From Natronorubrum tibetense GA33 (GTDB lineage: Archaea > Halobacteriota > Halobacteria > Halobacteriales > Natrialbaceae), in the NCBI RefSeq assembly GCF_000383975.1, contig NZ_KB913017.1, positions 1,779,105 through 1,843,104 on the forward strand: DNA of 64,000 bases, written 5' to 3'. Below, piece by piece: positions 1 through 64,000 of the stretch. The stretch's first letter is position 1; the number at the start of each line of letters is the position of its first letter. The notes beneath the pieces are model-generated. The model searched no databases and was not told where the DNA came from. It was given only the letters and a program-made list of their open reading frames with translations. A program made the position numbers and the translations under genes.

Positions 1-1
1 T

Positions 2-730
2 AGCGCTCCGTACGCGGGCTGGATGAACGACTGGACCATCTTCTACTGGGGCTGGTGGATCGCGTGGTCGCCGTTTGTCGGTCTGTTTATCGCCCGCATT
101 TCCCGTGGTCGAACGGTCCGTGAGTTCATCGGCGGCGTCCTGATTATCCCAGCAGTCTTCTCTTTTTTCTGGATGTCAGTCTTCGGAGGCACGGCACTGC
201 ATTTCGAACTGTTCACCGAGCAGGGCATTATGGAAACGGTCTTTGACGCCGGTGAGGAAGTCGCTATGTTCGAACTGTTTACCTTGCTACCGTTTACGAT
301 TCTCCTCTCCACACTGGCGATCATCCTGGTAACGACGTTCTTCGTGACGTCGTCTGACTCAGGTTCGCTGGTCCTTGGGCACCTGTCCTCGGGCGGGAAA
401 CACGACGCCCCCCGAAAACAGCGGATCGCCTGGGCACTGGCCGAAGGGATCGTCGCATCCGTGCTCCTGATCGGTGGCGGTCTCGGTGCGTTACAGACGG
501 CGGTGATCACGGCCGGGCTCCCGTTCGCGCTTGTCCTCGTTTTCCTGTGTTATAGCCTCTATCTGGGGCTCTCGAAGGAGTATCGGACGCTCGAATCCGA
601 CGAGTTCGCCGAGTGGATCGAGGAGATCAAGGACGAACAAGACGTCGTCGTCAAAAAATCCGGTTCTGGCGTGGTAACGAACATTCGAGATACCGGGAGC
701 AAACGGGGTGGGGCCGCCGAAGACGACTAG
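2..730 (+). CDS. BCCT family osmolyte transporter, C-terminal part (5' end outside window)
   Basis: The frame is open from base 2, so the ATG at 23 is internal and the gene is truncated by the window edge. The stretch DWTIFYWGWWIAWSPF matches the BCCT signature (W-T-x-x-[FY]-W-x-W-W) found in sodium- or proton-coupled uptake carriers for betaine, choline and carnitine. About five hydrophobic segments follow, then a charged cytoplasmic tail of about 60 residues from roughly base 570. In a haloarchaeon it would import compatible solutes across the cytoplasmic membrane. The next gene, an UspA protein, converges on it with a 76-base gap. The substrate cannot be read from this fragment. Confidence 0.9.
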   Translation, partial: SAPYAGWMNDWTIFYWGWWIAWSPFVGLFIARISRGRTVREFIGGVLIIPAVFSFFWMSVFGGTALHFELFTEQGIMETVFDAGEEVAMFELFTLLPFTILLSTLAIILVTTFFVTSSDSGSLVLGHLSSGGKHDAPRKQRIAWALAEGIVASVLLIGGGLGALQTAVITAGLPFALVLVFLCYSLYLGLSKEYRTLESDEFAEWIEEIKDEQDVVVKKSGSGVVTNIRDTGSKRGGAAEDD

Positions 731-806
731 TAACGTCCCACGCCTGTACTGACGCGTCGAACCGGTTTGCGGGTGTCGGTTCGACGGAACGGATCGCTGT
801 GTTCGA

Positions 807-1259
807 TTATCGTTCGATCGGCTCGTTTTCACGGTGACGCGTCGTCGTCACCGGCACGTTCGCCGTCCGAACGACTTTTTCGGTCGTACTCCCGACGAGA
901 TAGTCGTCGATCCCGCTCCGTCCCTGTGCACCCATGACGATACCGTCGATGTCGTTGTCGTCTGCGTAGCTGACGATCTCCTGTGCGACGCTACCGGTCC
1001 TGACTGCACCTTCGCCGTCGAGTCCGTTCTCGACGGCCTTGTTGACGACGCGCTCGACGAGCTCCTTGCCGTAGGTGCGGTACTCGTCCATTTCCCCGGG
1101 GTCGTGTCCCGCAGCTGTGAAAACGTAGTGGGCTTTGGTCTCGATCACGTAGAGAGCGTGGACGGTCGCATCGAACGCGGTAGCAAGTTCGATGCCGTGG
1201 TCGACAGCCTTCCGCGCCGGCGTGCTCCCGTCAGTCGGAATGAGAATTGTCTCGTACAT
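807..1259 (-). CDS. universal stress protein, UspA family
   Basis: A 150-residue single-domain protein. It starts MYETILIPTDGSTPARKAVDHG, the usual UspA first strand and helix, and carries the ATP-binding motif G-2x-G-9x-G-S as GAQGRSGIDDYLVGS near residue 120. UspA proteins bind ATP and act as small stress or regulatory modules. It lies convergent with the BCCT transporter; USP proteins next to osmolyte carriers are common and may tune uptake, but that role is inferred here. Full family length. Confidence 0.9.
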   Translation of the reverse strand: MYETILIPTDGSTPARKAVDHGIELATAFDATVHALYVIETKAHYVFTAAGHDPGEMDEYRTYGKELVERVVNKAVENGLDGEGAVRTGSVAQEIVSYADDNDIDGIVMGAQGRSGIDDYLVGSTTEKVVRTANVPVTTTRHRENEPIER

Positions 1260-2062
1260 CCTCGGTCTCAGAACGAGTATTCGCCCGGCAACTGCAAGTA
1301 ATTTATTATATTTTACAGTTGTTTCCAGTTTTGCTGACGATCCGTGACTACGTTCGTGTTTCTCTGAAATATAGACTGAAGCTCACGAACAGAAAACTCG
1401 TCCTCACGAGCATGTGTCGCCCCGTCGCAAATGCCCAGGGCGCGACGATCGCCAGCCCGCAGGCGATGGCCAGCGCGATCACGCCAGTTCCCGGCAGTGA
1501 CGCTCGCGATGGTGACTCACAACGTCGTTTGAGCTGCCGATCGACGTACCGAAAACAGTGTCTGAGACGGACTGTTGGCCGTTGGTACCGCTTATCGGCC
1601 CAGGCAGTTACCGATCCGTTCGGTCGGATCGCTGATCGGCTCGAATCCCGCCCCGGCGGCGAAAGAGCGAGGCGAGGGTCTTCCCAATTCGACCGAGCTG
1701 TTTGGCTGTCGGGGCTGTCGCTGGTAGGTAGAAATCCGGGATATGTGGATCGCCGGTCTTCGATCGGTCCGAGCTCATATCGTGTGGTTGCCCCCGATAG
1801 TATAAAAATTCCGGCATGGGGTGTGTAGCATAAGAAATATAGGTATTATTCTAATATCTCGTGGCTACGAACGTTTGCGATCGCTCACACAACCTAGTCC
1901 TATCGAGTCACTCCCGGTCGTCGTCGAGAAGAACGTCCTCGATGAGTCGAGCGGCAGCCTGTCGCTCGGGTAGCAGTTCCAGACCGGCTTCGGATAACGG
2001 TCGTGGGTGAGCCGACGCAGTCGGCGAATTACGTTGTGGTTCTGAAATTTTGTGTCAGGTTC
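1260..2062. other. intergenic stretch with gene debris
   Basis: No convincing intact gene. On the minus strand, reading up from a stop at 1348-1350, there is an open stretch to about 1520 that encodes a hydrophobic segment (around IALAIACGLAIVAPWAFATG) but has no sensible start. Also on the minus strand, from a stop at 1908-1910 to about 2054, a 47-codon open stretch ends RLIEDVLLDDDRE and looks like a C-terminal remnant without an N-terminus. Base composition is lower in GC around 1300-1380 and 1800-1880. I read this as a decayed region. Confidence 0.4.
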
Positions 2063-2068
2063 TCAGCT

Positions 2069-2350
2069 GTGGTTCAAATCCCATCGCGCCCGTACAGCGA
2101 GGAACGAAGTGACGAGCGAACCGGCACGTGGGATTTGAGCTAGACGACGGCGAGCGGTGCGCGGTTCGGAACGAAGTGAGAACCGCGATGCGAGCGGTGA
2201 AACCGTGAGCAAAGCGAGCCGACGGCGTGGTTCAAATCCCATCGCGCCCGTGCAACGAGTCGCGTAGCAGTGAGCGAACCGGCACGAGGGAGTTGAATTA
2301 GACGAGCTTCTGCGCGAAACGCGGGCTTTCAGGCGTAGCTCAAACCCCAT
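2069..2350. repeat. degenerate palindromic repeat with tRNA T-arm-like motif
   Basis: A 25-base sequence containing GGTTCAAATCCCATCGCGCC occurs identically at 2069-2093 and 2227-2251. Each copy is followed by a similar tail, GAGCGAACCGGCAC plus a version of TGGGATTTGA that is inverted relative to the first part, then TAGACGA. A third, weaker copy (CTCAAACCCCATCG) ends near 2350. GGTTCAAATCC resembles a tRNA T-arm, but no complete tRNA can be folded. Open frames through it are repeat translations, not genes. Confidence 0.6.
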
Positions 2351-2381
2351 CGGACTCAACGTTGTTAGAAGCGCTGACGGA

Positions 2382-2864
2382 TCAGTTACAGACCTCCTCC
2401 TCGTATTCGAATTCGATCTCCACCGATACGTCCCACATCCCTGAATTGATCAGGGCTTCGTTGTGGAACCTGACGTAGTAGCGACCGTCCTGACTCACGT
2501 CGATCTCTCTCCGTATTCGCTCCGACGGGTCGTTGTCGGCGATGATATTGCCGTCCGGGTCTTCGATCTCTACTGCCGGCCTCGCTTCCCCTCCCACTTT
2601 TCGAGCTTCGACGATGATCGTCTCTCCCTCCTCGCGGTCACCGTGAAACACCCAGTCTGCTCCGGCGCTGACCGACTCGGTTTCGTCTGCCACCTGTTGT
2701 ACATCAGTTCGGGTTTCCATCCGACAGTTCGAGCCGTCGTCCCCGTTACCAGCCGACGTTGTTCCCGAATTACCACTCGAGTTCTCCCCATCCAAACAAC
2801 CGGCGACCGCTGCCGTTCCACATCCTGCCACCATCGCCACCAGGCTCCGCCTTCGAATATCCAT
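2382..2864 (-). CDS. Tat-exported lipoprotein, function unknown
   Basis: A 160-residue protein. Its N-terminus has a twin-arginine stretch (RRRSLVAMVAG) and a lipobox (AVAGC) with Cys near residue 22, typical of haloarchaeal lipoproteins exported folded by Tat and anchored by the lipidated cysteine. A Ser/Gly/Asn/Asp-rich linker follows. The mature part is acidic and beta-rich, with repeated V/Y patterns (VSAGADWVFHGD, RYYVRFHNEALINSGMWDVSVEI) suggesting a small extracellular beta-sandwich. It stands alone between two gene-poor stretches. Family not recognised. Confidence 0.8.
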   Translation of the reverse strand: MDIRRRSLVAMVAGCGTAAVAGCLDGENSSGNSGTTSAGNGDDGSNCRMETRTDVQQVADETESVSAGADWVFHGDREEGETIIVEARKVGGEARPAVEIEDPDGNIIADNDPSERIRREIDVSQDGRYYVRFHNEALINSGMWDVSVEIEFEYEEEVCN

Positions 2865-3352
2865 TCTGCATAGATATTATTACCGTTTGATATAAACCCG
2901 TCGGCAGATGCTGCTACCGAGAACTGTGTGTCGTGTCCCTTTTGACCGCGCCTACTCTCGAGTGAAGATGGGACACTCATAATCTCCATCTCATAGCTGT
3001 CGATTAGACGACCGTCTCTTCGAGACGGACGTGATCACTCAATCGGGCGTAGACGCTGGTCTCGTCGCCGAATGAACGTCGACCACTCGAGCCACTCGCT
3101 CGCCTACACTGTTCGCTCCGATAACGTAATGATCGTTGACACCGTTAGTAGCCTACGTCGGCAGAGCCGGTCGACGGCATCACAATGGGGATAGGGGGGA
3201 AATCACCGATCATCGCGATACGCGACGATCACCATCCCCGCTGCCGACGTGCGTACACCCTTTCGAAACTAGTATTCGGCCGTTGACCATATTGAACACA
3301 GCTGAACGCAAGCATACAAAGATTCATACGCTCCAACAAATCATCTGAATGT
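2865..3352. other. intergenic stretch, no gene seen
   Basis: Only short frames without family features. The last 80 bases before 3353 are AT-rich (around ACAAAGATTCATACGC) and may hold the promoter of the small membrane protein gene. I see no RNA gene, repeat or insertion sequence. Confidence 0.4.
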
Positions 3353-3595
3353 ATGGTTGCAATCGGAATCGGGGCTCCGATCTACGTAATTATCCAAGCA
3401 GTTATCGCGCGCTTCGTCTACCGTGAAGCTTCGGCTCACAATCGACGATCACCGCTTGTAGTTGCCGTAAGCGTATTCGTCCTCAGCATTATGGCGGTGT
3501 TCGTCATCCATATCCTTCTTATTTTGCTCGCCCAATCAGTCGTTATCGCACTGTACCGACTTGGTACCTCACGGAACCAGCCAGCGCCTCAATAG
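3353..3595 (+). CDS. small membrane protein, function unknown
   Basis: An 80-residue protein with two strongly hydrophobic segments, about residues 3-22 (IGAPIYVIIQAVIARF) and 35-65 (LVVAVSVFVLSIMAVFVIHI onward), joined by a short basic loop. The AT-rich upstream DNA is compatible with a haloarchaeal promoter. Codon use is less GC-biased than the neighbours, so it may be a recent arrival. No family recognised and no operon partner. Confidence 0.5.
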   Translation: MVAIGIGAPIYVIIQAVIARFVYREASAHNRRSPLVVAVSVFVLSIMAVFVIHILLILLAQSVVIALYRLGTSRNQPAPQ

Positions 3596-3704
3596 CCCAC
3601 TTCTGAACAGGTGTTCCACTAGTGTCAGCTGTCGACTGTTGTCAACTTCCACAGCATACCTTTTCAGGCCGACGATACAACCCCATCGAGTCCAACGTCA
3701 CTCC

Positions 3705-4934
3705 ATGGACGATACAGCCGTCGACACGACCGCCTACACCGATCTTGTCGCCGGGTCTACTAGTTTTCCCGAGCAGGCACGCCGCCGCGGCGACACCGAA
3801 CGCGAGGCCGTCGAGTGGGCGATCGACGAACTCGAGTCGATCGTCGACGAGCAGGGGGGTAACTTAGAGCCGCTGCTCGAGTACGCCCGACGGAGCCGCG
3901 AGAGTCTCCCCGAGCGCCACCTGCGCGCCTACGAGGCGATGGCCGAGACGTTCGACGTCGATCCCGAGGTCTACGATGTCTACGTCTTCGCCTATTCGGA
4001 ACTCTGCGAGGAACTGGCCGACGGATCAGGCCGCTCCGAGAAGAACCCGAAGGGGTGTACGAACGCGCTCGCCGCGCCGCCGAAAGTCGAGTCCGACGGC
4101 GGCTTCGACACCGATAGCGCCGAGACGACCGCCGACCCGTGCGCCAGCGATGCCGGGCCGCTCGTGCTCAAAAACCGAGATATCGCGGGCCGCGGAACCC
4201 GTCCGAAGTCGATCATCGAACAGCCGCCGATCGACGACTACTACGGCTTCCTGACGGTCGATACCTGCGGGACGATTTCGACCTTCAAAGGCGTCAACGA
4301 TCAGGGCCTGGTCGCGGCCAACACGTTCATCGACAGCAAACGCGACGACGTCGATCCGGAAGACCAACTCCGAAACGGGACCGTCATCCGGATGATTCTC
4401 GAGGAGTGTGCCACCGTCGACGAGGCTCGAGAACTGCTCGAGTCCCACCCGACGCGTCATCTCTGCGGCCAGACGCTGTTTCTCGTGGACGCGACCGACA
4501 CCTCCCTGCTCGAGGTCGACCCGGTGGCCGAGCGAATCGTCGTCGACGACGATCCCGTCGTGACCAGAACGAACCACTTCGTGAACGGCGAGTCGACGCA
4601 GACGGAGAGTTCGACGGAGCGACGCGAACGGTCGCTCGAGTTGCTCGAGGGCGCGGACCGACTCGACCGTGACGACCTGTGGAACTTCGCGCAGGATCAC
4701 GCGAACGGCCCCGGCGACGACTCGATCTGTCGCCATCCGGAGCTCGAGACGGACGAACCGCACGCGTTCGGGCAGTTGACGACGGCGAGCACGGCGATAT
4801 TCGAGGGTGGCTCGCCGGTGATTGAGGTTGCGATGGGCAACCCCTGCAAGACGGAGCGCACGCGGTGTGCGTTCGGCGACAAAGTCCCAACCGACCTTCG
4901 GACCGGCCACCGGTGCCTCGATCGGCTGCACTGA
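3705..4934 (+). CDS. C45 family Ntn-hydrolase (acyl-CoA:6-aminopenicillanate acyltransferase-like)
   Basis: A 409-residue protein starting MDDTAVD; the frame stays open upstream, but the codons before 3705 look non-coding. Family members are made as proenzymes that cleave themselves before a cysteine, which then becomes the N-terminal nucleophile. Here the candidate site is Gly117-Cys118 in NPKGCTNALAAP, followed by the family landmarks LVLKNRDI and VVTRTNHFV. The N-terminal 117 residues are an acidic helical pro-region. The family hydrolyses or transfers acyl groups on amides; the natural substrate in archaea is unknown. It stands alone between a small membrane protein and an HTH regulator. 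Confidence 0.8.
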   Translation: MDDTAVDTTAYTDLVAGSTSFPEQARRRGDTEREAVEWAIDELESIVDEQGGNLEPLLEYARRSRESLPERHLRAYEAMAETFDVDPEVYDVYVFAYSELCEELADGSGRSEKNPKGCTNALAAPPKVESDGGFDTDSAETTADPCASDAGPLVLKNRDIAGRGTRPKSIIEQPPIDDYYGFLTVDTCGTISTFKGVNDQGLVAANTFIDSKRDDVDPEDQLRNGTVIRMILEECATVDEARELLESHPTRHLCGQTLFLVDATDTSLLEVDPVAERIVVDDDPVVTRTNHFVNGESTQTESSTERRERSLELLEGADRLDRDDLWNFAQDHANGPGDDSICRHPELETDEPHAFGQLTTASTAIFEGGSPVIEVAMGNPCKTERTRCAFGDKVPTDLRTGHRCLDRLH

Positions 4935-5072
4935 CGGTCGGTTCTCGATTACTCGCTCGGTGAACTGAACGGGGCAGGCTTAGTCACCCAGTTAATCAAA
5001 ATAGCAGTGGACTGTGAAAATGATGCGTATTTAACGGCATGAGGAGCCATAGCTAAAGCCGAGGGATATGGA

Positions 5073-5450
5073 ATGGTCAATCATGATGACGTATTTGACG
5101 CACTGGCGGCCAGCCACCGACGACAGTTACTAGTAGAGCTACTCTCCAGCCCCCAACACGTCCCAGAACCGTCTGGTATTTCCCGAGAGGTTGCAGAAGC
5201 GGACGAAAACCTCCTTCAGAGATATCTATCCAGTTCTCGAACGATTGCAAAAGTGGACGAATATTCGGTCAGTATGCACCATATTCACCTTCCTAAATTG
5301 GCAGAGTATGGATTCATCGGGTGGGATTTAGATCACAATCTCGTAGCACAAGGACCCCGTTTTGACGAGATAAAACCTCATCTCAGACTATTGGCTGAAC
5401 ACGAGGATGGTCGCCGCACAAACGGTCCCGTCGTAACCCATCGTAGGTGA
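5073..5450 (+). CDS. winged-helix regulator, DUF7344-type
   Basis: A 125-residue protein. The N-terminus (DDVFDALAASHRRQLLVELL) is the first helix pair typical of haloarchaeal ArsR-like winged-helix proteins with a DUF7344-type domain. A downstream HHIHLPKLAEYGFIGWD matches the recognition-wing segment of that family (H-x-H-L-P-x-L). It lacks metal-binding cysteines. Base composition is less GC-rich than neighbouring genes, hinting at recent transfer. Probably a DNA-binding regulator; its targets are unknown. It converges on gshA with an 84-base gap. Confidence 0.75.
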   Translation: MVNHDDVFDALAASHRRQLLVELLSSPQHVPEPSGISREVAEADENLLQRYLSSSRTIAKVDEYSVSMHHIHLPKLAEYGFIGWDLDHNLVAQGPRFDEIKPHLRLLAEHEDGRRTNGPVVTHRR

Positions 5451-5534
5451 GGGTTGGTTGAGACAGAAGACTCTATTCAGTATTTTCCTGTACTGATCGA
5501 ATCGGCTCCGTTCCCTGCAAAATGAAAGACGAAT

Positions 5535-6614
5535 TCAGGCTCGAGCGGACTGGGTCGCGAGGTCGGCCTCGAGTCCCCTCGCCGCCTCGAGCCGCAGCCG
5601 TTTCGCCTGGCGCTTCGTGAGCCGCGAGTCGGGGAGTCGATTCGCGAGCGGGTCGTACGTCGACGGCGTGAATCCGAGATTCTGCAGGTAGCTGCGGACG
5701 TTCGAGTCACTCAAACCGTCGTAGATTGCGCTGTCGGTGATCTCCTGGACCGTCTCGAAGGCGGGAAGTGGCACTTCGCCGCCCGCGTTTGCCGCGTCGT
5801 CCTCGCCGACGACGGTCCCGCGGGCGTCGGCGTGCGTGACGATCGAGCGGACCTCCTCGGCGAGGTGGAGGATCTGACTCGGTAGCGCCGCGTCGGGCGA
5901 GCGCCATTCGACCGTCGGCATCGCCTTGCGCAGTCGAACGGGCGTCCAGACCGCGTCGTAGGGGTCGAACTCGTCGTCGAAATCGGCCGGATCGACGCCG
6001 CGCTCGAGTGCGCGCTCGCGGAAGCAGTCGTAGGCGTCCTCGAGGTTGGTCTCCCACTCCTCCACGCTGTCGACGTAAGGCCAGAGCTGGCCCTGTTCGG
6101 GACAGGCCTCGTAACACGAGCGTCGGTAGAGGAACGGGCGGGCACACTCGACGAGGCGTTCGCCGCGATAGTGTGAGGAACTGTTGACGAGCGCGAACGC
6201 GGGGTCGAGCGCCGTCAGCGTGTTCAGCTGGTCGACGACGTTCGACTGTTCGAAGTGGATGTGCGTGCCGGCACAGACGCGGGCGTCCTCGAACGCCGGG
6301 CCGACGATCCGACGCTGGAGGGCAGTCCCCTGTTTGTCGCGGTAGGGAACCTCTTCCGGGCCGGCGTGTAGCGGGGTTGACAGCGGGACGAGCCGTTTGC
6401 CCTGTTCGCGTGCCGCGTCGACGGTGGTACTGATGAGGCCGCGGAACTCCGCGCGGAGTTCGGCCATCGACTGGCACGGGGTTGTCTTGATCTCGAGCAT
6501 CGGCTCGACGAACTCGGGGTCGATCTGTTCGGAAACGTCGAGCAGTGATTCGGGTGAAACCAGGTCGCCGTCGTCGTCGATGACCCAGTACTCCACCTCG
6601 AGGCTGGTTTTCAT
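5535..6614 (-). CDS. gshA: glutamate-cysteine ligase family protein (gamma-glutamylcysteine synthesis)
   Basis: A 359-residue protein starting MKTSLEVEYWVIDDDGDLV at 6614; the frame continues upstream, but that part is leader DNA. Family GCS2-type motifs are visible: LEVEYW at the start, AGTHIHFEQ near residue 105, and a late EWRSPDAAL substrate-pocket segment. The enzyme joins glutamate to cysteine using ATP. Haloarchaea are known to use gamma-glutamylcysteine as their low-molecular-weight thiol instead of glutathione. It is divergent from a flavoprotein and a quinone-detoxification-like pair, consistent with a thiol/redox locus. A folded leader precedes it. Confidence 0.85.
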   Translation of the reverse strand: MKTSLEVEYWVIDDDGDLVSPESLLDVSEQIDPEFVEPMLEIKTTPCQSMAELRAEFRGLISTTVDAAREQGKRLVPLSTPLHAGPEEVPYRDKQGTALQRRIVGPAFEDARVCAGTHIHFEQSNVVDQLNTLTALDPAFALVNSSSHYRGERLVECARPFLYRRSCYEACPEQGQLWPYVDSVEEWETNLEDAYDCFRERALERGVDPADFDDEFDPYDAVWTPVRLRKAMPTVEWRSPDAALPSQILHLAEEVRSIVTHADARGTVVGEDDAANAGGEVPLPAFETVQEITDSAIYDGLSDSNVRSYLQNLGFTPSTYDPLANRLPDSRLTKRQAKRLRLEAARGLEADLATQSARA

Positions 6615-6689
6615 GGATGGCTCCGTTGGGGGTTTGGGGTTGCTGTGGCCCTCGAGCGAGCCGTCACCGGGCCAGCACGGTCTCCTGAA

Positions 6690-6845
6690 CGGCGAACACC
6701 GAACCCAAACGCGACGGACATGTTCGGTGCCGTCCAGTGATTCTCTCCTGCTAGTAGCCCGGTAGGCCGCTACTACGTGAAGGGGTTGAGCCTGCGCACG
6801 CAGGGAATAAATCGCGGGTGTAAAACCGCACTTCTTCCACGTAGC
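6690..6845 (-). ncRNA. candidate structured leader RNA upstream of gshA
   Basis: The DNA between gshA and the divergent gene is unusually rich in helices. In plus coordinates: CTACGTGAAG 6773-6782 pairs with CTTCCACGTAG 6834-6844 (one bulge), enclosing hairpins CCTGC/GCAGG (6791-6804) and GCGG/CCGC (6814-6829); TAGTAGC 6752-6758 pairs with GCTACTA 6769-6775; CACCGAAC 6697-6704 pairs with GTTCGGTG 6722-6729. The helix at 6769-6775 overlaps the closing helix at 6773-6782, so the two compete. A long leader is unusual where most mRNAs are leaderless. It fits no RNA class I know. Confidence 0.35.
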
Positions 6846-6912
6846 GTGTGGTAGGATACCCATACACACCACCAACCTGGGTCCTGCGCGAATCGCGTCG
6901 CTCGAGAAAACT

Positions 6913-6935
6913 CCACTAACACGAGTGTTACGTGG
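6913..6935. promoter_or_regulatory. palindromic operator candidate between divergent genes
   Basis: TAACAC-GA-GTGTTA (6917-6930) is a perfect inverted repeat with a 2-base centre, extended outward by CCAC and GTGG with one unpaired base. It sits 55-77 bases before the flavoprotein start and on the upstream side of the gshA leader, where a dimeric regulator could control both. Confidence 0.4.
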
Positions 6936-6989
6936 TTGCTCTCACGTCTCTGCTGGGTTCATACCCGTGCAGTAACATTGTGTAACTAG

Positions 6990-7610
6990 ATGAGCAACGA
7001 GACGACTGGAGACGACAGCGGAACTGACGCGTCGGTAATCATCGTCGGCGGCGGCGCCGCCGGCCTGAGCGCGGCGCTTTTCACGGCGAAAAACGGGCTC
7101 GAGACCACGGTGTTCGACACGGACGAGACGTGGATGCACAAGGCCCACCTGTTCAACTATCTCGGCATTGGCTCGGTCGGGGGCAGTGAGTTCCTGGCGA
7201 CCGCACGCCAGCAGGTCGACGACTTCGGCGCTGACCGCCATCAGGACGAACCGGTGACTGCGGTTAACGAGACGGACGACGGCTTCGCTGTCGAAACCGA
7301 CGACGGCCACTACGAAGCCGACTACGTCGTCCTCGCGACGGGTGCCAACCGCAACCTCGCCGAGGAGGCCGGCTGCGAGTTCACCGACGCGGACGTCGTC
7401 GACGTCGGCGTCGAGATGGAGACGAGCGTGTCGGGACTGTACGCGACGGGTGCGATGGTTCGGCCGGAGGAGTGGCAGGCGGCGATCGCGGTTGGCGACG
7501 GCGCCGCCGCAGCACTCAACATCCTCTCGAGCGTCAAGAGCGAACACTACCACGACTTCGACGTTCCCGCCGACGCGGCGCGCGTCTTCGGCGAACAGCT
7601 CGCAGAATAA
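6990..7610 (+). CDS. short FAD-dependent oxidoreductase, thioredoxin reductase-like
   Basis: A 206-residue flavoprotein. Residues 16-35 form the Rossmann GxGxxG motif (IIVGGGAAGLSAALFT); VVLATGA and GLYATGAM are the later FAD-contact motifs. Thioredoxin reductases are usually about 320 residues with an inserted NADPH domain holding CxxC; here both the insert and the CxxC pair are missing. It keeps the FAD fold but cannot be a standard thioredoxin reductase. It lies 20 bases before the VOC dioxygenase and is probably co-transcribed. A TATA-like element is not obvious; the start ATG may be leaderless. Confidence 0.8.
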   Translation: MSNETTGDDSGTDASVIIVGGGAAGLSAALFTAKNGLETTVFDTDETWMHKAHLFNYLGIGSVGGSEFLATARQQVDDFGADRHQDEPVTAVNETDDGFAVETDDGHYEADYVVLATGANRNLAEEAGCEFTDADVVDVGVEMETSVSGLYATGAMVRPEEWQAAIAVGDGAAAALNILSSVKSEHYHDFDVPADAARVFGEQLAE

Positions 7611-7630
7611 CCCCCGCGAACGTATTTACC

Positions 7631-8251
7631 ATGTCCAACGAGACCCAGAACCCAGTCACGCCCGAGCTACCCGACAGCCCCGTCCACATGACGGGCACCG
7701 ACCACGTCACCATCTGGGGGAGCAACGAGGCCGACACCGTCGAGTTCTACCGCGACCTCCTCGGGATGCCCCTCGTTCTCCGCCAGCCAAACCTCGACGA
7801 CCCCTCCCAGACGCACCTGTTCTTCGACACGGGCGACGGTCGCATCCTCACCTTCTTCGTTAGCGACGATCGCCCGTCGAACCAGCAAGGCCAGCGCGGC
7901 GGCGTCGGCGCCGTCCACCACCTCTGTTTCAGCGTCGATCCCGACGAGTACGAGGAGACGATGCAGGCGCTCGAGGACGCGGGCCACCGCTACAACGTCT
8001 TCGACCGCGGCATCTTCCACTCGATCTACACCACGGACAACAACGGGCTGGTCATCGAACTCTCGGCCGACAAGTACGAGATTCCCAACGACCGCCGCGG
8101 CGAGATCCTGGCGAAAGCCCAGGAGCTCCGGGAAGACGACGGTGCCGACTACGCCAAGGACGAACACCTTCGCGGCGCGATCGAGGCGCTCGGCCTCGAG
8201 GTCGTCGAACACGACCTCCCCGACGCCAGCGCGGGTACCGGTGGTCTCTGA
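7631..8251 (+). CDS. VOC family ring-cleaving dioxygenase, MhqO-like
   Basis: A 206-residue protein starting MSNETQNPVTPEL; the longer upstream frame is not coding. It carries glyoxalase/VOC repeats: GTDHVTIWGSNEADTVEFYR, GVGAVHHLCFSV (metal-binding His) and SIYTTDNNGLVIEL (metal-binding Glu). Hydroquinone-type dioxygenases and MhqO have this arrangement. It overlaps the next gene by one base (TGATG), a carboxylesterase resembling MhqD. In Bacillus, mhqO and mhqD belong to a quinone-stress operon; I infer a similar detoxification role here. The exact substrate is not visible. Confidence 0.8.
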   Translation: MSNETQNPVTPELPDSPVHMTGTDHVTIWGSNEADTVEFYRDLLGMPLVLRQPNLDDPSQTHLFFDTGDGRILTFFVSDDRPSNQQGQRGGVGAVHHLCFSVDPDEYEETMQALEDAGHRYNVFDRGIFHSIYTTDNNGLVIELSADKYEIPNDRRGEILAKAQELREDDGADYAKDEHLRGAIEALGLEVVEHDLPDASAGTGGL

Positions 8252-8916
8252 TGGACGCCGAGTACGACGTCGACGGCCCGCACCAGGACCAGCCGCTCGT
8301 CACCGGCGGCACGGCCCTCGAGGACGCGTCCGCCGCGATCGTACTCACCCACGGGCGCGGCGCGACCGCGCGGAGCATCGTCCAGATGGGTGAAGAGGTC
8401 CACCGAGACGGCGTTGCACTCCTCGCGCCCCAGGCCGCGCGTAACACCTGGTATCCGAACTCGTTTCTCGCCCCCGTCGAGCGGAACGAACCCGGACGAA
8501 CGTCGGGTCTACGAGCCATCTCGGCGGCGATCGAGCGGGCGAACGACGCCGGCATCCCCGCAGAGCGCGTCATGCTCGTCGGCTTCTCACAGGGGGCTTG
8601 CCTCGCCAGCGAGTTCGTCGCCCGCAACCCCCGACGGTACGGCGGGCTCGCGGCCCTGAGCGGTGGACTCATCGGCGAGTCGGTCGACCTCGACGACTAC
8701 GCGACCACGGACGCGGATCTCGAGGAGACCCCCGTCTTCCTCGGCTGTAGCGACGTCGACCCGCACATCCCGGAGGAGCGAGTTCACGAGACGGCCGACG
8801 TGCTCGAAGCCATGAACGCCGACGTGACCAAACGCCTCTACGAGGGGATGGGCCACGGCGTCAACGAGGACGAACTCGAGTTCGTCTCCGGGATGGTCGC
8901 GGCGCTGGTCGACTGA
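8251..8916 (+). CDS. phospholipase/carboxylesterase family hydrolase, MhqD-like
   Basis: A 221-residue alpha/beta hydrolase. The nucleophile elbow is GFSQG with Ser113; the likely acid is Asp168 or Asp170 (GCSDVDPH) and the base is His202 (GMGHGVNED). LTHGRGATA near residue 33 is the oxyanion loop. Length and motif order fit the small cytosolic carboxylesterases (YpfH/MhqD group). Translation is probably coupled to the preceding dioxygenase gene because the stop and start codons overlap. The pairing supports a role after ring cleavage or in electrophile detoxification; this is inference. Confidence 0.85.
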   Translation: MDAEYDVDGPHQDQPLVTGGTALEDASAAIVLTHGRGATARSIVQMGEEVHRDGVALLAPQAARNTWYPNSFLAPVERNEPGRTSGLRAISAAIERANDAGIPAERVMLVGFSQGACLASEFVARNPRRYGGLAALSGGLIGESVDLDDYATTDADLEETPVFLGCSDVDPHIPEERVHETADVLEAMNADVTKRLYEGMGHGVNEDELEFVSGMVAALVD

Positions 8917-9014
8917 ACTCGCCGCGGATTCGTCGGCAGCAAACTGTCTCCCCGCGACGACCGTTCACCTCGAGCGAACTGCGACTTATTCCGTTCACGC
9001 GCGTAGTACCGATA

Positions 9015-9539
9015 ATGGCTCCCTACAGCACGGACCGGCGGACGCTCCTCTCGGGAGTGGCTGGGACCCTTGCAACTGTCTCCATCGCCGGCTGTCTGGG
9101 GACGGACTCGAGCGACGATGGCGGAGATGACGAACCCGAACCCGTCGTCGACGAAGCCGAGTCCGTCGAGGGTGACACCGATCCGGACGCCTGGCGGGAC
9201 GTCGAGGCGATCCGATTCGACGGCCACGTCGGCGGCTGGGTCGGCGTCGAACCGGCCGCCATCGACCGCGTCGAGAACCCGACGCTCGTGCTCGAGATGG
9301 GCCGGGAGTACGAACTCACCTGGGAGAACATGGACGGCGTCCACCACAACATCGCGTTCTGGGACGGTGACCGCGAGGTCGTCGACGGCTACTCGACCGA
9401 CGGTAACGACGTCGTCGGCGAGCGCGAGATGCTCGCGTTCGAAGCGACCCCCGAGATGGCGACCTACCGCTGTGAGTACCAGCCGGAAGGACAGGTCGGT
9501 GACGTCGTGGTTCTCGAGGATGCAGACGACACTTCGTAG
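9015..9539 (+). CDS. Tat lipoprotein with cupredoxin fold, copper ligands partly lost
   Basis: A 174-residue protein with a twin-arginine signal (DRRTLLSGVAG) and lipobox (SIAGC, Cys near residue 30), then an acidic linker and a plastocyanin/halocyanin-like domain. The first copper histidine is kept (GVHHNIAFWD). The second cluster reads YRCEYQPEGQVGDVVV, where copper proteins have C-x2-H-x3-M: the cysteine remains, but His and Met are both Gln. It should keep the fold on the outer membrane face but probably not a normal type 1 copper site. It stands about 100 bases downstream of the esterase. Confidence 0.8.
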   Translation: MAPYSTDRRTLLSGVAGTLATVSIAGCLGTDSSDDGGDDEPEPVVDEAESVEGDTDPDAWRDVEAIRFDGHVGGWVGVEPAAIDRVENPTLVLEMGREYELTWENMDGVHHNIAFWDGDREVVDGYSTDGNDVVGEREMLAFEATPEMATYRCEYQPEGQVGDVVVLEDADDTS

Positions 9540-9567
9540 CTGCGCTCACGAGACCCACTAGTATCGA

Positions 9568-9984
9568 TCACCGAACGACCGTCACCGATATCGGGGCCCG
9601 GCGGACGACCTGCTCGGCCACGCTGCCCAACAGCGCTCGAGACGCGCCGGATCGGCCGTGGTTGCCGATGATGATGTGGTCGATATCGTTCGACTCGGCG
9701 TAGCTGACGATCTCTCGAGCGGGGTTGCCGGTCGCGACCTCCGTTCGGTAGTCGACGTCGGCGTCGTCGACGAACTCCGGAAGCTCCTCCTCCAGTTTCT
9801 CGACGGTCGTCTCCCGTCGCTCGCGAAGCAAGTCGTGAACGGCCTTGATCGTTGCCTCCGTGTAGCTGTCCGCGACCTCGACGACGCGAAAGAGGACGAC
9901 CTCCTCGTCGGGGTACTCCTCGAACGCGCGTCGTACTGCCTTCTGTGCCGGTTCCGAGCCGTCGTAGGCGACGAGGACTGTCAT
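9568..9984 (-). CDS. universal stress protein, UspA family
   Basis: A 138-residue protein starting MTVLVAYDGSEPAQKAV, with the ATP-binding motif GNHGRSGASRALLGS near residue 109. It is complete for a single-domain UspA and clearly different from the copy at 807-1259. It converges on the cupredoxin gene with a 28-base gap. The upstream side is AT-richer (ATATAAACCCG around 10008), a plausible promoter. Confidence 0.9.
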   Translation of the reverse strand: MTVLVAYDGSEPAQKAVRRAFEEYPDEEVVLFRVVEVADSYTEATIKAVHDLLRERRETTVEKLEEELPEFVDDADVDYRTEVATGNPAREIVSYAESNDIDHIIIGNHGRSGASRALLGSVAEQVVRRAPISVTVVR

Positions 9985-10125
9985 ACTCGCCGATAGCGGG
10001 GCCCGAAATATAAACCCGCTTACTGTCCGTCAATTGTCGGGTACGTTGTGGATTTGACTCGAATGGCCGTCGCGGTCTACGCTTCGAACCCGTCCTCAAA
10101 CCGGAACGTCCCTGTCTGAACTTTT

Positions 10126-10180
10126 TCCGCTCGGGTAGCTCACTTCGTTCGTACCACTCACGCAAAAACTTCGATGAAAA
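10126..10180 (-). repeat. gene-end repeat element, copy 1
   Basis: Read on the minus strand after the M29 peptidase gene: TTTTTGCGTGAGTGG, a small palindromic centre (ACGAACGAAGTGAGC), then ACCCGAGCGGAAAAAG. The same outer blocks occur on the plus strand after argF at about 29595-29636 with a different centre (TCGGCGAAGCCGA). Both copies sit directly downstream of a stop codon in the gene's direction, so it behaves like a dispersed 3'-end element, possibly forming RNA hairpins. Confidence 0.55.
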
Positions 10181-10211
10181 AGCCGCTCGCTCCCGTCGGT
10201 CGCTCGCGGAC

Positions 10212-11294
10212 CTATTCCTCGAACACGAACGTCCCGTCTTCCTGTACCACTTCCCCGTCGACCTCGATGATCGAGTCTTCGCTCATATCGACGATCATGT
10301 CTACGTGGACCGCGGAGTCGTTGGCTTCGTTGTCCTCGCCGACGGTGTCGTCGTAGGCCCGGCCGACGGCCATGTGGACCGTATCGCCCATCTTCTCGTC
10401 GAACAGCATGTTGTAGGTGAACCGGTCGATGTCGCGGTTCATGCCGATGCCGAGTTCGCCCAGTCGACGCGCGCCGTCGTCGGTGTTGAGTACCTCGGTC
10501 AGGACCGCCTCGTTTTTCGCCGCCGAGTGGTCGACCACTTCGCCGCCCTCGAACTCGAGGTAGACGTCCGTAATCTCCCGGCCCTGATGATAGAGCGGCA
10601 TGTCGAACAGCACCTCGCCCTCGACGCTGTCGGGCTGGGGAGCGGTGAAGACCTCGCCGCCGGGGAGGTTGTGCTCGCCGTAGTCGTTGAGCGTCGGGTT
10701 GCCGTCGATCGACATCGTGACGTCGGTCGTCTCGCCGCTCTTGATGCGAATCTCCGAGGCGGGATCCATGATCTCGACCATGTTCGCCTGGTGCTCGCGC
10801 TGCTCGTCCCAGTCCTTGTTGACAGCGTCCCAGACGAAGCCCTCGTAGCCCTCCGTCGACATTTCCGCGAGCTGGGCGTTCGCCGGCGCGGGGTACTGCG
10901 TGAGACACCAGCGCGTCGAGAGCCGTTCCTCGAGAATGGGCCGGTGGGCCTGCTGGTAGGCCGCGCTGGTCTCGGGATCGACGTCCGCGGTCTGGGTGAC
11001 GTTGTCGCTCGCCCGGATCGCGATGTAGACGTCCGTATTCTGGATGAGCGCGAGTTCGTGCTCGGGCGTGTCGTACTCATCATCGCCGGCCCGCAAAAAG
11101 GCGCGTCGCTGACGGGCTCCCGTTCGCTGGCTGACCGTCACCGGGTTCGCGCCGGCGTCGCCGATCACGTCGTGGAGGGCGACGACCAGGTCCTCAGCGA
11201 CGGGGTGGGCGTCGACGACGACGTTGTCTCCTTCCTGCAGATCGACCGAGTGATTCGCGATGATCTCAGCGTGTTCGCGGATACGCGGGTCCAT
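10212..11294 (-). CDS. aminopeptidase, peptidase family M29
   Basis: A 360-residue cytosolic metallopeptidase, normal length for M29 (thermophilic aminopeptidases AmpS/AmpT). Typical features are the N-terminal EGDNVVVDAHPVAEDLV, and in the C-terminal half the metal-site region with acidic and histidine residues (VDHSAAKNEAVL, ELGIGMNRDI, DSAVHVDMIVDM). Members release N-terminal residues from short peptides using a two-metal centre. It faces the threonine aldolase region with a small membrane gene between. A gene-end repeat follows its stop. Confidence 0.9.
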   Translation of the reverse strand: MDPRIREHAEIIANHSVDLQEGDNVVVDAHPVAEDLVVALHDVIGDAGANPVTVSQRTGARQRRAFLRAGDDEYDTPEHELALIQNTDVYIAIRASDNVTQTADVDPETSAAYQQAHRPILEERLSTRWCLTQYPAPANAQLAEMSTEGYEGFVWDAVNKDWDEQREHQANMVEIMDPASEIRIKSGETTDVTMSIDGNPTLNDYGEHNLPGGEVFTAPQPDSVEGEVLFDMPLYHQGREITDVYLEFEGGEVVDHSAAKNEAVLTEVLNTDDGARRLGELGIGMNRDIDRFTYNMLFDEKMGDTVHMAVGRAYDDTVGEDNEANDSAVHVDMIVDMSEDSIIEVDGEVVQEDGTFVFEE

Positions 11295-11350
11295 GTGCCA
11301 GACGTCTCCCGACGCCGGGATACCGTTTTCGAATCGAAATAGTGCAAAAC

Positions 11351-11560
11351 TCAGTCCCTGTTCGCCAGAAAGATCCCGAGGTAGATCGATACGATCGCAC
11401 AGGCGACGCCCAGCCCGAAGGCGAGCGTGAACGGCGACTCGAGGGTCACCTCCCCGCCGTCGTCGAGCACCCAGCCGGAAAAGCCGAGCGCGAGCAACCC
11501 GATCGCCGCGAGCCGGAGCGCCGAAACGAGGTGGGTACCGGGACCGGTTGGTTCGCCCAT
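11351..11560 (-). CDS. small two-helix membrane protein, function unknown
   Basis: A 69-residue protein with two hydrophobic segments, about residues 13-31 (ALRLAAIGLLALGFSGWVL) and 43-65 (FTLAFGLGVACAIVSIYLGI), and a short acidic loop. It lies upstream of, and in the same direction as, the M29 gene (56-base gap), so the two could share a transcript. Family not recognised. Confidence 0.7.
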   Translation of the reverse strand: MGEPTGPGTHLVSALRLAAIGLLALGFSGWVLDDGGEVTLESPFTLAFGLGVACAIVSIYLGIFLANRD

Positions 11561-11672
11561 ACGATGAGTGCCGTTCGAGACCGTAGAAAACGTTGGGATT
11601 TCAATGCGTTCGACACCGTCGCGGAGCCGACACGCCGTCGACTATTTCTACCCGCACTACGCACCTCGAGTC

Positions 11673-12695
11673 ATGATCGATCTGCGCTCGGATACGGTGA
11701 CGAAACCGGACGACGTGATGCGCGAGGCGGCCAGCACGGCGACCGTGGGCGACGATGTCTACGGCGAGGACCCGACGGTGAACGACCTCGAGGCCCGCGC
11801 GGCCGAACTGGTCGGAACGGAGGCCGCGCTCTACGTTCCCTCGGGGACGATGGGTAACCAGATCGCGGCCCGGGTCCACACCGAACGCGGTCAGGAAGTG
11901 CTCGCGGACCGCAAGAGCCACGTCGTGAAGTACGAACTCGGCGGGCTGGCTCAGCACGCCGATCTGCAGGTCAGGATGCTCGAGACTGAACGCGGGGTGC
12001 CATCGCCCGACCAGATCGCCGGCGAGTACGTCGCGGAGGACCTCCACCGGCCCGGCACTGGACTCCTCTGCCTCGAGAATACCCACAACGCACGGGGCGG
12101 ACTCGCTATCGCACCCGAGAAGATCGCCGCGGCGGCCGACGCGGCCCGCGAGCGCGACGTGCCGGTTCATCTCGACGGGGCGAGACTGTTCAACGCCGCG
12201 ACGGCGCTGACTGTCCCTGCCAGCGAACTCACCGACCCCGTCGACTCGGTCATGTTCTGTCTCTCGAAGGGACTCGGCGCGCCTGTCGGCTCGATGCTGG
12301 CAGGCAGCGAGGACTTCGTCGAGCGGGCCCGCCGCACCCGCAAACTGCTCGGCGGCGGGATGCGCCAGGCCGGGATCATCGCTGCGCCCGGTCTGCAAGC
12401 GCTCGAGAACGTCTCCGACCTCGAGACCGACCACGAACACGCTCGGCTACTGGCCGACGGACTGGCCGAGATTTCGGGGTTCGACGTCCAAGAGCCGGAG
12501 ACGAACATCGTGCTCGTCGATGTCGCGGGGACGGGTCTCGAGACGGAGGCAGTGCTCGAGCGACTCGAGGAACGCGACGTACTGGCGACGCCGTTCGGGC
12601 CGACGACGATCCGCTTTTGCACCCACCGAGACGCCTCGCGGGAGCATATCCAAACGGCACTGGAGACCGTCAAAAATACGTTCGAAGCGGTCTGA
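11673..12695 (+). CDS. ltaE: low-specificity L-threonine aldolase
   Basis: A 340-residue PLP enzyme starting [19 protein letters not shown], the classic N-terminus of threonine aldolases; the longer upstream frame is not coding. [28 protein letters not shown] and the Schiff-base lysine in [13 protein letters not shown] are visible. It splits L-threonine/allo-threonine into glycine and acetaldehyde. It stands alone between two small membrane protein genes facing it on either side; with thrC in this window it touches threonine metabolism, but not as one operon. Confidence 0.92.
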
Positions 12696-12704
12696 AACTC
12701 CCGA

Positions 12705-12833
12705 TTAGCGACCCATGCCTTCGCGGAACTCGAGGATGGTCTTGCGCAGGAGCAGGTACGAGAAGAAGACCAGCGACAGGAGGATCAACACGATCACGAT
12801 GATAACGGGATCGTCGGGGAGGAAGCCCAGCAT
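12705..12833 (-). CDS. single-pass small membrane protein (42 aa)
   Basis: Reads MLGFLPDDPVIIVIVLILL with a continuous hydrophobic helix to about residue 29, then a basic/acidic tail (RKTILEFREGMGR). ATG at 12833, stop at 12705-12707. It is short, but its composition (one clean membrane helix, positive-inside tail, normal haloarchaeal codons) and its placement 9 bases from the aldolase stop support a real gene. It resembles the short DUF7859-like proteins of haloarchaea; that assignment is tentative. Confidence 0.6.
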   Translation of the reverse strand: MLGFLPDDPVIIVIVLILLSLVFFSYLLLRKTILEFREGMGR

Positions 12834-13261
12834 ACGAGAGCGTTACCGTGTCGGAGTGCAAAACCGTTTCGACCTCGTTCACGTATTCTCGAGTTGCCAC
12901 GTTGCGATCGCAAAACGGTTGACGACTGGTTGTCCGACGGTCTGTACGCCGACCGTACAGTAGCTAAAACCGTATTTTCACCTTACGCTGGGTATATGGG
13001 TTCGGCTCGCGTAGCTATCGATGCGTCTCGATCGACGGCCCTATCTGATCGAGACCACCCGCCCGTTCGATCACCCTCACACCAGCCTCCGTCGACGTCC
13101 GACCGCCAGTTCGGACCGAACGGGCGATTTTCGGGCCGGGACGGCCGGCCCGAGCGTTCCCGCTGCAGTCGCACACCGAGCGTGTTCTCGGCACCACGAC
13201 ACCCCGCTGACGCCTGGTTCCCCTGACGCAACGGCTTCGTACGTCGATACTCGTCCGTCGA
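12834..13261. other. intergenic stretch, no gene seen
   Basis: Frames here are short and have no protein character. Around 12941-12957 TCTGTACGCCGACCGTACAG is an imperfect inverted repeat (CTGTAC/GTACAG), a possible small operator or terminator. No RNA gene or insertion sequence recognised. Confidence 0.35.
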
Positions 13262-13861
13262 TTACTCCTCTGGAGCGTCCGCTCCCGTCACCCTCAGCTC
13301 GAACGACGTTACTTTCGTCCCGTCCGGTTCACGGATCTCGCCCTCGAACGCTTTTCGTCCGTCGTCCGCCACCTCACCCTGTTCGGACTCCGTTTCGTTC
13401 TGTTCGCTCACCTTGCCGTCCGATCGCGGCTCGAGGACGGCGAACCCCGGCCGGTTCCCACGCGGATCGGCGTGGCTGCCGGGATTCAACAGGAGGACGT
13501 CCTCGGTTTCGACGACCGTCGGTCGGTGGCTGTGACCCGAGACGACAATGTCGGCGTCCCGGGAGCGACCGAACATCACCAGCCCCATCTCTCCGCCGTC
13601 CCGACGGTGGGTCACGCCGAACCGGACGCCCGCCGCCTCGACGACGCGAGCCGTCGGTAACCGCTCGCGGACGGCCGCGCTGTCGGCGTTGCCGTGGACT
13701 GGAAAGAACACCTCACACTCCTCCTGGAACGCCTCGAGTGCGGCCTCGCTCGTGAAATCGCCGGCGTGGATCACGACGTCGGCCTCGCGGGCCGCTCGCA
13801 GGGCTGCGCCCTCGAGTTCGTGTCCACTGACGCTGTGCGTATCCGAGAAAATCGCGATCAT
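13262..13861 (-). CDS. metallophosphoesterase, YfcE/MJ0936 type
   Basis: A 199-residue calcineurin-like phosphoesterase. All metal motifs are present in order: FSDTH (residue 5), HAGDF (31), HGNAD (55), THR (near 84) and SGHSHRP (near 108). MJ0936/YfcE-like enzymes hydrolyse phosphodiesters in the cytosol. The core ends near residue 145; a roughly 50-residue acidic tail (SEQNETESEQGEVADDG) is extra compared with the bacterial proteins and typical of haloarchaeal additions. Substrate unknown. Confidence 0.9.
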   Translation of the reverse strand: MIAIFSDTHSVSGHELEGAALRAAREADVVIHAGDFTSEAALEAFQEECEVFFPVHGNADSAAVRERLPTARVVEAAGVRFGVTHRRDGGEMGLVMFGRSRDADIVVSGHSHRPTVVETEDVLLLNPGSHADPRGNRPGFAVLEPRSDGKVSEQNETESEQGEVADDGRKAFEGEIREPDGTKVTSFELRVTGADAPEE

Positions 13862-13944
13862 AGTGTCGTTACGGGCTACGGGGTGACGTTCTTTTCGTCA
13901 CGAGAGTTGCCGAGCGAACTGGGCTTCCCTTCGACACGTTCACG

Positions 13945-14358
13945 CTACTGCACTTCTCGACCGTCGTCGCTGTCGTCGTAGCCCGCCACGACCGTCGACC
14001 CCGCCGGTCGGTCGTTCAGGGTCGCCGTCACCGTCGTCTCCTCGAGATCGACCGTCGACTCGAGGGGGTCCCAGCCGTCCCCGCCCTCGACGGCGACGGC
14101 GACGTCGGTCGGACTCGCGCCGGGCGGCAGTTTCGAAGGATCGTAGACGAGCGCGATTCGGACCGCCTCGACGGCCTTCAATTCGTCGAGACCGACAAGT
14201 TCGATCGGATCCGCAAGCGCGTCCACCGGCGGATCGTCGGCGCTCTTCTCGAGGCCGAACTCGTCGGGGACGACGCCCGCGACGACGGCGACGCGGGCGC
14301 CCGCGTGCTCGAGTGTGAACTCTGCGACGTTGCTCGAATCGTACCCGGGAATGGCCAT
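13945..14358 (-). CDS. conserved-looking hypothetical protein (137 aa)
   Basis: Starts MAIPGYDSSNVAEFTLEHAG at 14358; upstream codons lie over the helicase promoter. The acidic protein has two beta-rich parts: AGARVAVVAGVVPDEFGLE and VRIALVYDPSKLPPGASPTDVAVAVEGG, ending VTATLNDRPAGSTVVAGYDD. No signal peptide, membrane helix or known motif. It is divergent from the helicase gene with 174 bases between starts. I do not recognise the family. Confidence 0.6.
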   Translation of the reverse strand: MAIPGYDSSNVAEFTLEHAGARVAVVAGVVPDEFGLEKSADDPPVDALADPIELVGLDELKAVEAVRIALVYDPSKLPPGASPTDVAVAVEGGDGWDPLESTVDLEETTVTATLNDRPAGSTVVAGYDDSDDGREVQ

Positions 14359-14532
14359 ACTCGTGGCGACGGCCCAGAGACATATGGCCCTGTAGCGTGC
14401 GTTCGCCGGCCGGCGGGTACGCAATTTGCCAGACGGCCAGCCACCACTCACCGTTCGCCGCCGATTCGCGTTTACGTGCGTGCGTCGAACCGAGACGAAC
14501 GCTTTTATCGCAGCGGGAACCAATTATCCACC

Positions 14533-16704
14533 GTGTCCGAAACAGCCGGGTACATGCGCTTTTTCCCGTACGATCAGCCGTACGAGAATCAGCGCGAGGC
14601 GATGGACCGCATCCACAACTCGCTGCAGCGAGGCCAGGACGTGCTCTTCGAAGGGGCCTGCGGGACCGGCAAGACGCTCTCGTCGCTCGTCCCCGCCCTC
14701 GAGGTGGCCCGCGAGCACGACAAGACGGTCGTCATCACGACCAACGTCCACCAGCAGATGCGCCAGTTCGTCGCCGAGGCCCGGGCGATCACCCGCGAAG
14801 AGGACATTCGGGCGATCGTCTTCAAGGGAAAATCGTCGATGTGTCACATCGACGTCGGCTACGAGGAGTGTCAGGCCCTGCGGGACAACACCCGCGCGGT
14901 CGTCGACACCGAACGCGACAAGCGGCAACTCGAGCGTCGCCAGCGCGAACTCTTGTCCGAGAGCCAGGAGGGCGACGGCGGCGCGGCGGACGCTCGCAGC
15001 GCCGTCATGGACGAACTCGAGAACATCGAAGAGCGACTCGACGATCTCGAGGAGCAGAACGTCTGTGACTACTACCGGAACAACCTGACCGAGGATACGG
15101 ACGACTTCTTCGCGTGGCTCTTCGAAGATGTCCGCACCCCCGACGAGATCTACGAGCACGCAGAAAATCAGGAGTTCTGTGGCTACGAACTGCTCAAGGA
15201 GGGGATCGAGGGGGTCGATCTGGTCGTCTGTAACTACCACCACCTGCTCGATTCCACGATACGGGAACAGTTCTTCCGCTGGCTGGGCCGAGAGCCCGAG
15301 GACGTCATCGCCGTCTTCGACGAGGCTCACAACGTCGAGGATGCCGCTCGCGAGCACGCCACGCGAACGTGTTCCGAGCGGACCTTCGACTCCGCGCTCG
15401 ACGAACTCGCCGACGCCGACGATCCGCGCTCGGAGGACGCGGCGAACGCCCTCTCGGCGTTCCACCGCGCGCTCGTCGAGACCTACGAGGACTCCTTCGG
15501 CTTCGGCGACCGCGAGGCGATCGACGAGAACTGGACGGACGTCTCCATCGCCAACGAGAATCGAAAGGACGACCTCACGCTCGAGTTCCTCCAGCGCTAC
15601 TCGGGTCGGGGCATCCAGGACGACCTGGAGGCCGCGATGAAACTCGGCCAGGAACTCGATGAGGAGTACGAGGAAGCCTACCGCGAGGGCGAAACGGCGA
15701 CTCGGACGGAGTGTCAGACCCTACAGGCTGCGGCGTTCGTCAGCGCGTGGATGAACGAGGGCTCGAAGGAGGGGCTCTACCCCGTCGTCACCGTCACCCG
15801 CGACGCCGGCACCGACGAGGTGTACGGCCGCGCGGAACTGTACTCCTGTCTGCCGCGACAGGTGACCGGCCGGCTGTTCGACGAGGTGTACGCGACCGTT
15901 CTGATGAGCGCGACGCTTCAGCCGTTCGACGTCACCGAGAGCGTGCTGGGGCTCGAGGACCCGGTGACGATGGCCTACGGGCTGCAGTTCCCCGAGGACC
16001 GGCGGCGAACGTACGCGGTCGAGACACCGGCGCTGTTCTCCTCGGATCGGGACGATCCCGCCGTCCAAAAGGAGGTCGCCGAGACGATTCACGACACCGT
16101 CCGGATGACGCCCGGCAACACGCTCGCCTTCTTCCCCAACTACGGCGAGGCGAGTCGGTACGCCGAGCGAGTCGACGATCGCTCCGAGAAGACGGTCTAT
16201 CTCGACGAGCCGGGGACGTCGGTCGAGGAGCTGCGCCGGAAGTTCGTCGCGGACGACGGCGCGGTGCTGTGTACGTCGCTCTGGGGCACCCTCGCGGAGG
16301 GGGTCAGCTTCGACGGCGACGACGCCCACACGGTCCTCGTCGTCGGCGTTCCCTACCCGCACCTGGACGACCGAGCGGAGGCGGTCCAGGAAGCTTACGA
16401 CGCCGCCTTCGAGGGGACCGAGACCGGCTGGCGCTACGCCGTCGAGATTCCGACGGTTCGCAAAACGAGACAGGCGCTGGGCCGGGTCATCCGGTCGCCG
16501 GAGGACGTCGGCGTCCGCGCCTTACTCGACCGGCGCTACTCGCGGTCGGCCAAATCGGATCTCGGCAGATACAGCGTCAACAGCACCTTCCCGCACGAAG
16601 AACGCGAGGAACTGATCGACATCGCACCGGAGAAACTCAAGTTCGCGATGCTCAACTTCTACGGCGATTTCGACGCCTACGACGGCGAGACGCCCGCGCC
16701 GTAG
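14533..16704 (+). CDS. XPD/Rad3-type iron-sulfur DNA helicase
   Basis: A 723-residue superfamily 2 helicase. I take the GTG at 14533 (MSETAGYMRFFPYDQPY); ATG 14554 is an alternative. Walker A is GACGTGKT near residue 42, DEAH is VFDEAHN near 261, and the C-terminal motif VI is QALGRVIRSPED. Four cysteines near residues 103, 113, 178 and 215 (SSMCH, EECQ, NVCDYY, FCGY) form the Fe-S domain. It unwinds DNA 5'-3' in repair. Its last 42 bases are duplicated at 17491-17532 beyond a toxin-antitoxin pair. Confidence 0.93.
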   Translation: MSETAGYMRFFPYDQPYENQREAMDRIHNSLQRGQDVLFEGACGTGKTLSSLVPALEVAREHDKTVVITTNVHQQMRQFVAEARAITREEDIRAIVFKGKSSMCHIDVGYEECQALRDNTRAVVDTERDKRQLERRQRELLSESQEGDGGAADARSAVMDELENIEERLDDLEEQNVCDYYRNNLTEDTDDFFAWLFEDVRTPDEIYEHAENQEFCGYELLKEGIEGVDLVVCNYHHLLDSTIREQFFRWLGREPEDVIAVFDEAHNVEDAAREHATRTCSERTFDSALDELADADDPRSEDAANALSAFHRALVETYEDSFGFGDREAIDENWTDVSIANENRKDDLTLEFLQRYSGRGIQDDLEAAMKLGQELDEEYEEAYREGETATRTECQTLQAAAFVSAWMNEGSKEGLYPVVTVTRDAGTDEVYGRAELYSCLPRQVTGRLFDEVYATVLMSATLQPFDVTESVLGLEDPVTMAYGLQFPEDRRRTYAVETPALFSSDRDDPAVQKEVAETIHDTVRMTPGNTLAFFPNYGEASRYAERVDDRSEKTVYLDEPGTSVEELRRKFVADDGAVLCTSLWGTLAEGVSFDGDDAHTVLVVGVPYPHLDDRAEAVQEAYDAAFEGTETGWRYAVEIPTVRKTRQALGRVIRSPEDVGVRALLDRRYSRSAKSDLGRYSVNSTFPHEEREELIDIAPEKLKFAMLNFYGDFDAYDGETPAP
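16663..16704 (+). repeat. direct repeat, left copy: 3' end of the helicase gene
   Basis: These 42 bases encode the helicase's last residues (GDFDAYDGETPAP and stop). They match 17491-17532 at 37 of 42 positions by my count. The copies bracket the TumE/TumA cassette. Confidence 0.8.
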
Positions 16705-16769
16705 GGCTTGCAGCCATGTGTTGTGGCCCACCACAACAATTATTCTGTTGGAGGAAGTAACAACGAACG

Positions 16770-17087
16770 ATGTGCGGGAGCGCTGACGACGAAGCTTCAC
16801 CGGTGATTCGGGTCACAAAGGACTTCGGCGAAACGTATGCCGAAGTCCGAGCGTGGGATGTTCCGGAGTCGGAACGATATCCCGACGGTCTAAAGTACTC
16901 GATGCAGTACGGAACGGCTGACGGTGAGACGATCGTTCGATACGACAACTTCCCGGATCATCCGGATGCGGCTCCCCATCACAAACATCAGTCCGATGGA
17001 ACGGTCGAAGATGTCGAATTTGTGGGTCTCGAACCGCTATTCGAACGATCTCAAAACGAGGTGCGTGATTATGGCGAACACTGGTAA
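16770..17087 (+). CDS. TumE family toxin (DUF6516-like)
   Basis: A 105-residue protein starting MCGSADDEASPVIRVTKDF. YAEVRAWDVPES, GLKYSMQYGTADGETIVRYD and the basic/histidine stretch PHHKHQSDGTVEDVEF match the pattern of TumE-type proteins paired with an HTH partner. The TumE family is annotated as the toxin half of a toxin-antitoxin system; its biochemical target is not settled in archaea. The gene overlaps the next one by 17 bases, which implies tight coupling. Lower GC than the flanking helicase gene indicates transfer. Confidence 0.75.
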   Translation: MCGSADDEASPVIRVTKDFGETYAEVRAWDVPESERYPDGLKYSMQYGTADGETIVRYDNFPDHPDAAPHHKHQSDGTVEDVEFVGLEPLFERSQNEVRDYGEHW

Positions 17088-17490
17088 CTCCACCGACGGC
17101 GACCGAACGATGTACGTCCGCTTTCAACAGGGCGACGAAGACGGGCTTAGAGACGCTCTTAGTGACCTTGACCGAGGTGAAACGACCTCCCCTCACTTCG
17201 AGGTCGTCTTCGATGACCCCGACGATATCCATCGCGTTACGCGACCGAAGAACCTCGAGTTGCTTCGGACGATCGCCCAATACGAACCCGAAAGTATTCG
17301 AGAGACGGCACGTCTCGTCGATCGAGACGTCCGACAGGTCCACACGAATCTCGAGGAACTGGCGGCGCTCCACTTGATCGAATTCGAGCAAGATGGACGA
17401 CGAAAGCGCCCGACCGTCTGGTACGAGACGATAGAGGTCGATCTTCCGCTTTCTGAGTCCGATGTGAGTCGCGACAGAGCTAATGCATAA
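17071..17490 (+). CDS. HTH antitoxin/regulator, TumA-like (HVO_A0114 type)
   Basis: A 139-residue DNA-binding protein starting MANTGNSTDGDRTMYVRF. The C-terminal half is a winged helix: KNLELLRTIAQYEPESIRET, ARLVDRDVRQVHTNLEELAAL (recognition helix) and LIEFEQDGRRKRPTVWYE (wing). Proteins of this type are encoded beside TumE and are thought to neutralise it and autoregulate. The ATG lies inside the toxin gene. The pair is bracketed by duplicated helicase 3' ends. Confidence 0.78.
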   Translation: MANTGNSTDGDRTMYVRFQQGDEDGLRDALSDLDRGETTSPHFEVVFDDPDDIHRVTRPKNLELLRTIAQYEPESIRETARLVDRDVRQVHTNLEELAALHLIEFEQDGRRKRPTVWYETIEVDLPLSESDVSRDRANA

Positions 17491-17532
17491 GGAAATTTCG
17501 ACGCCGACGACGGCAAGACGCTCGCGCCGTAG
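17491..17532 (+). repeat. direct repeat, right copy: displaced helicase 3' end
   Basis: It starts right after the TumA stop codon and repeats the helicase 3' end including TAG. Differences from 16663-16704 are five scattered substitutions, all compatible with a related but not identical helicase allele. Confidence 0.8.
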
Positions 17533-17561
17533 CCCACCCTCGAGAACCACTCACACCCGTC

Positions 17562-17909
17562 TCACTCGACCGGTTCGACCGTCACGTCGGCGGCGCCGTT
17601 CGTCACCGTGACGACGTGAGTGCCGTCGGACTTGACCGTCACGTCGTAGCTGTCGCTCTCTTCGACCGATCGCGCGTCGAGGGGACCCTCGCCGACTTCG
17701 GCGAGCTGTACGCTGACTGCGCTTCCCTCACTGACTTCTCGTACGTCGACCGAGACGGTGAGTTCTTCACCTGCCTCGGCGCTGAACTCGGTCGGCTCCT
17801 CGTCTTGGAGGGTGTCGTCGACGTAGCCGCCGTCCATCAGGCCGGTCACTTCGCTGCAGCCTGCCAGTAACACCGCCGTCGGCCCCGCGAGAACTGCCCG
17901 TCGGTACAT
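17562..17909 (-). CDS. small lipoprotein, function unknown
   Basis: A 115-residue protein starting MYRRAVLAGPTAVLLAGCSE at 17909: twin-arginine-like RR, hydrophobic stretch and lipobox LLAGC with Cys18. An in-frame GTG at 17927 would add six residues before this signal and is less likely. The mature part is acidic and beta-rich (ELTVSVDVREVSEGSAVSVQL, THVVTVTNGAADVTVEPVE), suggesting an extracellular beta-sandwich. No partner gene; function unknown. Confidence 0.75.
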   Translation of the reverse strand: MYRRAVLAGPTAVLLAGCSEVTGLMDGGYVDDTLQDEEPTEFSAEAGEELTVSVDVREVSEGSAVSVQLAEVGEGPLDARSVEESDSYDVTVKSDGTHVVTVTNGAADVTVEPVE

Positions 17910-18002
17910 GGCTCGAGCTACCGACACTGTCGAGTAATAGCTCCTGGACGACTCACGGTTCGATTCCGACGATGAGTCTGCGTCGGGTTCTGTCGAGTTC
18001 GA

Positions 18003-18503
18003 TCAGGCCGGCAACGAGACGCGGCTCACCGGCAATTTGTACGTACCGTCCCAGAACTCGAGTTCGCTGACGGTCCACCGGATCGGCTCGAGTTCCCGCT
18101 CGGCGAGGCGTTTCGCGGTCGCGATGTCGCCCCCGCGGGCCAGCGTGACGTGGGGGACGTAATCGGTTCCCTCGAGGCCCTCGACGGTGTCGAAGGCATC
18201 GGTGAGGGTCGCGTGGATCGACTCGAGGCCGGGACTCTCGACGGCGAGATAGACCACGGGTGCGGAGCCGAGCGGCGGATCTTCGAAGCAGTCGATGCCC
18301 GTAATCTGGGCTTCGACGGCGGGAGCGCCCTCGAGGGCGCGGTGGGCGCGGTGTTGTAACTGGGCAACGTGGTCGGCGTCGCCGAGACGTTTGAGCAGAC
18401 AGGAGTGATCCTCGCGGACGCTGTCGAAGCCGACGAGTTCCGGGTAGAGCTCGTTGGCGATGGTCCGGACGCGTCCGGGAACCGGGACGTTGACGCTGTA
18501 CAC
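18003..18503 (-). CDS. 2'-5' RNA ligase superfamily protein
   Basis: A 166-residue protein of the 2H phosphoesterase fold. The second HxT motif is clear (YVPHVTLARGG); the first reads EDHSCLLKRLG, where Cys replaces the usual Thr. Family enzymes ligate or cleave 2',5'-linked RNA or cyclic phosphates. Length is normal. The altered first motif could reduce activity or shift specificity. It neighbours a lipoprotein and a small membrane protein with no shared theme. Confidence 0.82.
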   Translation of the reverse strand: MYSVNVPVPGRVRTIANELYPELVGFDSVREDHSCLLKRLGDADHVAQLQHRAHRALEGAPAVEAQITGIDCFEDPPLGSAPVVYLAVESPGLESIHATLTDAFDTVEGLEGTDYVPHVTLARGGDIATAKRLAERELEPIRWTVSELEFWDGTYKLPVSRVSLPA

Positions 18504-18569
18504 TACGGCAGTCGTAGGGTCGAGTGACCTATCAGTGTGACGCTCCCCGCGGCGTCGGGACCGCCGGTC

Positions 18570-18755
18570 TCAGAGCCGATCGAGCAGCCACAGGACGATC
18601 ACAGCGAGGATTGCCACGATGAGCAGTGGGCGGAGAATCGCGAGGAAGCCGCTGATGATCACGCTCACGACCTCGATGAGCAATAGGACGGCGACCAGAG
18701 CGAGGACGATTTTCAGGAGGGTTTCGACCTCGAGTTTGCCACGAGTTCCGTGCAT
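18570..18755 (-). CDS. small membrane protein, DUF7554-like
   Basis: A 61-residue protein starting MHGTRGKLEVETLLKIVLAL at 18755. After the short basic/acidic start, nearly everything is hydrophobic (two helices, about residues 13-33 and 36-57), ending WLLDRL. Short membrane proteins of this layout are common in haloarchaea. It diverges from the membrane regulator gene with 82 bases between starts. Function unknown. Confidence 0.7.
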   Translation of the reverse strand: MHGTRGKLEVETLLKIVLALVAVLLLIEVVSVIISGFLAILRPLLIVAILAVIVLWLLDRL

Positions 18756-18837
18756 ATACAGTCCGCTACAGAGGAACGTTTCAAAAATACATCGCTGTCG
18801 TCGTCGGAAAGACCTATCTGGACGGCTACGACAGTTC

Positions 18838-19950
18838 ATGGTAATGGATTCGAAGGGGCTTTCGGCCCTGCTCTGGGTGCTCGTGGTCGTCGGGTGTGCG
18901 GTCGCGTTGCTGCCGGTTGCGTCGGTCGGCGCGGTCGCCGACGCTGGAGCCACAGGAGCGACGGTTCAGGACGACGAGGAGCTGGTCGAGCGCGAAGAAC
19001 TGGACGAGGCGGACGCGGTGCACATCGACGTCTCTCTCTCCGAGAACGGTTCGGCGACGTTCGAAGTCGACTATCGGTACCATCTCGAGAACGAGAACAA
19101 CACCGAAGCGGAGTGGGACGACCTCGTCGAGGATATCGAAGCGGATCCGGAGGCGTTCGCCGCCGCGGAGATGGACGACTGGGACGCGATTCGTGCCGAC
19201 GGAGAGAACGCGACCGAACGGGAGATGAATCTCTCGAACGCCACCGTCTCGATCGACGAGAGTCCCGCACCGCGGAGTATCGGTCACGTTCAGTTCACGT
19301 TCGAGTGGTCGTCGTTCGCCAGCGTCGTGATGAACGAGATCACGGCGGGCGACGCGCTCTCGGGCTTTACGCTCGTCGATGACACGACGCTACAGATTAC
19401 CGGTCCCGAGGACTACGTCGTCCACGAGCACGAACCGACGGCCGACAACACGGAGCCGAACGCGGTCTACTGGGACAGTGATGGAACCGAGTTCAACGAC
19501 GAACAGCCGCGCGTCGTCTTCATCGAGAACGGCGATTCGGGCGCGGAGGCGACTGAACCGGAAGAGGGACCGCCGACGACGTGGCTCGCGGTGGCGGCTG
19601 CACTCGGCTTGCTCGCGACCGGTGCGATGATCGGCTGGTGGCTCAGACACGGCCGATCCGACGGACCGGCTCCGGCTAGTGACGACATCGCTCCGTCGGG
19701 AGCCGATACCTCGCCCGCCTCCGGCGACGCGGCGGGACCACCGCCCGAACTTCTCAGCAACGAGGAACGCGTCCTGCGGCTGCTCGAGGAGCGCGGCGGC
19801 CGAATCAAACAGCAGGAAGTAGTCGCCGAACTCGACTGGACCGAGGCCAAGACGAGTCAGGTCGTCGGGAGCCTGCGAGAGGACGACGAGATCGAAGTCT
19901 TCCGGATCGGCCGGGAGAACGTGCTCTCGCTTCCCGAGGACGACGAGTAG
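18838..19950 (+). CDS. membrane-anchored winged-helix regulator with extracellular sensor
   Basis: A 370-residue protein starting MVMDSKGLSALLWVLVVVG (ATG 18844 is an alternative). Order: signal/anchor helix to about residue 30; a 210-residue extracellular beta-rich domain with acidic N-glycosylation-like sites (NGS, NNT, NAT); a membrane helix near residues 247-268 (WLAVAAALGLLATGAMIGWW); an acidic linker; and a C-terminal MarR/TrmB-like winged helix from about 305 (NEERVLRLLEERGGRIKQQE). This layout fits haloarchaeal DUF7345/DUF7343-type proteins. It could signal from the cell surface directly to DNA; ligand unknown. Confidence 0.82.
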   Translation: MVMDSKGLSALLWVLVVVGCAVALLPVASVGAVADAGATGATVQDDEELVEREELDEADAVHIDVSLSENGSATFEVDYRYHLENENNTEAEWDDLVEDIEADPEAFAAAEMDDWDAIRADGENATEREMNLSNATVSIDESPAPRSIGHVQFTFEWSSFASVVMNEITAGDALSGFTLVDDTTLQITGPEDYVVHEHEPTADNTEPNAVYWDSDGTEFNDEQPRVVFIENGDSGAEATEPEEGPPTTWLAVAAALGLLATGAMIGWWLRHGRSDGPAPASDDIAPSGADTSPASGDAAGPPPELLSNEERVLRLLEERGGRIKQQEVVAELDWTEAKTSQVVGSLREDDEIEVFRIGRENVLSLPEDDE

Positions 19951-20205
19951 CCGCCGGTGGGTGCGTCGCCGTCGTCTCCTATTTCCGTCGCTGATCGGTG
20001 CGTCGGCCGTCATCTCCGTTTTCCGTCGCACTCGTTGCAGCCCTTCGGCATCGTCTTCGTGGCCGCATCATCGTCCGTTGCACCCGTTTCGAAGCCATTC
20101 ATTTCTTGTGTGTTGCTAGTACTGGATGACCGTTCTGACGGGTTGAATGCCGCAATACTTGCTATTCAGCAGGATTTAATACCGGTGGCGCTCTTAGAGC
20201 CACCA
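19951..20205. promoter_or_regulatory. promoter region of the arginine-rich short ORF
   Basis: TTTAAT at 20175-20180 (inside GGATTTAATACC) lies about 29 bases before the ATG at 20206, the spacing of haloarchaeal leaderless promoters. Between them GGTGGC 20184-20189 and GCCACC 20199-20204 form an inverted repeat that could be an operator. The rest of the interval holds no gene I can support. Confidence 0.5.
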
Positions 20206-20298
20206 ATGAGTCCCGTCGTCGGTACCACGCTCGCCGCGTTCGGTACCGACGGGACCGTCTCCCCGCGGCGACCGCGACGGCGGCGGCCGGGCCTTTGA
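20206..20298 (+). CDS. short arginine-rich ORF, candidate leader peptide before argG
   Basis: A 30-codon ORF, MSPVVGTTLAAFGTDGTVSP followed by RRPRRRRPGL and TGA. Six of the eight codons at 20266-20289 specify arginine (CGG CGA, CGA CGG CGG CGG). It lies 155 bases upstream of argG and the whole arginine cluster. GTCCCGTCG 20210-20218 pairs perfectly with CGACGGGAC 20247-20255 ahead of the arginine run, and CGGGC/GCCCG (20288-20303) forms a hairpin across the stop codon. This is the layout of a leader peptide in bacterial attenuation; no such mechanism is established in archaea. argG also has its own TATA-like element, so it could be an independent small protein. Confidence 0.45.
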   Translation: MSPVVGTTLAAFGTDGTVSPRRPRRRRPGL

Positions 20299-20453
20299 GC
20301 CCGACTACTACTTTACCCCTCGACCCCCGTCCGTGTCAACGTTTCACCGATCCCGAAACTCCACAATTCTCGGTTAGCAGGTGCTCTACCGTTAATTTAC
20401 GCGCACAAAATCAATGTACTTAAGTCGCTCCTGCCGTTTTCCTCGAGTACGAT
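20299..20453 (+). promoter_or_regulatory. argG upstream region
   Basis: GTACTTAAGTC at 20417-20427 could be a TATA box about 30 bases before the argG ATG, giving a short leader. A second AT-rich block (GTTAATTTACG) is at 20391-20401. A transcript from the upstream short ORF could also read into argG. Confidence 0.45.
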
Positions 20454-21695
20454 ATGACACGCGTTGCACTCGCATTCTCGGGTGGGCTGGACACGACCGT
20501 CTGTGTCCCGCTGCTCGAGGAAGAATACGGATACGACGACGTCATCGGCGTCACGGTCGACGTCGGTCAGCCGGCTTCCGAATTCGAGGAAGCTGAAGAA
20601 ACTGCAGAAGCGCTCGGTCTCGAGCACTACGTCGTCGACGCAAAGGAGGAATTTGCACAACTCTGTCTCGACAGCGTCCGCGCGAACGCGACGTACCAGG
20701 GCTATCCGCTCGGTACCGCACTCGCTCGTCCCGTGATCGCTGAGGCGATCCTCGAGGTCGCGGAGGAACAGGGCTGTACCGGCATCGCCCACGGCTGTAC
20801 GGGTAAGGGGAACGACCAGCTCCGTTTCGAAGCCGTCTGGCGCGACTCGGATCTCGAGGTCATCGCCCCCGTGCGCGAACTCGGGCTCACCCGCGAGTGG
20901 GAAAACGAGTACGCCGCGGAGAAGGACCTGCCCGTCGAGGGCGGCGGCGGCGGGAAATGGTCGGTCGACACCAACCTCTGGAGTCGCTCCGTCGAGGGCT
21001 CCGAACTCGAGGATCCGAACTACGTCCCCGGCGAGGAGATCTACAACTGGACGCAGGCCCCAACCGGCGAGACCCAGGAGATCGAGATCTCCTTCGAGAA
21101 GGGTTATCCCGTCGCCGTCGACGGCGTCGAGTACGACCCGATCGAGCTTATCGAGCACTTAAACGGCGTGGCGGGCGCGTACGGCGTCGGCCGCACCGAC
21201 TCGATGGAAGATCGCATGCTCGGCCTGAAGGTTCGCGAGAACTACGAGCACCCGGCCGCGACGACGCTGCTCAACGCCCACGAAGCGCTCGAGGGCCTCG
21301 TCCTCACCCAGGAGGAACGCGAGTTCAAGCAGCTGATCGACCAGCGCTGGTCGAAGAAGGGCTACGAGGGCCTGATCGACGCGCCGCTCGTGAAGGCACT
21401 CGAGGCCTTCATCGACGAGACCCAACAGCGCGTCACCGGAACAGTCACGATCCGCTTCGAGGGCGGCCAGGCCCGCGCAGTGGGTCGCGACAGCAAGTAC
21501 GCCGCCTACTCTGCCGAGCACGCCTCCTTCGACACCGAGACGGTCGGCAAGATCGATCAGGAGGACGCCACGGGCGTCGCGAAGTACCACGGCTTCCAGC
21601 GCCGTCTCGCAAACTCGGTGACGGACGCCGAGGACGCTGAAGACGAGGGAGTCGAACTCGCGACCGACGGCAGCGGAGCTGACGAGGACGAATAA
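20454..21695 (+). CDS. argG: argininosuccinate synthase
   Basis: A 413-residue enzyme that joins citrulline and aspartate using ATP, the penultimate arginine step. The N-terminal ATP pyrophosphatase loop is VALAFSGGLDTTVC; GCTGKGNDQLRFE and the EGGGGGKWSVDTNLW segment are family landmarks, and length is normal. The last 25 residues are a variable acidic tail (EGVELATDGSGADEDE). argH starts two bases after the stop. It heads the cluster argG-argH-lysW-argX-argC-argB-argD-argE-argF. Confidence 0.97.
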   Translation: MTRVALAFSGGLDTTVCVPLLEEEYGYDDVIGVTVDVGQPASEFEEAEETAEALGLEHYVVDAKEEFAQLCLDSVRANATYQGYPLGTALARPVIAEAILEVAEEQGCTGIAHGCTGKGNDQLRFEAVWRDSDLEVIAPVRELGLTREWENEYAAEKDLPVEGGGGGKWSVDTNLWSRSVEGSELEDPNYVPGEEIYNWTQAPTGETQEIEISFEKGYPVAVDGVEYDPIELIEHLNGVAGAYGVGRTDSMEDRMLGLKVRENYEHPAATTLLNAHEALEGLVLTQEEREFKQLIDQRWSKKGYEGLIDAPLVKALEAFIDETQQRVTGTVTIRFEGGQARAVGRDSKYAAYSAEHASFDTETVGKIDQEDATGVAKYHGFQRRLANSVTDAEDAEDEGVELATDGSGADEDE

Positions 21696-21697
21696 CC

Positions 21698-23194
21698 ATG
21701 ACCGAGGAGAGTGCTTCCGACGGCGGCGACGTGCCCGAACTCGCAACCGACGGCAGCGGCGAGGGCGTCGTCCGGCGGGACCGCTTCAGCGGCGGCCCCG
21801 CCCGGAGCTTCCTCTCCTCGCTCGAGGCCGATCGGCGGATCTTCGAGGCCGATCTCGAGGTCGACCGCGCACACGTCCTGATGCTCGCCGAGCAGGGGAT
21901 CATCGAGGACGACGTCGCGGGCGACATTCTGACGGCGATCGACGCCATCGAGGTCGACGGCCACGGCTCCTTGCCCGACGGCGAGGACGTCCACGAGGCC
22001 ATCGAGACGGCGGTCATCCAACGCATCGGCGAGGAGGGCGGCAAGATGCACACCGCGCGCTCGCGTAACGACGAGGTCGCGGCCTGCATTCGCTACCGCC
22101 TGCGCGAGGACGTTCTCGAGGCCCTCGAGACGACGCTCGCGCTGCGCGAGGCGCTGGTGGGGGTCGCCGAGGCGAACGCGGAGACGATCATGCCCGGCTA
22201 CACCCACCTCCAGCCCGCCCAGCCGATCACCGTCGGCCACTGGGCGTGCTCCTACGAGGGAGCCGTCCGCCGCGATACGGAACGCCTGTTCGAGGCCTAT
22301 CAACGGATCAACCAGTCGCCGCTGGGTGGCGCCGCGTTCGCCGGCACGACGTTTGATATCGACCGCGAGCGCACGGCCGAACTGCTCGGCTTCGAAGGTG
22401 TGGTGGAGAACTCGATGGACGCCTCCTCGAGCCGGGACTTCTTGCTCGAGACGACGCAGGTGCTGTCGACGCACGCGACGACGCTGTCGGGGCTCGCGGA
22501 AGATCTGATCATCTTCGCGAACCGCGGCTTCGTCGATCTCGCGGACGACTACTCCTCGACGTCGTCGATCATGCCCCAAAAGAAGAATCCCGACACGCTC
22601 GAACTCGTTCGCGCGGTCGCGGGCGACGCTGCAGGGTCGGTCCAGGGGCTGACGACGACGCTCAAGGGACTGCCCCGCGCGTACAACCGCGACCTTCAGC
22701 GGGCGACGACTCACGCCTGGGAGACCGTCGACGCCGTGACGGACGCGAGCGAGGTCGCAGCGGGGGCCGTCGCGACGGCCGACTGGAACGAGGAGGCGCT
22801 GGCGGCGGAAGCCGACGCGGGCTTCTCGACGGCGACCGGCGTCGCGGACCTGCTCGCGGCGAACGGACTGCCGTTCCGGACGGCCCACGAGATGGTTGCC
22901 CACGCTGCGGAACACGGTGGTGACTACGACGCGATCGAGTCGGCTGCCCAGGAGGTACTGGGCGAACCGCTCGAGTCGTTCGTCGACCCCACGGCCGTCG
23001 AGGCCGCGCTCGACCCCGTCGAAAGCGTCGCGAGTCGCGACTCGCAGGGTGGGCCCGCCCCCGAGGCGGTTGCGGACCAACTCGAGGCGGCCCGCGAGGC
23101 GCTGTCGGCCGACGAGGAGACGCTCGCGAAGATGGACGACGCGCTCGAGGTGGCCCACGAGGTGCTCCGCGAGGAGGTGAACGGCTATGTCTGA
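21698..23194 (+). CDS. argH: argininosuccinate lyase
   Basis: A 498-residue fumarase-superfamily enzyme that splits argininosuccinate into arginine and fumarate. The signature SSIMPQKKNPD sits near residue 290; HTARSRNDEVA and GYTHLQPAQP are the substrate-binding stretches. The N-terminal 30 residues are an acidic extension (ELATDGSGEGV) that repeats a motif from the ArgG tail. It directly follows argG, so the last two arginine steps are made together. An ATG inside its last codons opens a 23-codon frame (23187-23258), likely chance. Confidence 0.97.
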   Translation: MTEESASDGGDVPELATDGSGEGVVRRDRFSGGPARSFLSSLEADRRIFEADLEVDRAHVLMLAEQGIIEDDVAGDILTAIDAIEVDGHGSLPDGEDVHEAIETAVIQRIGEEGGKMHTARSRNDEVAACIRYRLREDVLEALETTLALREALVGVAEANAETIMPGYTHLQPAQPITVGHWACSYEGAVRRDTERLFEAYQRINQSPLGGAAFAGTTFDIDRERTAELLGFEGVVENSMDASSSRDFLLETTQVLSTHATTLSGLAEDLIIFANRGFVDLADDYSSTSSIMPQKKNPDTLELVRAVAGDAAGSVQGLTTTLKGLPRAYNRDLQRATTHAWETVDAVTDASEVAAGAVATADWNEEALAAEADAGFSTATGVADLLAANGLPFRTAHEMVAHAAEHGGDYDAIESAAQEVLGEPLESFVDPTAVEAALDPVESVASRDSQGGPAPEAVADQLEAAREALSADEETLAKMDDALEVAHEVLREEVNGYV

Positions 23195-23380
23195 GGCAGA
23201 ATACCCGCGGCCGGCACCGCGACCGTCCCCGCGAGGGGACAATACACCGACTACATGATATGTCAGACAAAATTTGCCGTGAATTCGCCTTTTCATCCGC
23301 TTAGCGGACAGTCTGTGTAGTGTAATTCTGCTGTTAAGTTCGAAGGCTTTAAGGGTCATCGGCTCTCAGTTGCAGGTACA
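23195..23380 (+). promoter_or_regulatory. internal promoter region before lysW
   Basis: A 186-base gap inside the cluster. GGCTTTAAGGG at 23345-23355 is TATA-like and about 30 bases before the lysW ATG, so lysW-argF probably has its own start. The sequence around 23290-23340 is distinctly AT-richer than the genes. Confidence 0.45.
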
Positions 23381-23545
23381 ATGACCGAATGCGTCGAGTG
23401 TGGGGCTGAGGTGTCCCTGCATGACGATCTGGAAGTTGGAGAGATCGTTGACTGTACGACCTGTGGAGCAGAGCTAGAAGTCGTTGACACCGAGCCGCCA
23501 GTCCTCGAGCGAGCCCCGGAGCTCGAAGAGGACTGGGGTGAGTGA
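23381..23545 (+). CDS. lysW: LysW/ArgW amino-group carrier protein
   Basis: A 54-residue acidic protein. It has a zinc ribbon formed by two CxxC pairs (ECVECG and DCTTCG) and the conserved carrier C-terminus EDWGE, whose terminal glutamate gamma-carboxyl holds the amino group of the pathway intermediate. In archaea the carrier replaces N-acetylation during synthesis of ornithine (or lysine). It overlaps argX by four bases (GTGA). Position with argX, argC, argB, argD, argE and argF shows arginine use; a dual lysine role cannot be excluded. Confidence 0.92.
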   Translation: MTECVECGAEVSLHDDLEVGEIVDCTTCGAELEVVDTEPPVLERAPELEEDWGE

Positions 23546-24426
23546 CCTTGCAAATAGGAATACTCTACTCCAGAATCCGCAAAGACGAGAAGCTCCTCCT
23601 CAACGAGCTACGCGAGCGCGATCACGAGATCGTGAAGATCGACGTTCGCAAACAGACGTTCGATATTAGCGAGGCTCCCGAGGCGTTCGCGGACCTCGAT
23701 ATCGTCGTCGATCGCTGTCTCGCCACGAGTCGGAGCCTGTACGCCACGCAGTTCTTCGAGGCCTACGGCATCCCCGTCGTCAACAGCCACGAGACCGCCG
23801 ACATCTGTGCGGACAAAGTGAAGAACAGCTTAGCGCTCGAGCAGGCGGGCGTTCCCACGCCCGCGACGAAGGTCGCCTTTACGAAGGAGACCGCGATGGA
23901 GGCTATCGAGGACTTCGGCTATCCGTGCGTCCTCAAACCCGTCGTCGGCTCGTGGGGCCGCCTGATGGCCAAGATCGACTCGCCCGACGCTGCAGAGGCG
24001 ATTCTCGAGCACAAGGCGACGCTGGGCCACTATGAGCACAAGGTGTTCTACGTCCAGGAGTTCGTCGACAAACCCGGCCGCGACATTCGCGTACTCGCAA
24101 CCGACGGCGAACCGATCGCCGGCATGGTCCGCTCCTCGGACCACTGGATCACGAACGCCGCCAAGGGGGCCGAAACGAACGTCTTCGAGCCCGACGAGGA
24201 AGCGAAAGAACTCGTGAAGAAGGCCAGCGACGCCGTCGGCGGCGGGCTGCTCGGTATCGACCTCATGGAGACTGACGACGGCTATACCGTCCACGAGGTC
24301 AACCACACTGTCGAGTTCAAAGCACTCGACGGCGCGGTCGACACCGATATCGCCGGCACCGTCGTCGACTGGCTCGAGGAGAAAGCTGCGGCCGAAGCCG
24401 GCGAGGAACTCGAGGTGACCGTCTGA
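23542..24426 (+). CDS. argX: LysW-glutamate ligase, ATP-grasp (ArgX/LysX)
   Basis: A 294-residue ATP-grasp ligase starting at GTG 23542, which overlaps the lysW stop. GILYSRIRKDEKLLLNELRE opens the fold; YPCVLKPVVGSWGRLM is the ATP-binding lysine segment; VHEVNHTVEFK carries the metal-binding Glu/Asn. It attaches glutamate to the C-terminal glutamate of LysW, starting arginine synthesis on the carrier. Known homologues differ in preference for glutamate or alpha-aminoadipate; the surrounding arginine genes favour glutamate. Confidence 0.93.
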   Translation: MTLQIGILYSRIRKDEKLLLNELRERDHEIVKIDVRKQTFDISEAPEAFADLDIVVDRCLATSRSLYATQFFEAYGIPVVNSHETADICADKVKNSLALEQAGVPTPATKVAFTKETAMEAIEDFGYPCVLKPVVGSWGRLMAKIDSPDAAEAILEHKATLGHYEHKVFYVQEFVDKPGRDIRVLATDGEPIAGMVRSSDHWITNAAKGAETNVFEPDEEAKELVKKASDAVGGGLLGIDLMETDDGYTVHEVNHTVEFKALDGAVDTDIAGTVVDWLEEKAAAEAGEELEVTV

Positions 24427-25502
24427 TGGCGGTCGGCACCGAGACCGGTGCAGCGGCAGACGCCGAGACGGTCACCGCGAGCGTCATCGGCGGTAGCGGG
24501 TTCACGGGCGGCGAACTCCTGCGACTGCTCGCCGGCCACCCGAATTTCGCGATCACGGAGGTCACCAGCCGCTCGAAGGCCGGCAAGAGCGTCGGCTCCG
24601 TCCACCCGCCGCTGCGGGGGACTGACCTGCGCTTTACCGAACCCAAGGATCTCGAGTCCGTCGACGTCCTGTTCGCCGCGACGCCACACGGCGTCTCGAT
24701 GGGACAGATCGACGAGTTCTTCGAGATCGCCGACACCGTCGTCGACCTCTCGGCGGACTTCCGCCTGAACAGCGAGGAGCAGTACGACGAGTGGTACGAC
24801 GGCCACGACGCGCCCGAGTACCTCGAAAAGGCCGAGTACGCCCTGCCCGAGATCAACCGCGAGAACCTCTCCGGTGCGGGCCTGATCGCCGGTGGCGGCT
24901 GTAACGCCACCGCGACGATTCTGGGACTGTACCCGCTGTTCGAGCACGGTATTCTCGAGGGAGGGGAACAGGTCGTCGTCGATGTCAAAGTCGGCTCCTC
25001 GGAGGGAGGTGCCGGCGGCGGCGAGGCCTCGAGCCACCCCGAGCGCTCGGGCGTCGTCCGTCCGTACGCGCCGACGGGCCACCGCCACGAGGCCGAGATC
25101 GAGCAGTTCCTCGGCACGAGCGTCGCGTTCACCTGCCACGCCGTAGATATGATTCGCGGCGCCAGCGCGACGAACCACGTCTTCCCGTCGGGACCGGTCT
25201 CGAAGGGCGACCTCTGGAAGGCCTACCGCGGCTGTTACGAGGACGAGCCGTTCGTCCGCATGGCCGCCGGCGGCTCCGGGGTCTACCGCTACCCCGAACC
25301 GAAGGCCGTTGCGGGGACGAACCTCGCAGAGGTCGGCTTCGAACTCGACCCTTCGAACAAGCGCATCGTCGTCTTCTCGGCCATCGACAACATGATGAAA
25401 GGCTCCGCGGGACAGGCGGTTCACGCCGCCAACATCGCGCTGGGGCTCGAGGAGACGGCCGGACTCGAGTTTACGGGACTCCACCCCGTGGGGGCGCCCT
25501 AA
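24426..25502 (+). CDS. argC: LysW-gamma-glutamyl-phosphate reductase (ArgC/LysY)
   Basis: A 358-residue NADPH-dependent reductase. SVIGGSGFTGGELLRLLAGH is the nucleotide-binding loop, the catalytic cysteine is in IAGGGCNATATILG, and the catalytic histidine lies in the region of GHRHEAEIEQ. It reduces the carrier-bound acyl phosphate to the semialdehyde. The ATG overlaps the argX stop by one base. The first 18 residues are an acidic extension typical of haloarchaeal proteins. Confidence 0.95.
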   Translation: MAVGTETGAAADAETVTASVIGGSGFTGGELLRLLAGHPNFAITEVTSRSKAGKSVGSVHPPLRGTDLRFTEPKDLESVDVLFAATPHGVSMGQIDEFFEIADTVVDLSADFRLNSEEQYDEWYDGHDAPEYLEKAEYALPEINRENLSGAGLIAGGGCNATATILGLYPLFEHGILEGGEQVVVDVKVGSSEGGAGGGEASSHPERSGVVRPYAPTGHRHEAEIEQFLGTSVAFTCHAVDMIRGASATNHVFPSGPVSKGDLWKAYRGCYEDEPFVRMAAGGSGVYRYPEPKAVAGTNLAEVGFELDPSNKRIVVFSAIDNMMKGSAGQAVHAANIALGLEETAGLEFTGLHPVGAP

Positions 25503-26369
25503 ATGACGACTGTCGTCAAAATCGGTGGCGCGCGCGCCGTCGACCCCGAAGGGGCACTCGCGGACGTCGCGAGCCTCGTCGAAGACGGCGAGGACGTCGT
25601 CCTCACCCACGGCGGCTCGACCGCCGTCGACGAGACCTTGGAAGACCTCGGCGAGGAACCGACCTACGTCGAGACCCCCGGCGGCGTCGTCGGGCGATTC
25701 ACCGACGAGGACACGATGGACGTCTTCAAGATGGTAATGCCCGGCAAGCTCAACACCGATCTGGTAGAGAGCTTGCAGAACCTCGAGGTGAACGCGGTCG
25801 GGCTCTCGGGTACCGACGGAAAGCTGCTCGAAGGGAAACGCAAGTCCGCCGTTCGCGTCAAGGAAGACGGCAAAAAGAAGATCAAGCGCGGCGACCACTC
25901 GGGGAAGATCGAGTCGGTCAACGCCGACCTGCTCGAGACCGTCCTCGCGGGTGGCTACACGCCCGTCGTCTCCGTTCCGATGCTCGGGAAGGAGAAAGGC
26001 GGCGGCTACACGGCGGTCAACGCCGACGCCGACCGCGCGGCCGCTGCGATTGCGGGCGCACTCGATGCGGACCTTGTGCTTCTCACGGACGTTTCGGGGA
26101 TCTACGAGAACCCTGACGACGAGTCGACGAAGATCGATTCGGCGTCGACGCCCGAGGAGTTTTCCGCGGTCAAATCCGCTGCAGAAGGCTTCATGATCAA
26201 GAAGGTCATGGCCGCCGAGGAGGCGCTCGAGGGCGGCGCGTCGTCCGTTATCGTTGCGACCGCCAACGCCGACAAACCGATCACGAGCGCGCTCGCGGGC
26301 GAGGGGACGACCCTCGAACCCGGCGTGCTCGAGGCGGAGAACGAAACGGCACAGGAGGCCGCAAAATGA
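25503..26369 (+). CDS. argB: LysW-glutamate kinase (ArgB/LysZ)
   Basis: A 288-residue amino-acid kinase. VVKIGGARAVDPEG is the phosphate-binding lysine/glycine loop, LTHGGSTAVDETLEDLG follows, and NADADRAAAAIAGALDADLV is the nucleotide pocket. It phosphorylates the carrier-bound glutamate. The ATG directly abuts the argC stop. The stretch KEDGKKKIKRGDHSGKIE in the middle is characteristic of the archaeal carrier-dependent kinases, which must hold the acidic LysW protein. Confidence 0.93.
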   Translation: MTTVVKIGGARAVDPEGALADVASLVEDGEDVVLTHGGSTAVDETLEDLGEEPTYVETPGGVVGRFTDEDTMDVFKMVMPGKLNTDLVESLQNLEVNAVGLSGTDGKLLEGKRKSAVRVKEDGKKKIKRGDHSGKIESVNADLLETVLAGGYTPVVSVPMLGKEKGGGYTAVNADADRAAAAIAGALDADLVLLTDVSGIYENPDDESTKIDSASTPEEFSAVKSAAEGFMIKKVMAAEEALEGGASSVIVATANADKPITSALAGEGTTLEPGVLEAENETAQEAAK

Positions 26370-27520
26370 GCGACCACGACTTCATCTCCGGCAGCAAGCC
26401 GATCGGTATCGAACGCGGCGAGGGCCCGTACCTCTACACCGCAGACGGCACGGAATACCTCGACGCCGGTGCGAGCTACGCCTGTACGCCGCTGGGTCAC
26501 AGCCACCCCGCGGTCGTCGAGGCGGTCCAGGAGCAGGTCGGCAAGCTAACGTTCGTCGACTCCTCCTACCCTGTCCAGTCCCGAGAGGACGCCTACGCCG
26601 CGCTCGTCGCGGCGACGCCGGACGGACTCGAGTCCGCCTGGTTCTGTAACTCCGGGACCGAGGCCAACGAGGCTGCCTTGAAGTTCGCCCGCTCGGCGAC
26701 CGGCGAGTCGAAGATTATCGCGGCGACCCGGTCGTTCCACGGCCGAACGATGGGCTCGCTCGCGGCGACCTGGAAGGACAAGTACAAGGAGCCGTTCGAA
26801 CCCCTCGCCGGCGATGTGGAGTTCGTCCCCTACGGCGACGACGAGGAACTCGCGGCCGCCGTGGACGACGAGACCGCGGCCGTGATCTTAGAGCCGATTC
26901 AGGGCGAGGGTGGGATCAACGTTCCGCCCGCGGGCTACCTCGAGAACGCCCGCGAACTGACCGACGAGGCCGGTGCGGCGCTCGTCTTCGACGAGGTCCA
27001 GACCGGCATGGGGCGCACGGGAGAGATGTGGGCCTGCCAACGTGCGGGCGTCACGCCCGACGTGCTCACGACGGCGAAGGGCCTGGGCAACGGCCTCCCC
27101 GTGGGCGGACTCGCCGTTCGCGACTGGATCGCCGACGGCGCGGCCTCGCACAACGCTACGTTCAGCGGCGGTCCCGTCGTCTCCGCGGCGGTTCACGCGA
27201 CCGTCTCGACGCTGGTCGAAGAGGAGTGGCCCGCCCACGCTGCCGAGATGGGCGACTATCTCGTCTCCGAACTCGAGGCTGCGTTGGGCGACGAGGTGCG
27301 CGAGGTCCGCGGTGACGGCCTGCTAATCGGTGTCGAGTTGAAACGCGGCGCAAACCGCGTTGCTCGCGACCTCGCGATGGACCACCAGATCCTGGCGCTC
27401 CCCGCGGGTCGGACCGTGTTGCGTCTGCTGCCGCCGCTCGTGATCGACCAGGCGGAGGCGGATCAACTCGTTGATGCACTCACCGAGATTGTCGCCCCCG
27501 AGGCGAGTGCCGAATCATGA
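26366..27520 (+). CDS. argD: LysW-gamma-ornithine/lysine aminotransferase (ArgD/LysJ)
   Basis: A 384-residue class III PLP aminotransferase. NSGTEANEAALKFAR binds the cofactor phosphate, VFDEVQTGMGRTG holds the aspartate under the pyridine nitrogen, and the Schiff-base lysine is in LTTAKGLGNGLPVGG. It transaminates the carrier-bound semialdehyde. It overlaps argB by four bases (ATGA) and argE likewise, a chain of translational coupling typical for this cluster. Confidence 0.94.
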   Translation: MSDHDFISGSKPIGIERGEGPYLYTADGTEYLDAGASYACTPLGHSHPAVVEAVQEQVGKLTFVDSSYPVQSREDAYAALVAATPDGLESAWFCNSGTEANEAALKFARSATGESKIIAATRSFHGRTMGSLAATWKDKYKEPFEPLAGDVEFVPYGDDEELAAAVDDETAAVILEPIQGEGGINVPPAGYLENARELTDEAGAALVFDEVQTGMGRTGEMWACQRAGVTPDVLTTAKGLGNGLPVGGLAVRDWIADGAASHNATFSGGPVVSAAVHATVSTLVEEEWPAHAAEMGDYLVSELEAALGDEVREVRGDGLLIGVELKRGANRVARDLAMDHQILALPAGRTVLRLLPPLVIDQAEADQLVDALTEIVAPEASAES

Positions 27521-28626
27521 GTGCAGCCATGGAAGATACGACCGACGTTTCGCTCGAGGACGCTCGCGAACTGCTGATCGACCTCGTGTCGATCCCCTCG
27601 CCCTCGGGCGACGAGGTGGAGGCCGCGGAGCGACTCGTCGACTTCTTCGACGCTTACGGCCGCGAGGCGTGGATCGACGAGGTCGGTAACGTTCGCGCAC
27701 CCGCGGACGACGTCGTCCTCCTGACCTCTCACATCGATACCGTTCCCGGCGAGATTCCGGTCGAGGTAACGTCGGCCGACGAGACCGATGTCGAGCGGGA
27801 GATCGCCGAAGAGACCGGCGAGGATATTCTCTGGGGCCGCGGCAGCGTCGACGCCACCGGCCCGCTGGCCGCGATGGCCGCCGCCGCCGTCCGCACGGGC
27901 GTCTCCTTCGTCGGCGTCGTCGGCGAGGAGACGAACTCGCGCGGCGCGCGCTATCTCGTCGAGGATCGCGAGGAACCCGGTGCCGTCGTCAACGGCGAGC
28001 CAAGCGGTGCGACGGGCATCACGCTCGGCTACCGCGGGTTTCTGGCAGGGACCTACGTCGCGACCAGCGAGTCCGGCCACACCTCGCGTCCAGAACCGAA
28101 CGCGATCCAGCACGCGACCAACTGGTGGACGGGCGTCGAAGCCGCCTTCGAGGACGACGAGTACACGGCCGTCTTCGAGCGCGTCACCGCCAAACCCGTC
28201 GACATGAACGGCGGGATCAGCGACGACGGCCTCTCGGTCGAGGCCACGCTCGACGTGCAACTGCGGATCCCGCCGTCGCTGGACGCCGAATCGGTCCGCG
28301 AGACCGCCGAAGCCGGTCTCGAGATCGGCACCGTCACCTGGGCCGAGCCGATTCCGCCGGTGATGGAGAGCCCTCGAACCGAGGTCGCCCGCGCGTTTCG
28401 TGCGGCGATCCGAAAGGAAGGGAGCGATCCGCGACTCCTGCGCAAGACTGGCACCAGCGACATGAACCTCTACGCCGGCGTCTGGGACTGCCCGATGGTC
28501 ACCTACGGGCCCGGCAACTCCGACCTCGATCACGCGCCGGACGAACGCCTCTCTCTCGTCGAGTTCGATCGCTCGGTCGAGATCTTAGAACGCGTCGCGA
28601 CGACGCTGCACGGAGGTGACGACTGA
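27517..28626 (+). CDS. argE: LysW-ornithine/lysine hydrolase (ArgE/LysK)
   Basis: A 369-residue M20 family metallopeptidase. LLTSHIDTVPGEIPVE has the first zinc ligand, WGRGSVDATGPLAAM the bridging aspartate, and VGEETNSRGARY the catalytic glutamate; KTGTSDMNLYAGVWDCPMV is late in the fold. It releases ornithine from the carrier by cleaving the gamma-glutamyl bond. It starts at ATG 27517, overlapping argD; a second ATG five codons later is possible. Confidence 0.94.
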   Translation: MSAAMEDTTDVSLEDARELLIDLVSIPSPSGDEVEAAERLVDFFDAYGREAWIDEVGNVRAPADDVVLLTSHIDTVPGEIPVEVTSADETDVEREIAEETGEDILWGRGSVDATGPLAAMAAAAVRTGVSFVGVVGEETNSRGARYLVEDREEPGAVVNGEPSGATGITLGYRGFLAGTYVATSESGHTSRPEPNAIQHATNWWTGVEAAFEDDEYTAVFERVTAKPVDMNGGISDDGLSVEATLDVQLRIPPSLDAESVRETAEAGLEIGTVTWAEPIPPVMESPRTEVARAFRAAIRKEGSDPRLLRKTGTSDMNLYAGVWDCPMVTYGPGNSDLDHAPDERLSLVEFDRSVEILERVATTLHGGDD

Positions 28627-29546
28627 TGTCGGGCGACGCCGACGTTCGTCACTTCCTCGAGATCGACGATCTCTCGCCGGCCGAACTCGAGACGGTCCTC
28701 GACCGTGCGGAGACGTACAAACAGGCCCAGCAGCAAGGCGAGGAACATCCCGATCTGGACGGCCAGACGCTGGGGATGATCTTCCAGAAGCCGAGCACGC
28801 GAACCCGCGTCTCCTTCGAGACCGGGATGACCCAACTCGGCGGTCACGCCGTCTTCCTCGGCGAAGACGATATCCAACTGGGTCGCGGTGAGCCGCTAAA
28901 AGACACCTCGCGGACGCTCTCGCGGTACGTCGACGCCGTGATGGCTCGCGTCTTCAAACACGAGAACATCGAGGTGTTCGCGGAGTACGCGTCGGTCCCG
29001 GTCGTCAACGGGCTCACCGACGACGCCCACCCCTGCCAGACGCTCGCTGATCTGCTGACGATCCGCGAGGAAGAGGGCGGGTTCGAAGACGTTTCCGCGG
29101 CCTGGATCGGCGACGGGAACAACGTCGCCCAGTCGTTCGTCCTCGGCTGTGCCATCGCGGGAATCGACCTGACGGTCGCCACGCCAGAGGGGTACGGGAT
29201 CGACGATGACGTACTGGCGGGCGCTCGAGAACTCGGCGGCGATCCGACGGTCACGACCGACCCGGTCGAGGCCGCCTCCGACGCCGATGTCATCTACACC
29301 GACGTCTGGACCAGCATGGGCCAGGAGGACGAGTACGACGTCCGAATGGAGGCCTTCGAGGGCTTTCAGGTTCGCTCGGAGCTGCTCGAGCACGCGCCCG
29401 ACGCGTCGGTTATGCACTGTCTGCCCGCCCACCGCGGCGAGGAGATTACGGACGACGTCATCGAGAGCGACCGATCGATCGTCTTCGATCAGGCCGAAAA
29501 TCGGCTCCACGCCCAGAAGGCGCTGTTGAGCTGGCTGCTCGAGTGA
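28626..29546 (+). CDS. argF: ornithine carbamoyltransferase
   Basis: A 306-residue transferase making citrulline from ornithine and carbamoyl phosphate. The carbamoyl-phosphate site is FQKPSTRTRVSFE, HPCQTLADLL binds carbamoyl phosphate, and HCLPAHRGEE carries the ornithine-side cysteine. It overlaps the argE stop by one base and ends the cluster, linking carrier-based ornithine production to ArgG/ArgH. Its last 29 bases are repeated at 29646-29674 across a repeat element. Confidence 0.97.
   Translation: MSGDADVRHFLEIDDLSPAELETVLDRAETYKQAQQQGEEHPDLDGQTLGMIFQKPSTRTRVSFETGMTQLGGHAVFLGEDDIQLGRGEPLKDTSRTLSRYVDAVMARVFKHENIEVFAEYASVPVVNGLTDDAHPCQTLADLLTIREEEGGFEDVSAAWIGDGNNVAQSFVLGCAIAGIDLTVATPEGYGIDDDVLAGARELGGDPTVTTDPVEAASDADVIYTDVWTSMGQEDEYDVRMEAFEGFQVRSELLEHAPDASVMHCLPAHRGEEITDDVIESDRSIVFDQAENRLHAQKALLSWLLE
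29516..29544 (+). repeat. direct repeat, left copy: argF 3' end
   Basis: GAAGGCGCTGTTGAGCTGGC and nine further bases to GAGT; matched at 29646-29674 with a single C/T difference. Confidence 0.85.
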
Positions 29547-29552
29547 ACTTTC

Positions 29553-29584
29553 GATCACGAACGGAGTGAGTGATCGGATTTTTT
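29553..29584 (+). terminator. putative terminator after argF
   Basis: GATCAC 29553-29558 pairs with GTGATC 29570-29575, followed by six T residues at 29579-29584. This fits a hairpin plus U-tract stop for the cluster transcript. Confidence 0.5.
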
Positions 29585-29645
29585 GGTCCAGATTTTTTGC
29601 GTGAGTGGTCGGCGAAGCCGACCCGAGCGGAAAAAAGGTGGCCAC
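29585..29645 (+). repeat. gene-end repeat element, copy 2
   Basis: TTTTTTGCGTGAGTGG, palindromic centre TCGGCGAAGCCGA, then CCCGAGCGGAAAAAAGG. Outer blocks match the copy after the M29 gene at 10126-10180 (other strand). It sits between the true argF end and the displaced copy of that end. Confidence 0.6.
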
Positions 29646-29674
29646 GAAGGCGTTGTTGAGCTGGCTGCTCGAGT
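29646..29674 (+). repeat. direct repeat, right copy: displaced argF 3' end
   Basis: Repeats 29516-29544 with one substitution; after GAGT the next two bases give TAA instead of TGA in the same frame, so it would also end the gene. The two copies are 130 bases apart. Confidence 0.85.
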
Positions 29675-30139
29675 AATCGTCGGTATCAACTTTTTCCCGG
29701 TCACCCTCACTACTATTTGAGTCGCGTACGCGAAGTCGTCACACTGGCGGTCGTCGTCGACGCTTGTCGGCCACCCTCTGGGTCGGTACGCCTCCCCTTC
29801 CGGTCGATAACCCGAACATTACCCGAGTAAATACAGAATTGTCACCCGACAGGATAGATGGCGGATATGAACTATCTTTTGCGCTTATATGTAGCGTTCA
29901 AATCGTTCCGACCGGGAGATGTCGTTCAGAGTACTGCTCGCCACGCTGATCATGCTGCTCGGGCCCGCGGCCCTGTTGGCACTGCATCTGTCGTGAACGA
30001 GTCCGGGGGATGGTGAACAGGCGATAGACTGTGCGGAGCAACCGAACCGCTCGTTTTTGGCCGTTCCATCGATGGGTTCGGAGTGTCGGGACCGCCGAAC
30101 CCACGTGCTTTTTCTCCCTCGCCCCCCTCTCGGCCGATA
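29675..30139. other. intergenic stretch before thrC
   Basis: Contains an AT-rich block at 29820-29895 with CTTATATG at 29884-29891 and the 25-codon hydrophobic ORF at 29919-29996. The rest (29997-30139) leads into the thrC start. No other gene seen. Confidence 0.45.
29919..29996 (+). CDS. very small hydrophobic peptide (25 aa)
   Basis: Reads MSFRVLLATLIMLLGPAALL plus ALHLS and stop: one membrane-length hydrophobic helix. TATA-like CTTATATG lies about 30 bases upstream of the ATG, the spacing of leaderless haloarchaeal promoters, and GGGAG directly precedes the start. Single-helix micro-proteins are known in haloarchaea, but without comparison this stays a candidate. Confidence 0.4.
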   Translation: MSFRVLLATLIMLLGPAALLALHLS

Positions 30140-31399
30140 ATGAGTCTCAGTCTCTCCGCGGATCAGCCTGCAGTACCCGACGACGCCGACGACGGCGTCT
30201 GGCTCGAGTGCATCGAGTGCGGTGAAACGTTCGCTCCGTTCGACGACATCCGCTACACCTGCGACGAGTGTGACGGCCTGCTCGAGGTTCGCTACGCCGA
30301 GTTGCCGACGTTCGACGACTTCGAAGGCCACGGTGTCTGGCGCTACGCCGATGCCCTGCCGTTCGACTCCGGAGTCACGATTCAGGAGGGCGCAACGCCG
30401 CTGTACGAGGTGCCCAGCCTCGAGGACGATATCGGCGTCGAGGCGCTGCGGATCAAACACGAGGGGATGAACCCGACCGGCTCGTTCAAGGATCGCGGGA
30501 TGACCGTCGGCGTCAGAGTCGCCACGGAACTCGGCGTCGACCGACTGGCGTGTGCCTCGACGGGGAACACGAGTGCAGCCCTCGCGGCCTACGGCTCCCG
30601 TGGCGGGATCGAGACGCTCGTGCTCCTCCCCGCAGGGAAGGTCGCGGCGGGCAAGATCGCACAGGCTAGCCTCCACGGCGCCCGCATCCTCGAGGTCGAC
30701 GGTAACTTCGATGCCTGCCTCGACATCGTCCAGGAACTGGCCGGCCAGGGCGAAGCCTACCTGCTGAACTCGCTGAACCCGTTCCGGCTCGAGGGTCAGA
30801 AGACGATCGGGCTCGAGATTCTCGAGGGCTTCCTCGCCGACTACGACACGGTTCCGGACCGAATCGTGCTGCCGGTCGGCAACGCTGGAAACACCTCGGC
30901 GCTGTACAAGGCCTTCCGCGAACTCGTCCAGGCGGGCGAACTCGCGGAGGGCGACGTGCCCAAACTGACGGGCGTCCAGGCCGAGGGCGCGGCTCCGATG
31001 GTCGAAGCGATCGAAAACGGCGCGGACGAAGTGATGCGCTGGGAGGAAGTCGAGACGCGCGCGACGGCGATCCGGATCGGGAACCCGGTCAACGCACCCA
31101 AAGCGTTGCCCGGAATCCGCGAGACCGGCGGGACCGCAGTTGCCGTCTCCGACGAGGAGATCACCGAGGCCCAGCGGGATGTCGCCGGCGAAGGGATCGG
31201 CGTCGAACCCGCCTCAGCCGCCTCTATTGCAGGTCTGCGCAAGCTCCGACGCGAGGGGATCGTCGGTGACGACGAACGCGTCGCCTGCCTGACGACCGGG
31301 CACTTGCTCAAGGACCCCGACGCCGCGGCAGCAGCAGGTGCCGATCCAGAATCGGTGCCGAACGATCTCGACGGCGTGCTCGAGCATCTCAGCGAGTGA
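30140..31399 (+). CDS. thrC: threonine synthase
   Basis: A 419-residue PLP enzyme converting O-phosphohomoserine to threonine. I start at ATG 30140 (MSLSLSADQPAVPDD); the upstream extension is not coding. A zinc-ribbon-like N-terminus (ECIECGETF, TCDECDG) precedes the fold. The PLP lysine is in NPTGSFKDRGMTV, ASTGNTSAALAAYG is the catalytic loop and LPVGNAGNTSALYKAF binds the phosphate. Stand-alone gene, normal length for archaeal ThrC. Confidence 0.95.
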   Translation: MSLSLSADQPAVPDDADDGVWLECIECGETFAPFDDIRYTCDECDGLLEVRYAELPTFDDFEGHGVWRYADALPFDSGVTIQEGATPLYEVPSLEDDIGVEALRIKHEGMNPTGSFKDRGMTVGVRVATELGVDRLACASTGNTSAALAAYGSRGGIETLVLLPAGKVAAGKIAQASLHGARILEVDGNFDACLDIVQELAGQGEAYLLNSLNPFRLEGQKTIGLEILEGFLADYDTVPDRIVLPVGNAGNTSALYKAFRELVQAGELAEGDVPKLTGVQAEGAAPMVEAIENGADEVMRWEEVETRATAIRIGNPVNAPKALPGIRETGGTAVAVSDEEITEAQRDVAGEGIGVEPASAASIAGLRKLRREGIVGDDERVACLTTGHLLKDPDAAAAAGADPESVPNDLDGVLEHLSE

Positions 31400-31552
31400 A
31401 GGCTCGTCGGAGCGGTAGATCCAGCGATCCGACGATGTACTCGAGCAGGTTCGCGGGTGAGTGCCTGTGTCATTCAGGTGCACGACCCGCGTCAGACACG
31501 TCTGACAGCCGACTGACTGAGCTTTTTCCGGACTGCGTGCGAACCTGTATCC

Positions 31553-31915
31553 ATGTCCGTCGAGCAACGACCTCCCGCCGGAACGTCCCCCACTGACGAA
31601 CTCGTGGCAACGCGAAGACGAACGCGTTCCGAGCGAACGGCCGATTCCGCGTCCACTTACTCCTCGAGCATGGTGCGAGCTGATCACACGACGCCCGCGG
31701 AGCCACCCCTCCACGCTCGGATCGAACGAACACAGTTGCGGCTGCAGGTCACAGCACTCGAGCGCGCACTCGAGACGAGCGAGCGCCGTCGACAAACCGT
31801 CATCGACCGATACGAGCACCTTCTCGCGGAGCGCGAGGCGGCCACCAACGAGTCGTCGACGTCCGAGGGCCAACCTGAATCGTCCCTGAAACGGCTTCTC
31901 GGTCTGTCGCACTGA
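31553..31915 (+). CDS. hypothetical protein with C-terminal coiled coil
   Basis: A 120-residue protein starting MSVEQRPPAGTSPTDEL. The first half is low-complexity and Arg/Ser/Thr-rich; residues about 53-95 (RIERTQLRLQVTALERALET, then a similar run) form a heptad-like coiled coil; a short hydrophobic end (SSLKRLLGLSH) follows. No signal peptide. It may multimerise or bind a partner; no family recognised. Confidence 0.6.
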   Translation: MSVEQRPPAGTSPTDELVATRRRTRSERTADSASTYSSSMVRADHTTPAEPPLHARIERTQLRLQVTALERALETSERRRQTVIDRYEHLLAEREAATNESSTSEGQPESSLKRLLGLSH

Positions 31916-32082
31916 GCCTCGAGGAGTTTCCTTTCAGCTGGCCTCTCCCGAACTCACTCCGGAATCGATCCCCCGCCGCTTTGCCGTGGGCTCCGACCGT
32001 GCTGTCTGTCGCCGTCTTTTCCGCTGTCTCGACCCATCGACCGAACGCCGCTCGCGCATTTATTCCTTTTCCTCATCCTACA

Positions 32083-32092
32083 TTTTAAATAC
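32083..32092 (+). promoter_or_regulatory. TATA box of the TFB gene at 32133
   Basis: TTTTAAATAC in an AT-rich island; about 45 bases before the ATG, giving a leader of roughly 20 bases that includes GGGAAGG, a possible ribosome binding site. Confidence 0.6.
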
Positions 32093-32132
32093 TATCACGA
32101 CCCTCAAATTAGACACGGGAAGGTAATAACCA

Positions 32133-33032
32133 ATGGTGGACGCCGATTCAGCTGTTGTCTGTCCCGAATGTGGCGGCAGAGTACGAACGAGAGAAACTGA
32201 GACGATCTGTGAGGACTGCGGACTCGTCTCTGCGGAGGATTCGATCGACCGCGGCCCCGAGTGGCGGTCGTTCGACGAGGAGGAGACTGATCGTCGGCGG
32301 ACTGGTGCTCCATTGACTCGCTCGAGACACGACCGCGGACTCTCGACGGAGATTGGCTACGGCTCCGGCTCGAACGCCGACTACCGATCTCGACTCACCG
32401 GTCGGAAACGACGCCAGATCACCCGGCTTCGCCGAGAACACAATCGCGCTCGAATCTCCTCGAAGGCCAAACGCAATCAGGTGTACGGGTTCTCCGAAAT
32501 CCGACGGGTCAACGTCTCGCTGTCGCTTCCCGACTCGGTCAGAGAGCAGGCGTGTGTCCTGTTCGAGTCGGCCCAATCCGAGGGTCTCTTTCCGGGGCGG
32601 TCACTCGAGGGCTTTGCCGCCGCGTCGGTGTACGCGACCTGTCGAACGCAGTCGAATCCGCGAACGATCGCCGAGGTGACGACCGTTGCTCGCGCCAGCG
32701 ACGACGAACTCACCGTCGCCTACGATGCGCTCAACCGCGAACTCGGTCTGCCCACCGGACCGATCGATCCGACACAATATCTCCCGCGGTACGCCTCGAA
32801 ACTCGACCTCGGGACGGCCGTCGAGCGCCGCGCCCACGAGTTTGCGTCCACGTTACTGCAAAACGGGGCGATCGGTGGGCGCAACCCCAGCGGCGTCGCG
32901 GCAGCCTGTCTCTACAAGGCGGCCGGCGAACGCGAGGAGTGGCCGACGGTCACGCAGGCCGCCGCAGGCGACGTCGCCGACGTTTCGCCGGCGACGATTC
33001 GATCGACCGTACAAACGCTCCGAGAGCTGTGA
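32133..33032 (+). CDS. tfb: transcription initiation factor IIB (TFB)
   Basis: A 299-residue TFB. The N-terminal zinc ribbon has two CxxC pairs (VCPECGG, ICEDCGL); the B-finger/linker reads SIDRGPEWRSFDEEE and RRRTGAPLTRSRHDRGLST. Two cyclin repeats follow: EQACVLFESAQSEGLFPGRS with AASVYATCR, and FASTLLQNGAIGGRNPSGVA with an HTH (DVADVSPATIRSTVQTL). It recruits RNA polymerase to TATA-bound TBP. Haloarchaea carry several TFBs as alternative initiation factors; a related one lies at 59565-60440. Confidence 0.95.
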   Translation: MVDADSAVVCPECGGRVRTRETETICEDCGLVSAEDSIDRGPEWRSFDEEETDRRRTGAPLTRSRHDRGLSTEIGYGSGSNADYRSRLTGRKRRQITRLRREHNRARISSKAKRNQVYGFSEIRRVNVSLSLPDSVREQACVLFESAQSEGLFPGRSLEGFAAASVYATCRTQSNPRTIAEVTTVARASDDELTVAYDALNRELGLPTGPIDPTQYLPRYASKLDLGTAVERRAHEFASTLLQNGAIGGRNPSGVAAACLYKAAGEREEWPTVTQAAAGDVADVSPATIRSTVQTLREL

Positions 33033-33130
33033 CTCGTCGTCGAACACTACGCCGGAACAATTGATTCGAATCGGTTCGGTCGTCCTCGAACGCTATCAGT
33101 AACTGCCGATGTCGTTTACAGTCGGGGCGA

Positions 33131-36100
33131 TCACGTCGTCCGCAGGTTATCCATACTCGGCTCGTAGACCTCGCCTTTCTGCTTGAGCTTCTCGATCTCG
33201 TGTTCGGCCTTGGACTGATCCATCCCGATCTCTTCGGCCCGCTCCATGACAATATCGACCGGGGCCCCGTCGTCGTACTCCTCTTCGATGTCGCTGATGA
33301 GCTGTTTGAGGTTCTTGATCCGATCCCGCTGGGACTTCGAGGTGCCCGCCTCGACGATGTCCGCGTCGAACTCGCCCGTCTCGGGATCGACCCCGATATC
33401 CTGTAGACACGAGCGAACGATCTCGATGACGCGGTTCGCGTCCGACTCTTCGACCGTATCCGAGAGCCGCACGCGAGCACTGGCCTCCGAGAGGCGGACG
33501 AGCGCCTCGAGTTTCCGTGCCGTCACCGGGATCGGCGCGTCGTCGTCGGTCCCCTTCGACCGCAGGTCGACGTAGAAATCCCGGATCGCGTTGCGGGCTA
33601 CCTCCGTCATCCGCGGATGGCAGTTCTGCTTCGAGTAGGCGATGTACTTCCGCAGGAGGTCGGCGTCGATCTCGGGGTCGACCTTCTCGGTCATCTCCTC
33701 GATCTCCTCGCTCGAGACGTCCATCGTGTTCATCTCCTTCTGTTGGGTCGTCAACTCGCCCGCGTAGTTGGTGTTGATGATGTGTTCGGCGAGATTTCGG
33801 TCTTTTTCCTCGTCTGGCTCGTCAGTGACGGTGAAGATCAGATCGAATCGGGAGATGAGCGCCGGCTCGAGGTCGATCTGCTCGCTGATCGGCTCGTAGT
33901 GGTCGAAGCGGCCGTACTTGGGGTTCGCTGCGCCGAGAAGTGAGCAGCGGGACTTGAGCGTCGCGTTGATCCCTGCCTTGGAGACCGAGATCTTCTGTTG
34001 CTCTAAGGCCTCGTGCATGGCACTGCGGTCTTCCGAGTTGTGGACGACCATTCCGTTCGCGATGAAGTTGTGCGTTCCTTCGACGGTGAGGTCGTACACG
34101 CGAGGCAGATCCCGACGTTCGATTTCCTCGAGAAGTTCCGAGATACTCTGTCGTTTCTCGTTGAGTAATGCTGTGCAGACAGATCGGACAGTTTCGAAGT
34201 TGTTGACTTCAACGGCACCCGAGAACCACCGTGAGACCGTCGAGCCTGCAACCTCCATCTCATTGGCAACTTGCTGGAACGAAATTCCGTACGCTTCGAG
34301 TCGGCCACGGAGTTCATCCCACGTTTCAGCCGGTTCGTCCGTCTCGAGCAAGGACCGTGCTCGCTCTCGAATAGAATTGACGGTGGAGGTACCGAGTTCG
34401 TCAGCAAGTTGTTGTTCAAGAACCCGAACTCTGGTGTCGGTGTGTTCCCGGGAGTCTACCGAGTCTACTGTCTTTACGCGACGCCATTTCACATCGTTCT
34501 CAACCAGCGTTCGGAGCGGCTCGAGATTGACCGAAGCAGGCGTTGTAAGTTGCTCACGAAGTCGGTTCCGAACTCGCTCTCGGAGGTCGGTATCAGTTCC
34601 CCATCGAGCGGATAACTGCTGCTGAGAAAGCGACATTTCGGCGGCCAATTCTCGCTGTGAGACGTGGTACTGCTCTCGAAGTTCTGCAAGCCGCTCCCAA
34701 GATGTCTCAGAAGCGAGTTCTTTGTGATGGTCGCCGGCCGCCGCTTTTCGCTCCTCGAACGTTTCGAGTATCGTTTTCGAGAGTCGGAGCGATGCGTTTG
34801 CATCCCCGTTTTCGAAGTTGCAGTAGGTCGCATCGCTCTCGAGACCGCACTCGGATTGATGCAATCGGAGTGCACCGCGGGCCTGTTCAAATAACTCGCC
34901 GCACTCGGGCAATACGTCTAAGATAGTTCGGGTGCCCGTCGTCCGTTCGCAAGCCCGTTCCAGAGCATGCTGCTTTCGGCCGAGAGTAAATCCGATGTGT
35001 CGCTCGAACGCGTTGAGTGATTGGTCGGACGTAATGGCGAGAATGAATAAATCCCGCTTCTCATCGTGATTCCGGGTCTGGATCTGACTCGAGATACCAA
35101 ACTCGAGCAGGAGCATCTTCGTTCCGAGGAGCAGTTCATAGCTCGAGGAATGGATTTTGACGGCTCGTTCATCGACGGTTCCTTCGGAATCTGCGAGAGC
35201 ACGAACAAACGCCGCTTTCGTCTCTCGGGATGCGTTCGTTATCGTTCCGGGGAGTCGTTTTCCGTCATACGTCTCGAGGTTCGCTCCCGACTCGAGAAGG
35301 TCGTCGACGTACTGTTTCCCGTGGACACGGACTGTTTCGACACCGTCACTCCGTTGCTCGCTGGGGTGACGGACGGCTTCCGTATTGAACGCCACCTCGC
35401 AGGCCTCTTCGAAGTCGGTTAGAAGTTCTTCCTCTTTGTTCGTAAAGCGGAACCCATAGCTACCGCCCTTTCGATCGTAGAAGATGTTCCCGTCACCAGC
35501 GATATAGCCCAAAATCGCCCCGTGAGCGGCAGTTATGTGATCGACCTCTGGTTCTGCATCGTAGGCTGGTAGTATACTGACTCCGCCGTCTGTAATCTCC
35601 GCTGGAATCTTCTCAGGGACATATACCCAGTCGCCTTCGTGAAGATGCTGTGCTTGACGTTCTTTACGCTCTCCGTCTTCCAAGATGAAGAACGGATGGT
35701 CTGCAGTAGTTGTTAGCTGTTCTCCACTCTCTAACTCGACTCTCCGGAGTTCTTCTGGTGCGTCGTACTCGTGGATCGCGAGAACGTCACGTTTGACCAC
35801 GTTTCCGTTCTCAGCCATGGTCCATACGTCCACGTCGACATCTCGGATCGTCCGGCCGTTCTCGTACTCTTCGATCGAACCGTCAGCTATCGCTTCGTGT
35901 GCGAGTTCACGAACTGGTTTGATTCCGTTATAAGTATGGACTAGTGTGTCCCCTGTGACACACCTCATCTTGTCGAGTTCGTCTACTGCTGCAATACCTC
36001 GGTCGGCGAGAACTAATGCGCCAGCCTCGAGCGTCCACTGCTGTCCATCGCCGAAGTCGTCGCGAACTGCGGCGGCCGTGAGACCTGCCGAGGAGGAACC

Positions 36101-38575
36101 TTTACCAGACGTATAGACGGCTCGGGGGGCGATATTCTTGATGTAGCCGATCATCTGAGAGTTGTGAGAGATGACCCCGTTCGAGATGTAGTTGTGAGTG
36201 CCCTCGATCTCGAGGTCGTATACCCAGTCGTAGTCGGTTTGGACTGTCTCGATACTCTCGATGCGTTCCCAGCAAACCTCTCCTTCGACGAACTGCTCGA
36301 GTGCAGAGATACTCGTTTTCACCGACCCACCATCAGCTACAGCAGTCTCCTCGCTTTGGCTCTCCTCCGGCGGTAGCGCGTTTTTGAAAGCTGTGACGAC
36401 CTTCCGAAGGCTCTCTCGGCTCGGGTTTCTCGAGCCGCGCTCGTAGTGTTGATACGTCGACCGAGGGAGCCCACAATCAGCCTGTGCAAGTGCTAGTGAC
36501 TCTCGAATTTGCCGGAGTTCTGAGCCGATGTTCGGGATAATATCGAGGTTCGTATTCCCAGCTGTACCAGTATGCTGCGCTGCAGCCTCCTGCTTTCGAC
36601 GGGTAATAAACCCGATTTCGGAGACGTACGTCTCAAATTCGTTTCCGCTTATTCTGAGTCGGTAGCTTCCGTTCTGTCGCTCGTGAAGCTGTGAACGGAT
36701 GCCGACTGAGAGAAGCAACGTTCTCACATTCTCAAGCAGGTCTCGACTCATCGAAGCGGCAGTGATCTCCCGCTGGGACTCCGAAACGTGACCTTCTCCT
36801 TCGATGAACGCTTTGAGGAACTCTGATTTGGTATCCGCAGAAGCCCTCGAAATGCAGTCTGGGACTCGTTGTTCATCAGACGAGCGAAGAATACGCGGCT
36901 CGAGTGTCTTGAGGAAGCTCACGAACTCTCCTGCTGAACAGAGTAGTTCGCGTGCGTCCTTCGATTCGTGAGGTTCTCGCTCTGTCGTGTTGAGCCCTAG
37001 TTTCTCCAGTGCGCTGGCCGCGTCGTCCAGTACTTCTCTATCGTTGTTCGTAATCGAAACGTATCCTGTGCTGTCATCCCGTTGTTCGACATAGCCCTCT
37101 GCAACGATGTAGCCGATCAATCGCGCTAGCGACGGTGTCCATTCGGCGGGCAGATCAAGCTGAACTGCATTTCGTGATTTAGATTGTCGGTAATCAATAT
37201 CGAGTGTGTCGTCTGCTTCCGTCGAAAGGCTTCGAGGAGCAGCAACAAACTGCCCTTCAGCGAGTTCGTCTGCAACAACCGGTTTAAATTGGCCGTTATC
37301 TTGGACGAACAGCGGATGCGATGGCGTCACCTCGAGTTCCCGTCCGCTCGAGGTCCGAACCCGGTACATCTGATCGGGTGCGTCTCGTTTCCAGACTTTC
37401 GTCGCCCGCTGTTGTGCGATGGATCCGTCGTCCTGCAGTGACGGGACCTCGAGATCGATCTCATCGTACCAGCCGTCGTCGATCGGTTTCGGGTCCTCGA
37501 GATTTGACTCGACGAGATCGCGAATCGGAACATCTCGCCCGTCTGCAAGAGTAATCTTCGTATCTCCGCGGACGCATTTACCGGTACCCGGATCACCGAT
37601 AAGCAGCATATGCAGGTCGCCGCGGATCCTCGAGCCGTCGGGCAACTGCTTCGTCACGCCCGAGAACAACTGCAAGATCATCGCGAGTTTCTCCTGTTCG
37701 TAGCCGTAGATCGAGGGCGCGATGGAGGCGACCATCTGCTCGTAGACATCGTCCTGGTTGGAGATTTCGTAGATCGCCTTCTTGTCCTCGTCGGTGATGT
37801 CCATGTCCTCGAACTGCTCTTCGTCGACGTCGACGGACATCCCCTCCATGTAGAAGTCGAAGACGGGCGACTTCTCCTGTTGGTCGCCCTGTTGCTCGAG
37901 TCGCAACACGCCGGTCGCGGAGACGTGGTCGCCGGGGGTGACCTCGCCGGTGATGTCGTCTTCGATGTGTACGTCGAGCGACTGCGGGGTTTCTCCGCCG
38001 CGTAAGCCTTCGGGACTCTCCTGCATCCGGAGCTTCTGGGAATCGACGAACTCCGACTGGTCGAAGTTCACCTTGAACGGTCCCTGTCGTTCACAGCCTT
38101 GACACTCGTGTGGCTCCTGGAAGTCGCCGCTGGACTGGGGAATTCGCGTCAGCGTGCCACAAAGCTGGCACTCGAAGGCAGCTTCCTCGATCTTCGGGCG
38201 AACGTCGGTGGCTTTCCGGATAATGCCGTGGACCTGTACGAGAGAGTTCATATCCCGCGCGCGGATCTCCCGGATTTCGGGAGCCTCCGTCTCGGGGAGC
38301 CCTCGTATTCTGACGTGGGCCTGCCCGAGGCTGACGTCGATCGGCAGGTCGTACAGCCGCAGCGCCTCCTCGGCATAGCGCTGAAGCTGTTCGGGCTGGT
38401 TGAGATAGTCGTCCGCGAGATCCGGATCGTATCGGTAGAGGTCCTGCCAGTCGATATGAAGCGAGCGCTGCTCGTTGGGGTATCGCTGCGCAAGCTGCTT
38501 GATTTCGTTGTCGTAGTAGTTGCGGAAGAACTGCTCGAATGCGTCGACGAGTTCCGTATTTCCCGCTTGCGCCAT
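33131..38575 (-). CDS. mcm: MCM replicative DNA helicase with two inteins
   Basis: A 1,814-residue reading frame. Exteins add up to about 700 residues, the usual MCM length: N-terminal domain with zinc motif (ECQLCG, ECQGCE), Walker A (GDPGTGK, residues 327-333), Walker B DELDKMR (866-871 end), arginine finger SRFDLIF and a C-terminal winged helix. Intein 1 occupies residues 334-805 between GTGK and SQM; intein 2 occupies 872-1513 between DKMR and SEDRS. After splicing the hexameric helicase unwinds DNA at the fork. TATAAAT at 38602-38608 is 30 bases upstream of the start. Both inteins break catalytic ATPase motifs, so the enzyme is inactive until spliced. Confidence 0.95.
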   Translation of the reverse strand: MAQAGNTELVDAFEQFFRNYYDNEIKQLAQRYPNEQRSLHIDWQDLYRYDPDLADDYLNQPEQLQRYAEEALRLYDLPIDVSLGQAHVRIRGLPETEAPEIREIRARDMNSLVQVHGIIRKATDVRPKIEEAAFECQLCGTLTRIPQSSGDFQEPHECQGCERQGPFKVNFDQSEFVDSQKLRMQESPEGLRGGETPQSLDVHIEDDITGEVTPGDHVSATGVLRLEQQGDQQEKSPVFDFYMEGMSVDVDEEQFEDMDITDEDKKAIYEISNQDDVYEQMVASIAPSIYGYEQEKLAMILQLFSGVTKQLPDGSRIRGDLHMLLIGDPGTGKCVRGDTKITLADGRDVPIRDLVESNLEDPKPIDDGWYDEIDLEVPSLQDDGSIAQQRATKVWKRDAPDQMYRVRTSSGRELEVTPSHPLFVQDNGQFKPVVADELAEGQFVAAPRSLSTEADDTLDIDYRQSKSRNAVQLDLPAEWTPSLARLIGYIVAEGYVEQRDDSTGYVSITNNDREVLDDAASALEKLGLNTTEREPHESKDARELLCSAGEFVSFLKTLEPRILRSSDEQRVPDCISRASADTKSEFLKAFIEGEGHVSESQREITAASMSRDLLENVRTLLLSVGIRSQLHERQNGSYRLRISGNEFETYVSEIGFITRRKQEAAAQHTGTAGNTNLDIIPNIGSELRQIRESLALAQADCGLPRSTYQHYERGSRNPSRESLRKVVTAFKNALPPEESQSEETAVADGGSVKTSISALEQFVEGEVCWERIESIETVQTDYDWVYDLEIEGTHNYISNGVISHNSQMIGYIKNIAPRAVYTSGKGSSSAGLTAAAVRDDFGDGQQWTLEAGALVLADRGIAAVDELDKMRCVTGDTLVHTYNGIKPVRELAHEAIADGSIEEYENGRTIRDVDVDVWTMAENGNVVKRDVLAIHEYDAPEELRRVELESGEQLTTTADHPFFILEDGERKERQAQHLHEGDWVYVPEKIPAEITDGGVSILPAYDAEPEVDHITAAHGAILGYIAGDGNIFYDRKGGSYGFRFTNKEEELLTDFEEACEVAFNTEAVRHPSEQRSDGVETVRVHGKQYVDDLLESGANLETYDGKRLPGTITNASRETKAAFVRALADSEGTVDERAVKIHSSSYELLLGTKMLLLEFGISSQIQTRNHDEKRDLFILAITSDQSLNAFERHIGFTLGRKQHALERACERTTGTRTILDVLPECGELFEQARGALRLHQSECGLESDATYCNFENGDANASLRLSKTILETFEERKAAAGDHHKELASETSWERLAELREQYHVSQRELAAEMSLSQQQLSARWGTDTDLRERVRNRLREQLTTPASVNLEPLRTLVENDVKWRRVKTVDSVDSREHTDTRVRVLEQQLADELGTSTVNSIRERARSLLETDEPAETWDELRGRLEAYGISFQQVANEMEVAGSTVSRWFSGAVEVNNFETVRSVCTALLNEKRQSISELLEEIERRDLPRVYDLTVEGTHNFIANGMVVHNSEDRSAMHEALEQQKISVSKAGINATLKSRCSLLGAANPKYGRFDHYEPISEQIDLEPALISRFDLIFTVTDEPDEEKDRNLAEHIINTNYAGELTTQQKEMNTMDVSSEEIEEMTEKVDPEIDADLLRKYIAYSKQNCHPRMTEVARNAIRDFYVDLRSKGTDDDAPIPVTARKLEALVRLSEASARVRLSDTVEESDANRVIEIVRSCLQDIGVDPETGEFDADIVEAGTSKSQRDRIKNLKQLISDIEEEYDDGAPVDIVMERAEEIGMDQSKAEHEIEKLKQKGEVYEPSMDNLRTT
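34037..35962 (-). other. MCM intein 2 (residues 872-1513)
   Basis: A 642-residue intein inserted immediately after Walker B. It starts CVTGDTLVHTYNGIKPV, has the block-B TxxH as TTADHPFF, and ends GTHNFIANGMVVHN before Ser. LAGLIDADG homing-endonuclease motifs are ILGYIAGDGNI and FVRALADSEGT. Between them and the C-terminal splicing blocks are extra helix-turn-helix-like stretches (VSQRELAAEMSLSQQQLS, ISFQQVANEMEVAGSTVS). AT-richer than the exteins. Confidence 0.9.
36161..37576 (-). other. MCM intein 1 (residues 334-805)
   Basis: A 472-residue intein inserted in Walker A between GTGK and Ser. It begins CVRGDTKITLADGRDVPI, has VTPSHPLFV (block B) and ends GTHNYISNGVISHN. Endonuclease motifs are LIGYIVAEGYV and FLKAFIEGEGHV. 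A Cro/C1-like HTH (LRQIRESLALAQADCGLPRS, TYQHYERGSRNPS) lies before the C-terminal splicing part. AT-richer than the MCM exteins. Confidence 0.92.
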
Positions 38576-38939
38576 TGGACACTCTTAGGAGCGCCATCGG
38601 GTATAAATGGTGGCAAAGCGGAGCGAAACTGATCGGCCACGTCTCGAGTCGTCTCGATCGAATCGTCTGCGGGCATCTCGGTTCGCGTGTTCGACGCCCC
38701 TCTCGTTCCGAACAGCGTTCGCTCACCTCGAGTGTGGAGCGACCGGCAAAACTGAGTTTCCCTCCGAGGCGCGACACCGCGTCCGATAATCGCCGCCAGC
38801 AAGCTACTGGGGGCGCACACGCCGCATTCCTGTATTCCCGTGGGCCGTTGCGGCCACACATACGTTTTCGACTACTGGGTTATGTAGGTGCGGCCAATCT
38901 GTTTTGGTCATCACCGATGATAGTCGGATTGCCGATCGT
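38576..38939. other. mcm upstream region, no further gene
   Basis: Contains the mcm promoter (TATAAAT 38602-38608). Frames on both strands beyond it lack protein features. It runs into the decayed IS-like DNA at 38940. Confidence 0.4.
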
Positions 38940-39396
38940 TTTACAGGAGGCACAGCGCAATGCCACGGCCTTCAGGCCGTGGATACGCGCGTAAGCCTGA
39001 TGAATCCACATCTCGTAGTTAGTAACACCGGAGTTCCCACGTTGAGAAATGCCGTCTTCGACGGCACCACGACTTTGTCGTGACTTCTCGCGTGGTAACA
39101 AATCCGACTGACTCAGTCCGCCACGTCCCGGCCAACTGGTCGGACGCCAATGGCGGTACCCAGCAGGCTGAACACCCTGTCGCTGAACGGAACGCGGTGT
39201 TCCGTGTTGAAGCGCCCAGCGCGTCCGGGTGGGAAGGCCCCATTGACAGGGCTGTACGCGCTGCAACGCACGTCCTTGGTCACAACTGGACGGCGACTGT
39301 CGAAGGGAGGACGCGAAAGCGTACTTCACTCCCGAGGAAACGCGCAACCTTGAACTCCGCTTCGCGGATTCCCGCGACTTCAGGCGCGGGAGGATG
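38940..39396. mobile_element. decayed IS200/IS605 (TnpB-type) element remnant
   Basis: Bounded by two subterminal-type hairpins: CCACGGCCT/AGGCCGTGG with a 2-base loop at 38963-38982, and CCCGCG/CGCGGG at 39371-39390 followed by AGGATGTCAA, an end sequence typical of this family. Inside are short hairpins (GAGAAATGCCGTCTTCGACG, CACGACTTTGTCGTG) but no intact tnpA or tnpB. Some stretches read like the far C-terminus of a haloarchaeal TnpB (SLNGTRCSVL), with frameshifts. Right end meets the DUF502 stop codon. Confidence 0.5.
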
Positions 39397-40053
39397 TCAA
39401 TCGTGTTCCGCTTCGCCGAGTTCGGTGGAGGCGACGCCGAGCGTCGCGATCGAGCGGATGGCCTCTTCGACGGTAATATCGACATCGTAGACGTGCTCGG
39501 TGGGCATATGCATCACGAACCCGTTGGTTGTCGGATTCGGCCCCAGCGGAACCATGACGGTCACCATCGTGCCGTCGTCGACGCGTTCTTCAACCACTTG
39601 CGGGGTATCCGCGGTGAGAAAAGCCAGCATGTAGGCGTCCCGATGGGGAAACTCGACGAGTTTCACGTCCTTGAACTGCTCCGTATCGTCGTCGAGCAAC
39701 ATGGTACTGGCCCGGCGGACGCTCTCGTAGACCGTGCTGATTCCGGGGATGGTCTCCATCGTCGCGTGAACGCGTTTCGAGATGTACCGACCGGGTGTGT
39801 ACTCCGCGACGATGCCGATCACGACGAAGAACGCGATCAACGAGAGGAGCGTCACCAACTGGACGACCGCCGTCGGCGGATCGTTCGGCAGAACGTAGAT
39901 GATTCCCTGGACGATCGGCGAGAGCACGCCGAGGATGAAATCGACGACGACGAGCAACACCAGGAGCGTAATCACCAGCGGAATCGCGATCGCGATCCCG
40001 TTGATGAGCCAGCGCTTGAAGAGGGCGTTCGGGCCGCCTCGAGGCTCCGGCAT
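39397..40053 (-). CDS. DUF502 family membrane protein
   Basis: A 218-residue protein. Two membrane helices near residues 14-40 (GIAIAIPLVITLLVLLVVVD) and 62-84 (VVQLVTLLSLIAFFVVIGIV) are followed by a soluble beta-rich domain with the DUF502 landmarks PGISTVYESVRRAS, VEFPHRDAYMLAFLTAD and MVPLGPNPTTNGFVMHMPTEHVYDVDI. Function unknown; members occur widely. The stop codon (39397-39399) coincides with the end of IS-like DNA. Confidence 0.9.
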   Translation of the reverse strand: MPEPRGGPNALFKRWLINGIAIAIPLVITLLVLLVVVDFILGVLSPIVQGIIYVLPNDPPTAVVQLVTLLSLIAFFVVIGIVAEYTPGRYISKRVHATMETIPGISTVYESVRRASTMLLDDDTEQFKDVKLVEFPHRDAYMLAFLTADTPQVVEERVDDGTMVTVMVPLGPNPTTNGFVMHMPTEHVYDVDITVEEAIRSIATLGVASTELGEAEHD

Positions 40054-40326
40054 GGGTTCTGGGTAAACAGGTGTGGTTACGAAGTCGTTCGGCTTGCAGG
40101 GACCGTCGCGTTGGGTGATGGATCCGGATCACGGGACGGTTTCGGCTGCATCGAGGTCTTCTCTCCGTCGCTCGAGTACTCGCGACCGTTCTCGATACCC
40201 AATCGGTGCGCCGAGCTTATCTGATGTGTAAAACGAGTACAATTCCACACAGACTGTAAACTATCCAGAACTGACCCAAACGAAAGACGGGTACAAAGGG
40301 GCTGGATCGGTCAGTATCGGTACGGT
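40054..40326. other. intergenic stretch, no gene seen
   Basis: Between the DUF502 start and the zinc-ribbon remnant. An AT-richer part (40225-40300) may hold promoters for both directions. Nothing else recognised. Confidence 0.35.
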
Positions 40327-40560
40327 ATGTGCGGCGACGAACCGCGGCGGGCGGTAGCCCAGTGCGTCGCTTGTGATGCGGTTTTCGCGGCCAGTATTGC
40401 CCCGGATGGCTCGATTCGAAGTATCGCCCCGACGGCTGTAGCTGTGGTGGACGGGAGTTCGTTCTGTTATTCGAGTGGGTGGTGTACTCGAGGCCTGCTG
40501 ATGGTTGCATACGGGTGACTCGAGCGAGAGACAGTCCTCTCCCGTCGCTACGTGGGTGGT
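40327..40560 (+). pseudogene. frameshifted small zinc-ribbon protein
   Basis: The first frame reads MCGDEPRRAVAQCVACDAVF and continues AASIAPDGSIRSIA with one CxxC. At about 40428 the frame must shift to read PDGCSCGGREFVLLFE, which supplies the second cysteine pair (CSC). In small haloarchaeal zinc-ribbon proteins these halves are contiguous. Restoring one base near 40425-40430 joins them; after that the frame runs on without the expected early stop. Either a real pseudogene or a sequencing indel. Confidence 0.45.
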
Positions 40561-40619
40561 ACTCTCAGAAGGGTTTCGTCGACGGACCAGGGACGGTCAC
40601 GGATTCACCGCTCACGAGC

Positions 40620-40654
40620 TTGTTCGCGGCAGTAATATGGGATCGCCCGGATTT
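40620..40654. repeat. duplicated tRNA-Pro 3' end (distal copy)
   Basis: Begins TTGTTCGCGGCAGTAATATG and continues through GGGATCGCCCGGATTT; identical over 35 bases to 40748-40782, which spans the tRNA 3' end and its downstream DNA. The copies are 128 bases apart. Confidence 0.8.
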
Positions 40655-40766
40655 TCACCAACGGAAAACGCTCGCTCTCGCTTCGCTCGAGCGCTGCGAC
40701 TTCCGAGGTTCAAATCGGGCTCTTTCAGATTCCTGCTGCTCGCGAGTTTGTTCGCGGCAGTAATAT

Positions 40767-40838
40767 GGGATCGCCCGGATTTGAACCGGGGTCACGGGCA
40801 CCCAAGGCCCGAAGTATACCAAGCTAACCCACGATCCC
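40767..40838 (-). tRNA. tRNA-Pro (UGG)
   Basis: On the minus strand GGGATCG pairs with CGATCCC to form the acceptor stem; anticodon stem CGGGC/GCCCG encloses loop CTTGGGT with anticodon TGG; T-arm is CCCGG-TTCAAAT-CCGGG. 72 bases, no intron, no encoded CCA. Its 3' end and flank are duplicated at 40620-40654. Confidence 0.93.
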
Positions 40839-40923
40839 GTACCTCCCTCTAACTGGTGCACTGCATAAAGGGTTTCGTTACGCACCGAACGGTTTTACCG
40901 GTCGAGGTGATACCGCCGAGCAG

Positions 40924-41178
40924 ATGACTGGTCCCGAAATCCTCCTCCTCGTCCTCGTTCTCGTGGGTGTACTCCTCGCGGCGACGATCGTCCGCGCGAT
41001 TAGCCCCTTCATCGTCAATGCGGTCGTCGGCTTGCTCGTTCTGTTCCTCGCCAACGCGGTGTTCGCGCTCCCCATCGCAGTAACGCCGGTCGTCCTCTTG
41101 ATCGTCGCCCTGGGCGGCGTTCTCGGTGCGATCGCCGTGATCGTCCTCGCGCTGTTCGGCATCGCGTTCGTCCCCTAA
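40924..41178 (+). CDS. BofA-like small membrane protein
   Basis: An 84-residue protein, almost all hydrophobic, in three helices: ILLLVLVLVGVLLAATIV, VVGLLVLFLANAVFALPI and VVLLIVALGGVLGAIAVIVL. This size and pattern match the pro-sigmaK processing inhibitor BofA family as found in archaea, where no sporulation exists, so the role is unknown. Divergent from tRNA-Pro. Confidence 0.75.
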   Translation: MTGPEILLLVLVLVGVLLAATIVRAISPFIVNAVVGLLVLFLANAVFALPIAVTPVVLLIVALGGVLGAIAVIVLALFGIAFVP

Positions 41179-41226
41179 AACGAGTCTCGCACGCGTCAGT
41201 AGCTCTCCGTCGAATCTGTCGCGTCG

Positions 41227-41925
41227 TCACTTCTCCAGAATCCGAGCAATCTCTTCGTCGGTCGCCTCGGCCGTCGGCGTCGGCTCGAGTTCGATCGTCC
41301 CCGCCGCGCCGTCGTTCCACTCCGCGAGCAGATCGGCGACCTCCTCGTCGGTCGCCTCCGGGAGCGAGTCTTCAGCGTCCTCGTCGGCGACGACGGCATC
41401 GAAGACCGTTCCGAACGTGGAGACGACCCGATCCTCGTGGCGCGTCGGATCGAAGTGGAAGTGCGCGGAGGCGTCGACGCTCGCGAGTCGGTTCGTGAGC
41501 ACGTGTGCAAACTGGAAGACGCGCTTGGGAGCGGAACTACACAGGAGCGCGTCCAGCGAGTCGAAACAGACCGTGATCTGTTCGTCCGTATCCTCCCAGT
41601 GTTTGCAGAACCGACTGATTGCGACGCCGATTTCTCCGAGATCGGTCGGGTCGCAGACGGAGTCGACGACGACAGTGTCAGTGAAGTCGGGATCCGCGTC
41701 GCCGGTGTTGTGCAACAGGTTCCCGACTCGCAGCAGTCCGACCGTTCCCTCGACGTTGCCTGAATCCGGTTCGGCCGGCTGGTCGTCGCCGAACGTCACT
41801 TTGAGTTCGGCTGTGGGGCCGTGGTCGTGACGGAGTTCGGCGCAGGCGTCGGACTTGCTGTGGGTCGAGTGAACGAGCAAGACGTTCGCCTGCGGGTCGA
41901 TCTCGGCGAGGGGGTCGGGCTCCAT
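41227..41925 (-). CDS. haloarchaeal DUF7504/RecA-like protein
   Basis: A 232-residue protein starting MEPDPLAEIDPQANVLLVHS (an upstream ATG at 41970 is possible). Its core resembles the degenerate RecA-like ATPase domain of haloarchaeal proteins: VLLVHSTHSKSDACAEL, TVVVDSVCDPTDLGEIGVAI, VCFDSLDALLCSSAPKRVFQ and FHFDPTRHEDRVVST. The Walker A loop is not recognisable. The acidic C-terminus has two related segments ATDEEVADLLAEW and ATDEEIARILEK. Probably a regulator or adaptor; not proven. Confidence 0.65.
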   Translation of the reverse strand: MEPDPLAEIDPQANVLLVHSTHSKSDACAELRHDHGPTAELKVTFGDDQPAEPDSGNVEGTVGLLRVGNLLHNTGDADPDFTDTVVVDSVCDPTDLGEIGVAISRFCKHWEDTDEQITVCFDSLDALLCSSAPKRVFQFAHVLTNRLASVDASAHFHFDPTRHEDRVVSTFGTVFDAVVADEDAEDSLPEATDEEVADLLAEWNDGAAGTIELEPTPTAEATDEEIARILEK

Positions 41926-42094
41926 TGATCTCGTCGGGGGTGCTCCCCGTGCTGATAGCTGCATGGGCACTCTCGTTCTTTACCGTTCCGGCCGCTGATA
42001 CGTTCCTCAAAAGGGTTCCGGCCGGCCTCGCGTGGGTGTGACTCTCGGACGTGGTCAGGAACCGAATCGGTTCGACGGCGCACTCGAGGTCGCC

Positions 42095-44161
42095 CTACAG
42101 ATCGTCGTCTCGGAGCTCGAGGTCGGCGACGAGTTCGTAGGGGTGGGCGTCCTTCCGAATGCCGTCGAGCAGCGCGAACGCGTCGCCGGGGTCGAGGAAG
42201 TGTCTCGTGATGACTCGTCCAAGCGGCGTGGGTTCGAAGCCGTCGATGAAGTCGTACTGTAGCAGCTTCCCGATGGCGTGTTTCGTCGGAACGTCACCGA
42301 GCATGCGATCGTTGAGCGCCTTCGCGGCTTTCCCGCCGACCGTAATGTTCGCGAGCGTCTCCTCGACGGCTGCGCCCTCGTCGTAGTGGGTCATCACCGA
42401 TTCCATGTCTCCCTTTAACAGTTTGAAGGCGACCTCGTCTTCGCTCATTTCCATTGAGTTGTGGTACGCGCAGTCGGGTTCGACGAGGATGTACACCGTC
42501 CCCTCGTCGTGATAGTCCGGCCGACCCGCGCGGCCGAGCATCTGGTGGAACTCCTGTACTGAGAGCCACTCGATCCCCATCGCCAGCGAGTCGAAGATGA
42601 CCTGGGAGGCCGGGAAGTCGACCCCCGCCGCGAGGGCTGCGGTCGTGACGACCGCGGACAACTCCTGCTCGCCGAACTGGCGTTCGACCTGCTTTCGCTT
42701 TCGGTAGTCCAGCCCCGCGTGGTACGGCGCGGCGGAGTACTCGAGCTTTCGCGAGATTTCGTGACACCGTCGCCGGGAGTTCGTGAAGATGATCGTCTGC
42801 CCGCGATACCCCTTCGAGGACTCGGTGTCGAACGCGCGTTTGACGAGTTTGTTCTCGATACGAACCTTCTCCTGGCCGTCGGCGAACGTGACGTGGCGCT
42901 CGATCGGCACCGGGCGCTCCTCGAACTCGATGAGTTTCGCCTCGAGCGCCGTCGCTAACTGCTCGGGGTTGCCGACGGTCGCGGAGAGGTAGACCCACTG
43001 TGCGCCGTCGTAGCTATCACGCCGCTTCGCTCGCTGTTCGCAGGTGTACTTCAACCGCGAGATGAGGCCGTCCAGTCGATGCCCCCGTTCTTCCTCTTTG
43101 AGCGTGTGCACCTCGTCGATGACGACGGTCCCGATGTCGCCCATGTCTTTGCCCGTCCGCAGGGCGTGGTCGATCCCCTCGTAGGTGCCGACGATGACGT
43201 CGGCGTTGGGATCGAACTGGTTGCCGTTGTCCGAAATCCGACTCGCGCCCACGCGAATCGAGACGTCGACAAGGTGGCCGTACTCGTCCTGGAAATCCTC
43301 GTACTTCTGGTTCGCCAGTGCAACGAGCGGGACGAGAAAGAGCATCTTGCCTTTCCCCTCGAGCACGCGGTCGATCCCGGACATCTCGCCGACGAGCGTC
43401 TTCCCGGTTGCCGTCGCCGAGACCACCATCTGATCGTCACCGTCGAGCAGTCCGTGATCCACCGCGAGGCTCTGGACGGGCAACAGCGTCTCGAACCGGT
43501 CCTCGAGCAGGTTCTGGACGCCGGGATGCAGGTTCATCGAGTCCACCCGGACGGGGTCGACCTCGTCGGTCGTCGCCGAGATGGTATCGAATTTCGTCAG
43601 GTCGGGGTCGAGTTGCCCTTTCAGCAGGTTGACGATCCGTTCTAAGTCCTGGACCTCCATCATGAGATCCTCGAGGCGGTCCTTCGCCGCTCCCGTCACT
43701 TCGCCGCCGCCGGCGTAGCTCAACTGCCGTTCGAGCTGCTCGCGCGCACAGTCCTTGCAGATCCAGTCGTTGTCGTCCTTGATCGCGGTTTCCGTCGTAA
43801 TCGGCGAGTAGCGGCCCGCGGAAGCGCAGTACCGGCAGGTACGGACGGTCTTGGTTTTGTCCTCGAGCTGGTAGCCGCCGAACATCTCGGTGAGTTCCTG
43901 GCGGCCCGTTCGCGAGGTCTGTTCCGAGATACGGATCCGTTTCGCTCGGCGAGCGAGTTCGACGAACTCGTCTGGCTGGCGGGGCTCCTCGCTCGAGCCA
44001 TCTTTCAGTCGGAACTTCGCGGGGCGGGGGCCAGCCGAGGTTTCCGACAGCCCGAGCTTCGCCCGGAACAGCCGCTGTCCGTCACGTTCGACGACGATGA
44101 GATAGTCGTTGCCGATCTCGTGACAAAAGATCGTCTCGACCTCCTGGACCTGCTTCGACAC
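42095..44161 (-). CDS. DEAD/DEAH-box helicase, DUF5814/Ski2-like
   Basis: A 688-residue superfamily 2 helicase. N-terminal domain with a CxxC pair set (CRYCASAG, ICKDCARE), likely zinc-binding; Walker A is SATATGKTLVG, box II is VIDEVHTL, SAT motif YLSATVGN, and motif VI is HQMLGRAGRPDYHDEG. The C-terminal part includes helical and winged-helix segments (TPLGRVITRHFL). The layout fits the archaeal DUF5814 helicases related to Hel308/Ski2. Role in RNA or DNA processing not settled. Confidence 0.88.
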   Translation of the reverse strand: MSKQVQEVETIFCHEIGNDYLIVVERDGQRLFRAKLGLSETSAGPRPAKFRLKDGSSEEPRQPDEFVELARRAKRIRISEQTSRTGRQELTEMFGGYQLEDKTKTVRTCRYCASAGRYSPITTETAIKDDNDWICKDCAREQLERQLSYAGGGEVTGAAKDRLEDLMMEVQDLERIVNLLKGQLDPDLTKFDTISATTDEVDPVRVDSMNLHPGVQNLLEDRFETLLPVQSLAVDHGLLDGDDQMVVSATATGKTLVGEMSGIDRVLEGKGKMLFLVPLVALANQKYEDFQDEYGHLVDVSIRVGASRISDNGNQFDPNADVIVGTYEGIDHALRTGKDMGDIGTVVIDEVHTLKEEERGHRLDGLISRLKYTCEQRAKRRDSYDGAQWVYLSATVGNPEQLATALEAKLIEFEERPVPIERHVTFADGQEKVRIENKLVKRAFDTESSKGYRGQTIIFTNSRRRCHEISRKLEYSAAPYHAGLDYRKRKQVERQFGEQELSAVVTTAALAAGVDFPASQVIFDSLAMGIEWLSVQEFHQMLGRAGRPDYHDEGTVYILVEPDCAYHNSMEMSEDEVAFKLLKGDMESVMTHYDEGAAVEETLANITVGGKAAKALNDRMLGDVPTKHAIGKLLQYDFIDGFEPTPLGRVITRHFLDPGDAFALLDGIRKDAHPYELVADLELRDDDL

Positions 44162-44306
44162 GACAACAGATAGTCGCGTGGCGTACTTGAGCGATTCGGA
44201 CTTTCTGTGCCGCCTGATAACACGGCCCGTTGGACTGTCTCGAGACGGGCGAAAATCGGTGCCCGAAGCGAACGGTCGCGGAGTCTACAGGCGGAGCAGG
44301 CCGAGT

Positions 44307-44337
44307 GCCTCGGGGCTTGACCCCGAGGCGGTTCACA
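44307..44337 (+). mobile_element. solo IS200/IS605-type right-end hairpin at the ubiA stop
   Basis: GCCTCGGGG/CCCCGAGGC with loop CTTGA at 44307-44329, followed by CGGTTCAC. The complete TnpB element at 62082-62109 ends GCCTCGGGCTTGACCCCGAG and GCAATTTAC. No tnpB is present here. The TCA inside TTCAC is the stop codon of the opposing gene. Alternatively it is simply that gene's terminator. Confidence 0.5.
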
Positions 44338-45856
44338 GCAGTCCGTACAGCGGGACGACAGCGAACCACGCGATGTAGCTCAGTGATGCGATCATCAACC
44401 CGTCGATGCGCTGTGCGCCCGCCGCCTCGTCCAGTCGACGGCGGAGCAACCAGCAGATCCCCAGCGCATGGGGGACAGAAAGGACGATCGCCGGTCCGTA
44501 CGCGTCGGGGACCAGCCCCGTGAGGTACCAGCCGACTGCAATCAGGGCGGCCAGCACCGCCGTCCCCATCGCGACCGCGCCGGCGCCGCCGATCCCGAAC
44601 CGGACGGCGATCGTTCGCTTACCGACGGCTCGATCGGCCGCGTAGTCGGGCACCCCCGCAAGCGTGATCGACGGGAAGACGGCCAGCAGGAACGGGACGC
44701 CGAGCAGCCACGGCTCCGGCTCCCGCCACGAGCCGCCGAGGACGAGGAACCCGATCAACAGCACGCCGATGCTGTGGGTCCAGGCGACGGTCACCTCGCC
44801 GAGCGTTCGATACGACAGTTCCAGTGGCGGGGCGGTGTAACCGAGCGACAGCACCGCGAGCACGGCCACCGCACTCGCCGTCGCGACCGTCGAGCCAGCG
44901 CCGGCGGCTACCGCAATTATACCGAACCCGGTCGCGAGCACCAGCGTCACACCGATCCCGGTCCGAAGTTCGCGAACCGAGAGCGCGTCGTCGACCAGCA
45001 CCTGCGACCCGCCCGTGAACGGCCCGGCGAACGTGTTCTGTCGATCAGTCTCGTAATCGTAGTACTCGTTGCTCAACACCGTCGCCGCCTCGAGGAAGAA
45101 CAAGAACCCAAATCCCAGCCAGTACACCCCCGAATCAAAGACGTCGCTCGAGTTGCCCGCAGCCAGCGCGCCGATCGTGTAGGCGAGGCAGGCCATCGGG
45201 TAGAACTGCAGTCGGAGCGCGCCGAGCCACGTCTTCGCTTTGCGTGTCGCTCGGGCCGTTCGGGACTCCGGGCCCGTTGCCAGAGTTCGTCCCCGCTCTC
45301 TGGCCCGTTCCAGCCAGCCCTCGCGCTCCTCGAGCGTCGAGGACTCGATCGGCCCCAGTTCCGTCACCCGCGTCGTTCGCACGCCGGCGTAGCCCAGCGT
45401 GGCGCGTTTGACGGCGTTGGTCCCCGGTTGGCGGTAGATCCAGCGATAGACCCACGGCGGCATATCCATCGTGACGAGCAACTCGGCCGTCTTGTCGTCG
45501 AGCAACTCGGCGTGACCCGCGCCCTCGCCCTCGTCGTACTCCGCGAAGGCGAAGCCGGGTTCGAAGACGCGGTCGAAAAAGCCCTTGAGTCGGGCGGGCA
45601 TCGTCCCCCACCAGTTCGGGTAGACGAAGGCGAGGTGGTCCGCCCACCCGATCAGCCGCTGGGCGGCCCGCAGGTCGTCCTCCAGGTGCTGGTCGGTCGG
45701 GCTCTCGGCCCGGACGTCAGGATCGAACTCGAGATCGGCGACGGCGAGAGATCGAACCTCGACGCCGGCCTCTTCGGCCCCCTCACGGTAGGCGTCCGCC
45801 AGCGCGCCACAGAAGCTCTCGGTCCGGGGATGGCCCAGAATACAGAGGACGTTCAC
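44333..45856 (-). CDS. fusion: NAD(P)H quinone reductase-like flavoprotein + UbiA prenyltransferase
   Basis: A 507-residue protein. Residues 1-195 are a flavodoxin-fold NQO/YabF-type reductase (LCILGHPRTESFCGAL, FVYPNWWGTMPARLKGFFDR). Residues from about 210 form a UbiA/MenA-type membrane prenyltransferase with eight or so helices and both Mg-diphosphate motifs: N263-x3-D267-x3-D271 (NEYYDYETD) and D404-x3-D408 (DYAADRAVGKRT). The fusion suggests a quinone or its precursor is reduced and prenylated by one protein. Which quinone is unknown. Its stop codon meets an IS-type hairpin. Confidence 0.88.
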   Translation of the reverse strand: MNVLCILGHPRTESFCGALADAYREGAEEAGVEVRSLAVADLEFDPDVRAESPTDQHLEDDLRAAQRLIGWADHLAFVYPNWWGTMPARLKGFFDRVFEPGFAFAEYDEGEGAGHAELLDDKTAELLVTMDMPPWVYRWIYRQPGTNAVKRATLGYAGVRTTRVTELGPIESSTLEEREGWLERARERGRTLATGPESRTARATRKAKTWLGALRLQFYPMACLAYTIGALAAGNSSDVFDSGVYWLGFGFLFFLEAATVLSNEYYDYETDRQNTFAGPFTGGSQVLVDDALSVRELRTGIGVTLVLATGFGIIAVAAGAGSTVATASAVAVLAVLSLGYTAPPLELSYRTLGEVTVAWTHSIGVLLIGFLVLGGSWREPEPWLLGVPFLLAVFPSITLAGVPDYAADRAVGKRTIAVRFGIGGAGAVAMGTAVLAALIAVGWYLTGLVPDAYGPAIVLSVPHALGICWLLRRRLDEAAGAQRIDGLMIASLSYIAWFAVVPLYGLL

Positions 45857-46046
45857 TGCGTTGCCGACGATTCAACGATCCGAGTAATATAGTTGATCCG
45901 TCGTTGCCGGCTGCGAAGCCGCGGTCGTCGCCGAGTCGCCGTCTCAGAGGGATTATCGTAGATGTTTACAGTTTCCCGGCGAAGAACCGAGACGCGGTAC
46001 AGAAGAACGGGTTCCGAGATCGCCGGTTGGCTACGATACCCCCCTT

Positions 46047-46430
46047 TCAGTCGACCAGTTCGATCGCGTCGTCACCGTTCGGCACGGCACAGAGGAACGC
46101 TCCGGGCTCGTCGCCTTCGTTTCGGTACCAGTGGACGGTCCCGCCGGGGATAAGCAGCGAGTCGCCCGCGGCGACCTCGTACTCCTCGTTGCCGATACCT
46201 ACTGTGTACTCGCCCTCGAGGACGTACTGTTCGTGTTCGACCTCGTTCGTGTGTTCGGGCACTTCGGCCCCGGCCTCGAGGACGAACCGTCGGATCGCGA
46301 AGTTCGGCGCGCCGTGGTCGTCGCTGATCAGGACGCCCTTCTCGAGGCCGTCGGCGGCGCTCACGGATTCGTAGTCGATGTCGTTGCTGCGGCGGATTAC
46401 CGGCTCGGGTTCGGCTGTCGATTCGGCCAT
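46047..46430 (-). CDS. cupin domain protein
   Basis: A 127-residue single cupin. Motif 1 is PEHTNEVEHEQYVLEGEYTV (metal-binding His, His, Glu) and motif 2 is GDSLLIPGGTVHWYRNEG (His). Family members range from dioxygenases to sugar isomerases and binding proteins; the substrate is not visible. Stands alone, 60 bases or more from neighbours. Confidence 0.85.
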   Translation of the reverse strand: MAESTAEPEPVIRRSNDIDYESVSAADGLEKGVLISDDHGAPNFAIRRFVLEAGAEVPEHTNEVEHEQYVLEGEYTVGIGNEEYEVAAGDSLLIPGGTVHWYRNEGDEPGAFLCAVPNGDDAIELVD

Positions 46431-46549
46431 GCCCGTCAGTGGGCGCTGGAGCCACTAAACGTTCACCGGGTCCGCTACCGCGGGAGGGCGCTGTCGCTTG
46501 TCGGTGTAAAATACTGTTCTGAAGTGCCGATACCTCCGCGAATTCCGAT

Positions 46550-46744
46550 TTACAGGCGCTCGACGTTCGTCGCGCGCGGGCCCTTGGGGGCCTGCTCGAT
46601 GTCGAACTCGAGTTCCTGTCCTTCCTCAAGGTCCGGGCCGCCGATGTCTTCCATGTGGAAGAACACGTCGTCGTCCGCGTCCTCAGTCTCGATGAATCCG
46701 TAGCCGCCAGTGTCGTTGAAGAAATCAACGGTTCCTTTCGCCAT
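46550..46744 (-). CDS. cspA: cold shock domain protein CspA
   Basis: A 64-residue protein starting MAKGTVDFFNDTGGYGFIET, with RNP1 (GYGFIE) and RNP2 (DVFFHM). It binds single-stranded RNA/DNA and melts RNA structure. CATAAAGG at 46772-46779 is a TATA-like element about 31 bases before the start, so a leaderless start at 46744 is favoured over the upstream in-frame ATG. Confidence 0.93.
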   Translation of the reverse strand: MAKGTVDFFNDTGGYGFIETEDADDDVFFHMEDIGGPDLEEGQELEFDIEQAPKGPRATNVERL

Positions 46745-46771
46745 TGCTTCTAAAGAGAGTGCTCCGATATG

Positions 46772-46779
46772 CATAAAGG
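46772..46779 (-). promoter_or_regulatory. TATA-like element of cspA
   Basis: Minus strand reads CCTTTATG, about 31 bases before the cspA ATG. Confidence 0.5.
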
Positions 46780-46857
46780 CTGCGACTCAATGTATTCGTC
46801 CGGTATGCCCCCTGTACTGGGCACATACTTCCTGTTTGGCAAACTCCTTTCGGTCAC

Positions 46858-47076
46858 TCACAGCTCGTTTCGCTCCTCGAGTCGGTGGACCGCCACGGAG
46901 ACGAAAAACACCAGCATGAACACGAAAAAGCCGACGACGAGTCCGCCGAGTTCAATCGCGCCGATGCCGCTCGGGTTGACCATCGCGAGGACTGCTAGCG
47001 CCAGGAGGAAGACGAGGATCGTAAAGACGCCGACGGCGTAGTAGAAGCCGGTGTCCGACTCGAGGAGCTCCCGCAT
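46858..47076 (-). CDS. small two-helix membrane protein
   Basis: A 72-residue protein starting MRELLESDTGFYYAVGVFTI at 47076 (ATG 47091 would add five residues). Helices at about residues 13-33 and 41-63, then RLEERNEL. Small membrane proteins of this pattern are common in haloarchaea. No operon partner; function unknown. Confidence 0.7.
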   Translation of the reverse strand: MRELLESDTGFYYAVGVFTILVFLLALAVLAMVNPSGIGAIELGGLVVGFFVFMLVFFVSVAVHRLEERNEL

Positions 47077-47171
47077 AGGAGAGCGTTCCACCGCGGCCGG
47101 GAAAACGCTACCGGCAGCGGATCGCCCGACTAACTACGGTTCGAAGCGTCGATCGACGACTCCAACCGCCC

Positions 47172-47867
47172 TCAGTAGAGCAGACTGCGCGTCGCTTCCG
47201 CGTACTCGTCCGGGATCTCTGCAGCGATCGCCTCGGGGTTCGTCTCGCCGTTGACGTTGACCAGATACGCACGCCCGTGTTCGTCGCCGTAGATCCCCTG
47301 GAAGTCGTAGACGAAGCCGTAGACATCGATGTCGTCCGGGACGTCGTCGGACTCGCGGAGGAACGTCGCCTGATAGTCGACGTTGTACTCGACGAGCTGG
47401 TTGATTACGGTCTCCTCGTCGGCGTCGGTGTCGATCAGGTCGCTCTCGAGGGCGTCCTCGACCACGGGGCGGAGCATCTCGACCCACTTGTCGACGCCTC
47501 GTGGACCGGGGAGCTCACCACCAGTTGCAGCGTGGTACGCGGCGGTAACGGCCCCGCAGCCGGTGTGACCGACGACGGCGGCGACGTCGGTGTCGGCGTG
47601 GTGGATCGGGTACAGCAGGCCGCCGTCGACGATTCGCTCGCCGTCGTCCTCGTCCCAGACCTGGTTGCCGATGTTGCTCGGGGTGAACACCGTTCCCGGG
47701 TCGTCGACGCCCCACATCCGTTCTTGTGGGACTCGCGAGTCCGAACAGCAGACGGTGACGACGTCGGGATGTTGTCCCGCCTGTACCGCGTCGAAGTACG
47801 TGCCGGGCAGGCCGTCGACGTGACGCTCGTTTCCGGCTAGCAACTCGTTGAGAACGTCGTGATCCAT
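47172..47867 (-). CDS. beta-class carbonic anhydrase
   Basis: A 231-residue protein starting MDHDVLNELLAGNERHVDGL (an upstream ATG at 47894 is less likely). Zinc-site motifs are present: CCSDSRV (Cys and the Asp-Arg dyad) and VGHTGCGAVTAA (His, Cys). It interconverts CO2 and bicarbonate. Length and motif spacing are normal. Divergent from the MDR gene. Confidence 0.9.
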   Translation of the reverse strand: MDHDVLNELLAGNERHVDGLPGTYFDAVQAGQHPDVVTVCCSDSRVPQERMWGVDDPGTVFTPSNIGNQVWDEDDGERIVDGGLLYPIHHADTDVAAVVGHTGCGAVTAAYHAATGGELPGPRGVDKWVEMLRPVVEDALESDLIDTDADEETVINQLVEYNVDYQATFLRESDDVPDDIDVYGFVYDFQGIYGDEHGRAYLVNVNGETNPEAIAAEIPDEYAEATRSLLY

Positions 47868-48064
47868 ACTGTACTGATGACGGATAACCGCCAAAACGTT
47901 TCCTTTCGGGTCGGGATTTGTGAGGGTCCCAAAAGGGGCCGGTTCCCCATTATCGAAATCTGGTCGCGGTTCGAGTCGTGTACTCGAGTCCGAATCTAAC
48001 GAACGAAACGTCCGACCGGTTCCGGGACACCAATATTAACCTACCGTCCCCACCCATTGGGGGT

Positions 48065-49081
48065 ATGGCAGAAACCAGACAGTGGCAGCTCGCGAGCCGT
48101 CCGGTCGGCGAACCGACCCACGACAACTTCGAACTCGTCACCGTCGACCGGCCCGAACCCGGCCCGAACGAGGTACTGATCAAGACGCTCTACCAGTCCG
48201 TCGACCCCTACATGCGCGGCCGGATGCGCGACGCGGAGTCTTACGCAGAGCCGTGGGACGTCGGCGATCCGATGCAGGCCAGCGTCGTCGGGAAGGTCCT
48301 CGAGTCCAACAGCAGTCGGTTCGCAGAGGGCGATTTCGTCACCGGCGATCTCCTGTGGGCGGAACACATCGTGGCGGACGCGGGCGAACTCCAGCGCGTA
48401 AATCCGGATCACGGCCCGATTTCGACGGCCCTCGGCGTGCTCGGGATGCCCGGCGTAACGGCCTACTGGGGCACCACCGACGTCGCCGACCCCAACCCCG
48501 GCGACACGGTCGTCGTCTCCGCCGCCGCGGGCGCGGTCGGCTCCGTCGTTGGCCAGCTCGCGAAACTCTCGGGCGCACGTGTAGTCGGTACCGCCGGCAG
48601 CGAGGCGAAAGTCGAGTGGCTCACCGAGGAGCTCGGCTTCGACGCCGCGATCAACTACAAGGAGACCGACGACCTCTCCGGCGCGGTCGACGAGAGCTGT
48701 CCGAGCGGCGTCGACGTCTACTTCGACAACGTCGGCGGTCCAATCACGGACGCCGTCTGGCCCCGGCTGAACGTCGACGCCCGCGTCGCGGTCTGCGGCC
48801 AGATCGCGCTGTACAACGAGACACAGGTGCCGACCGGCCCGCGAAAGCTCGCCAAACTCATCGAGACGCGAGCGACGGTCGAAGGGCTGCTCGTCAGCGA
48901 CTACCAGCCCCGCTGGGGCGAGGCGCTCCAGCGCCTCTCGCAGTTCGTCCAGAGCGGCGATATCCAGTACCGCGAGAACGTCGTCGAAGGCTTCGAGAAC
49001 GCTCCCGACGCGTTCCTCGGGCTGTTCGAGGGCGAGAACATCGGGAAACAGGTGGTCAAAGTCGCGGACCGCGAGGAGTAG
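48065..49081 (+). CDS. NADP-dependent oxidoreductase, MDR superfamily (zinc-independent)
   Basis: A 338-residue protein starting MAETRQWQLASRPVGEPTHD. The NADP site is VVVSAAAGAVGSVVGQLAKL; MRGRMRD and GMPGVTAYWG are landmarks of the leukotriene-B4 dehydrogenase/CurA-like group, which reduces activated double bonds or quinones. No structural zinc cysteines, as expected in this group. Substrate unknown; fits the general redox theme here. Confidence 0.88.
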   Translation: MAETRQWQLASRPVGEPTHDNFELVTVDRPEPGPNEVLIKTLYQSVDPYMRGRMRDAESYAEPWDVGDPMQASVVGKVLESNSSRFAEGDFVTGDLLWAEHIVADAGELQRVNPDHGPISTALGVLGMPGVTAYWGTTDVADPNPGDTVVVSAAAGAVGSVVGQLAKLSGARVVGTAGSEAKVEWLTEELGFDAAINYKETDDLSGAVDESCPSGVDVYFDNVGGPITDAVWPRLNVDARVAVCGQIALYNETQVPTGPRKLAKLIETRATVEGLLVSDYQPRWGEALQRLSQFVQSGDIQYRENVVEGFENAPDAFLGLFEGENIGKQVVKVADREE

Positions 49082-49122
49082 CGGAGTAGCCGCTCGAGGC
49101 GAACCGCCGCGCGTCGGCCGCC

Positions 49123-49920
49123 TCAGTCCGTCAGCCCGTAGCCGATTTTAAACAGGTAGACGTCTATCGCGATGACGACGACGGTGAGCAGCGTCAGAAT
49201 ACCCAGCGAGGCGTACGGCGCGAACTCGGCGTAGGCCGCCGGCGCGACCTCGAGCAGATCCGAGTAGCCCAGCAAGCCGTACCGGACGCTGTCGACCATG
49301 TAGACCATCGGATTGAACAGCGAGACATACTGCCAGACGGGGTCCAGCATGGTCAGCGAGTAGAAGACCGCGCCGAAGAACACCAGCGGCCGCAGGATGA
49401 ACTGGTTCATGACGGTGAGATCGTCGAAGTCACGCGCGACCAGGCCGCCGATGATCCCCAGGCCGGCGAAGAGCGCGGCGATGACGACCATCGTGGTGAC
49501 GAGGAACAGGACGTTCTCGACCGAGAGCGGGACGAACAGTGCGCCGATGATCGCGACGATGACCCCGACGATCAGCCCTCGCACGGCGCTCGCGCCGACG
49601 TAGGCGACGACCATCTCCGCGTAGGACAGCGGCGAGGTGAGCGTCTCGTGGATGTACTCGTTCCAGCGCCCGTGGAAGATCGAGAACGAGGCGTTCTCGA
49701 AGGCGTTCGAGATGACGCCGAGCACGACGAGACCTGGGATGAGAAAGAGGATGTAGCCGATCCCCTCGACCGGTTCCTCGATCCGCCCGCCCAGAATAAC
49801 GCCGAAGACGGCGAAGTAGAGGACGTTCGTGATCGCCGGCGGCATGAACGTGTTCTTCGGTCGCCGGATGAATCGCAGCAGTTCGCGCCGGAAGAGCGCC
49901 CGGAAGCCGACCGACAGCAT
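49123..49920 (-). CDS. ABC-2 type exporter, membrane subunit
   Basis: A 265-residue permease with six predicted helices. Family stretches FFGAVFYSLTMLDPVWQYVS and LFNPMVYMVDSVRYGLLG are typical of the ABC-2 group (NodJ/DrrB-like). It overlaps the ATPase gene by one base (ATG within TGATG) and forms an exporter with it. Cargo unknown; related pairs move drugs, lipids or polysaccharides. Confidence 0.9.
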   Translation of the reverse strand: MLSVGFRALFRRELLRFIRRPKNTFMPPAITNVLYFAVFGVILGGRIEEPVEGIGYILFLIPGLVVLGVISNAFENASFSIFHGRWNEYIHETLTSPLSYAEMVVAYVGASAVRGLIVGVIVAIIGALFVPLSVENVLFLVTTMVVIAALFAGLGIIGGLVARDFDDLTVMNQFILRPLVFFGAVFYSLTMLDPVWQYVSLFNPMVYMVDSVRYGLLGYSDLLEVAPAAYAEFAPYASLGILTLLTVVVIAIDVYLFKIGYGLTD

Positions 49921-50966
49921 CAGGCGACCCCCTCCTGTTCGCGTTCGCGCTCGCGTTCGGCGTCGCGTTTCTCCTCGGCGTTCTCCTCTGCGCCATCGTC
50001 CGCGGACGACGCACTGGAGCGGGTCACCGTCCGATCCTCGCTCCGCGTCAGGTCGACGAAGATCTCCTCGAGCGACGTTCTGGAGATCTCGAGATCGACG
50101 ATCTCGTAGCCCATCGCCTCGAGGTCGTTGAGCAACTGCGGCGCGGTCGAGCCGCCGTCGTCGACGCGAACCTCGAGGCGGTCGCCGGCCGCGGAAACCT
50201 CGTGGGCGTACGCGCCGAGATCAGTCTCGAGGTCGGCCGTCGCGCTCGAGGAAACCGGGGACTCGAGTCGGACCGAAATCGTGTCCGTGCCGCGGGTCTT
50301 CAGTTCGTCCGGCGTCGCGACGGTCACCTTCTGACCCTCGTTCATGATCGCGACGCGGTCACAGAGGCGTTCGGCTTCCTCGATGTAGTGGGTGGTCAGC
50401 AGGATGGTCGTCCCCTCCTCGTTGAGTTCGGTGACGAGTTCCCAGAGGTCGTGGCGCAACTGGACGTCAACGCCGGCCGTCGGCTCGTCCAGAATCAACA
50501 GATCCGGATCGGTAACGAGCGCACGCGCGAGCAGGAGTCGGCGTTTCATCCCGCCGGAGAGCCAGTCGAACCGTTCGTTGCGCTTGTCGTAGATCCCGAC
50601 TCGCTTCAGCACCTCGTCGGCCCGCTTGGCGGCTTCCTCCTCTGAAACGCCGTGGTAGCCGGCCTTGTGCTCGAGGACTTCCCGGATGGGGAAGAAGCGA
50701 TCGACGTTGAACTCCTGGGGTGCCAGCCCGATCGCGTCGCGGGCCTGCCGGTAGTCGTCTTCGACGTCGTGGCCGAAGACGCGCGCGTCGCCGCCGGTCT
50801 TGCGGACCAGGCCGACCAGCGTGTTGATGAACGTCGTCTTGCCCGCGCCGTTGGGGCCGAGCAGGCCGAAGAACTCGCCCTCCTCGACGGTGAGCGACAG
50901 CTCCTGTAGGGCGCGCAAGTCGCCGTACTCCTTCACGAGGTCCGTCGTCTCGATGGCCGGTGGCAT
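49920..50966 (-). CDS. ABC exporter, ATP-binding subunit
   Basis: A 348-residue protein starting MPPAIETTDLVKEYGDLRAL at 50966. Walker A LLGPNGAGKTTFINTL, signature WLSGGMKRRLLLARALV, Walker B LLILDEPTAGVD and the H-loop TTHYIEEAE are intact. After the ATPase comes the DrrA-type C-terminal domain, then a charged tail of about 40 residues with alternating Glu/Arg (REREREQEG), which is unusual and may touch the permease or membrane. Energises the exporter at 49123-49920. Confidence 0.93.
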   Translation of the reverse strand: MPPAIETTDLVKEYGDLRALQELSLTVEEGEFFGLLGPNGAGKTTFINTLVGLVRKTGGDARVFGHDVEDDYRQARDAIGLAPQEFNVDRFFPIREVLEHKAGYHGVSEEEAAKRADEVLKRVGIYDKRNERFDWLSGGMKRRLLLARALVTDPDLLILDEPTAGVDVQLRHDLWELVTELNEEGTTILLTTHYIEEAERLCDRVAIMNEGQKVTVATPDELKTRGTDTISVRLESPVSSSATADLETDLGAYAHEVSAAGDRLEVRVDDGGSTAPQLLNDLEAMGYEIVDLEISRTSLEEIFVDLTRSEDRTVTRSSASSADDGAEENAEEKRDAEREREREQEGVA

Positions 50967-51077
50967 CGCCGAGGAGTCGGCCCCGGTTGCGGTTAAGAAT
51001 GTTGATAGCGGCGCTCGAGACGGTCGAAACGGCTTTTTTTGCCGCTTCACCGCTCGATTACGTCGACAGTCCGTCGC

Positions 51078-52259
51078 TCAGTCTGCAGTTCGCGGCTGCC
51101 GGTTCGGGCTCACCGAGCCGCTCTTTTGGACGATGTCGAAGGCGGTCATCACGTCCGAACGTGAGATGAGACCGATGAGGTCGCCGTCGTCGACGACGAG
51201 CAGGCGACCGATGTTGTTCTCGCGCATCCGTTCGATCGCCGTCATCGCGTCCGACTCGGGTGAAATCGTCTTCAGGTCGGTCGTCATCACCTCTTCGACG
51301 GTGAACGCGTCGCGCTCGACGGGGTCGATTTCGCGGGCGTCGCTCAACGTGACGAGGCCGACGAGTCGTTCGCCCTCGAAGCCGCTGCGGTCGATCACGG
51401 GATAGCCGGTGTGGCGCTCGGTGAACATCCGCTGGATCAACGCTGCGACCGACGTCGCGGGGCCGACGGTGTGGAGATCCTTCGCGGGCGTCATGATGTC
51501 GCCGACGGTGACGTCCTGGAAGGCGGCTTTCATCGTCACCTGCTGGGCCTCGCTCGAGGCGGCGATGTAGATGAAGAAGGCCAGCGCGATGAAAATCACG
51601 TTGAACTGGAGAATCCCGAACAGCCCCATCAGGATCGCGAACAGTTTACCGACGCTGGCGGCCTGCTGGGTCGCCTTCGCGTAGGGAGTGTTGCGGGCGA
51701 GCAACGCCCGGAGGACGCGACCGCCGTCCATCGGGAACGCGGGGATCATGTTGAAGCCGGCGAGGACGATGTTCAACACCGCGAGATAGCCCAGGACGAA
51801 CCGCGCGCCGTCGAAGCTCTCCGGCGTGAGGAGAAAGAGCGCGTAGGAGCCGATACCGACGAGTATGGAGACGATGGGGCCGGCGATAGCGATGTTCAGT
51901 TCCTGTCGCCAGTCCTCGGGCATCTCCGAGAGCGCGGCGATCCCGCCGAGCAGCCAGAGCGTGATCGAGTCGATCGGGAAGCCGTAGCGCTGGGCCGTCA
52001 GCGAGTGGCCGAGTTCGTGCAGGACGACGCCGACGAACAGGCCGATCGCGGCGACCAGTCCGATGAGGTAGGGCAGCCACCACTCGGTGGTGAGCGCGTC
52101 GACATCGATCCCCGCACCCATGGACGCGTTGAGGATATCGACGACGGGTTCGATCTGGACGCCGATGAGATACGCGAACAGCGGCAACACCAGTAAGAAC
52201 GTGAGATCCAACTTGATCGGAATCCCGAACAGGGACCCGATCCGGAAACTCTTCATCAT
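51078..52259 (-). CDS. site-2 protease (M50) with CBS domains
   Basis: A 393-residue intramembrane metalloprotease. HELGHSLTAQRYG gives HExxH and NMIPAFPMDGGRVL the aspartate motif; about six membrane helices form the core (SpoIVFB/Rip-like). From about residue 250 two CBS domains follow (VGDIMTPAKDLHTVGPATSV; VEEVMTTDLKTISPESDAM), which usually bind adenine nucleotides and may gate activity. Such proteases release membrane-bound regulators. The start has two adjacent ATGs. Confidence 0.93.
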   Translation of the reverse strand: MMKSFRIGSLFGIPIKLDLTFLLVLPLFAYLIGVQIEPVVDILNASMGAGIDVDALTTEWWLPYLIGLVAAIGLFVGVVLHELGHSLTAQRYGFPIDSITLWLLGGIAALSEMPEDWRQELNIAIAGPIVSILVGIGSYALFLLTPESFDGARFVLGYLAVLNIVLAGFNMIPAFPMDGGRVLRALLARNTPYAKATQQAASVGKLFAILMGLFGILQFNVIFIALAFFIYIAASSEAQQVTMKAAFQDVTVGDIMTPAKDLHTVGPATSVAALIQRMFTERHTGYPVIDRSGFEGERLVGLVTLSDAREIDPVERDAFTVEEVMTTDLKTISPESDAMTAIERMRENNIGRLLVVDDGDLIGLISRSDVMTAFDIVQKSGSVSPNRQPRTAD

Positions 52260-52774
52260 GTGTCACACTATCGGCGGAGGCGCCTTAAAAACGCCGCCAT
52301 CGCGACGTTTCGTTGATCGCGCCGACGGAGGTGTGCGATCAATGCGGACGCCCTCGCTCACGGCTCGAGTCACTCACGAATACTCGTGCGTGAGCGATGC
52401 CGAGGCCGGAACCGTTCGCCTGACGGTTCCACTCGAGGCCCGTTCACTCGGCCGGCGGCCGTCGCGGACTGTCCAATATTAATATTCCTTATATGGTAGC
52501 GGAGGGCCGAACTATAACAACCGTTTATTTTATTTGCTACTGTCAGTTAGAGTGACTTCGGCAATGCAAATCGAATCGAGTCGAACTGAGTCGAATCAAC
52601 GTCGGGAACTATTTCGAGACGAGATAGTCGTCTGATCCTGTTTGTAGGGTTGCAGTCTGCCGTGTGCGGAACAATAGCATTCATCGCATCTCGATAGCTT
52701 CCCCTGTCGCTCCGTATCAATAGATATAATCACAATAATACTCGTTAGCCAATATGCATTATCTCCACCATAGC
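52260..52774. other. AT-rich intergenic stretch
   Basis: Low in GC from about 52480. It includes a 46-codon frame ending at 52482 (MRTPSLTARVTHEYSCVSDA...) and a 23-codon frame at 52564-52635 (MQIESSRTESNQRRELFRDE...) that has an AT-rich promoter-like block (TTTATTTTATTTG, 52533-52546) about 30 bases upstream. Within the latter, TCGAATCGAGTCGAACTGAG is a 5-base-period repeat. Neither is convincing as a gene. Confidence 0.4.
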
Positions 52775-52780
52775 TTTATA
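52775..52780 (+). promoter_or_regulatory. TATA box for the HTH gene at 52808
   Basis: TTTATA (in TAGCTTTATACAGG) about 30 bases before ATG 52808. It decides that start over the in-frame ATG at 52754, which would precede the promoter. Confidence 0.65.
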
Positions 52781-52807
52781 CAGGAGTTCGTCGTTGGTGT
52801 TGATACG

Positions 52808-53038
52808 ATGATAGAACAGACTCACCCCAGCCCCGAAATCAGTCAGTTGCCGACCGAGGTCGAGTCCCCACAGGGCAAGCTCGTCTACCTTTACATCGAC
52901 GCGACGGGCGGTGCCACCGCCGACGAGATGGGGCAGATCCTCTCGATGAAGAAAATCGGAATCCTGAGCGTCCTCAACTCACTCTCGAGTGCGGGCCTCG
53001 TCGAGAAGCGCGACGATCGATACGTCCTCGCCAACTGA
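52808..53038 (+). CDS. small winged-helix protein, TrmB/MarR-like
   Basis: A 76-residue protein starting MIEQTHPSPEISQLPTEVES. The rest is a winged-helix: GKLVYLYIDATGGATADEMG, then the recognition helix QILSMKKIGILSVLNSLSSA and the wing LVEKRDDRYVLAN. Haloarchaea contain many one-domain HTH proteins of this type. Probable regulator; targets unknown. The TATA box supports a leaderless transcript. Confidence 0.8.
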   Translation: MIEQTHPSPEISQLPTEVESPQGKLVYLYIDATGGATADEMGQILSMKKIGILSVLNSLSSAGLVEKRDDRYVLAN

Positions 53039-53441
53039 GCCGATTGTTTTGTCGCCGCGCGTGTCGTGCTGTCGGTGTCGTCACAGTAGTGACGGCTACT
53101 CATACTGTCGGATAGAAGTCGATGAAGAGCATTCGCCGGACGGGTGCGGCGAATTTTCACAATAGTTCTGTCCGACAGTACCAACCTTGCCCGGAGTTCA
53201 GACTCCCGTTCCTTCGAGTGGTCCCTCGGCCTCGAGGGCTGTAAACGCCGCTCTCGACCCTACGACCCGTCGGCTCCTCGCCTCGAATCGGCTCGCTCGC
53301 CCGCCCGTTCGTACTGGTTTCGACGTCGACGCGATCGGTTGGTGGCCCCTCGTCCGCTTGCCGTCCGACTCTCGCCCCCAGCGCGTGGTTCGAAGCCTTT
53401 ATCCGCACGGTAGGCCTGCGTTTTCGTAAGTAATCACAGCC
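53039..53441. other. intergenic stretch, rpl10e promoter
   Basis: No gene beyond short frames in GC-rich DNA. CCTTTATCCGC near 53395-53405 could be the rpl10e TATA box, leaving a leader of about 20 bases. A weak inverted repeat (ACTGTCGGA at 53105, TCCGACAGT at 53171) spans 53104-53180. Confidence 0.4.
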
Positions 53442-53972
53442 ATGTCAGACAAACCTGCCTCAATGTACCGGGAAATCGATAAGCCGGCCTACACGCGCCG
53501 CGAATACATCACCGGCATCCCGGGCTCGAAAATCGCACAGCACAAGATGGGCGACGTCAGCGCCGACCCTGACGAGTACCCCGTCCAGATCAGTCTCATC
53601 ACCGAGGAGGAAGTGCAGATCCGTCACGGGAGCCTCGAGGCCTCGCGCCTCTCGGCCAACCGTCACATGCTGAAAAACGCCGGTGAGCACAACTACAAGA
53701 TGATTCTCCGGAAGTTCCCCCACCAGGTCATCCGAGAGAACAAGCAGGCGACGGGTGCGGGTGCGGACCGTGTTTCCGACGGGATGCGACAGTCCTTCGG
53801 GAAGATCGTCGGCACCGCCGCGCGAATGGGCTCCGGCGAGCGCATCTTTACGATCTGGTGTGACGTCGACGACGCCGAGTTCGCCAAGGACGCGCTCCGA
53901 CGCGCCTACAACAAGATCTCGCCGCCGTGCCGAGTCGTCGTCGAACGGGGCGAAGAGCAGCTGATTGCCTAA
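53442..53972 (+). CDS. rpl10e: large ribosomal subunit protein L10e
   Basis: A 176-residue protein of the L16/L10e family. [20 protein letters not shown] and [18 protein letters not shown] are family-typical; the tail [16 protein letters not shown] is short, as in archaea. It helps organise the tRNA and factor site of the ribosome. Stands alone, with palindromic DNA after its stop. Confidence 0.95.
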
Positions 53973-53991
53973 GAACGAAGTTTTGCTCTGC

Positions 53992-54048
53992 GGGCCGCCG
54001 TTGGCGGCCCTCGGCAAAATCTTCAAAAGAGCGCGAAGCGCTCTTTTG
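53992..54048. terminator. hairpins after rpl10e, putative terminator
   Basis: GGGCCGCC/GGCGGCCC with a 3-base loop at 53992-54010, then CAAAAGAGCGC/GCGCTCTTTTG, a perfect 11-base stem with loop GAA at 54024-54048. The second ends in TTTT, so it can act as a terminator in the plus direction. Confidence 0.5.
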
Positions 54049-54385
54049 GACCTCGCGGAGCTTCGCTCCGATCAGATTCGATTAAAAGCAACGGAAGACG
54101 TTCCTGCTCGCTATCGCTCGCGGGCTGCGACTTCCGAGCCTTCGTTCGCTTCGCTCACGAAGACACTCCTCCTTCCGTTCACTCGTTCCTATTAGTCACT
54201 CGCTCACATCAGTTGTCGGCCCGCTCGTCCGCTTCGCTCCCTCGCGGTAACTGCCGGTGAGTTGCCTGCCCTCCCCCGAGTCGCGCGTCTCTCGCGTCTG
54301 CTCGAGACGCGCTCCTGACCACTAATCGGAGTCCCGACCGAGTGTCTCGAGCACCTTTTTACCTCTTTACTCCCGACGTTCCCGT
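54049..54385. repeat. gene-end DNA rich in short palindromes
   Basis: Several small inverted repeats in a row: GCGGAGCTTCGCTCCG, CGCTATCGCTCG and CGTTCGCTTCGCTCACG. Similar short palindromes occur after other haloarchaeal genes. No protein or RNA gene recognised. The last 30 bases (CACCTTTTTACCTC) lead into the next gene. Confidence 0.4.
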
Positions 54386-55261
54386 ATGATCGATCTCGCG
54401 GTCGCCAACGATCAGGAGACGTTCCAGCGGATGCGAGAGCCGCTGGCCGAGCGAGGCATTCGGGTTCATCACGTGCCCGTGAGCGAGCGCGTGGTCCCGC
54501 TCGGGGAGGACGCGCCGTGGTCGCCCGACGAGTACGACGCCGGCTACGTCTATCCTGGCCGACTGATGGAGGGTGGGGTCGCCGACGCCCTGCTCGAGGT
54601 GCCGTGGCTCAACGACCACGAGACGGTGTTGACCTCGCGGAACAAAGCCGAGGTGATCGCGCGTCTCGGTCGGGCCGACCTCCCGGTGCCGGAGTCGGTC
54701 TACGTCTCGAACGACGTCTCGGAGTCCGGACTCGCCGAGGTCTTCGAGCGGTTCGAGCCGCCAGTCGTCGTCAAACCGAACTCGACGACCCGCGGGGTCG
54801 GCGTCGCGAAAGCTCACGACCTCGACTCGTTTCTGGGGATCTGTGACTACCTCTCGCTGGTCCACGACTACCGCGCGACCGGCGACCGCTCCTTTCTCGT
54901 CCAGGAGTACCTCCCCGACGCGACCGACTACCGGGTGATGGTCCTCGAGGGCGAGTGCGTCGGCGCGGTCGAGCGTCGCCTGCCCGACGAGGCGGTCGCG
55001 GAGGGCCAGTGGAAACACAACGTCCACCGCGGGGCGGAAGCGACCGGCGTCGACCTGCCCGAACCGTGGCGCGAATTGGCTGAATCCGTCGCTCGCGAAC
55101 TCGAGATTCCGTTCCTTGGCGTCGATCTGCTCGAGACCGACGATGGCGTGGTAGTCAACGAGACGAACGCGCGACCGACGATCGACGAGGAGACGAAGTA
55201 CGAACCGGGCTTTTATGACCGACTCGCGGCTGCGATTCGAAAGACGGCCGACCGAGAATAA
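54386..55261 (+). CDS. ATP-grasp ligase, RimK-like
   Basis: A 291-residue protein starting MIDLAVANDQETFQRMREPL. The ATP-grasp core is visible: TSRNKAEVIARLGRADLPVP, PPVVVKPNSTTRGVGVAKA (ATP-binding lysine) and FLGVDLLETDDGVVVNETNA (Mg ligands). RimK relatives ligate amino acids such as glutamate to proteins or small molecules. Its pathway is not shown by the neighbours. Complete for the family. Confidence 0.85.
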   Translation: MIDLAVANDQETFQRMREPLAERGIRVHHVPVSERVVPLGEDAPWSPDEYDAGYVYPGRLMEGGVADALLEVPWLNDHETVLTSRNKAEVIARLGRADLPVPESVYVSNDVSESGLAEVFERFEPPVVVKPNSTTRGVGVAKAHDLDSFLGICDYLSLVHDYRATGDRSFLVQEYLPDATDYRVMVLEGECVGAVERRLPDEAVAEGQWKHNVHRGAEATGVDLPEPWRELAESVARELEIPFLGVDLLETDDGVVVNETNARPTIDEETKYEPGFYDRLAAAIRKTADRE

Positions 55262-55308
55262 GCGAAACGCGACTGCGACGTCGCTGTGACTGCGACCGCG
55301 AGGACCGC

Positions 55309-55707
55309 CTACTCGAGACTGATTCCCGACGACTGCTCCGCGAGGTCGAAGACAACCTCGAGGACGCCGTTGTTGTAGGTCGCGGAGGCCGTGTGCTCGT
55401 TGACGCGCTGGGGCAGCGAGACGCGTTCGTCGTACTCGCGGTGGTCGCTCGAGGCGGAGATGGTCAGCGTCTTGCCGTCGCACTCGAGTTCGATGTTGTC
55501 CTTCTCGACGCCGGGGAGGTCCGCGACGACACGGATCTCTTCGTCGGTTTCGTGGATGTCGACGTGGGTGTCCATCCCGAAGCCGTTGTCGACGCCCGAG
55601 GAGTCGAAGTCGACGTTCGCGTCGGCTCCGTTCATCATTTCGTTCATCATGCGTTCAATCTCGCGGAACAGATCGTCGAAGGGTTCGTCGCGGTCGTCTC
55701 GGCGCAT
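55309..55707 (-). CDS. small heat shock protein Hsp20
   Basis: A 132-residue protein starting MRRDDRDEPFDDLFREIERM at 55707. The alpha-crystallin domain runs from about residue 47 (HVDIHETDEEIRVVADLPGV) to the end, with the A-x-x-x-n-G-V-L motif ATYNNGVLEVVF. A Met-rich N-terminal helix (MMNEMMNG) mediates assembly in this family. It prevents protein aggregation. Converges on the ATP-grasp gene. Confidence 0.92.
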   Translation of the reverse strand: MRRDDRDEPFDDLFREIERMMNEMMNGADANVDFDSSGVDNGFGMDTHVDIHETDEEIRVVADLPGVEKDNIELECDGKTLTISASSDHREYDERVSLPQRVNEHTASATYNNGVLEVVFDLAEQSSGISLE

Positions 55708-55825
55708 GCGAACCCGTAGTAGACCGCGGGGCAAAAACTTTCTGTCGTCACTAGTTGTTTGGGGTGATCGAAATCGAAGAAAGCGAGGGAGCGTCGTGTC
55801 CGGATCGCCCCTCGAGACGATCGAT

Positions 55826-56839
55826 CTACAGACCGACGCCCATCGTCTCGTTCGTCGTCTCAATACTCTCCTCGGCGTCGGCTGCGCCGAGTACCGCTCG
55901 AATGGCGTCGACGTTCTCGGGTACGACGTCGCTCTCCTGGTGGATCCCCTGGAAGAGATAGAGGTCGTTACCGACCGTCGAGATGGACTCCTCCCAGATG
56001 CAGTTCTCCCAGATGTCGCCGCGCGGGCGGCCCGCGTCCATCGCGTACTCCTTGAGTTTCCCGCTGCCGTCGATATCCATTCGCTCGGGGATCAGGAACA
56101 GTCGGGACTCGTCGACGAACAGGTCTCGAACCTCGCTCGCGTCGACCTCCTCTGCCAGCGTCACGTTCAGGCTGTGCATGTGCATCAGCGTCGCGGGCAC
56201 CTTCATCCCGAGCGTGTCGATGTCGAGGTCGTCGAAGATCGTCTCGACGTCGGGCCCGTGGTGGGAGGGGATCGTAACCGGGTTCGGCAGGATGTCGTTG
56301 ATCGGCCCGCGGGAGGTCTGGCCGGGGTCGCCGCCCCGACGGACGAGCGTCGCGCGAACCTTCTCGACGCCGTAGGCCTCGCGAAGCGGTGCGAGAACTC
56401 GCGAGAGTCCGGTCGTATTGCAGGAGACGACACGGACGTGGTCGGCGTCGACGGCGTCCTCGAAGTTCGAGCGCGCGTTGAAGCTGACGTCGACGAGGTC
56501 GGCGTCCTCGCCACCCTGATAGAGCGCCGGCGTGTCGTACTCCTCGTACATCGACTTGTTCTCCGCGCCGATTCCCGAAGGCGTCGCGTCGACGACGACG
56601 TCGGCCTCGTCGACCAGGTCCTCGACGGGACCGGCGATCTCGAGACCGGCCTCCGCGAACTGGTCTGCGCGCTCTTCGATGGCGGCGTAGAGCGGGAACC
56701 CCTTTTCGAGGGCCGTCTCGGCCTCGAAGTTCGGCCGCGTCTTGGCGACGCCGACGACCTCCATATCCGGCTGTTCTCGCACGGCGTCTGCGACGCGTTT
56801 CCCGATGGTGCCGTAGCCGTTAACCGCGACCTGAATCAT
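55826..56839 (-). CDS. gap: glyceraldehyde-3-phosphate dehydrogenase, archaeal type II
   Basis: A 337-residue enzyme starting [20 protein letters not shown] (Rossmann loop GYGTIGKR). The catalytic cysteine is Cys140 in [13 protein letters not shown], and [20 protein letters not shown] holds the catalytic histidine. Archaeal type II enzymes use NAD(P) and phosphate; in haloarchaea this form is usually linked to gluconeogenesis. Full length. Confidence 0.95.
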
Positions 56840-57022
56840 GTGTCCGGGAGTCCACTACCGAGGGGGATAACCGTTTCGAGGCTTTTCGACCGATTGTAAC
56901 TCAGAACCGAGTTTTACACGGGTTTCGGTGAGTATTTCGAGCGCTCTGCTGTCGCGAACCGATCGGCGACGCCACCCTAATCGTGTAGAACTTTATACGA
57001 TAGCGCGCTCGAAAATACGGGC

Positions 57023-57388
57023 ATGGTCGAGGTCGACTGGGAAACTGATCGCCGGGAGGGTGTGACGTTCGTGACTGCAATCGTCGCGAACACGCAGACG
57101 ACCCCGCAGACGGTCCGTCTCGAGAATCGCCTCGACGGGCCGACGTGGTCGCCGCGTCGAAACGGCATCACGGCACCCGAGTGGGACGGGGACGTCTGGG
57201 AGGGCACTGTCGAACCGGGACGCCGCCGCGGCGTCGGCTTCGCCAGTCCGAGCCCGCCGACTGAGCCGCCGCTCGAGGTCCTCGAGGTATCGCGCGTCTC
57301 CGACGCAACGACCGCGACGGCGGACGAGGTGCTCGCCGAACTGGACGGCTGGGCGCCGACCCCCGATGTTCTCACACGGGACCCATGA
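57023..57388 (+). CDS. haloarchaeal DUF7857-like protein
   Basis: A 121-residue protein starting MVEVDWETDRREGVTFVTAI. Two beta-rich blocks (VIVANTQTTPQTVRLENRL-like and VEPGRRRGVGFASPSPP) and a C-terminal helix. It overlaps the next gene, a MinD-type ATPase, by four bases (ATGA), so the two are translated together and the protein may be a partner of that ATPase. No catalytic motif. Confidence 0.65.
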   Translation: MVEVDWETDRREGVTFVTAIVANTQTTPQTVRLENRLDGPTWSPRRNGITAPEWDGDVWEGTVEPGRRRGVGFASPSPPTEPPLEVLEVSRVSDATTATADEVLAELDGWAPTPDVLTRDP

Positions 57389-58083
57389 TCGTCGCGGTCA
57401 GCGGCGGAAAAGGTGGCGTCGGCAAATCGACCGTCTCGCTGAATCTCGCCCGGGAACTCGACGCCGTCGTCGTCGACGCGGATCTCGCGACGGCGGATCT
57501 CCCCCGCGGGAGCGGCGCCGACTTGCACGACGTCCTCGCGGGACGCGCCGATCCGCTCGAGGCGGTCGACTCGTTCGGCTCGATTCGAATCCTCCCTTGT
57601 GGCCGGACGCTCGCTGGTGCTCGCGCGTCGAACGTGAGCGAACTCGAACGGGTGGTGGACCGACTCGAGCGGGAGTGCAGCCGCGTCGTCATCGACTGTC
57701 CGGCGGGGCTGGCCCGCGACGTCGGCACGCAGCTCAAGTGTGCCCACGTCGCTGTGCTAGTCACCACGCCGACCGAAGCGGCGCTCGTGGACGCGCTTCG
57801 AACGCGGGAGATCGCACTCGAACTCGACACGCCGATCGCGTCGATCGTCTGCAACCGAGCCGCAGCCGACGATTCCGAACAGCTCACGGCTCGCGTCGAG
57901 CGGGAACTCGGTGCACCAACTGCGGTAATCGAGGAGTGCTCGGCAGTCGACGACGCAATGGCGCGGTGGCAGCCGGTTCGTGACGCCCATCCCGACTGCG
58001 ACGCGGTCGATGCCTTCGAAGCCGTCGCTCACTCGATCGAACGCTGCGAGAAGCGCCTCTCCGGCCGTATCGGGGTTCTCTGA
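57385..58083 (+). CDS. MinD/ParA-type P-loop ATPase
   Basis: A 232-residue ATPase. The deviant Walker A is GGKGGVGKSTVSLN with the signature lysine near residue 10; VVVDADLATADLP is the A' motif and VVIDCPAGLA the Walker B. No amphipathic membrane-targeting helix is evident at the C-terminus. Such ATPases position cellular structures or load cofactors. Its pairing with a DUF7857-like protein and nearness to a second MinD-like gene suggest a local system; cargo unknown. Confidence 0.85.
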   Translation: MIVAVSGGKGGVGKSTVSLNLARELDAVVVDADLATADLPRGSGADLHDVLAGRADPLEAVDSFGSIRILPCGRTLAGARASNVSELERVVDRLERECSRVVIDCPAGLARDVGTQLKCAHVAVLVTTPTEAALVDALRTREIALELDTPIASIVCNRAAADDSEQLTARVERELGAPTAVIEECSAVDDAMARWQPVRDAHPDCDAVDAFEAVAHSIERCEKRLSGRIGVL

Positions 58084-58173
58084 GCCGAACTCGTTCACTC
58101 CTCGTTCGTGCCGAATCGATCCGGGTCCGTGGCCGAGCATTCGGACCGGTCAACGGATTTCGTTTTCGTACGC

Positions 58174-59466
58174 TCAATCGACGTCCTGCTTCGTCTCGAG
58201 CGTCATCGCCGCCACGCCGTCGAACTCGAGTTCGATCGTCTCGGTGAACGTGCTCTCGGGTCGGAACTTGGGGACCGACAGGTAGTGGTCGACGGCCGTT
58301 TCGACGCCTGACTCGGTCGTCCGTAGATCGAAGACGGCGTCGACCGCGTGGATCGTCGCCGTTCGATTCTCCGGTCGGCCGGGTCCGTCGAGACAGTGTA
58401 ACACGGCAACGCCGTCGGTCTCGACCATCCGATCCTTCAGATCGTTCAGGAACGAGACGTACGCCCGTCGATCGTGTCGTTCTAGGACGTCTGTGAGATC
58501 GACGACGAGCGTGGCGCCGTCGGGCAGCTTCCCGATAATCTCGCTGGCTTCCTCGAGGACCGTCGTCCCCTCGACGTGGCGGATCGTCGGATTCCCGGTC
58601 TCGACGGACGTGGTCTCGATCGCCCGGCGGACGTTCGCCGCCGACCGCTCGGTCGTGAGATACAGCGTGCCACGGGGTGCCGTCGCCTCGTAGAGCAGTT
58701 GCTCGGACTGACTGGCCGGCTCGGCGGTCAGCGCCACCACGGAGCCAGGTGCCAGCCCACCACCGAGTCGCCGGTCGAGGGTGTCGATGCCCGTCGGCAG
58801 CAGTTCGTCGTCGTACGCCGGTGGCGTCCGGTCGGTCGCGTTTCGCAGCTGTAACGTCTCGACGATTTCCTCGTAGGCGGCCGTGGTGTCCTCGTCCGTC
58901 AGCGGCGACTCCACCTCCGGAACGACGCCCAGTACCGGCACGTCGACCCACGATTCGACCTCGGTGGGGACCTCCTCGCACCTGTTCACCACCGTCCCGA
59001 GCACGCACACGCCGAGCCGGCGAGCCATTTTGACCGTCGTCTCGGCGGCCGTGAGACTCCGCTCGCTGTCCGTCGTGACAACGATCACGCCGTCGGCCGC
59101 CGACAGCGGTTCGACGACGTCGGGTCCCGCCCCGGAGGGACAGTCGACGACCGTCTGTATCGAGTCGGTCTCGAGTCGACCGAGCACCGACTCGAAGTCC
59201 AGTTTATCGGACGGCTCTGGAGCGGGAACGATGCCGGCACGCGACGTCCGCGGACTCACCTGTGCGACCGATCGGATGTCGGACTCCGACGTGAGTGCCG
59301 CGAGCGTCGGCTCGCGGTCGACGCCGCCGGTCACGTGTACGTTCGGGAGCTGGCGATCGGCGTCGATCGCGATAGCTGGCGTTCCGCTTCGCGCAAAGCC
59401 CTCAGTGAGACCGAGCGTCGTTATCGTCTTCCCGCAGCCGCCTTTCGCACCGGCGATAGCAATCAT
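58174..59466 (-). CDS. fusion of MinD-type ATPase and RecA/KaiC-like domain
   Basis: A 430-residue protein. Residues 1-225 are MinD-like: GAKGGCGKTITTLGL, AIDADRQLPN and VVDCPSGAG. From about 228 a RAD55/KaiC-like domain begins (LPTGIDTLDRRLGGGLAPGS), but its Walker A position reads AEPASQSEQLLYE and lacks GKT, so it probably does not hydrolyse ATP. VVDLTDVLERHDRRAYVSFL is its Walker B region. Such degenerate domains occur in haloarchaeal DUF7125/HTR-like regulators. Faces the MinD gene at 57385 and lies 98 bases from TFB. Confidence 0.85.
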   Translation of the reverse strand: MIAIAGAKGGCGKTITTLGLTEGFARSGTPAIAIDADRQLPNVHVTGGVDREPTLAALTSESDIRSVAQVSPRTSRAGIVPAPEPSDKLDFESVLGRLETDSIQTVVDCPSGAGPDVVEPLSAADGVIVVTTDSERSLTAAETTVKMARRLGVCVLGTVVNRCEEVPTEVESWVDVPVLGVVPEVESPLTDEDTTAAYEEIVETLQLRNATDRTPPAYDDELLPTGIDTLDRRLGGGLAPGSVVALTAEPASQSEQLLYEATAPRGTLYLTTERSAANVRRAIETTSVETGNPTIRHVEGTTVLEEASEIIGKLPDGATLVVDLTDVLERHDRRAYVSFLNDLKDRMVETDGVAVLHCLDGPGRPENRTATIHAVDAVFDLRTTESGVETAVDHYLSVPKFRPESTFTETIELEFDGVAAMTLETKQDVD

Positions 59467-59564
59467 ATCGGGATTGGTGCGTCCTCCTTTTTCAACCTGT
59501 ACACCGTCTTTGGGGTCGCACTCGAGAACCTATCTGAACGCAAACGGATGTTCCCGGATCGATG

Positions 59565-60440
59565 TCACCCGTACTGTTTCAGCTCGGTGGCCGTCGACCG
59601 AATCGTCATCCGCGAGACGTTCGCCAGTTCGGCGACTTCGGTTTGCGTGACATCGACGCCGTGGTCGTAGGCCGCCCGGTAGAGACAGGCGGCTGCGACA
59701 CCGCTGGGGTTCTTCCCGCCGATCCGGCCATGCTCGCCCAGCCACGTCGCGTACTCTCGGGCACGGCTCTCGATATCCGCCTGCAGTTCGAGTTCGGAGG
59801 TGTACCGCGGCAGATACTCGATCGGCGAAATCGGGCCGACCGGTAGGCCGAGCTCTCGGTTGAGCGCGTCGTAGGCCGCCTTGAGTTCGCTCTTGCTCGC
59901 ACGCGCCTGCGTGACGACCTCGTCCATCGTCCGCGCGATCGACTGGACGCGACAGGTCGCGTACACCGTCGCTGCAGAAAACCCCTCGAGCGAGCGCCCA
60001 CAGAGCAGATCTTCGTGCTGGGCCGACTCGAACAGCGTACACGACTGTTCACGGACCGGCGTCGGCAACGACAGCGAGGAGACGAGTCGACGGATCTCGG
60101 TAAAGCCGTAGGCCTTGTTCCGCTCGGCTTTCGACGAGAATCGGGCTCGGTTGTGTTGCCGACGCATGCGAACCAGTTGGCGCTGACGCTTGCCCGTTAC
60201 CTCCGCCCCCGTCCCAAAGCCGATTCTGGTCGACAGCCCCCTGTCGTGGCGCGAGCGCTCGAGCGGCGCGCCGGTTCGGCGTCGGCTGTCGCCGTTCTCG
60301 AGTGTCCGCCACTCCGGGCCGCGATCGATACTGTCTTCGCCGACCACGAGCCCACAGTCCTCGCAGACCACTTCGTTTTCCGTCGTTCGAAGACGGCCAC
60401 CACACTCCTCACAGCTCTCCATCTGGGTTGCGCGTTTCAT
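59565..60440 (-). CDS. tfb: transcription initiation factor IIB (TFB), second copy
   Basis: A 291-residue TFB starting MKRATQMESCEECGG. The zinc ribbon is ESCEECGG and VVCEDCGL; the linker SIDRGPEWRTLENGD and RRRTGAPLERSRHDRGLST closely follow the TFB at 32133. Cyclin repeats start at EQSCTLFESAQHEDLL and ARAREYATWLG-like segments, ending in an HTH (ELANVSRMTIRSTATEL). An alternative initiation factor; its promoter faces the TnpB element. Confidence 0.93.
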   Translation of the reverse strand: MKRATQMESCEECGGRLRTTENEVVCEDCGLVVGEDSIDRGPEWRTLENGDSRRRTGAPLERSRHDRGLSTRIGFGTGAEVTGKRQRQLVRMRRQHNRARFSSKAERNKAYGFTEIRRLVSSLSLPTPVREQSCTLFESAQHEDLLCGRSLEGFSAATVYATCRVQSIARTMDEVVTQARASKSELKAAYDALNRELGLPVGPISPIEYLPRYTSELELQADIESRAREYATWLGEHGRIGGKNPSGVAAACLYRAAYDHGVDVTQTEVAELANVSRMTIRSTATELKQYG

Positions 60441-60469
60441 TCAGTCCCCACCGACACAAATCGTGTCTA

Positions 60470-60487
60470 CACCATATTATATTAAAA
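60470..60487 (-). promoter_or_regulatory. TATA box of the second TFB gene
   Basis: Minus strand TTTTAATATAATATGG, centred about 38 bases before the TFB ATG at 60440. Confidence 0.6.
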
Positions 60488-60663
60488 CCTCTGAACAATA
60501 CGAAAATCAAGAACTTTATAAATTACAGAGGTGAACGGACAAAGATACGGCCGATATCTGATAGCAGTTCTACGAGTTCATAAGTGTTGGACATCCGAAC
60601 AAAAACTGCTGAGGCTATGATCCTCCAAATACCGAAATCGACGGACTTCACAGGCGGTACAAG
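60488..60663. other. AT-rich DNA between TFB and TnpB element
   Basis: Contains ACTTTATAAATTACAG (60510-60526), a second TATA-like block. I could not place the left end of the TnpB element exactly; it lies somewhere between here and 60664. Confidence 0.35.
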
Positions 60664-60727
60664 GCGGATGCCCCGACCCTTGAGGTCGGGGAGGAAGCCG
60701 ACAACCGATGGCACAAACTACGTTACG

Positions 60728-62062
60728 ATGGCAGGCCGACTCCCCCAACGTGTAAGTAACATCAACTGTGTATGTGAAAATACAGTGGAGTACCGTCGTA
60801 CCGCCGTCATCAAACTCGACACGCCCGAAGGAGCCGACCCGCTCCTCCGAGAGACTGTCGAGCAGTTCAAACACTGCGCCAACACCGCAAGCGAGTGGTG
60901 CTGGCACGGGCGTCGCCAGATTCCAGAGGAATCTGGCCGCCAACCAGAAACGCCGCGCGTTTCTGGTGACGACGACGGATACCACGTCACTTCCAAAGCC
61001 AAAGCCGAACGCGCCCTCTACGACCAACTCCGCGACGAAACCAACCTCACCGCGAATCTCGTCCAGAAAGGGATTCGCAGAGCGGTCGAAGCCGTCAAAA
61101 GCGGAGTCGAACGACTCAAACGTGGAGAAAGCACATCACAACCGTACTTTTCTGCCGATAGCGCGGTGTACGACAAGCGGAGTGCGACCTTCCACCGCGA
61201 CCACGTTTCCCTCTCGACTGTTGGCGGGCGCGTTGAGTGTGACTACACCCTCCCCGACGACTCGGAGACACCGCCGACCAAGTACGTTTCCGACGAGGAT
61301 TTTGAGTTTCGGATGGCCCACTTACAGTACCGCGACGGTGACTGGTATCTCCATGCTTCGATGCGGAAAGTCGAAGCAGACGAAGAATCGTCTGAATCCG
61401 AGTCCAAGCACAGAACAGTCCTTGGTGTGGATTTGGGCGTGAACAACTTCGCCGTCGCTTCGACGGGGCGATTCTGGTCGGCAGACGAGTTCAACCACTG
61501 GCGTCGAGAATACGAGAAACGGCGTGGCTCGCTTCAGCAGTGTGGTTCTCGCCATGCCCATGAAAACATTGAGGCAGTCGGTCAGAAAGAGTACGGGCGG
61601 TTCGAGATATACCTGCATACGGTGGCGAACGAACTTATCAAGGAGGCCGTTGAGAACGACTGTTCGTACCTCGTGTTCGAGGACTTGACCCACATTCGGG
61701 AGAACATTCTCGAGGCGACGTGGCAACACGTCTGGGCGTTCCGACGCCTCTACGAGTACGTCGAATACAAGGCGGAAGAACACGGTGTCGAAGCCGTGCA
61801 GGTTGACCCTCGAAATACGTCGAAACGTTGCTCGACGTGTGGGTTTACCTACGACGACAACCGATCGGACGAATCGTTCGAGTGTCAGCAGTCCGGATAC
61901 GAGAACCACGCTGACTACAACGCTTCCAAGAATATCGGTTTGCAGTATCTCCGTCGCAGGCAAAACGCAGGCGACGGAGGCGCACCCGTAGATGTGCGCT
62001 TAAATCGCGGGACGCTGAACGTGAGTGGGGAGTACGTTCCCCCTGCCTCTACCGAGGCATAG
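60728..62062 (+). CDS. tnpB: TnpB RNA-guided nuclease-like protein
   Basis: About 444 residues from ATG 60728; GTG 60785 (MEYRRTAVIKLDTPEG) is an equally good start. The RuvC-like acidic residues are kept: D in LGVDLGVNNFA, E in LVFEDLTHIRENI, D in NHADYNASKNIG. The zinc ribbon reads CSTCG and ECQQSG: the fourth Cys is Ser. Near residue 60, between CWHG and DDGYHV, about 20 extra residues (RRQIPEESGRQPETPRVSG) are encoded by two perfect DNA hairpins. TnpB proteins cut DNA under omega-RNA guidance. Confidence 0.85.
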   Translation: MAGRLPQRVSNINCVCENTVEYRRTAVIKLDTPEGADPLLRETVEQFKHCANTASEWCWHGRRQIPEESGRQPETPRVSGDDDGYHVTSKAKAERALYDQLRDETNLTANLVQKGIRRAVEAVKSGVERLKRGESTSQPYFSADSAVYDKRSATFHRDHVSLSTVGGRVECDYTLPDDSETPPTKYVSDEDFEFRMAHLQYRDGDWYLHASMRKVEADEESSESESKHRTVLGVDLGVNNFAVASTGRFWSADEFNHWRREYEKRRGSLQQCGSRHAHENIEAVGQKEYGRFEIYLHTVANELIKEAVENDCSYLVFEDLTHIRENILEATWQHVWAFRRLYEYVEYKAEEHGVEAVQVDPRNTSKRCSTCGFTYDDNRSDESFECQQSGYENHADYNASKNIGLQYLRRRQNAGDGGAPVDVRLNRGTLNVSGEYVPPASTEA

Positions 62063-62106
62063 AACGGGAGTCCACGCGAAAGCCTCGGGCTTGACCCCGA
62101 GGCAAT
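61960..62106 (+). ncRNA. candidate omega-RNA (reRNA) at the tnpB 3' end
   Basis: In this family the guide RNA overlaps the tnpB 3' end and runs to the element's right end. Here the segment ends in the GCCTCGGG/CCCGAGGC hairpin. A guide would then start after AATTTAC, i.e. in the 3' end of pilC. Position is by analogy; no transcript evidence. Confidence 0.4.
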
Positions 62107-63822
62107 TTACAGCGCCATCTCGATGACGGTGACGGAAAACCCGTACAGGACCATCGAGGCGACGAGCGCTCGGCCGATGTGATAGCCGAAGAGGGCGCGA
62201 TCTAACCCGTACCGAAGGGCGATCGAGAGCGGAACCAGGATGAAACACAGCGTGAGGAGATAGACGCCGACGACGATGGCGAGCGATTCGGCGGGAAAGG
62301 CGGCCGCGTCGAGATCCGCCGTCCCGACCATGTCCTCACTGGACATCATGGCAGCCATCGCGACCGTCGCGCCGGCCACCAGCGGTCCGAAATAGGCCGC
62401 CGTGTTGTCGAGCGTCCCCGTCACTTGCTCGAGACTCCGCTTCGTCTTGGCCTCGACCTCGTCGAGTTCCTCCAGATGGTCGGCCATCGAGACGATCGCC
62501 CGACCCGCGGGCTTTCCCTCGTCGGCGGCGATCGCGAGCAGCGCGGCCGTCCCGCGGGCTCGCGGGCTCGGGACGTCTCTGAGCGCCCCGTACTCGCCGA
62601 GGAAGGCGGCTTCGACGCCCGTGTGCAGGCGTCGCTGGACGCCCGAAGCATGCTCGAAGACCTCGCCCGTTTCGGCGGGGACTCGCTCCGCCGCGAGTTC
62701 GACCGCCGACTCGACGGACTCCCCTTCGGCGACCTGGCGGCCGACGATGTAGAGCGCGTCGGTGAGGTGTTCCTCAACGTCGCGGACGTAGTTTCGCACC
62801 TCGAGGATCGGCCCGAAGATCGCGAGCAGGCCGGCACCGAGACCGAGACCGAGCCCGATGACCGGCGCCAGATGGGCGGGACCGAACGTCACGGTGATCG
62901 CGTACCCGCTCGCGCCCGCGATGACGCCCCACAGCCCCCGCAGCCAGAGCCGGTCGGGAACGTCGGGGTGGTCGTGGCTGACTTTCGGCGGCGGGAACGC
63001 GACCGGGCGGCGGACGAGCAGCCAGAGACTCGCCGCGACGAGACACGCGGGGAGGACGACGTTGTACAGCAACACGATGATCCAGATGTTGACCGAGAAG
63101 CCGACCATCGGCACGGCCGGGACGAGCGCGATCAGCGCCAGCGGGATCATGATCCCGAAGGCGAACAGCGCGGTCGTCGGCGCGCGAATCGAGGCGGTGA
63201 AATCCGCCATCTGGTTCCGGGTACCGGTGAGCACTGCCGAGAGCGCTCGGTCGAGCGTTCGCGCTCGCTCGCCCTCCGGCGCGTCCTGGGCGGTCGCAAG
63301 CAGGTGTGAAGAGCGGCGTAACGCGGGGAACCACTCGGCCCACTCCTCCGCGAACGACAGCAGTCCCGTGTCCGCGGTCCCCATCGAGCGGTCGACGTGG
63401 CCGTTGAGACTGGCCGCCAGCGGCCCTCGCCCGGTCTCTGCGGCGAATCGGACGGCGCTCTCGAGTGCCGGCTGAACCTGCATTCGTAACACGGCGCGGC
63501 CGACGAGGTTCGGCGTGTCGCCGAGCGCTTCGGTCCGTCGGAACGCCGCCTGCAGATGCGGCAACGAGTGGATCGCGTGGATCGCCGCGACGGGCGTTAC
63601 GAGGACGAAAAAGAGGACGAACGTGAGCGGTGCTGAGGTTACTAACAGCGGTAACGGGATGAGCGCGCCGACGATGCCGGCTCCGTATCCAGCGCGAATG
63701 ACCGTTTCGTCGTCGTGTGGCGCGTCGATGAACGAGAGCGAGTCGACAAGATCGTCGCTCCCATCGACGTCGTAGGGGTACAGCGCGGCCAGGTTCCGAA
63801 TGAGCGTCGCCGACAGCGTCAT
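62107..63822 (-). CDS. pilC: type IV pilus membrane platform protein PilC (T2SSF)
   Basis: A 571-residue membrane protein starting MTLSATLIRNLAALYPYDVD. Two T2SS_F-type halves: residues about 95-200 (LVGRAVLRMQVQPALESAVR) and 355-460 (TDALYIVGRQVAEGESVESA), each followed by membrane helices, nine or so in total. It anchors the pilus assembly motor. Upstream, 3 bases away, is the PilB-like ATPase, so the two form an operon. The last codon abuts the TnpB element. Confidence 0.88.
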   Translation of the reverse strand: MTLSATLIRNLAALYPYDVDGSDDLVDSLSFIDAPHDDETVIRAGYGAGIVGALIPLPLLVTSAPLTFVLFFVLVTPVAAIHAIHSLPHLQAAFRRTEALGDTPNLVGRAVLRMQVQPALESAVRFAAETGRGPLAASLNGHVDRSMGTADTGLLSFAEEWAEWFPALRRSSHLLATAQDAPEGERARTLDRALSAVLTGTRNQMADFTASIRAPTTALFAFGIMIPLALIALVPAVPMVGFSVNIWIIVLLYNVVLPACLVAASLWLLVRRPVAFPPPKVSHDHPDVPDRLWLRGLWGVIAGASGYAITVTFGPAHLAPVIGLGLGLGAGLLAIFGPILEVRNYVRDVEEHLTDALYIVGRQVAEGESVESAVELAAERVPAETGEVFEHASGVQRRLHTGVEAAFLGEYGALRDVPSPRARGTAALLAIAADEGKPAGRAIVSMADHLEELDEVEAKTKRSLEQVTGTLDNTAAYFGPLVAGATVAMAAMMSSEDMVGTADLDAAAFPAESLAIVVGVYLLTLCFILVPLSIALRYGLDRALFGYHIGRALVASMVLYGFSVTVIEMAL

Positions 63823-63825
63823 CGA

Positions 63826-64000
63826 TCACTCCCTCCCCCGGTCGGCGTACGCTGCGGCTACTTCGCGCGGACTCGTCCGTCCGTCGGCGGCGAGTCGGTC
63901 GAGTAACTCCGTCCGCTCCGAAATCGCCTGCCGAACCGATGCGTACTCCTCGGCCGGACCAGTGAGTCGATCGACAATTCGGCTCTCACCGCGGTCGATC
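63826..64000 (-). CDS. pilB: PilB-like secretion/pilus ATPase, C-terminal end (partial)
   Basis: An open frame from the window edge to TGA at 63826-63828; 57 codons visible, ending LAADGRTSPREVAAAYADRG-RE. The segment RQAISERTELLDRLAADGRT is the helical C-terminus usual for haloarchaeal type II/IV secretion ATPases. No catalytic motif is inside the window; the call rests on the tail and on pilC three bases downstream. Confidence 0.75.
   Translation of the reverse strand, partial: IDRGESRIVDRLTGPAEEYASVRQAISERTELLDRLAADGRTSPREVAAAYADRGRE

Follow-up and report, generated by a model that had tools for sequence, protein, structure and literature searches.

Insertion of a bare toxin-antitoxin operon, TumE/TumA, at a helicase gene's 3' end in Natronorubrum tibetense, with a gene-end footprint that recurs among haloarchaeal cassettes

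In the lineage of Natronorubrum tibetense, a bare TumE/TumA operon, extending from its putative operator to the TumA stop codon, has been inserted at the 3' end of a gene encoding an XPD/Rad3-like helicase, and now lies between two copies of that gene's end. This gene-end footprint is recurrent, though not universal, among TumE/TumA cassettes. The window analysed is the whole stretch of 64,000 nucleotides from strain GA33 (contig NZ_KB913017.1, positions 1,779,105 to 1,843,104), and the coordinates given below are those of the window.

The target of the insertion, a helicase ORF with DEAD_2 and Helicase_C_2 matches, extends from 14305 to 16704 on the forward strand; its present 3' end, stop codon included, forms the first repeat copy (16663-16704, forward) and is identical at 42 of 42 positions to that of Natronorubrum texcoconense. 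There follow, all on the forward strand, a putative operator/promoter (16719-16765) with two inverted repeats (TGTTG..ACAACA and TGTTG..ACAACG) flanking a TTATT box, the tumE toxin gene (16770-17087; 105 aa; PF20126, 60.4 bits against a cut-off of 23.4), and the tumA antitoxin gene (17071-17490; 139 aa; family HVO_A0114, PF25212, 106 bits against a cut-off of 27.6), which overlaps tumE by 17 bp and encodes a protein of predicted DNA-binding type. Directly past the tumA stop begins the second repeat copy (17491-17532, forward), the displaced and now non-coding former helicase 3' end, which matches copy 1 at 37 of 42 bases and abuts a native flank (17533-17561) found after the helicase stop in N. 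texcoconense (89.8% identity in the initial 98 aligned bases, counted from 17533). Beyond it, on the reverse strand, lie a small ORF (17562-17927) and a 2'-5' RNA ligase/LigT-like gene (18003-18503), the latter a native neighbour that holds the same position in many relatives. The small ORF, the native right neighbour, is located 32 bp past the helicase stop in N. texcoconense; it matched no Pfam family, and its lipobox-like start is a reading by eye.

The two repeat copies (16663-16704 and 17491-17532) show five differences in 42 bases. Similarity sets in at about 17488 and ends, in both copies, with the last base of the TAG stop codon, giving a repeat of 42-45 bp. The initial annotation had noticed this recurrence of the helicase's last 42 bases and had described the TumE/TumA pair as filling the space between the copies; both observations are borne out, with both genes scoring over their Pfam cut-offs. 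The GC content of the segment from 16705 to 17490 is 55.2%, lower than in the helicase (65.5%) and in the window overall (62.8%). Short repeats are frequent in the window DNA, which is what could be said for a chance similarity of GC-rich coding sequence; however, the score of this repeat, 29, is reached in just 9 of 6000 random intervals, and the empty site of N. texcoconense fits the repeat exactly, so that chance is given practically no weight. The bracketing repeat at the helicase end is confirmed as real.

The empty site is seen in the nearest congener, N. texcoconense (G008, the same contig as L061), whose helicase protein is 98% identical. There the helicase stop runs directly into the sequence that follows copy 2 in the window, and a comparison of 224 kb of N. 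tibetense with 220 kb of this contig gave, at the helicase end, a 790 bp insert with a 38-bp overlap. Among the 38 listed gaps of at least 150 bp in the same comparison, four others had an overlap, which measured 2-7 bp in three and 36 bp in the fourth; the last, at an insertion in N. texcoconense, was set aside as weak similarity at an apparent glutamate-mutase operon, with no clear repeat. TumE/TumA is present at the helicase locus in none of nine congeners (1.5 kb past the helicase examined), nor does any of the nine have a second helicase end, the best match being 25/42; several of them have TumE relatives elsewhere in the genome. More widely, TumE/TumA was found at none of 81 helicase loci, which comprise the 80 best of the 229 detected and that of N. 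texcoconense (80 are distinct, and one lacks the gene's end). At the 79 other loci whose sequence includes the helicase stop, a search demanding 25 of 30 matching bases detected no second helicase end. The cassette at the helicase end is an insertion, gained at an empty site in this species' lineage. The initial annotation had read the arrangement as the footprint either of an integration that supplied a replacement end and left the old one behind or of a recombination between helicase alleles, and had predicted a single helicase end and an uninterrupted flank in relatives lacking the cassette; the reading is supported, as the nine congeners have a single end and the N. texcoconense flank is uninterrupted.

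Because the native flank adjoins copy 2 without a break, this copy is identified as the displaced original end of the helicase gene. It is decaying: of the five differences from copy 1, four change residues (D to N, Y to D, E to K and P to L), and the altered tyrosine stands at a position occupied by Tyr or Trp in the helicase tails listed. It differs from the N. texcoconense sequence at 5 of 42 bases, a divergence similar to that of the flank, and the insertion is therefore not very recent. A TTC codon present in both copies occurs, among the compared helicase loci, only in the window and in N. texcoconense; both copies thus belong to the clade of these two, and a foreign helicase allele is ruled out as the source of copy 2. 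Copy 1 lies in a 75-bp run of identity to N. texcoconense, with runs of 92-113 elsewhere in the helicase gene. An imported tract at the 3' end was considered and rejected, the 75-bp run being unremarkable beside these, and since it is no longer than others in the gene, a resident copy 1 and an imported one would look alike.

A second locus of the same order, helicase-TumE-TumA-small ORF-LigT, is found in a member of another genus (G032), with 83.9% identity over helicase and cassette; in a TumA tree of 32 rows the window protein pairs with that of G032, with support of 92/92 (below the 95/80 mark). The shared order and similarity could be taken to mean that the cassette is ancestral at the helicase locus and was lost in N. 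texcoconense and others, the repeat having arisen later. That is judged very improbable: the native flank attached to copy 2 is in register with the empty site, the absence of the pair from all nine congeners would require many clean losses, and the TTC codon places the duplication within the clade of the window and N. texcoconense. G032 is also ruled out as a direct donor by its longer spacer, dissimilar to that of the window, and by the absence of a second helicase end. No donor with copy 1 and the same spacer was found among the relatives compared. The first 120 bases past the relatives' helicase stops were searched as a source of the 65-bp spacer, and the best score, 10 (L013), is unconvincing beside the highest of 9 reached in 100 random draws.

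How often repeats bracket such cassettes was surveyed in 71 distinct cassettes of TumE/TumA, each flanked on either side by 250 bp or more; these were drawn from the matches and are not all of them, rows having been dropped where they had less than 250 bp on a side, no TumE match within 700 bp, or a near-identical duplicate. A bracketing direct repeat scored at least 18 in 8 of the 71 and at least 29 in 6, while 63 had none over the threshold. For the null, which drew on this chromosome's first 0.8 Mb and on helicase loci without TumE/TumA, a score of at least 18 was seen in 20 of 6000 random 720-bp intervals (at least 29 in 9) and in 20 of 4302 intervals at ORF ends (at least 29 in 4); one locus, L085, was excluded from it, a similar repeat without TumE having already been seen there. 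Fisher p values for cassettes against null range from 6e-10 to 8e-9. The eight repeat-bearing cassettes represent seven events, since two of them (G068 and G085) share one insertion at X3, an ORF that belongs to no recognised family. Gene 3' ends account for four of these events, namely the window helicase, purK (G041), a rubrerythrin-like gene (G233) and X3; the other three are at a gene start (G039), in an intergenic stretch (G314; the repeat is weaker in its relative G311) and at a 19-bp hairpin beside an ORF read as TnpB-like (G009). Repeat length is variable, from 36 to 150 bp. A further case, L194 (28/33), lies under the survey threshold and is not counted.

The initial annotation had also proposed looking for the cassette behind the ends of other genes, and it is there, with the same footprint. 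In G041 the purK 3' end is repeated around the cassette at 57 of 60 bases, and TumE/TumA is absent between purK and purE in all four congeners; in G041 itself copy 2 is separated from purE by an ArsR-like gene and a further ORF, so that the sequence past copy 2 is here a candidate for the native flank. In G233 the end of the rubrerythrin-like gene is repeated over 36-42 bp around a cassette that faces the gene, and an alignment of the displaced end and its flank with G230 covers 1144 bp at 83%. In the TumA tree G233 pairs with G185 (support 100/99), where TumA adjoins the same rubrerythrin-like gene. G185 was considered as a repeat-free donor and ruled out, its tumE being a 61-aa remnant truncated by a thermosome gene; with tumE cut off in this way, its far side has been lost.

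X3 was sought in 29 genomes, and the arrangement X3-cassette-displaced end was found at eight loci in seven of them, with a repeat of about 150 bp in G068. The full X3 copies of these loci run on into cassette sequence, while the displaced ends lead into a flank resembling the one that follows the stop in most X3 copies at empty sites. The displaced copies start at the same base in seven of the eight loci (later in G085), for which reason X3 is counted as a single event. In trees drawn from short regions and without branch supports, the cassette-side ends of G062, G074, G081 and G085 stand apart from the cassette-free copies, among which their gene bodies are interspersed; this mixed ancestry of the X3 ends is consistent with a later spread by ordinary recombination.

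At all four gene-end events -- window, G041, G233 and X3 -- similarity ends exactly at the stop codon, and X3 differs between its two copies in the stop codon itself, as in G068. When 1.75 Mb was scanned for repeated gene ends, 11 rows came up. The eight with short similarity were inspected; they comprise the window and G041, a single case lacking TumE, and five rows from the three loci L057, L132 and L134, in which similarity extends past the stop. The case without TumE is that of Halorhabdus (L085), where two copies of a cation-efflux gene's end flank a lone archaeal ATPase gene (PF01637) and similarity once more breaks off at the stop codon; in the related L082 the two flanking genes are adjacent by coordinates. 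The same scan over 0.8 Mb of the strain's own chromosome gave one pair, 366 bp apart, which was rejected as an insertion, being read from the letters as two neighbouring genes with like tails. A repeat that stops at the stop codon is a regularity that any mechanism must explain. Synonymous changes make up 7 of 10 changed codons between the copies in G068, 2 of 3 in G041, 3 of 12 in L085, 1 of 6 in the window and none of 1 in G233 (G085 having been left out of the count); the outcome is mixed, and the repeat differences are not clearly of coding type.

A transposition-like insertion that duplicates 20-150 bp of its target would account for the variable repeats, including those at a gene start (G039) and in an intergenic stretch (G314), and matches the description given for restriction-modification genes. 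However, a blind duplication should often run into the intergenic flank, while the repeats at the helicase, purK, the rubrerythrin-like gene, X3 and the Halorhabdus gene without TumE all halt at the stop codon, and this explanation is considered quite unlikely.

The tumE product scores 19.6 bits with the NCBIfam TumE equivalog NF045777, below the cut-off of 90; judged by these matches, the archaeal TumE of the window is a distant branch and no equivalog of that model. Operator repeats are recognisable in most of 31 aligned cassettes, and a strict pattern for the first of them matches 17 of the 31 as compared with none of 2000 random 89-mers; the putative operator to the left of tumE suggests autoregulation by TumA. 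Seventeen cassette pairs were compared for their extent, eleven of them at different loci. In eight of these eleven the common DNA is confined to the stretch from about -54 of tumE to the tumA stop, as in G002/G117 and G314/G243 (-48 to 0) and G399/G371 (-44 to -5); three share more, G002/G094 1.7 kb downstream and two G009 pairs 28-29 bp. Of 125 family genomes, 41 have TumE relatives (E up to 1e-8), and of 391 class genomes, 195 have TumA relatives (E up to 1e-20). Carriers exist for the cassette family, as 13 plasmid records have TumE relatives and one Haloferax phage record a TumA relative; a TumE scan of IMG/VR yielded no relative, only two pattern matches.

Integrases that act at gene ends usually leave a replacement end, a displaced end and an identity that stops at the gene's end. 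The footprint fits these marks, and the same gene has been struck in two taxa on two occasions (window/G032 and G233/G185), as might be expected of a non-autonomous or degenerate element whose attachment site is a gene 3' end, which supplies the replacement end and for which an integrase acts in trans. Against such site-specific integration, the ORFs of the 0.8 kb window unit itself include no integrase or transposase, tumE and tumA being the only ones to match a family; the repeats, at 36-150 bp, have no shared core by eye; none of the 79 other helicase loci gave a second end; and most cassettes at different loci have nothing in common beyond the stretch from operator to stop. No inverted repeats bounding the cassette are among those listed for the window. 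Integration of this kind is regarded as unlikely. Of the earlier suggestion that gene ends serve as docking sites in place of tRNAs, the recurrence at other gene ends stands; a tRNA-like site specificity receives no support from the variable lengths, the 63 cassettes without a repeat over the threshold, the three events away from gene ends and the 79 other helicase loci in which no second end was found.

The reading that we consider somewhat probable is that of an incoming operon which carried a copy of the gene end, was anchored by homology at one side and was joined illegitimately at the other. Recombination between helicase alleles with the cassette between them was one of the two alternatives of the initial annotation; of the two it is the one favoured here, as a proposal and not as proof. 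The incoming DNA would have held the operon already next to a copy of that gene's end; this copy would pair by homology (RadA-type) with the resident gene end on one side, while on the other side an illegitimate junction would form some dozens of bases upstream of the stop. As observed, the helicase gene now ends in copy 1, and behind TumA lie the former 3' end and its native flank. Similarity would stop at the stop codon because the copies come from two backgrounds with differing flanks. Selection would keep the products in which host gene, TumE and TumA are all intact, and the addictive operon would then hold itself in place. The duplication would provide two homology arms for the cassette, and later spread or loss by ordinary recombination would therefore be possible. 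In favour of the mechanism are the empty sites, the continuity of copy 2 with the native flank, the TTC codon, the recurrence at other genes with its boundary at the stop, the linkage of the related window and G032 TumA proteins to one helicase gene, the eight of eleven pairs whose common DNA is confined to the unit, and the grouping of the X3 ends. Counted against this mechanism is the case of G041, where the exact boundary and 95% identical copies call for an assumed old gene-plus-cassette haplotype. It is likewise counted against it that no donor was found, that copy 1 shows no imported tract, that repeat-flanked variable segments are common in bacteria, that 63 of 71 cassettes have no repeat over the threshold, that three of seven events are not at gene ends, that three of eleven pairs share DNA beyond the unit, that plasmid and phage carriers exist, and that the copy differences are not clearly of coding type.

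A broader possibility, put forward tentatively and rather doubtful, is that bare TumE-TumA operons are self-propagating haloarchaeal units without transposase or integrase, which would dock by means of a stop-terminated copy of a gene end and use the duplication as arms for onward spread by host recombination. Footprints with empty sites at several genes bear on how small toxin-antitoxin pairs move when off plasmid, phage or transposon, and as Haloferax volcanii is genetically tractable, the proposal is directly testable.

Elements of the CIME/IME type at gene 3' ends supply a replacement gene end and displace the old one as a direct repeat. The present case is like them in its gene-end direct repeat, with a replacement and a displaced end, but differs in the lack of an integrase in the window unit, in its variable repeat length and in the absence of any other element at the helicase site in 79 loci. 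Homology-facilitated illegitimate recombination has been proposed for T6SS effector-immunity arrays in the portion of PMC5361080 that deals with them; there, as is proposed here, a toxin-immunity module is added behind a homologous anchor and the old 3' part is displaced downstream, although what is displaced in those arrays is a whole immunity gene and here a 42-bp gene end, known from sequence. The TumE-TumA superfamily, as outlined in sections of PMC10584680, likewise has a Pfam TumE toxin next to a predicted DNA-binding antitoxin; the pairs reported there as tested are proteobacterial, whereas this one is archaeal and falls below the NCBIfam TumE equivalog cut-off. In bacteria, small variable segments flanked by repeats are described as common (10-18%), with repeats mostly under 30 bp, in the pertinent part of PMC2884548. 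Literature searches by title returned no paper on TumE-TumA with such a gene-end footprint.

The closest parallel is the insertion of restriction-modification complexes with long, variable target duplications, described by Kobayashi and colleagues (Nobusato et al., 2000; Furuta et al., 2010; as summarised in passages of PMC1643837, PMC3031569 and PMC3874152), in which the duplications at restriction genes are given as of the "order of 100 bp"; for archaea, a comparison of restriction genes is cited as Chinen et al., 2000. Where "long target duplication" and "toxin-antitoxin" come up in the relevant text of PMC3874152, PMC3031569 and PMC2654758, it is for restriction systems or in a reference title only. 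Like those insertions as so described, the present one involves a self-addictive gene pair and a direct repeat of target DNA and is known by genome comparison. Repeat length varies here too, at 36-150 bp, with 42-45 bp in the window; unlike in those insertions, most repeats are shorter than about 100 bp and, at genes, are 3' ends cut at the stop codon. One copy is found at the relative's empty site and two around the insert, and since the cargo is TumE-TumA in haloarchaea and no restriction-modification system, the helicase-end cassette is best described as a variant of insertion with long target duplication.

Upstream of TumE, at window positions 16719-16765, lies a putative operator, a double inverted repeat of the TGTTG..CAACA type that flanks a TTA-rich box; when 31 TumE/TumA cassettes are aligned, the repeat and the box are discernible in most of them. 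The pair found in genome G185 (locus L158, 1230-1923) is broken with its antitoxin retained, there being a 61-aa tumE remnant near the end of a thermosome gene along with an intact tumA.

A gene-end repeat is also seen in the absence of TumE. At Halorhabdus amylolytica locus L085 (943-3587), a lone gene for an archaeal ATPase (PF01637, DUF234) adjoins the end of a cation-efflux gene, whose final ~90 bp are present twice, with the repeat stopping at the stop codon, and in the related locus L082 the two neighbours of this ATPase gene are, judging by coordinates, adjacent to each other. The 154-aa ORF X3, which belongs to no Pfam family, is multi-copy in one haloarchaeal genus (loci L314-L343), where some copies have a TumE/TumA cassette at the X3 end and others have none.

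Elsewhere, the window differs from Natronorubrum texcoconense by a 1412-bp insertion at 36164-37575 (overlap 4 bp), possibly an intein within a coding gene, and by one of 449 bp at 38945-39393 (overlap 7 bp), which may be a small non-autonomous element; a 4.7-kb stretch from -1590 to 3105, beginning upstream of the window, is matched in position by only 111 bp in texcoconense. A TumA relative with 39% identity is encoded in the record of Haloferax phage LSV-48N (PP151251.1, 1742-2056).

Follow-up and report, generated by a model that had tools for sequence, protein, structure and literature searches.

What does a 30-codon open reading frame (ORF) that ends in a run of arginine codons do in front of argG? 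The question is raised by a stretch of 64,000 nt from Natronorubrum tibetense GA33 (contig NZ_KB913017.1, positions 1,779,105 to 1,843,104), referred to here as the window. It carries a haloarchaeal arginine cluster whose first gene, argG, starts at 20454, and the ORF sits within 500 bases upstream of that gene. A first-pass annotation had described the ORF as an arginine-rich leader with a leaderless-type promoter and had likened it to the attenuation leaders of bacteria. The features of the locus are listed below in window coordinates.

20175..20181, + strand: TATA box (TTTAATA) of the leader promoter P1, ∼31 nt 5' of the leader start codon
20206..20298, + strand: leader ORF, 30 codons plus TGA, with an ATG start; peptide MSPVVGTTLAAFGTDGTVSPRRPRRRRPGL
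20210..20255, + strand: hairpin 1 (GTCCCGTCG...CGACGGGAC), 5' of the arginine run
20263..20283, + strand: arginine run CGG CGA CCG CGA CGG CGG CGG, in the rare codons CGA and CGG
20288..20303, + strand: hairpin 2, CGGGC-CTTTGA-GCCCG, with the stop codon TGA as the 3' end of the loop
20304..20321, + strand: G-free tract, directly 3' of hairpin 2
20372..20388, + strand: element GGTTAGCAGGTGCTCTA (GGTTAGCAGNNGCTCTA), conserved in Natrialbaceae and placed just 5' of P2
20418..20425, + strand: TATA box ACTTAAGT of P2, the second promoter, which would give argG a leaderless transcript
20454..21695, + strand: argG, argininosuccinate synthase (TIGR00032)

The 30-codon ORF is present at 20206-20298 and has a TATA box 31 nt before its ATG, a spacing which fits a leaderless leader transcript. 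Of the aligned loci, 93-97% have T at -31/-30. Position 20175, the start given for the feature in the first-pass annotation, is the first base of this TATA box, and the ATG is at 20206. The run had been described as six arginine codons in eight; the six are there, but they span seven codons, and the 3' end of the ORF reads CGG CGA CCG CGA CGG CGG CGG CCG GGC CTT TGA. Both hairpins that had been placed at 20210-20255 and 20288-20303 were found at exactly these coordinates.

To assess conservation we collected 73 loci from named haloarchaeal genomes, with argG as the query. All 73 of these related argG loci, like the window, have at the same place a short ORF with an arginine run at its end. A core model of 47 nt, covering the end of the run, the stop hairpin and the tract after the hairpin, matched 344 of 391 genomes and 77 of the 86 genera of the class. 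The window's own genome gave a single match (E 3e-9). Where positions were compared (e.g., G117, G257, G375, G251, and G137), the match lay ∼100-150 nt upstream of argG. Second matches in 16 genomes were rejected as chance; the inspected ones were inside other genes or without leader features. We also read 40 further argG upstream regions from other families, a choice that included genomes without a model match. The leader was present in 37 of them, with a GTG start in a few, and absent from three (L133-L135), all from two deep outgroup families. In three Natronorubrum species and Salinadaptatus (L004, L009, L012, and L019) the frame passes through hairpin 2 to a later stop, 76-88 nt before argG, with the run and the hairpin retained; in L117 the stop codon is 12 nt further on. 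Rfam 15 gave nothing above the gathering score, only a sub-threshold chance match. Conservation in other haloarchaea had been suggested as a check on the arginine run, and the run, hairpin 1 and the stop hairpin are indeed kept across the class. The leader observation is far from chance.

The codons of the run differ sharply from those of the gene behind it. Arginine in the runs is encoded by CGA (226), CGG (107), CGC (4), CGT (3), and AGG (2), so that CGA and CGG make up 333 of 342 codons (97%), vs. 129 of 1266 (10%) in the corresponding argG genes (CGC 913, CGT 214, CGG 95, CGA 34; Fisher 4e-221 for the excess). With duplicate runs removed, there were still 285 CGR vs. 12 other arginine codons. 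The leader is therefore written in codons that the cell otherwise avoids. Rare codons are likewise used in leuL, a bacterial attenuator. Differences in the run between related leaders fall at third codon positions in 377 of 574 cases, and the fifth codon from the stop is arginine in 68 of 69. In the N-terminal part, ahead of the run, the differences favour no codon position. This part is variable in sequence, and the leaders of different families differ widely in length. As read from these substitutions, selection is on the arginine codons and leaves the peptide free, which is the leader-peptide pattern.

Hairpin 1 has a z score of -4.0 in the window. At its position, a few bases past the AUG, the mean z over 46 loci was -1.71 (28/46 below -1.5), and the hairpin recurs in other families in unrelated sequences. 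When the whole leader of 261 nt was treated as a single fold, its stability was not unusual (z -0.87); the signal therefore resides in the local hairpins. A hairpin at the leader end was scored in 108/108 scripted loci, with the stop codon within it in 102; two of the 108 loci (L117 and L140) were scored on the wrong ORF. Its stems are compensatory between families (GGGCC/GGCCC, GGCCC/GGGCC, GGGGTC/GACCCC, GGGGC/GCCCC, GGGGCT/AGTCCC, and CGGCC/GGCCG). The covariation count for hairpin 2 in a fixed register was weak (76.6% of cells paired) because the stem register and the loop length shift, and per-locus hairpins were used instead.

The G-free tract after the hairpin has a mean length of 16.8 nt vs. 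5.7 nt in shuffles (shuffle maximum 6.9). No U-tract was found directly after hairpin 2 in the aligned loci; the tract is a mix of A, C and T without G and without a T run. T-rich TTTC/TTTTC sites appear only ∼35-60 nt after hairpin 2, and in loci with P2 TTTTC is enriched ∼60 nt downstream (31/60 vs. 15 in shuffles). In Haloferax volcanii, termination was reported to reach 95% at T-stretches followed by C and 59% at one hairpin sequence (PMC7237163). A universal antiterminator, in which the run would pair with downstream sequence, was also considered and rejected: the mean z was -0.4 over 74 loci and the pairing is not general. Halosimplex-type loci (L047, L048, L050, L051, L063, and L071) contain two overlapping complementary pairs, CCGCC/GGCGG and GTCGGGT/ACCCGAC, between the leader and the argG start; these pairs are a possible additional switch there.

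Is argG transcribed through the leader? The answer depends on the family. A TATA-like element for a leaderless argG transcript (P2), ∼30 nt upstream of the argG start, was found in 60/74 loci and is conserved in the window's family, and for this reason the leader cannot be the sole switch of argG there. With two promoters argG has two inputs in that family, only one of which is the leader; P2 is predicted to bypass the leader. The second TATA box is absent in 14/74 loci, including the Haloarculaceae and Halobacterium types, and argG of these loci is therefore predicted to be transcribed through the leader, barring an unrecognised promoter. Several further families were also judged, by reading, to be without P2. 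In the families that lack P2, only ∼58-140 nt separate the leader stop and the argG start; in the window's family the distance is >140 nt. The element at 20372-20388 is a candidate site at which a regulator may act on P2. A CTATAGGCATCTCTA-like counterpart of this element was seen in Haloferax-like and f7 genomes.

Leader ORFs were also found for two other amino acids. In most haloarchaea examined, pheS is preceded by an ORF ending in GFGFFFA(R/A/G) or GFGFFFLTA (L148 in the window's own genome, G000:C1 ∼1359.2 kb; L146-L161 and L194-L203). Trp-rich ORFs precede trpS, such as MASTLEWRWRWQ..., WRWRW, WQWRW, and CWRWHASW (L166 in the own genome, G000:C1 ∼1398.4 kb; L163-L165 and L167-L169). Several Trp leaders have complementary CTCTCGAG/CTCGAGAG-like arms on both sides of the Trp codons. 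Reading of upstream regions gave no His leaders before hisG or hisS, no conserved Arg leader before argS, no Trp leader before trpE, and no Leu, Ile or Val leaders before ilvB; the search therefore does not yield leaders everywhere.

The sister leaders can be compared with a start-site map of H. volcanii (PMC4983044). Table 2 of that paper lists a uORF on the pheS transcript with 26 aa, a pI of 5.9 and 2772 Da, and a 23-aa uORF before a tryptophan--tRNA ligase gene; for neither transcript does it give another start site at the main gene. In Haloferax-like genomes the ORF ahead of pheS, a Phe leader, has 26 aa, a pI of 5.94 and 2792 Da. From length and pI we infer that it is the mapped H. volcanii pheS uORF, and at least one sister leader would thereby be tied to an observed transcript. 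The 23-aa uORF probably corresponds to the Trp leader.

We propose that the arginine leader works by ribosome-mediated attenuation, as a leaderless cis-acting ORF that would couple argG to the charged tRNA-Arg for CGA/CGG codons; we put the probability of this reading at roughly 0.7. The likeness to bacterial attenuation leaders drawn by the first-pass annotation gains support from the codon choice, the third-position substitutions and the Phe and Trp sister leaders. That only the codons are conserved, and not the peptide, points to the sensing of low charged tRNA, and the sensing half of the mechanism has good support from the sequences. For the output half we infer termination, aCPSF1 factor-dependent termination, or RNA decay.

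The P1 transcript would start at the AUG or within a few bases of it, and would present in order hairpin 1 early in the ORF, the CGA/CGG run, the stop-codon hairpin and the G-free tract. Hairpin 1 may slow the polymerase and let the first ribosome catch up. When arginyl-tRNA is plentiful, the ribosome would reach the stop codon and depart, hairpin 2 would fold, and the P1 transcript would end early in the G-free/T-rich stretch ahead of argG, or would be cleaved there and lost. When arginyl-tRNA is scarce, the ribosome would wait on a codon of the run. In waiting at the fifth codon from the stop, the most conserved one, its leading edge would cover the hairpin's 5' arm and so keep hairpin 2 from folding, and transcription would go on into argG. 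The leaders of argG (Arg), pheS (Phe) and trpS (Trp) seem somewhat likely to form a haloarchaeal amino-acid leader class without a U-tract terminator or an antiterminator, an archaeal form of attenuation in which the ribosome's occupancy of the stop-codon hairpin would decide the fate of the transcript.

The same features could be read as translational or mRNA-stability control, in which a full-length RNA is made and the ribosome position on a uORF-like leader sets argG translation or cleavage. The absence of a U-tract terminator suits such a control, as does the distance of only ∼58-140 nt between the leader stop and the argG start in families without P2, and PMC9031893 reports that the leaderless poly-cysteine sORFs of mycobacteria attenuate downstream genes. 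However, in the window's family >140 nt separate argG from the leader stop and argG is served by a promoter of its own, and no universal structure masking the argG start was found; we regard this reading as unlikely.

It is very improbable that the locus is a non-coding RNA or DNA element in which base-pairing or protein binding preserves the CGA/CGG repeats and the ORF is a by-product. In some Haloarculaceae and Halorubrum loci, TCG-rich sequence downstream could serve as a pairing partner for the CGR repeats (z to -3.2), but this is no general property of the leaders (mean z -0.4). The run is in frame with a promoter-proximal ATG in 69/73 loci tested, Pro, Phe and Leu codons break it up in frame, and in the sister leaders the codons are those for Phe ahead of pheS and for Trp ahead of trpS. 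Least probable of all is a small basic peptide acting in trans, e.g., in RNA or DNA binding, whose position before argG would be incidental. The run is strongly basic, and related leaders have a common short Ser/Thr-Val stretch ahead of it. The N-terminal part, however, varies in length and sequence without codon-position bias, and a trans-acting peptide would leave unexplained the rare synonymous codons, the stop-codon hairpin, and the fixed place before argG without any other copy. Ribosome-mediated attenuation remains our preferred reading.

Leader-peptide attenuation is a textbook bacterial mechanism. Our search, which covered the open-access literature, yielded no description of an archaeal amino-acid leader peptide. 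If the proposal is true, the coupling of transcription and translation in archaea is close enough to serve regulation, and a class-wide Arg leader with Phe and Trp sisters would make this coupling directly testable in Haloferax volcanii. Annotators, for their part, gain a set of real, conserved short genes overlooked by pipelines.

Among known systems, the bacterial trpL, leuL and pheM attenuators are alike in having a short ORF ahead of the biosynthesis or synthetase gene for an amino acid, a run of codons for that amino acid at the end of the ORF, and hairpins before and after the codon run; pheM and the haloarchaeal Phe leader before pheS are a direct parallel. The haloarchaeal leader differs in being archaeal and leaderless, in having its stop codon inside the downstream hairpin, and in having a G-free tract in place of a U-tract, with no conserved antiterminator. 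From its sequence features, then, the arginine leader would work like a bacterial attenuator but misses two classical features, the U-tract and the antiterminator. The fungal arginine attenuator peptide (arg-2/CPA1 uORF) is a conserved peptide that stalls the ribosome when arginine is high. It is likewise an upstream ORF controlling an arginine gene, but there the peptide sequence is conserved, and in the haloarchaeal leader only the codons are.

The uORFs in long 5'-UTRs of H. volcanii (PMC4983044) resemble the leaders in that uORF transcripts are mapped before pheS and the tryptophan--tRNA ligase gene; they differ in that all listed pI values are low and argG is absent, and the paper, as far as consulted, takes up neither codon content nor attenuation. 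The mycobacterial poly-cysteine sORFs (Canestrari et al., 2020, as cited in PMC9031893) are also leaderless, carry contiguous cognate codons and attenuate downstream genes, but they are bacterial and use cysteine rather than arginine. No conserved terminator hairpin was found for the mycobacterial poly-Cys leaders (PMC1262725), in contrast to the argG leaders, where the hairpin is universal.
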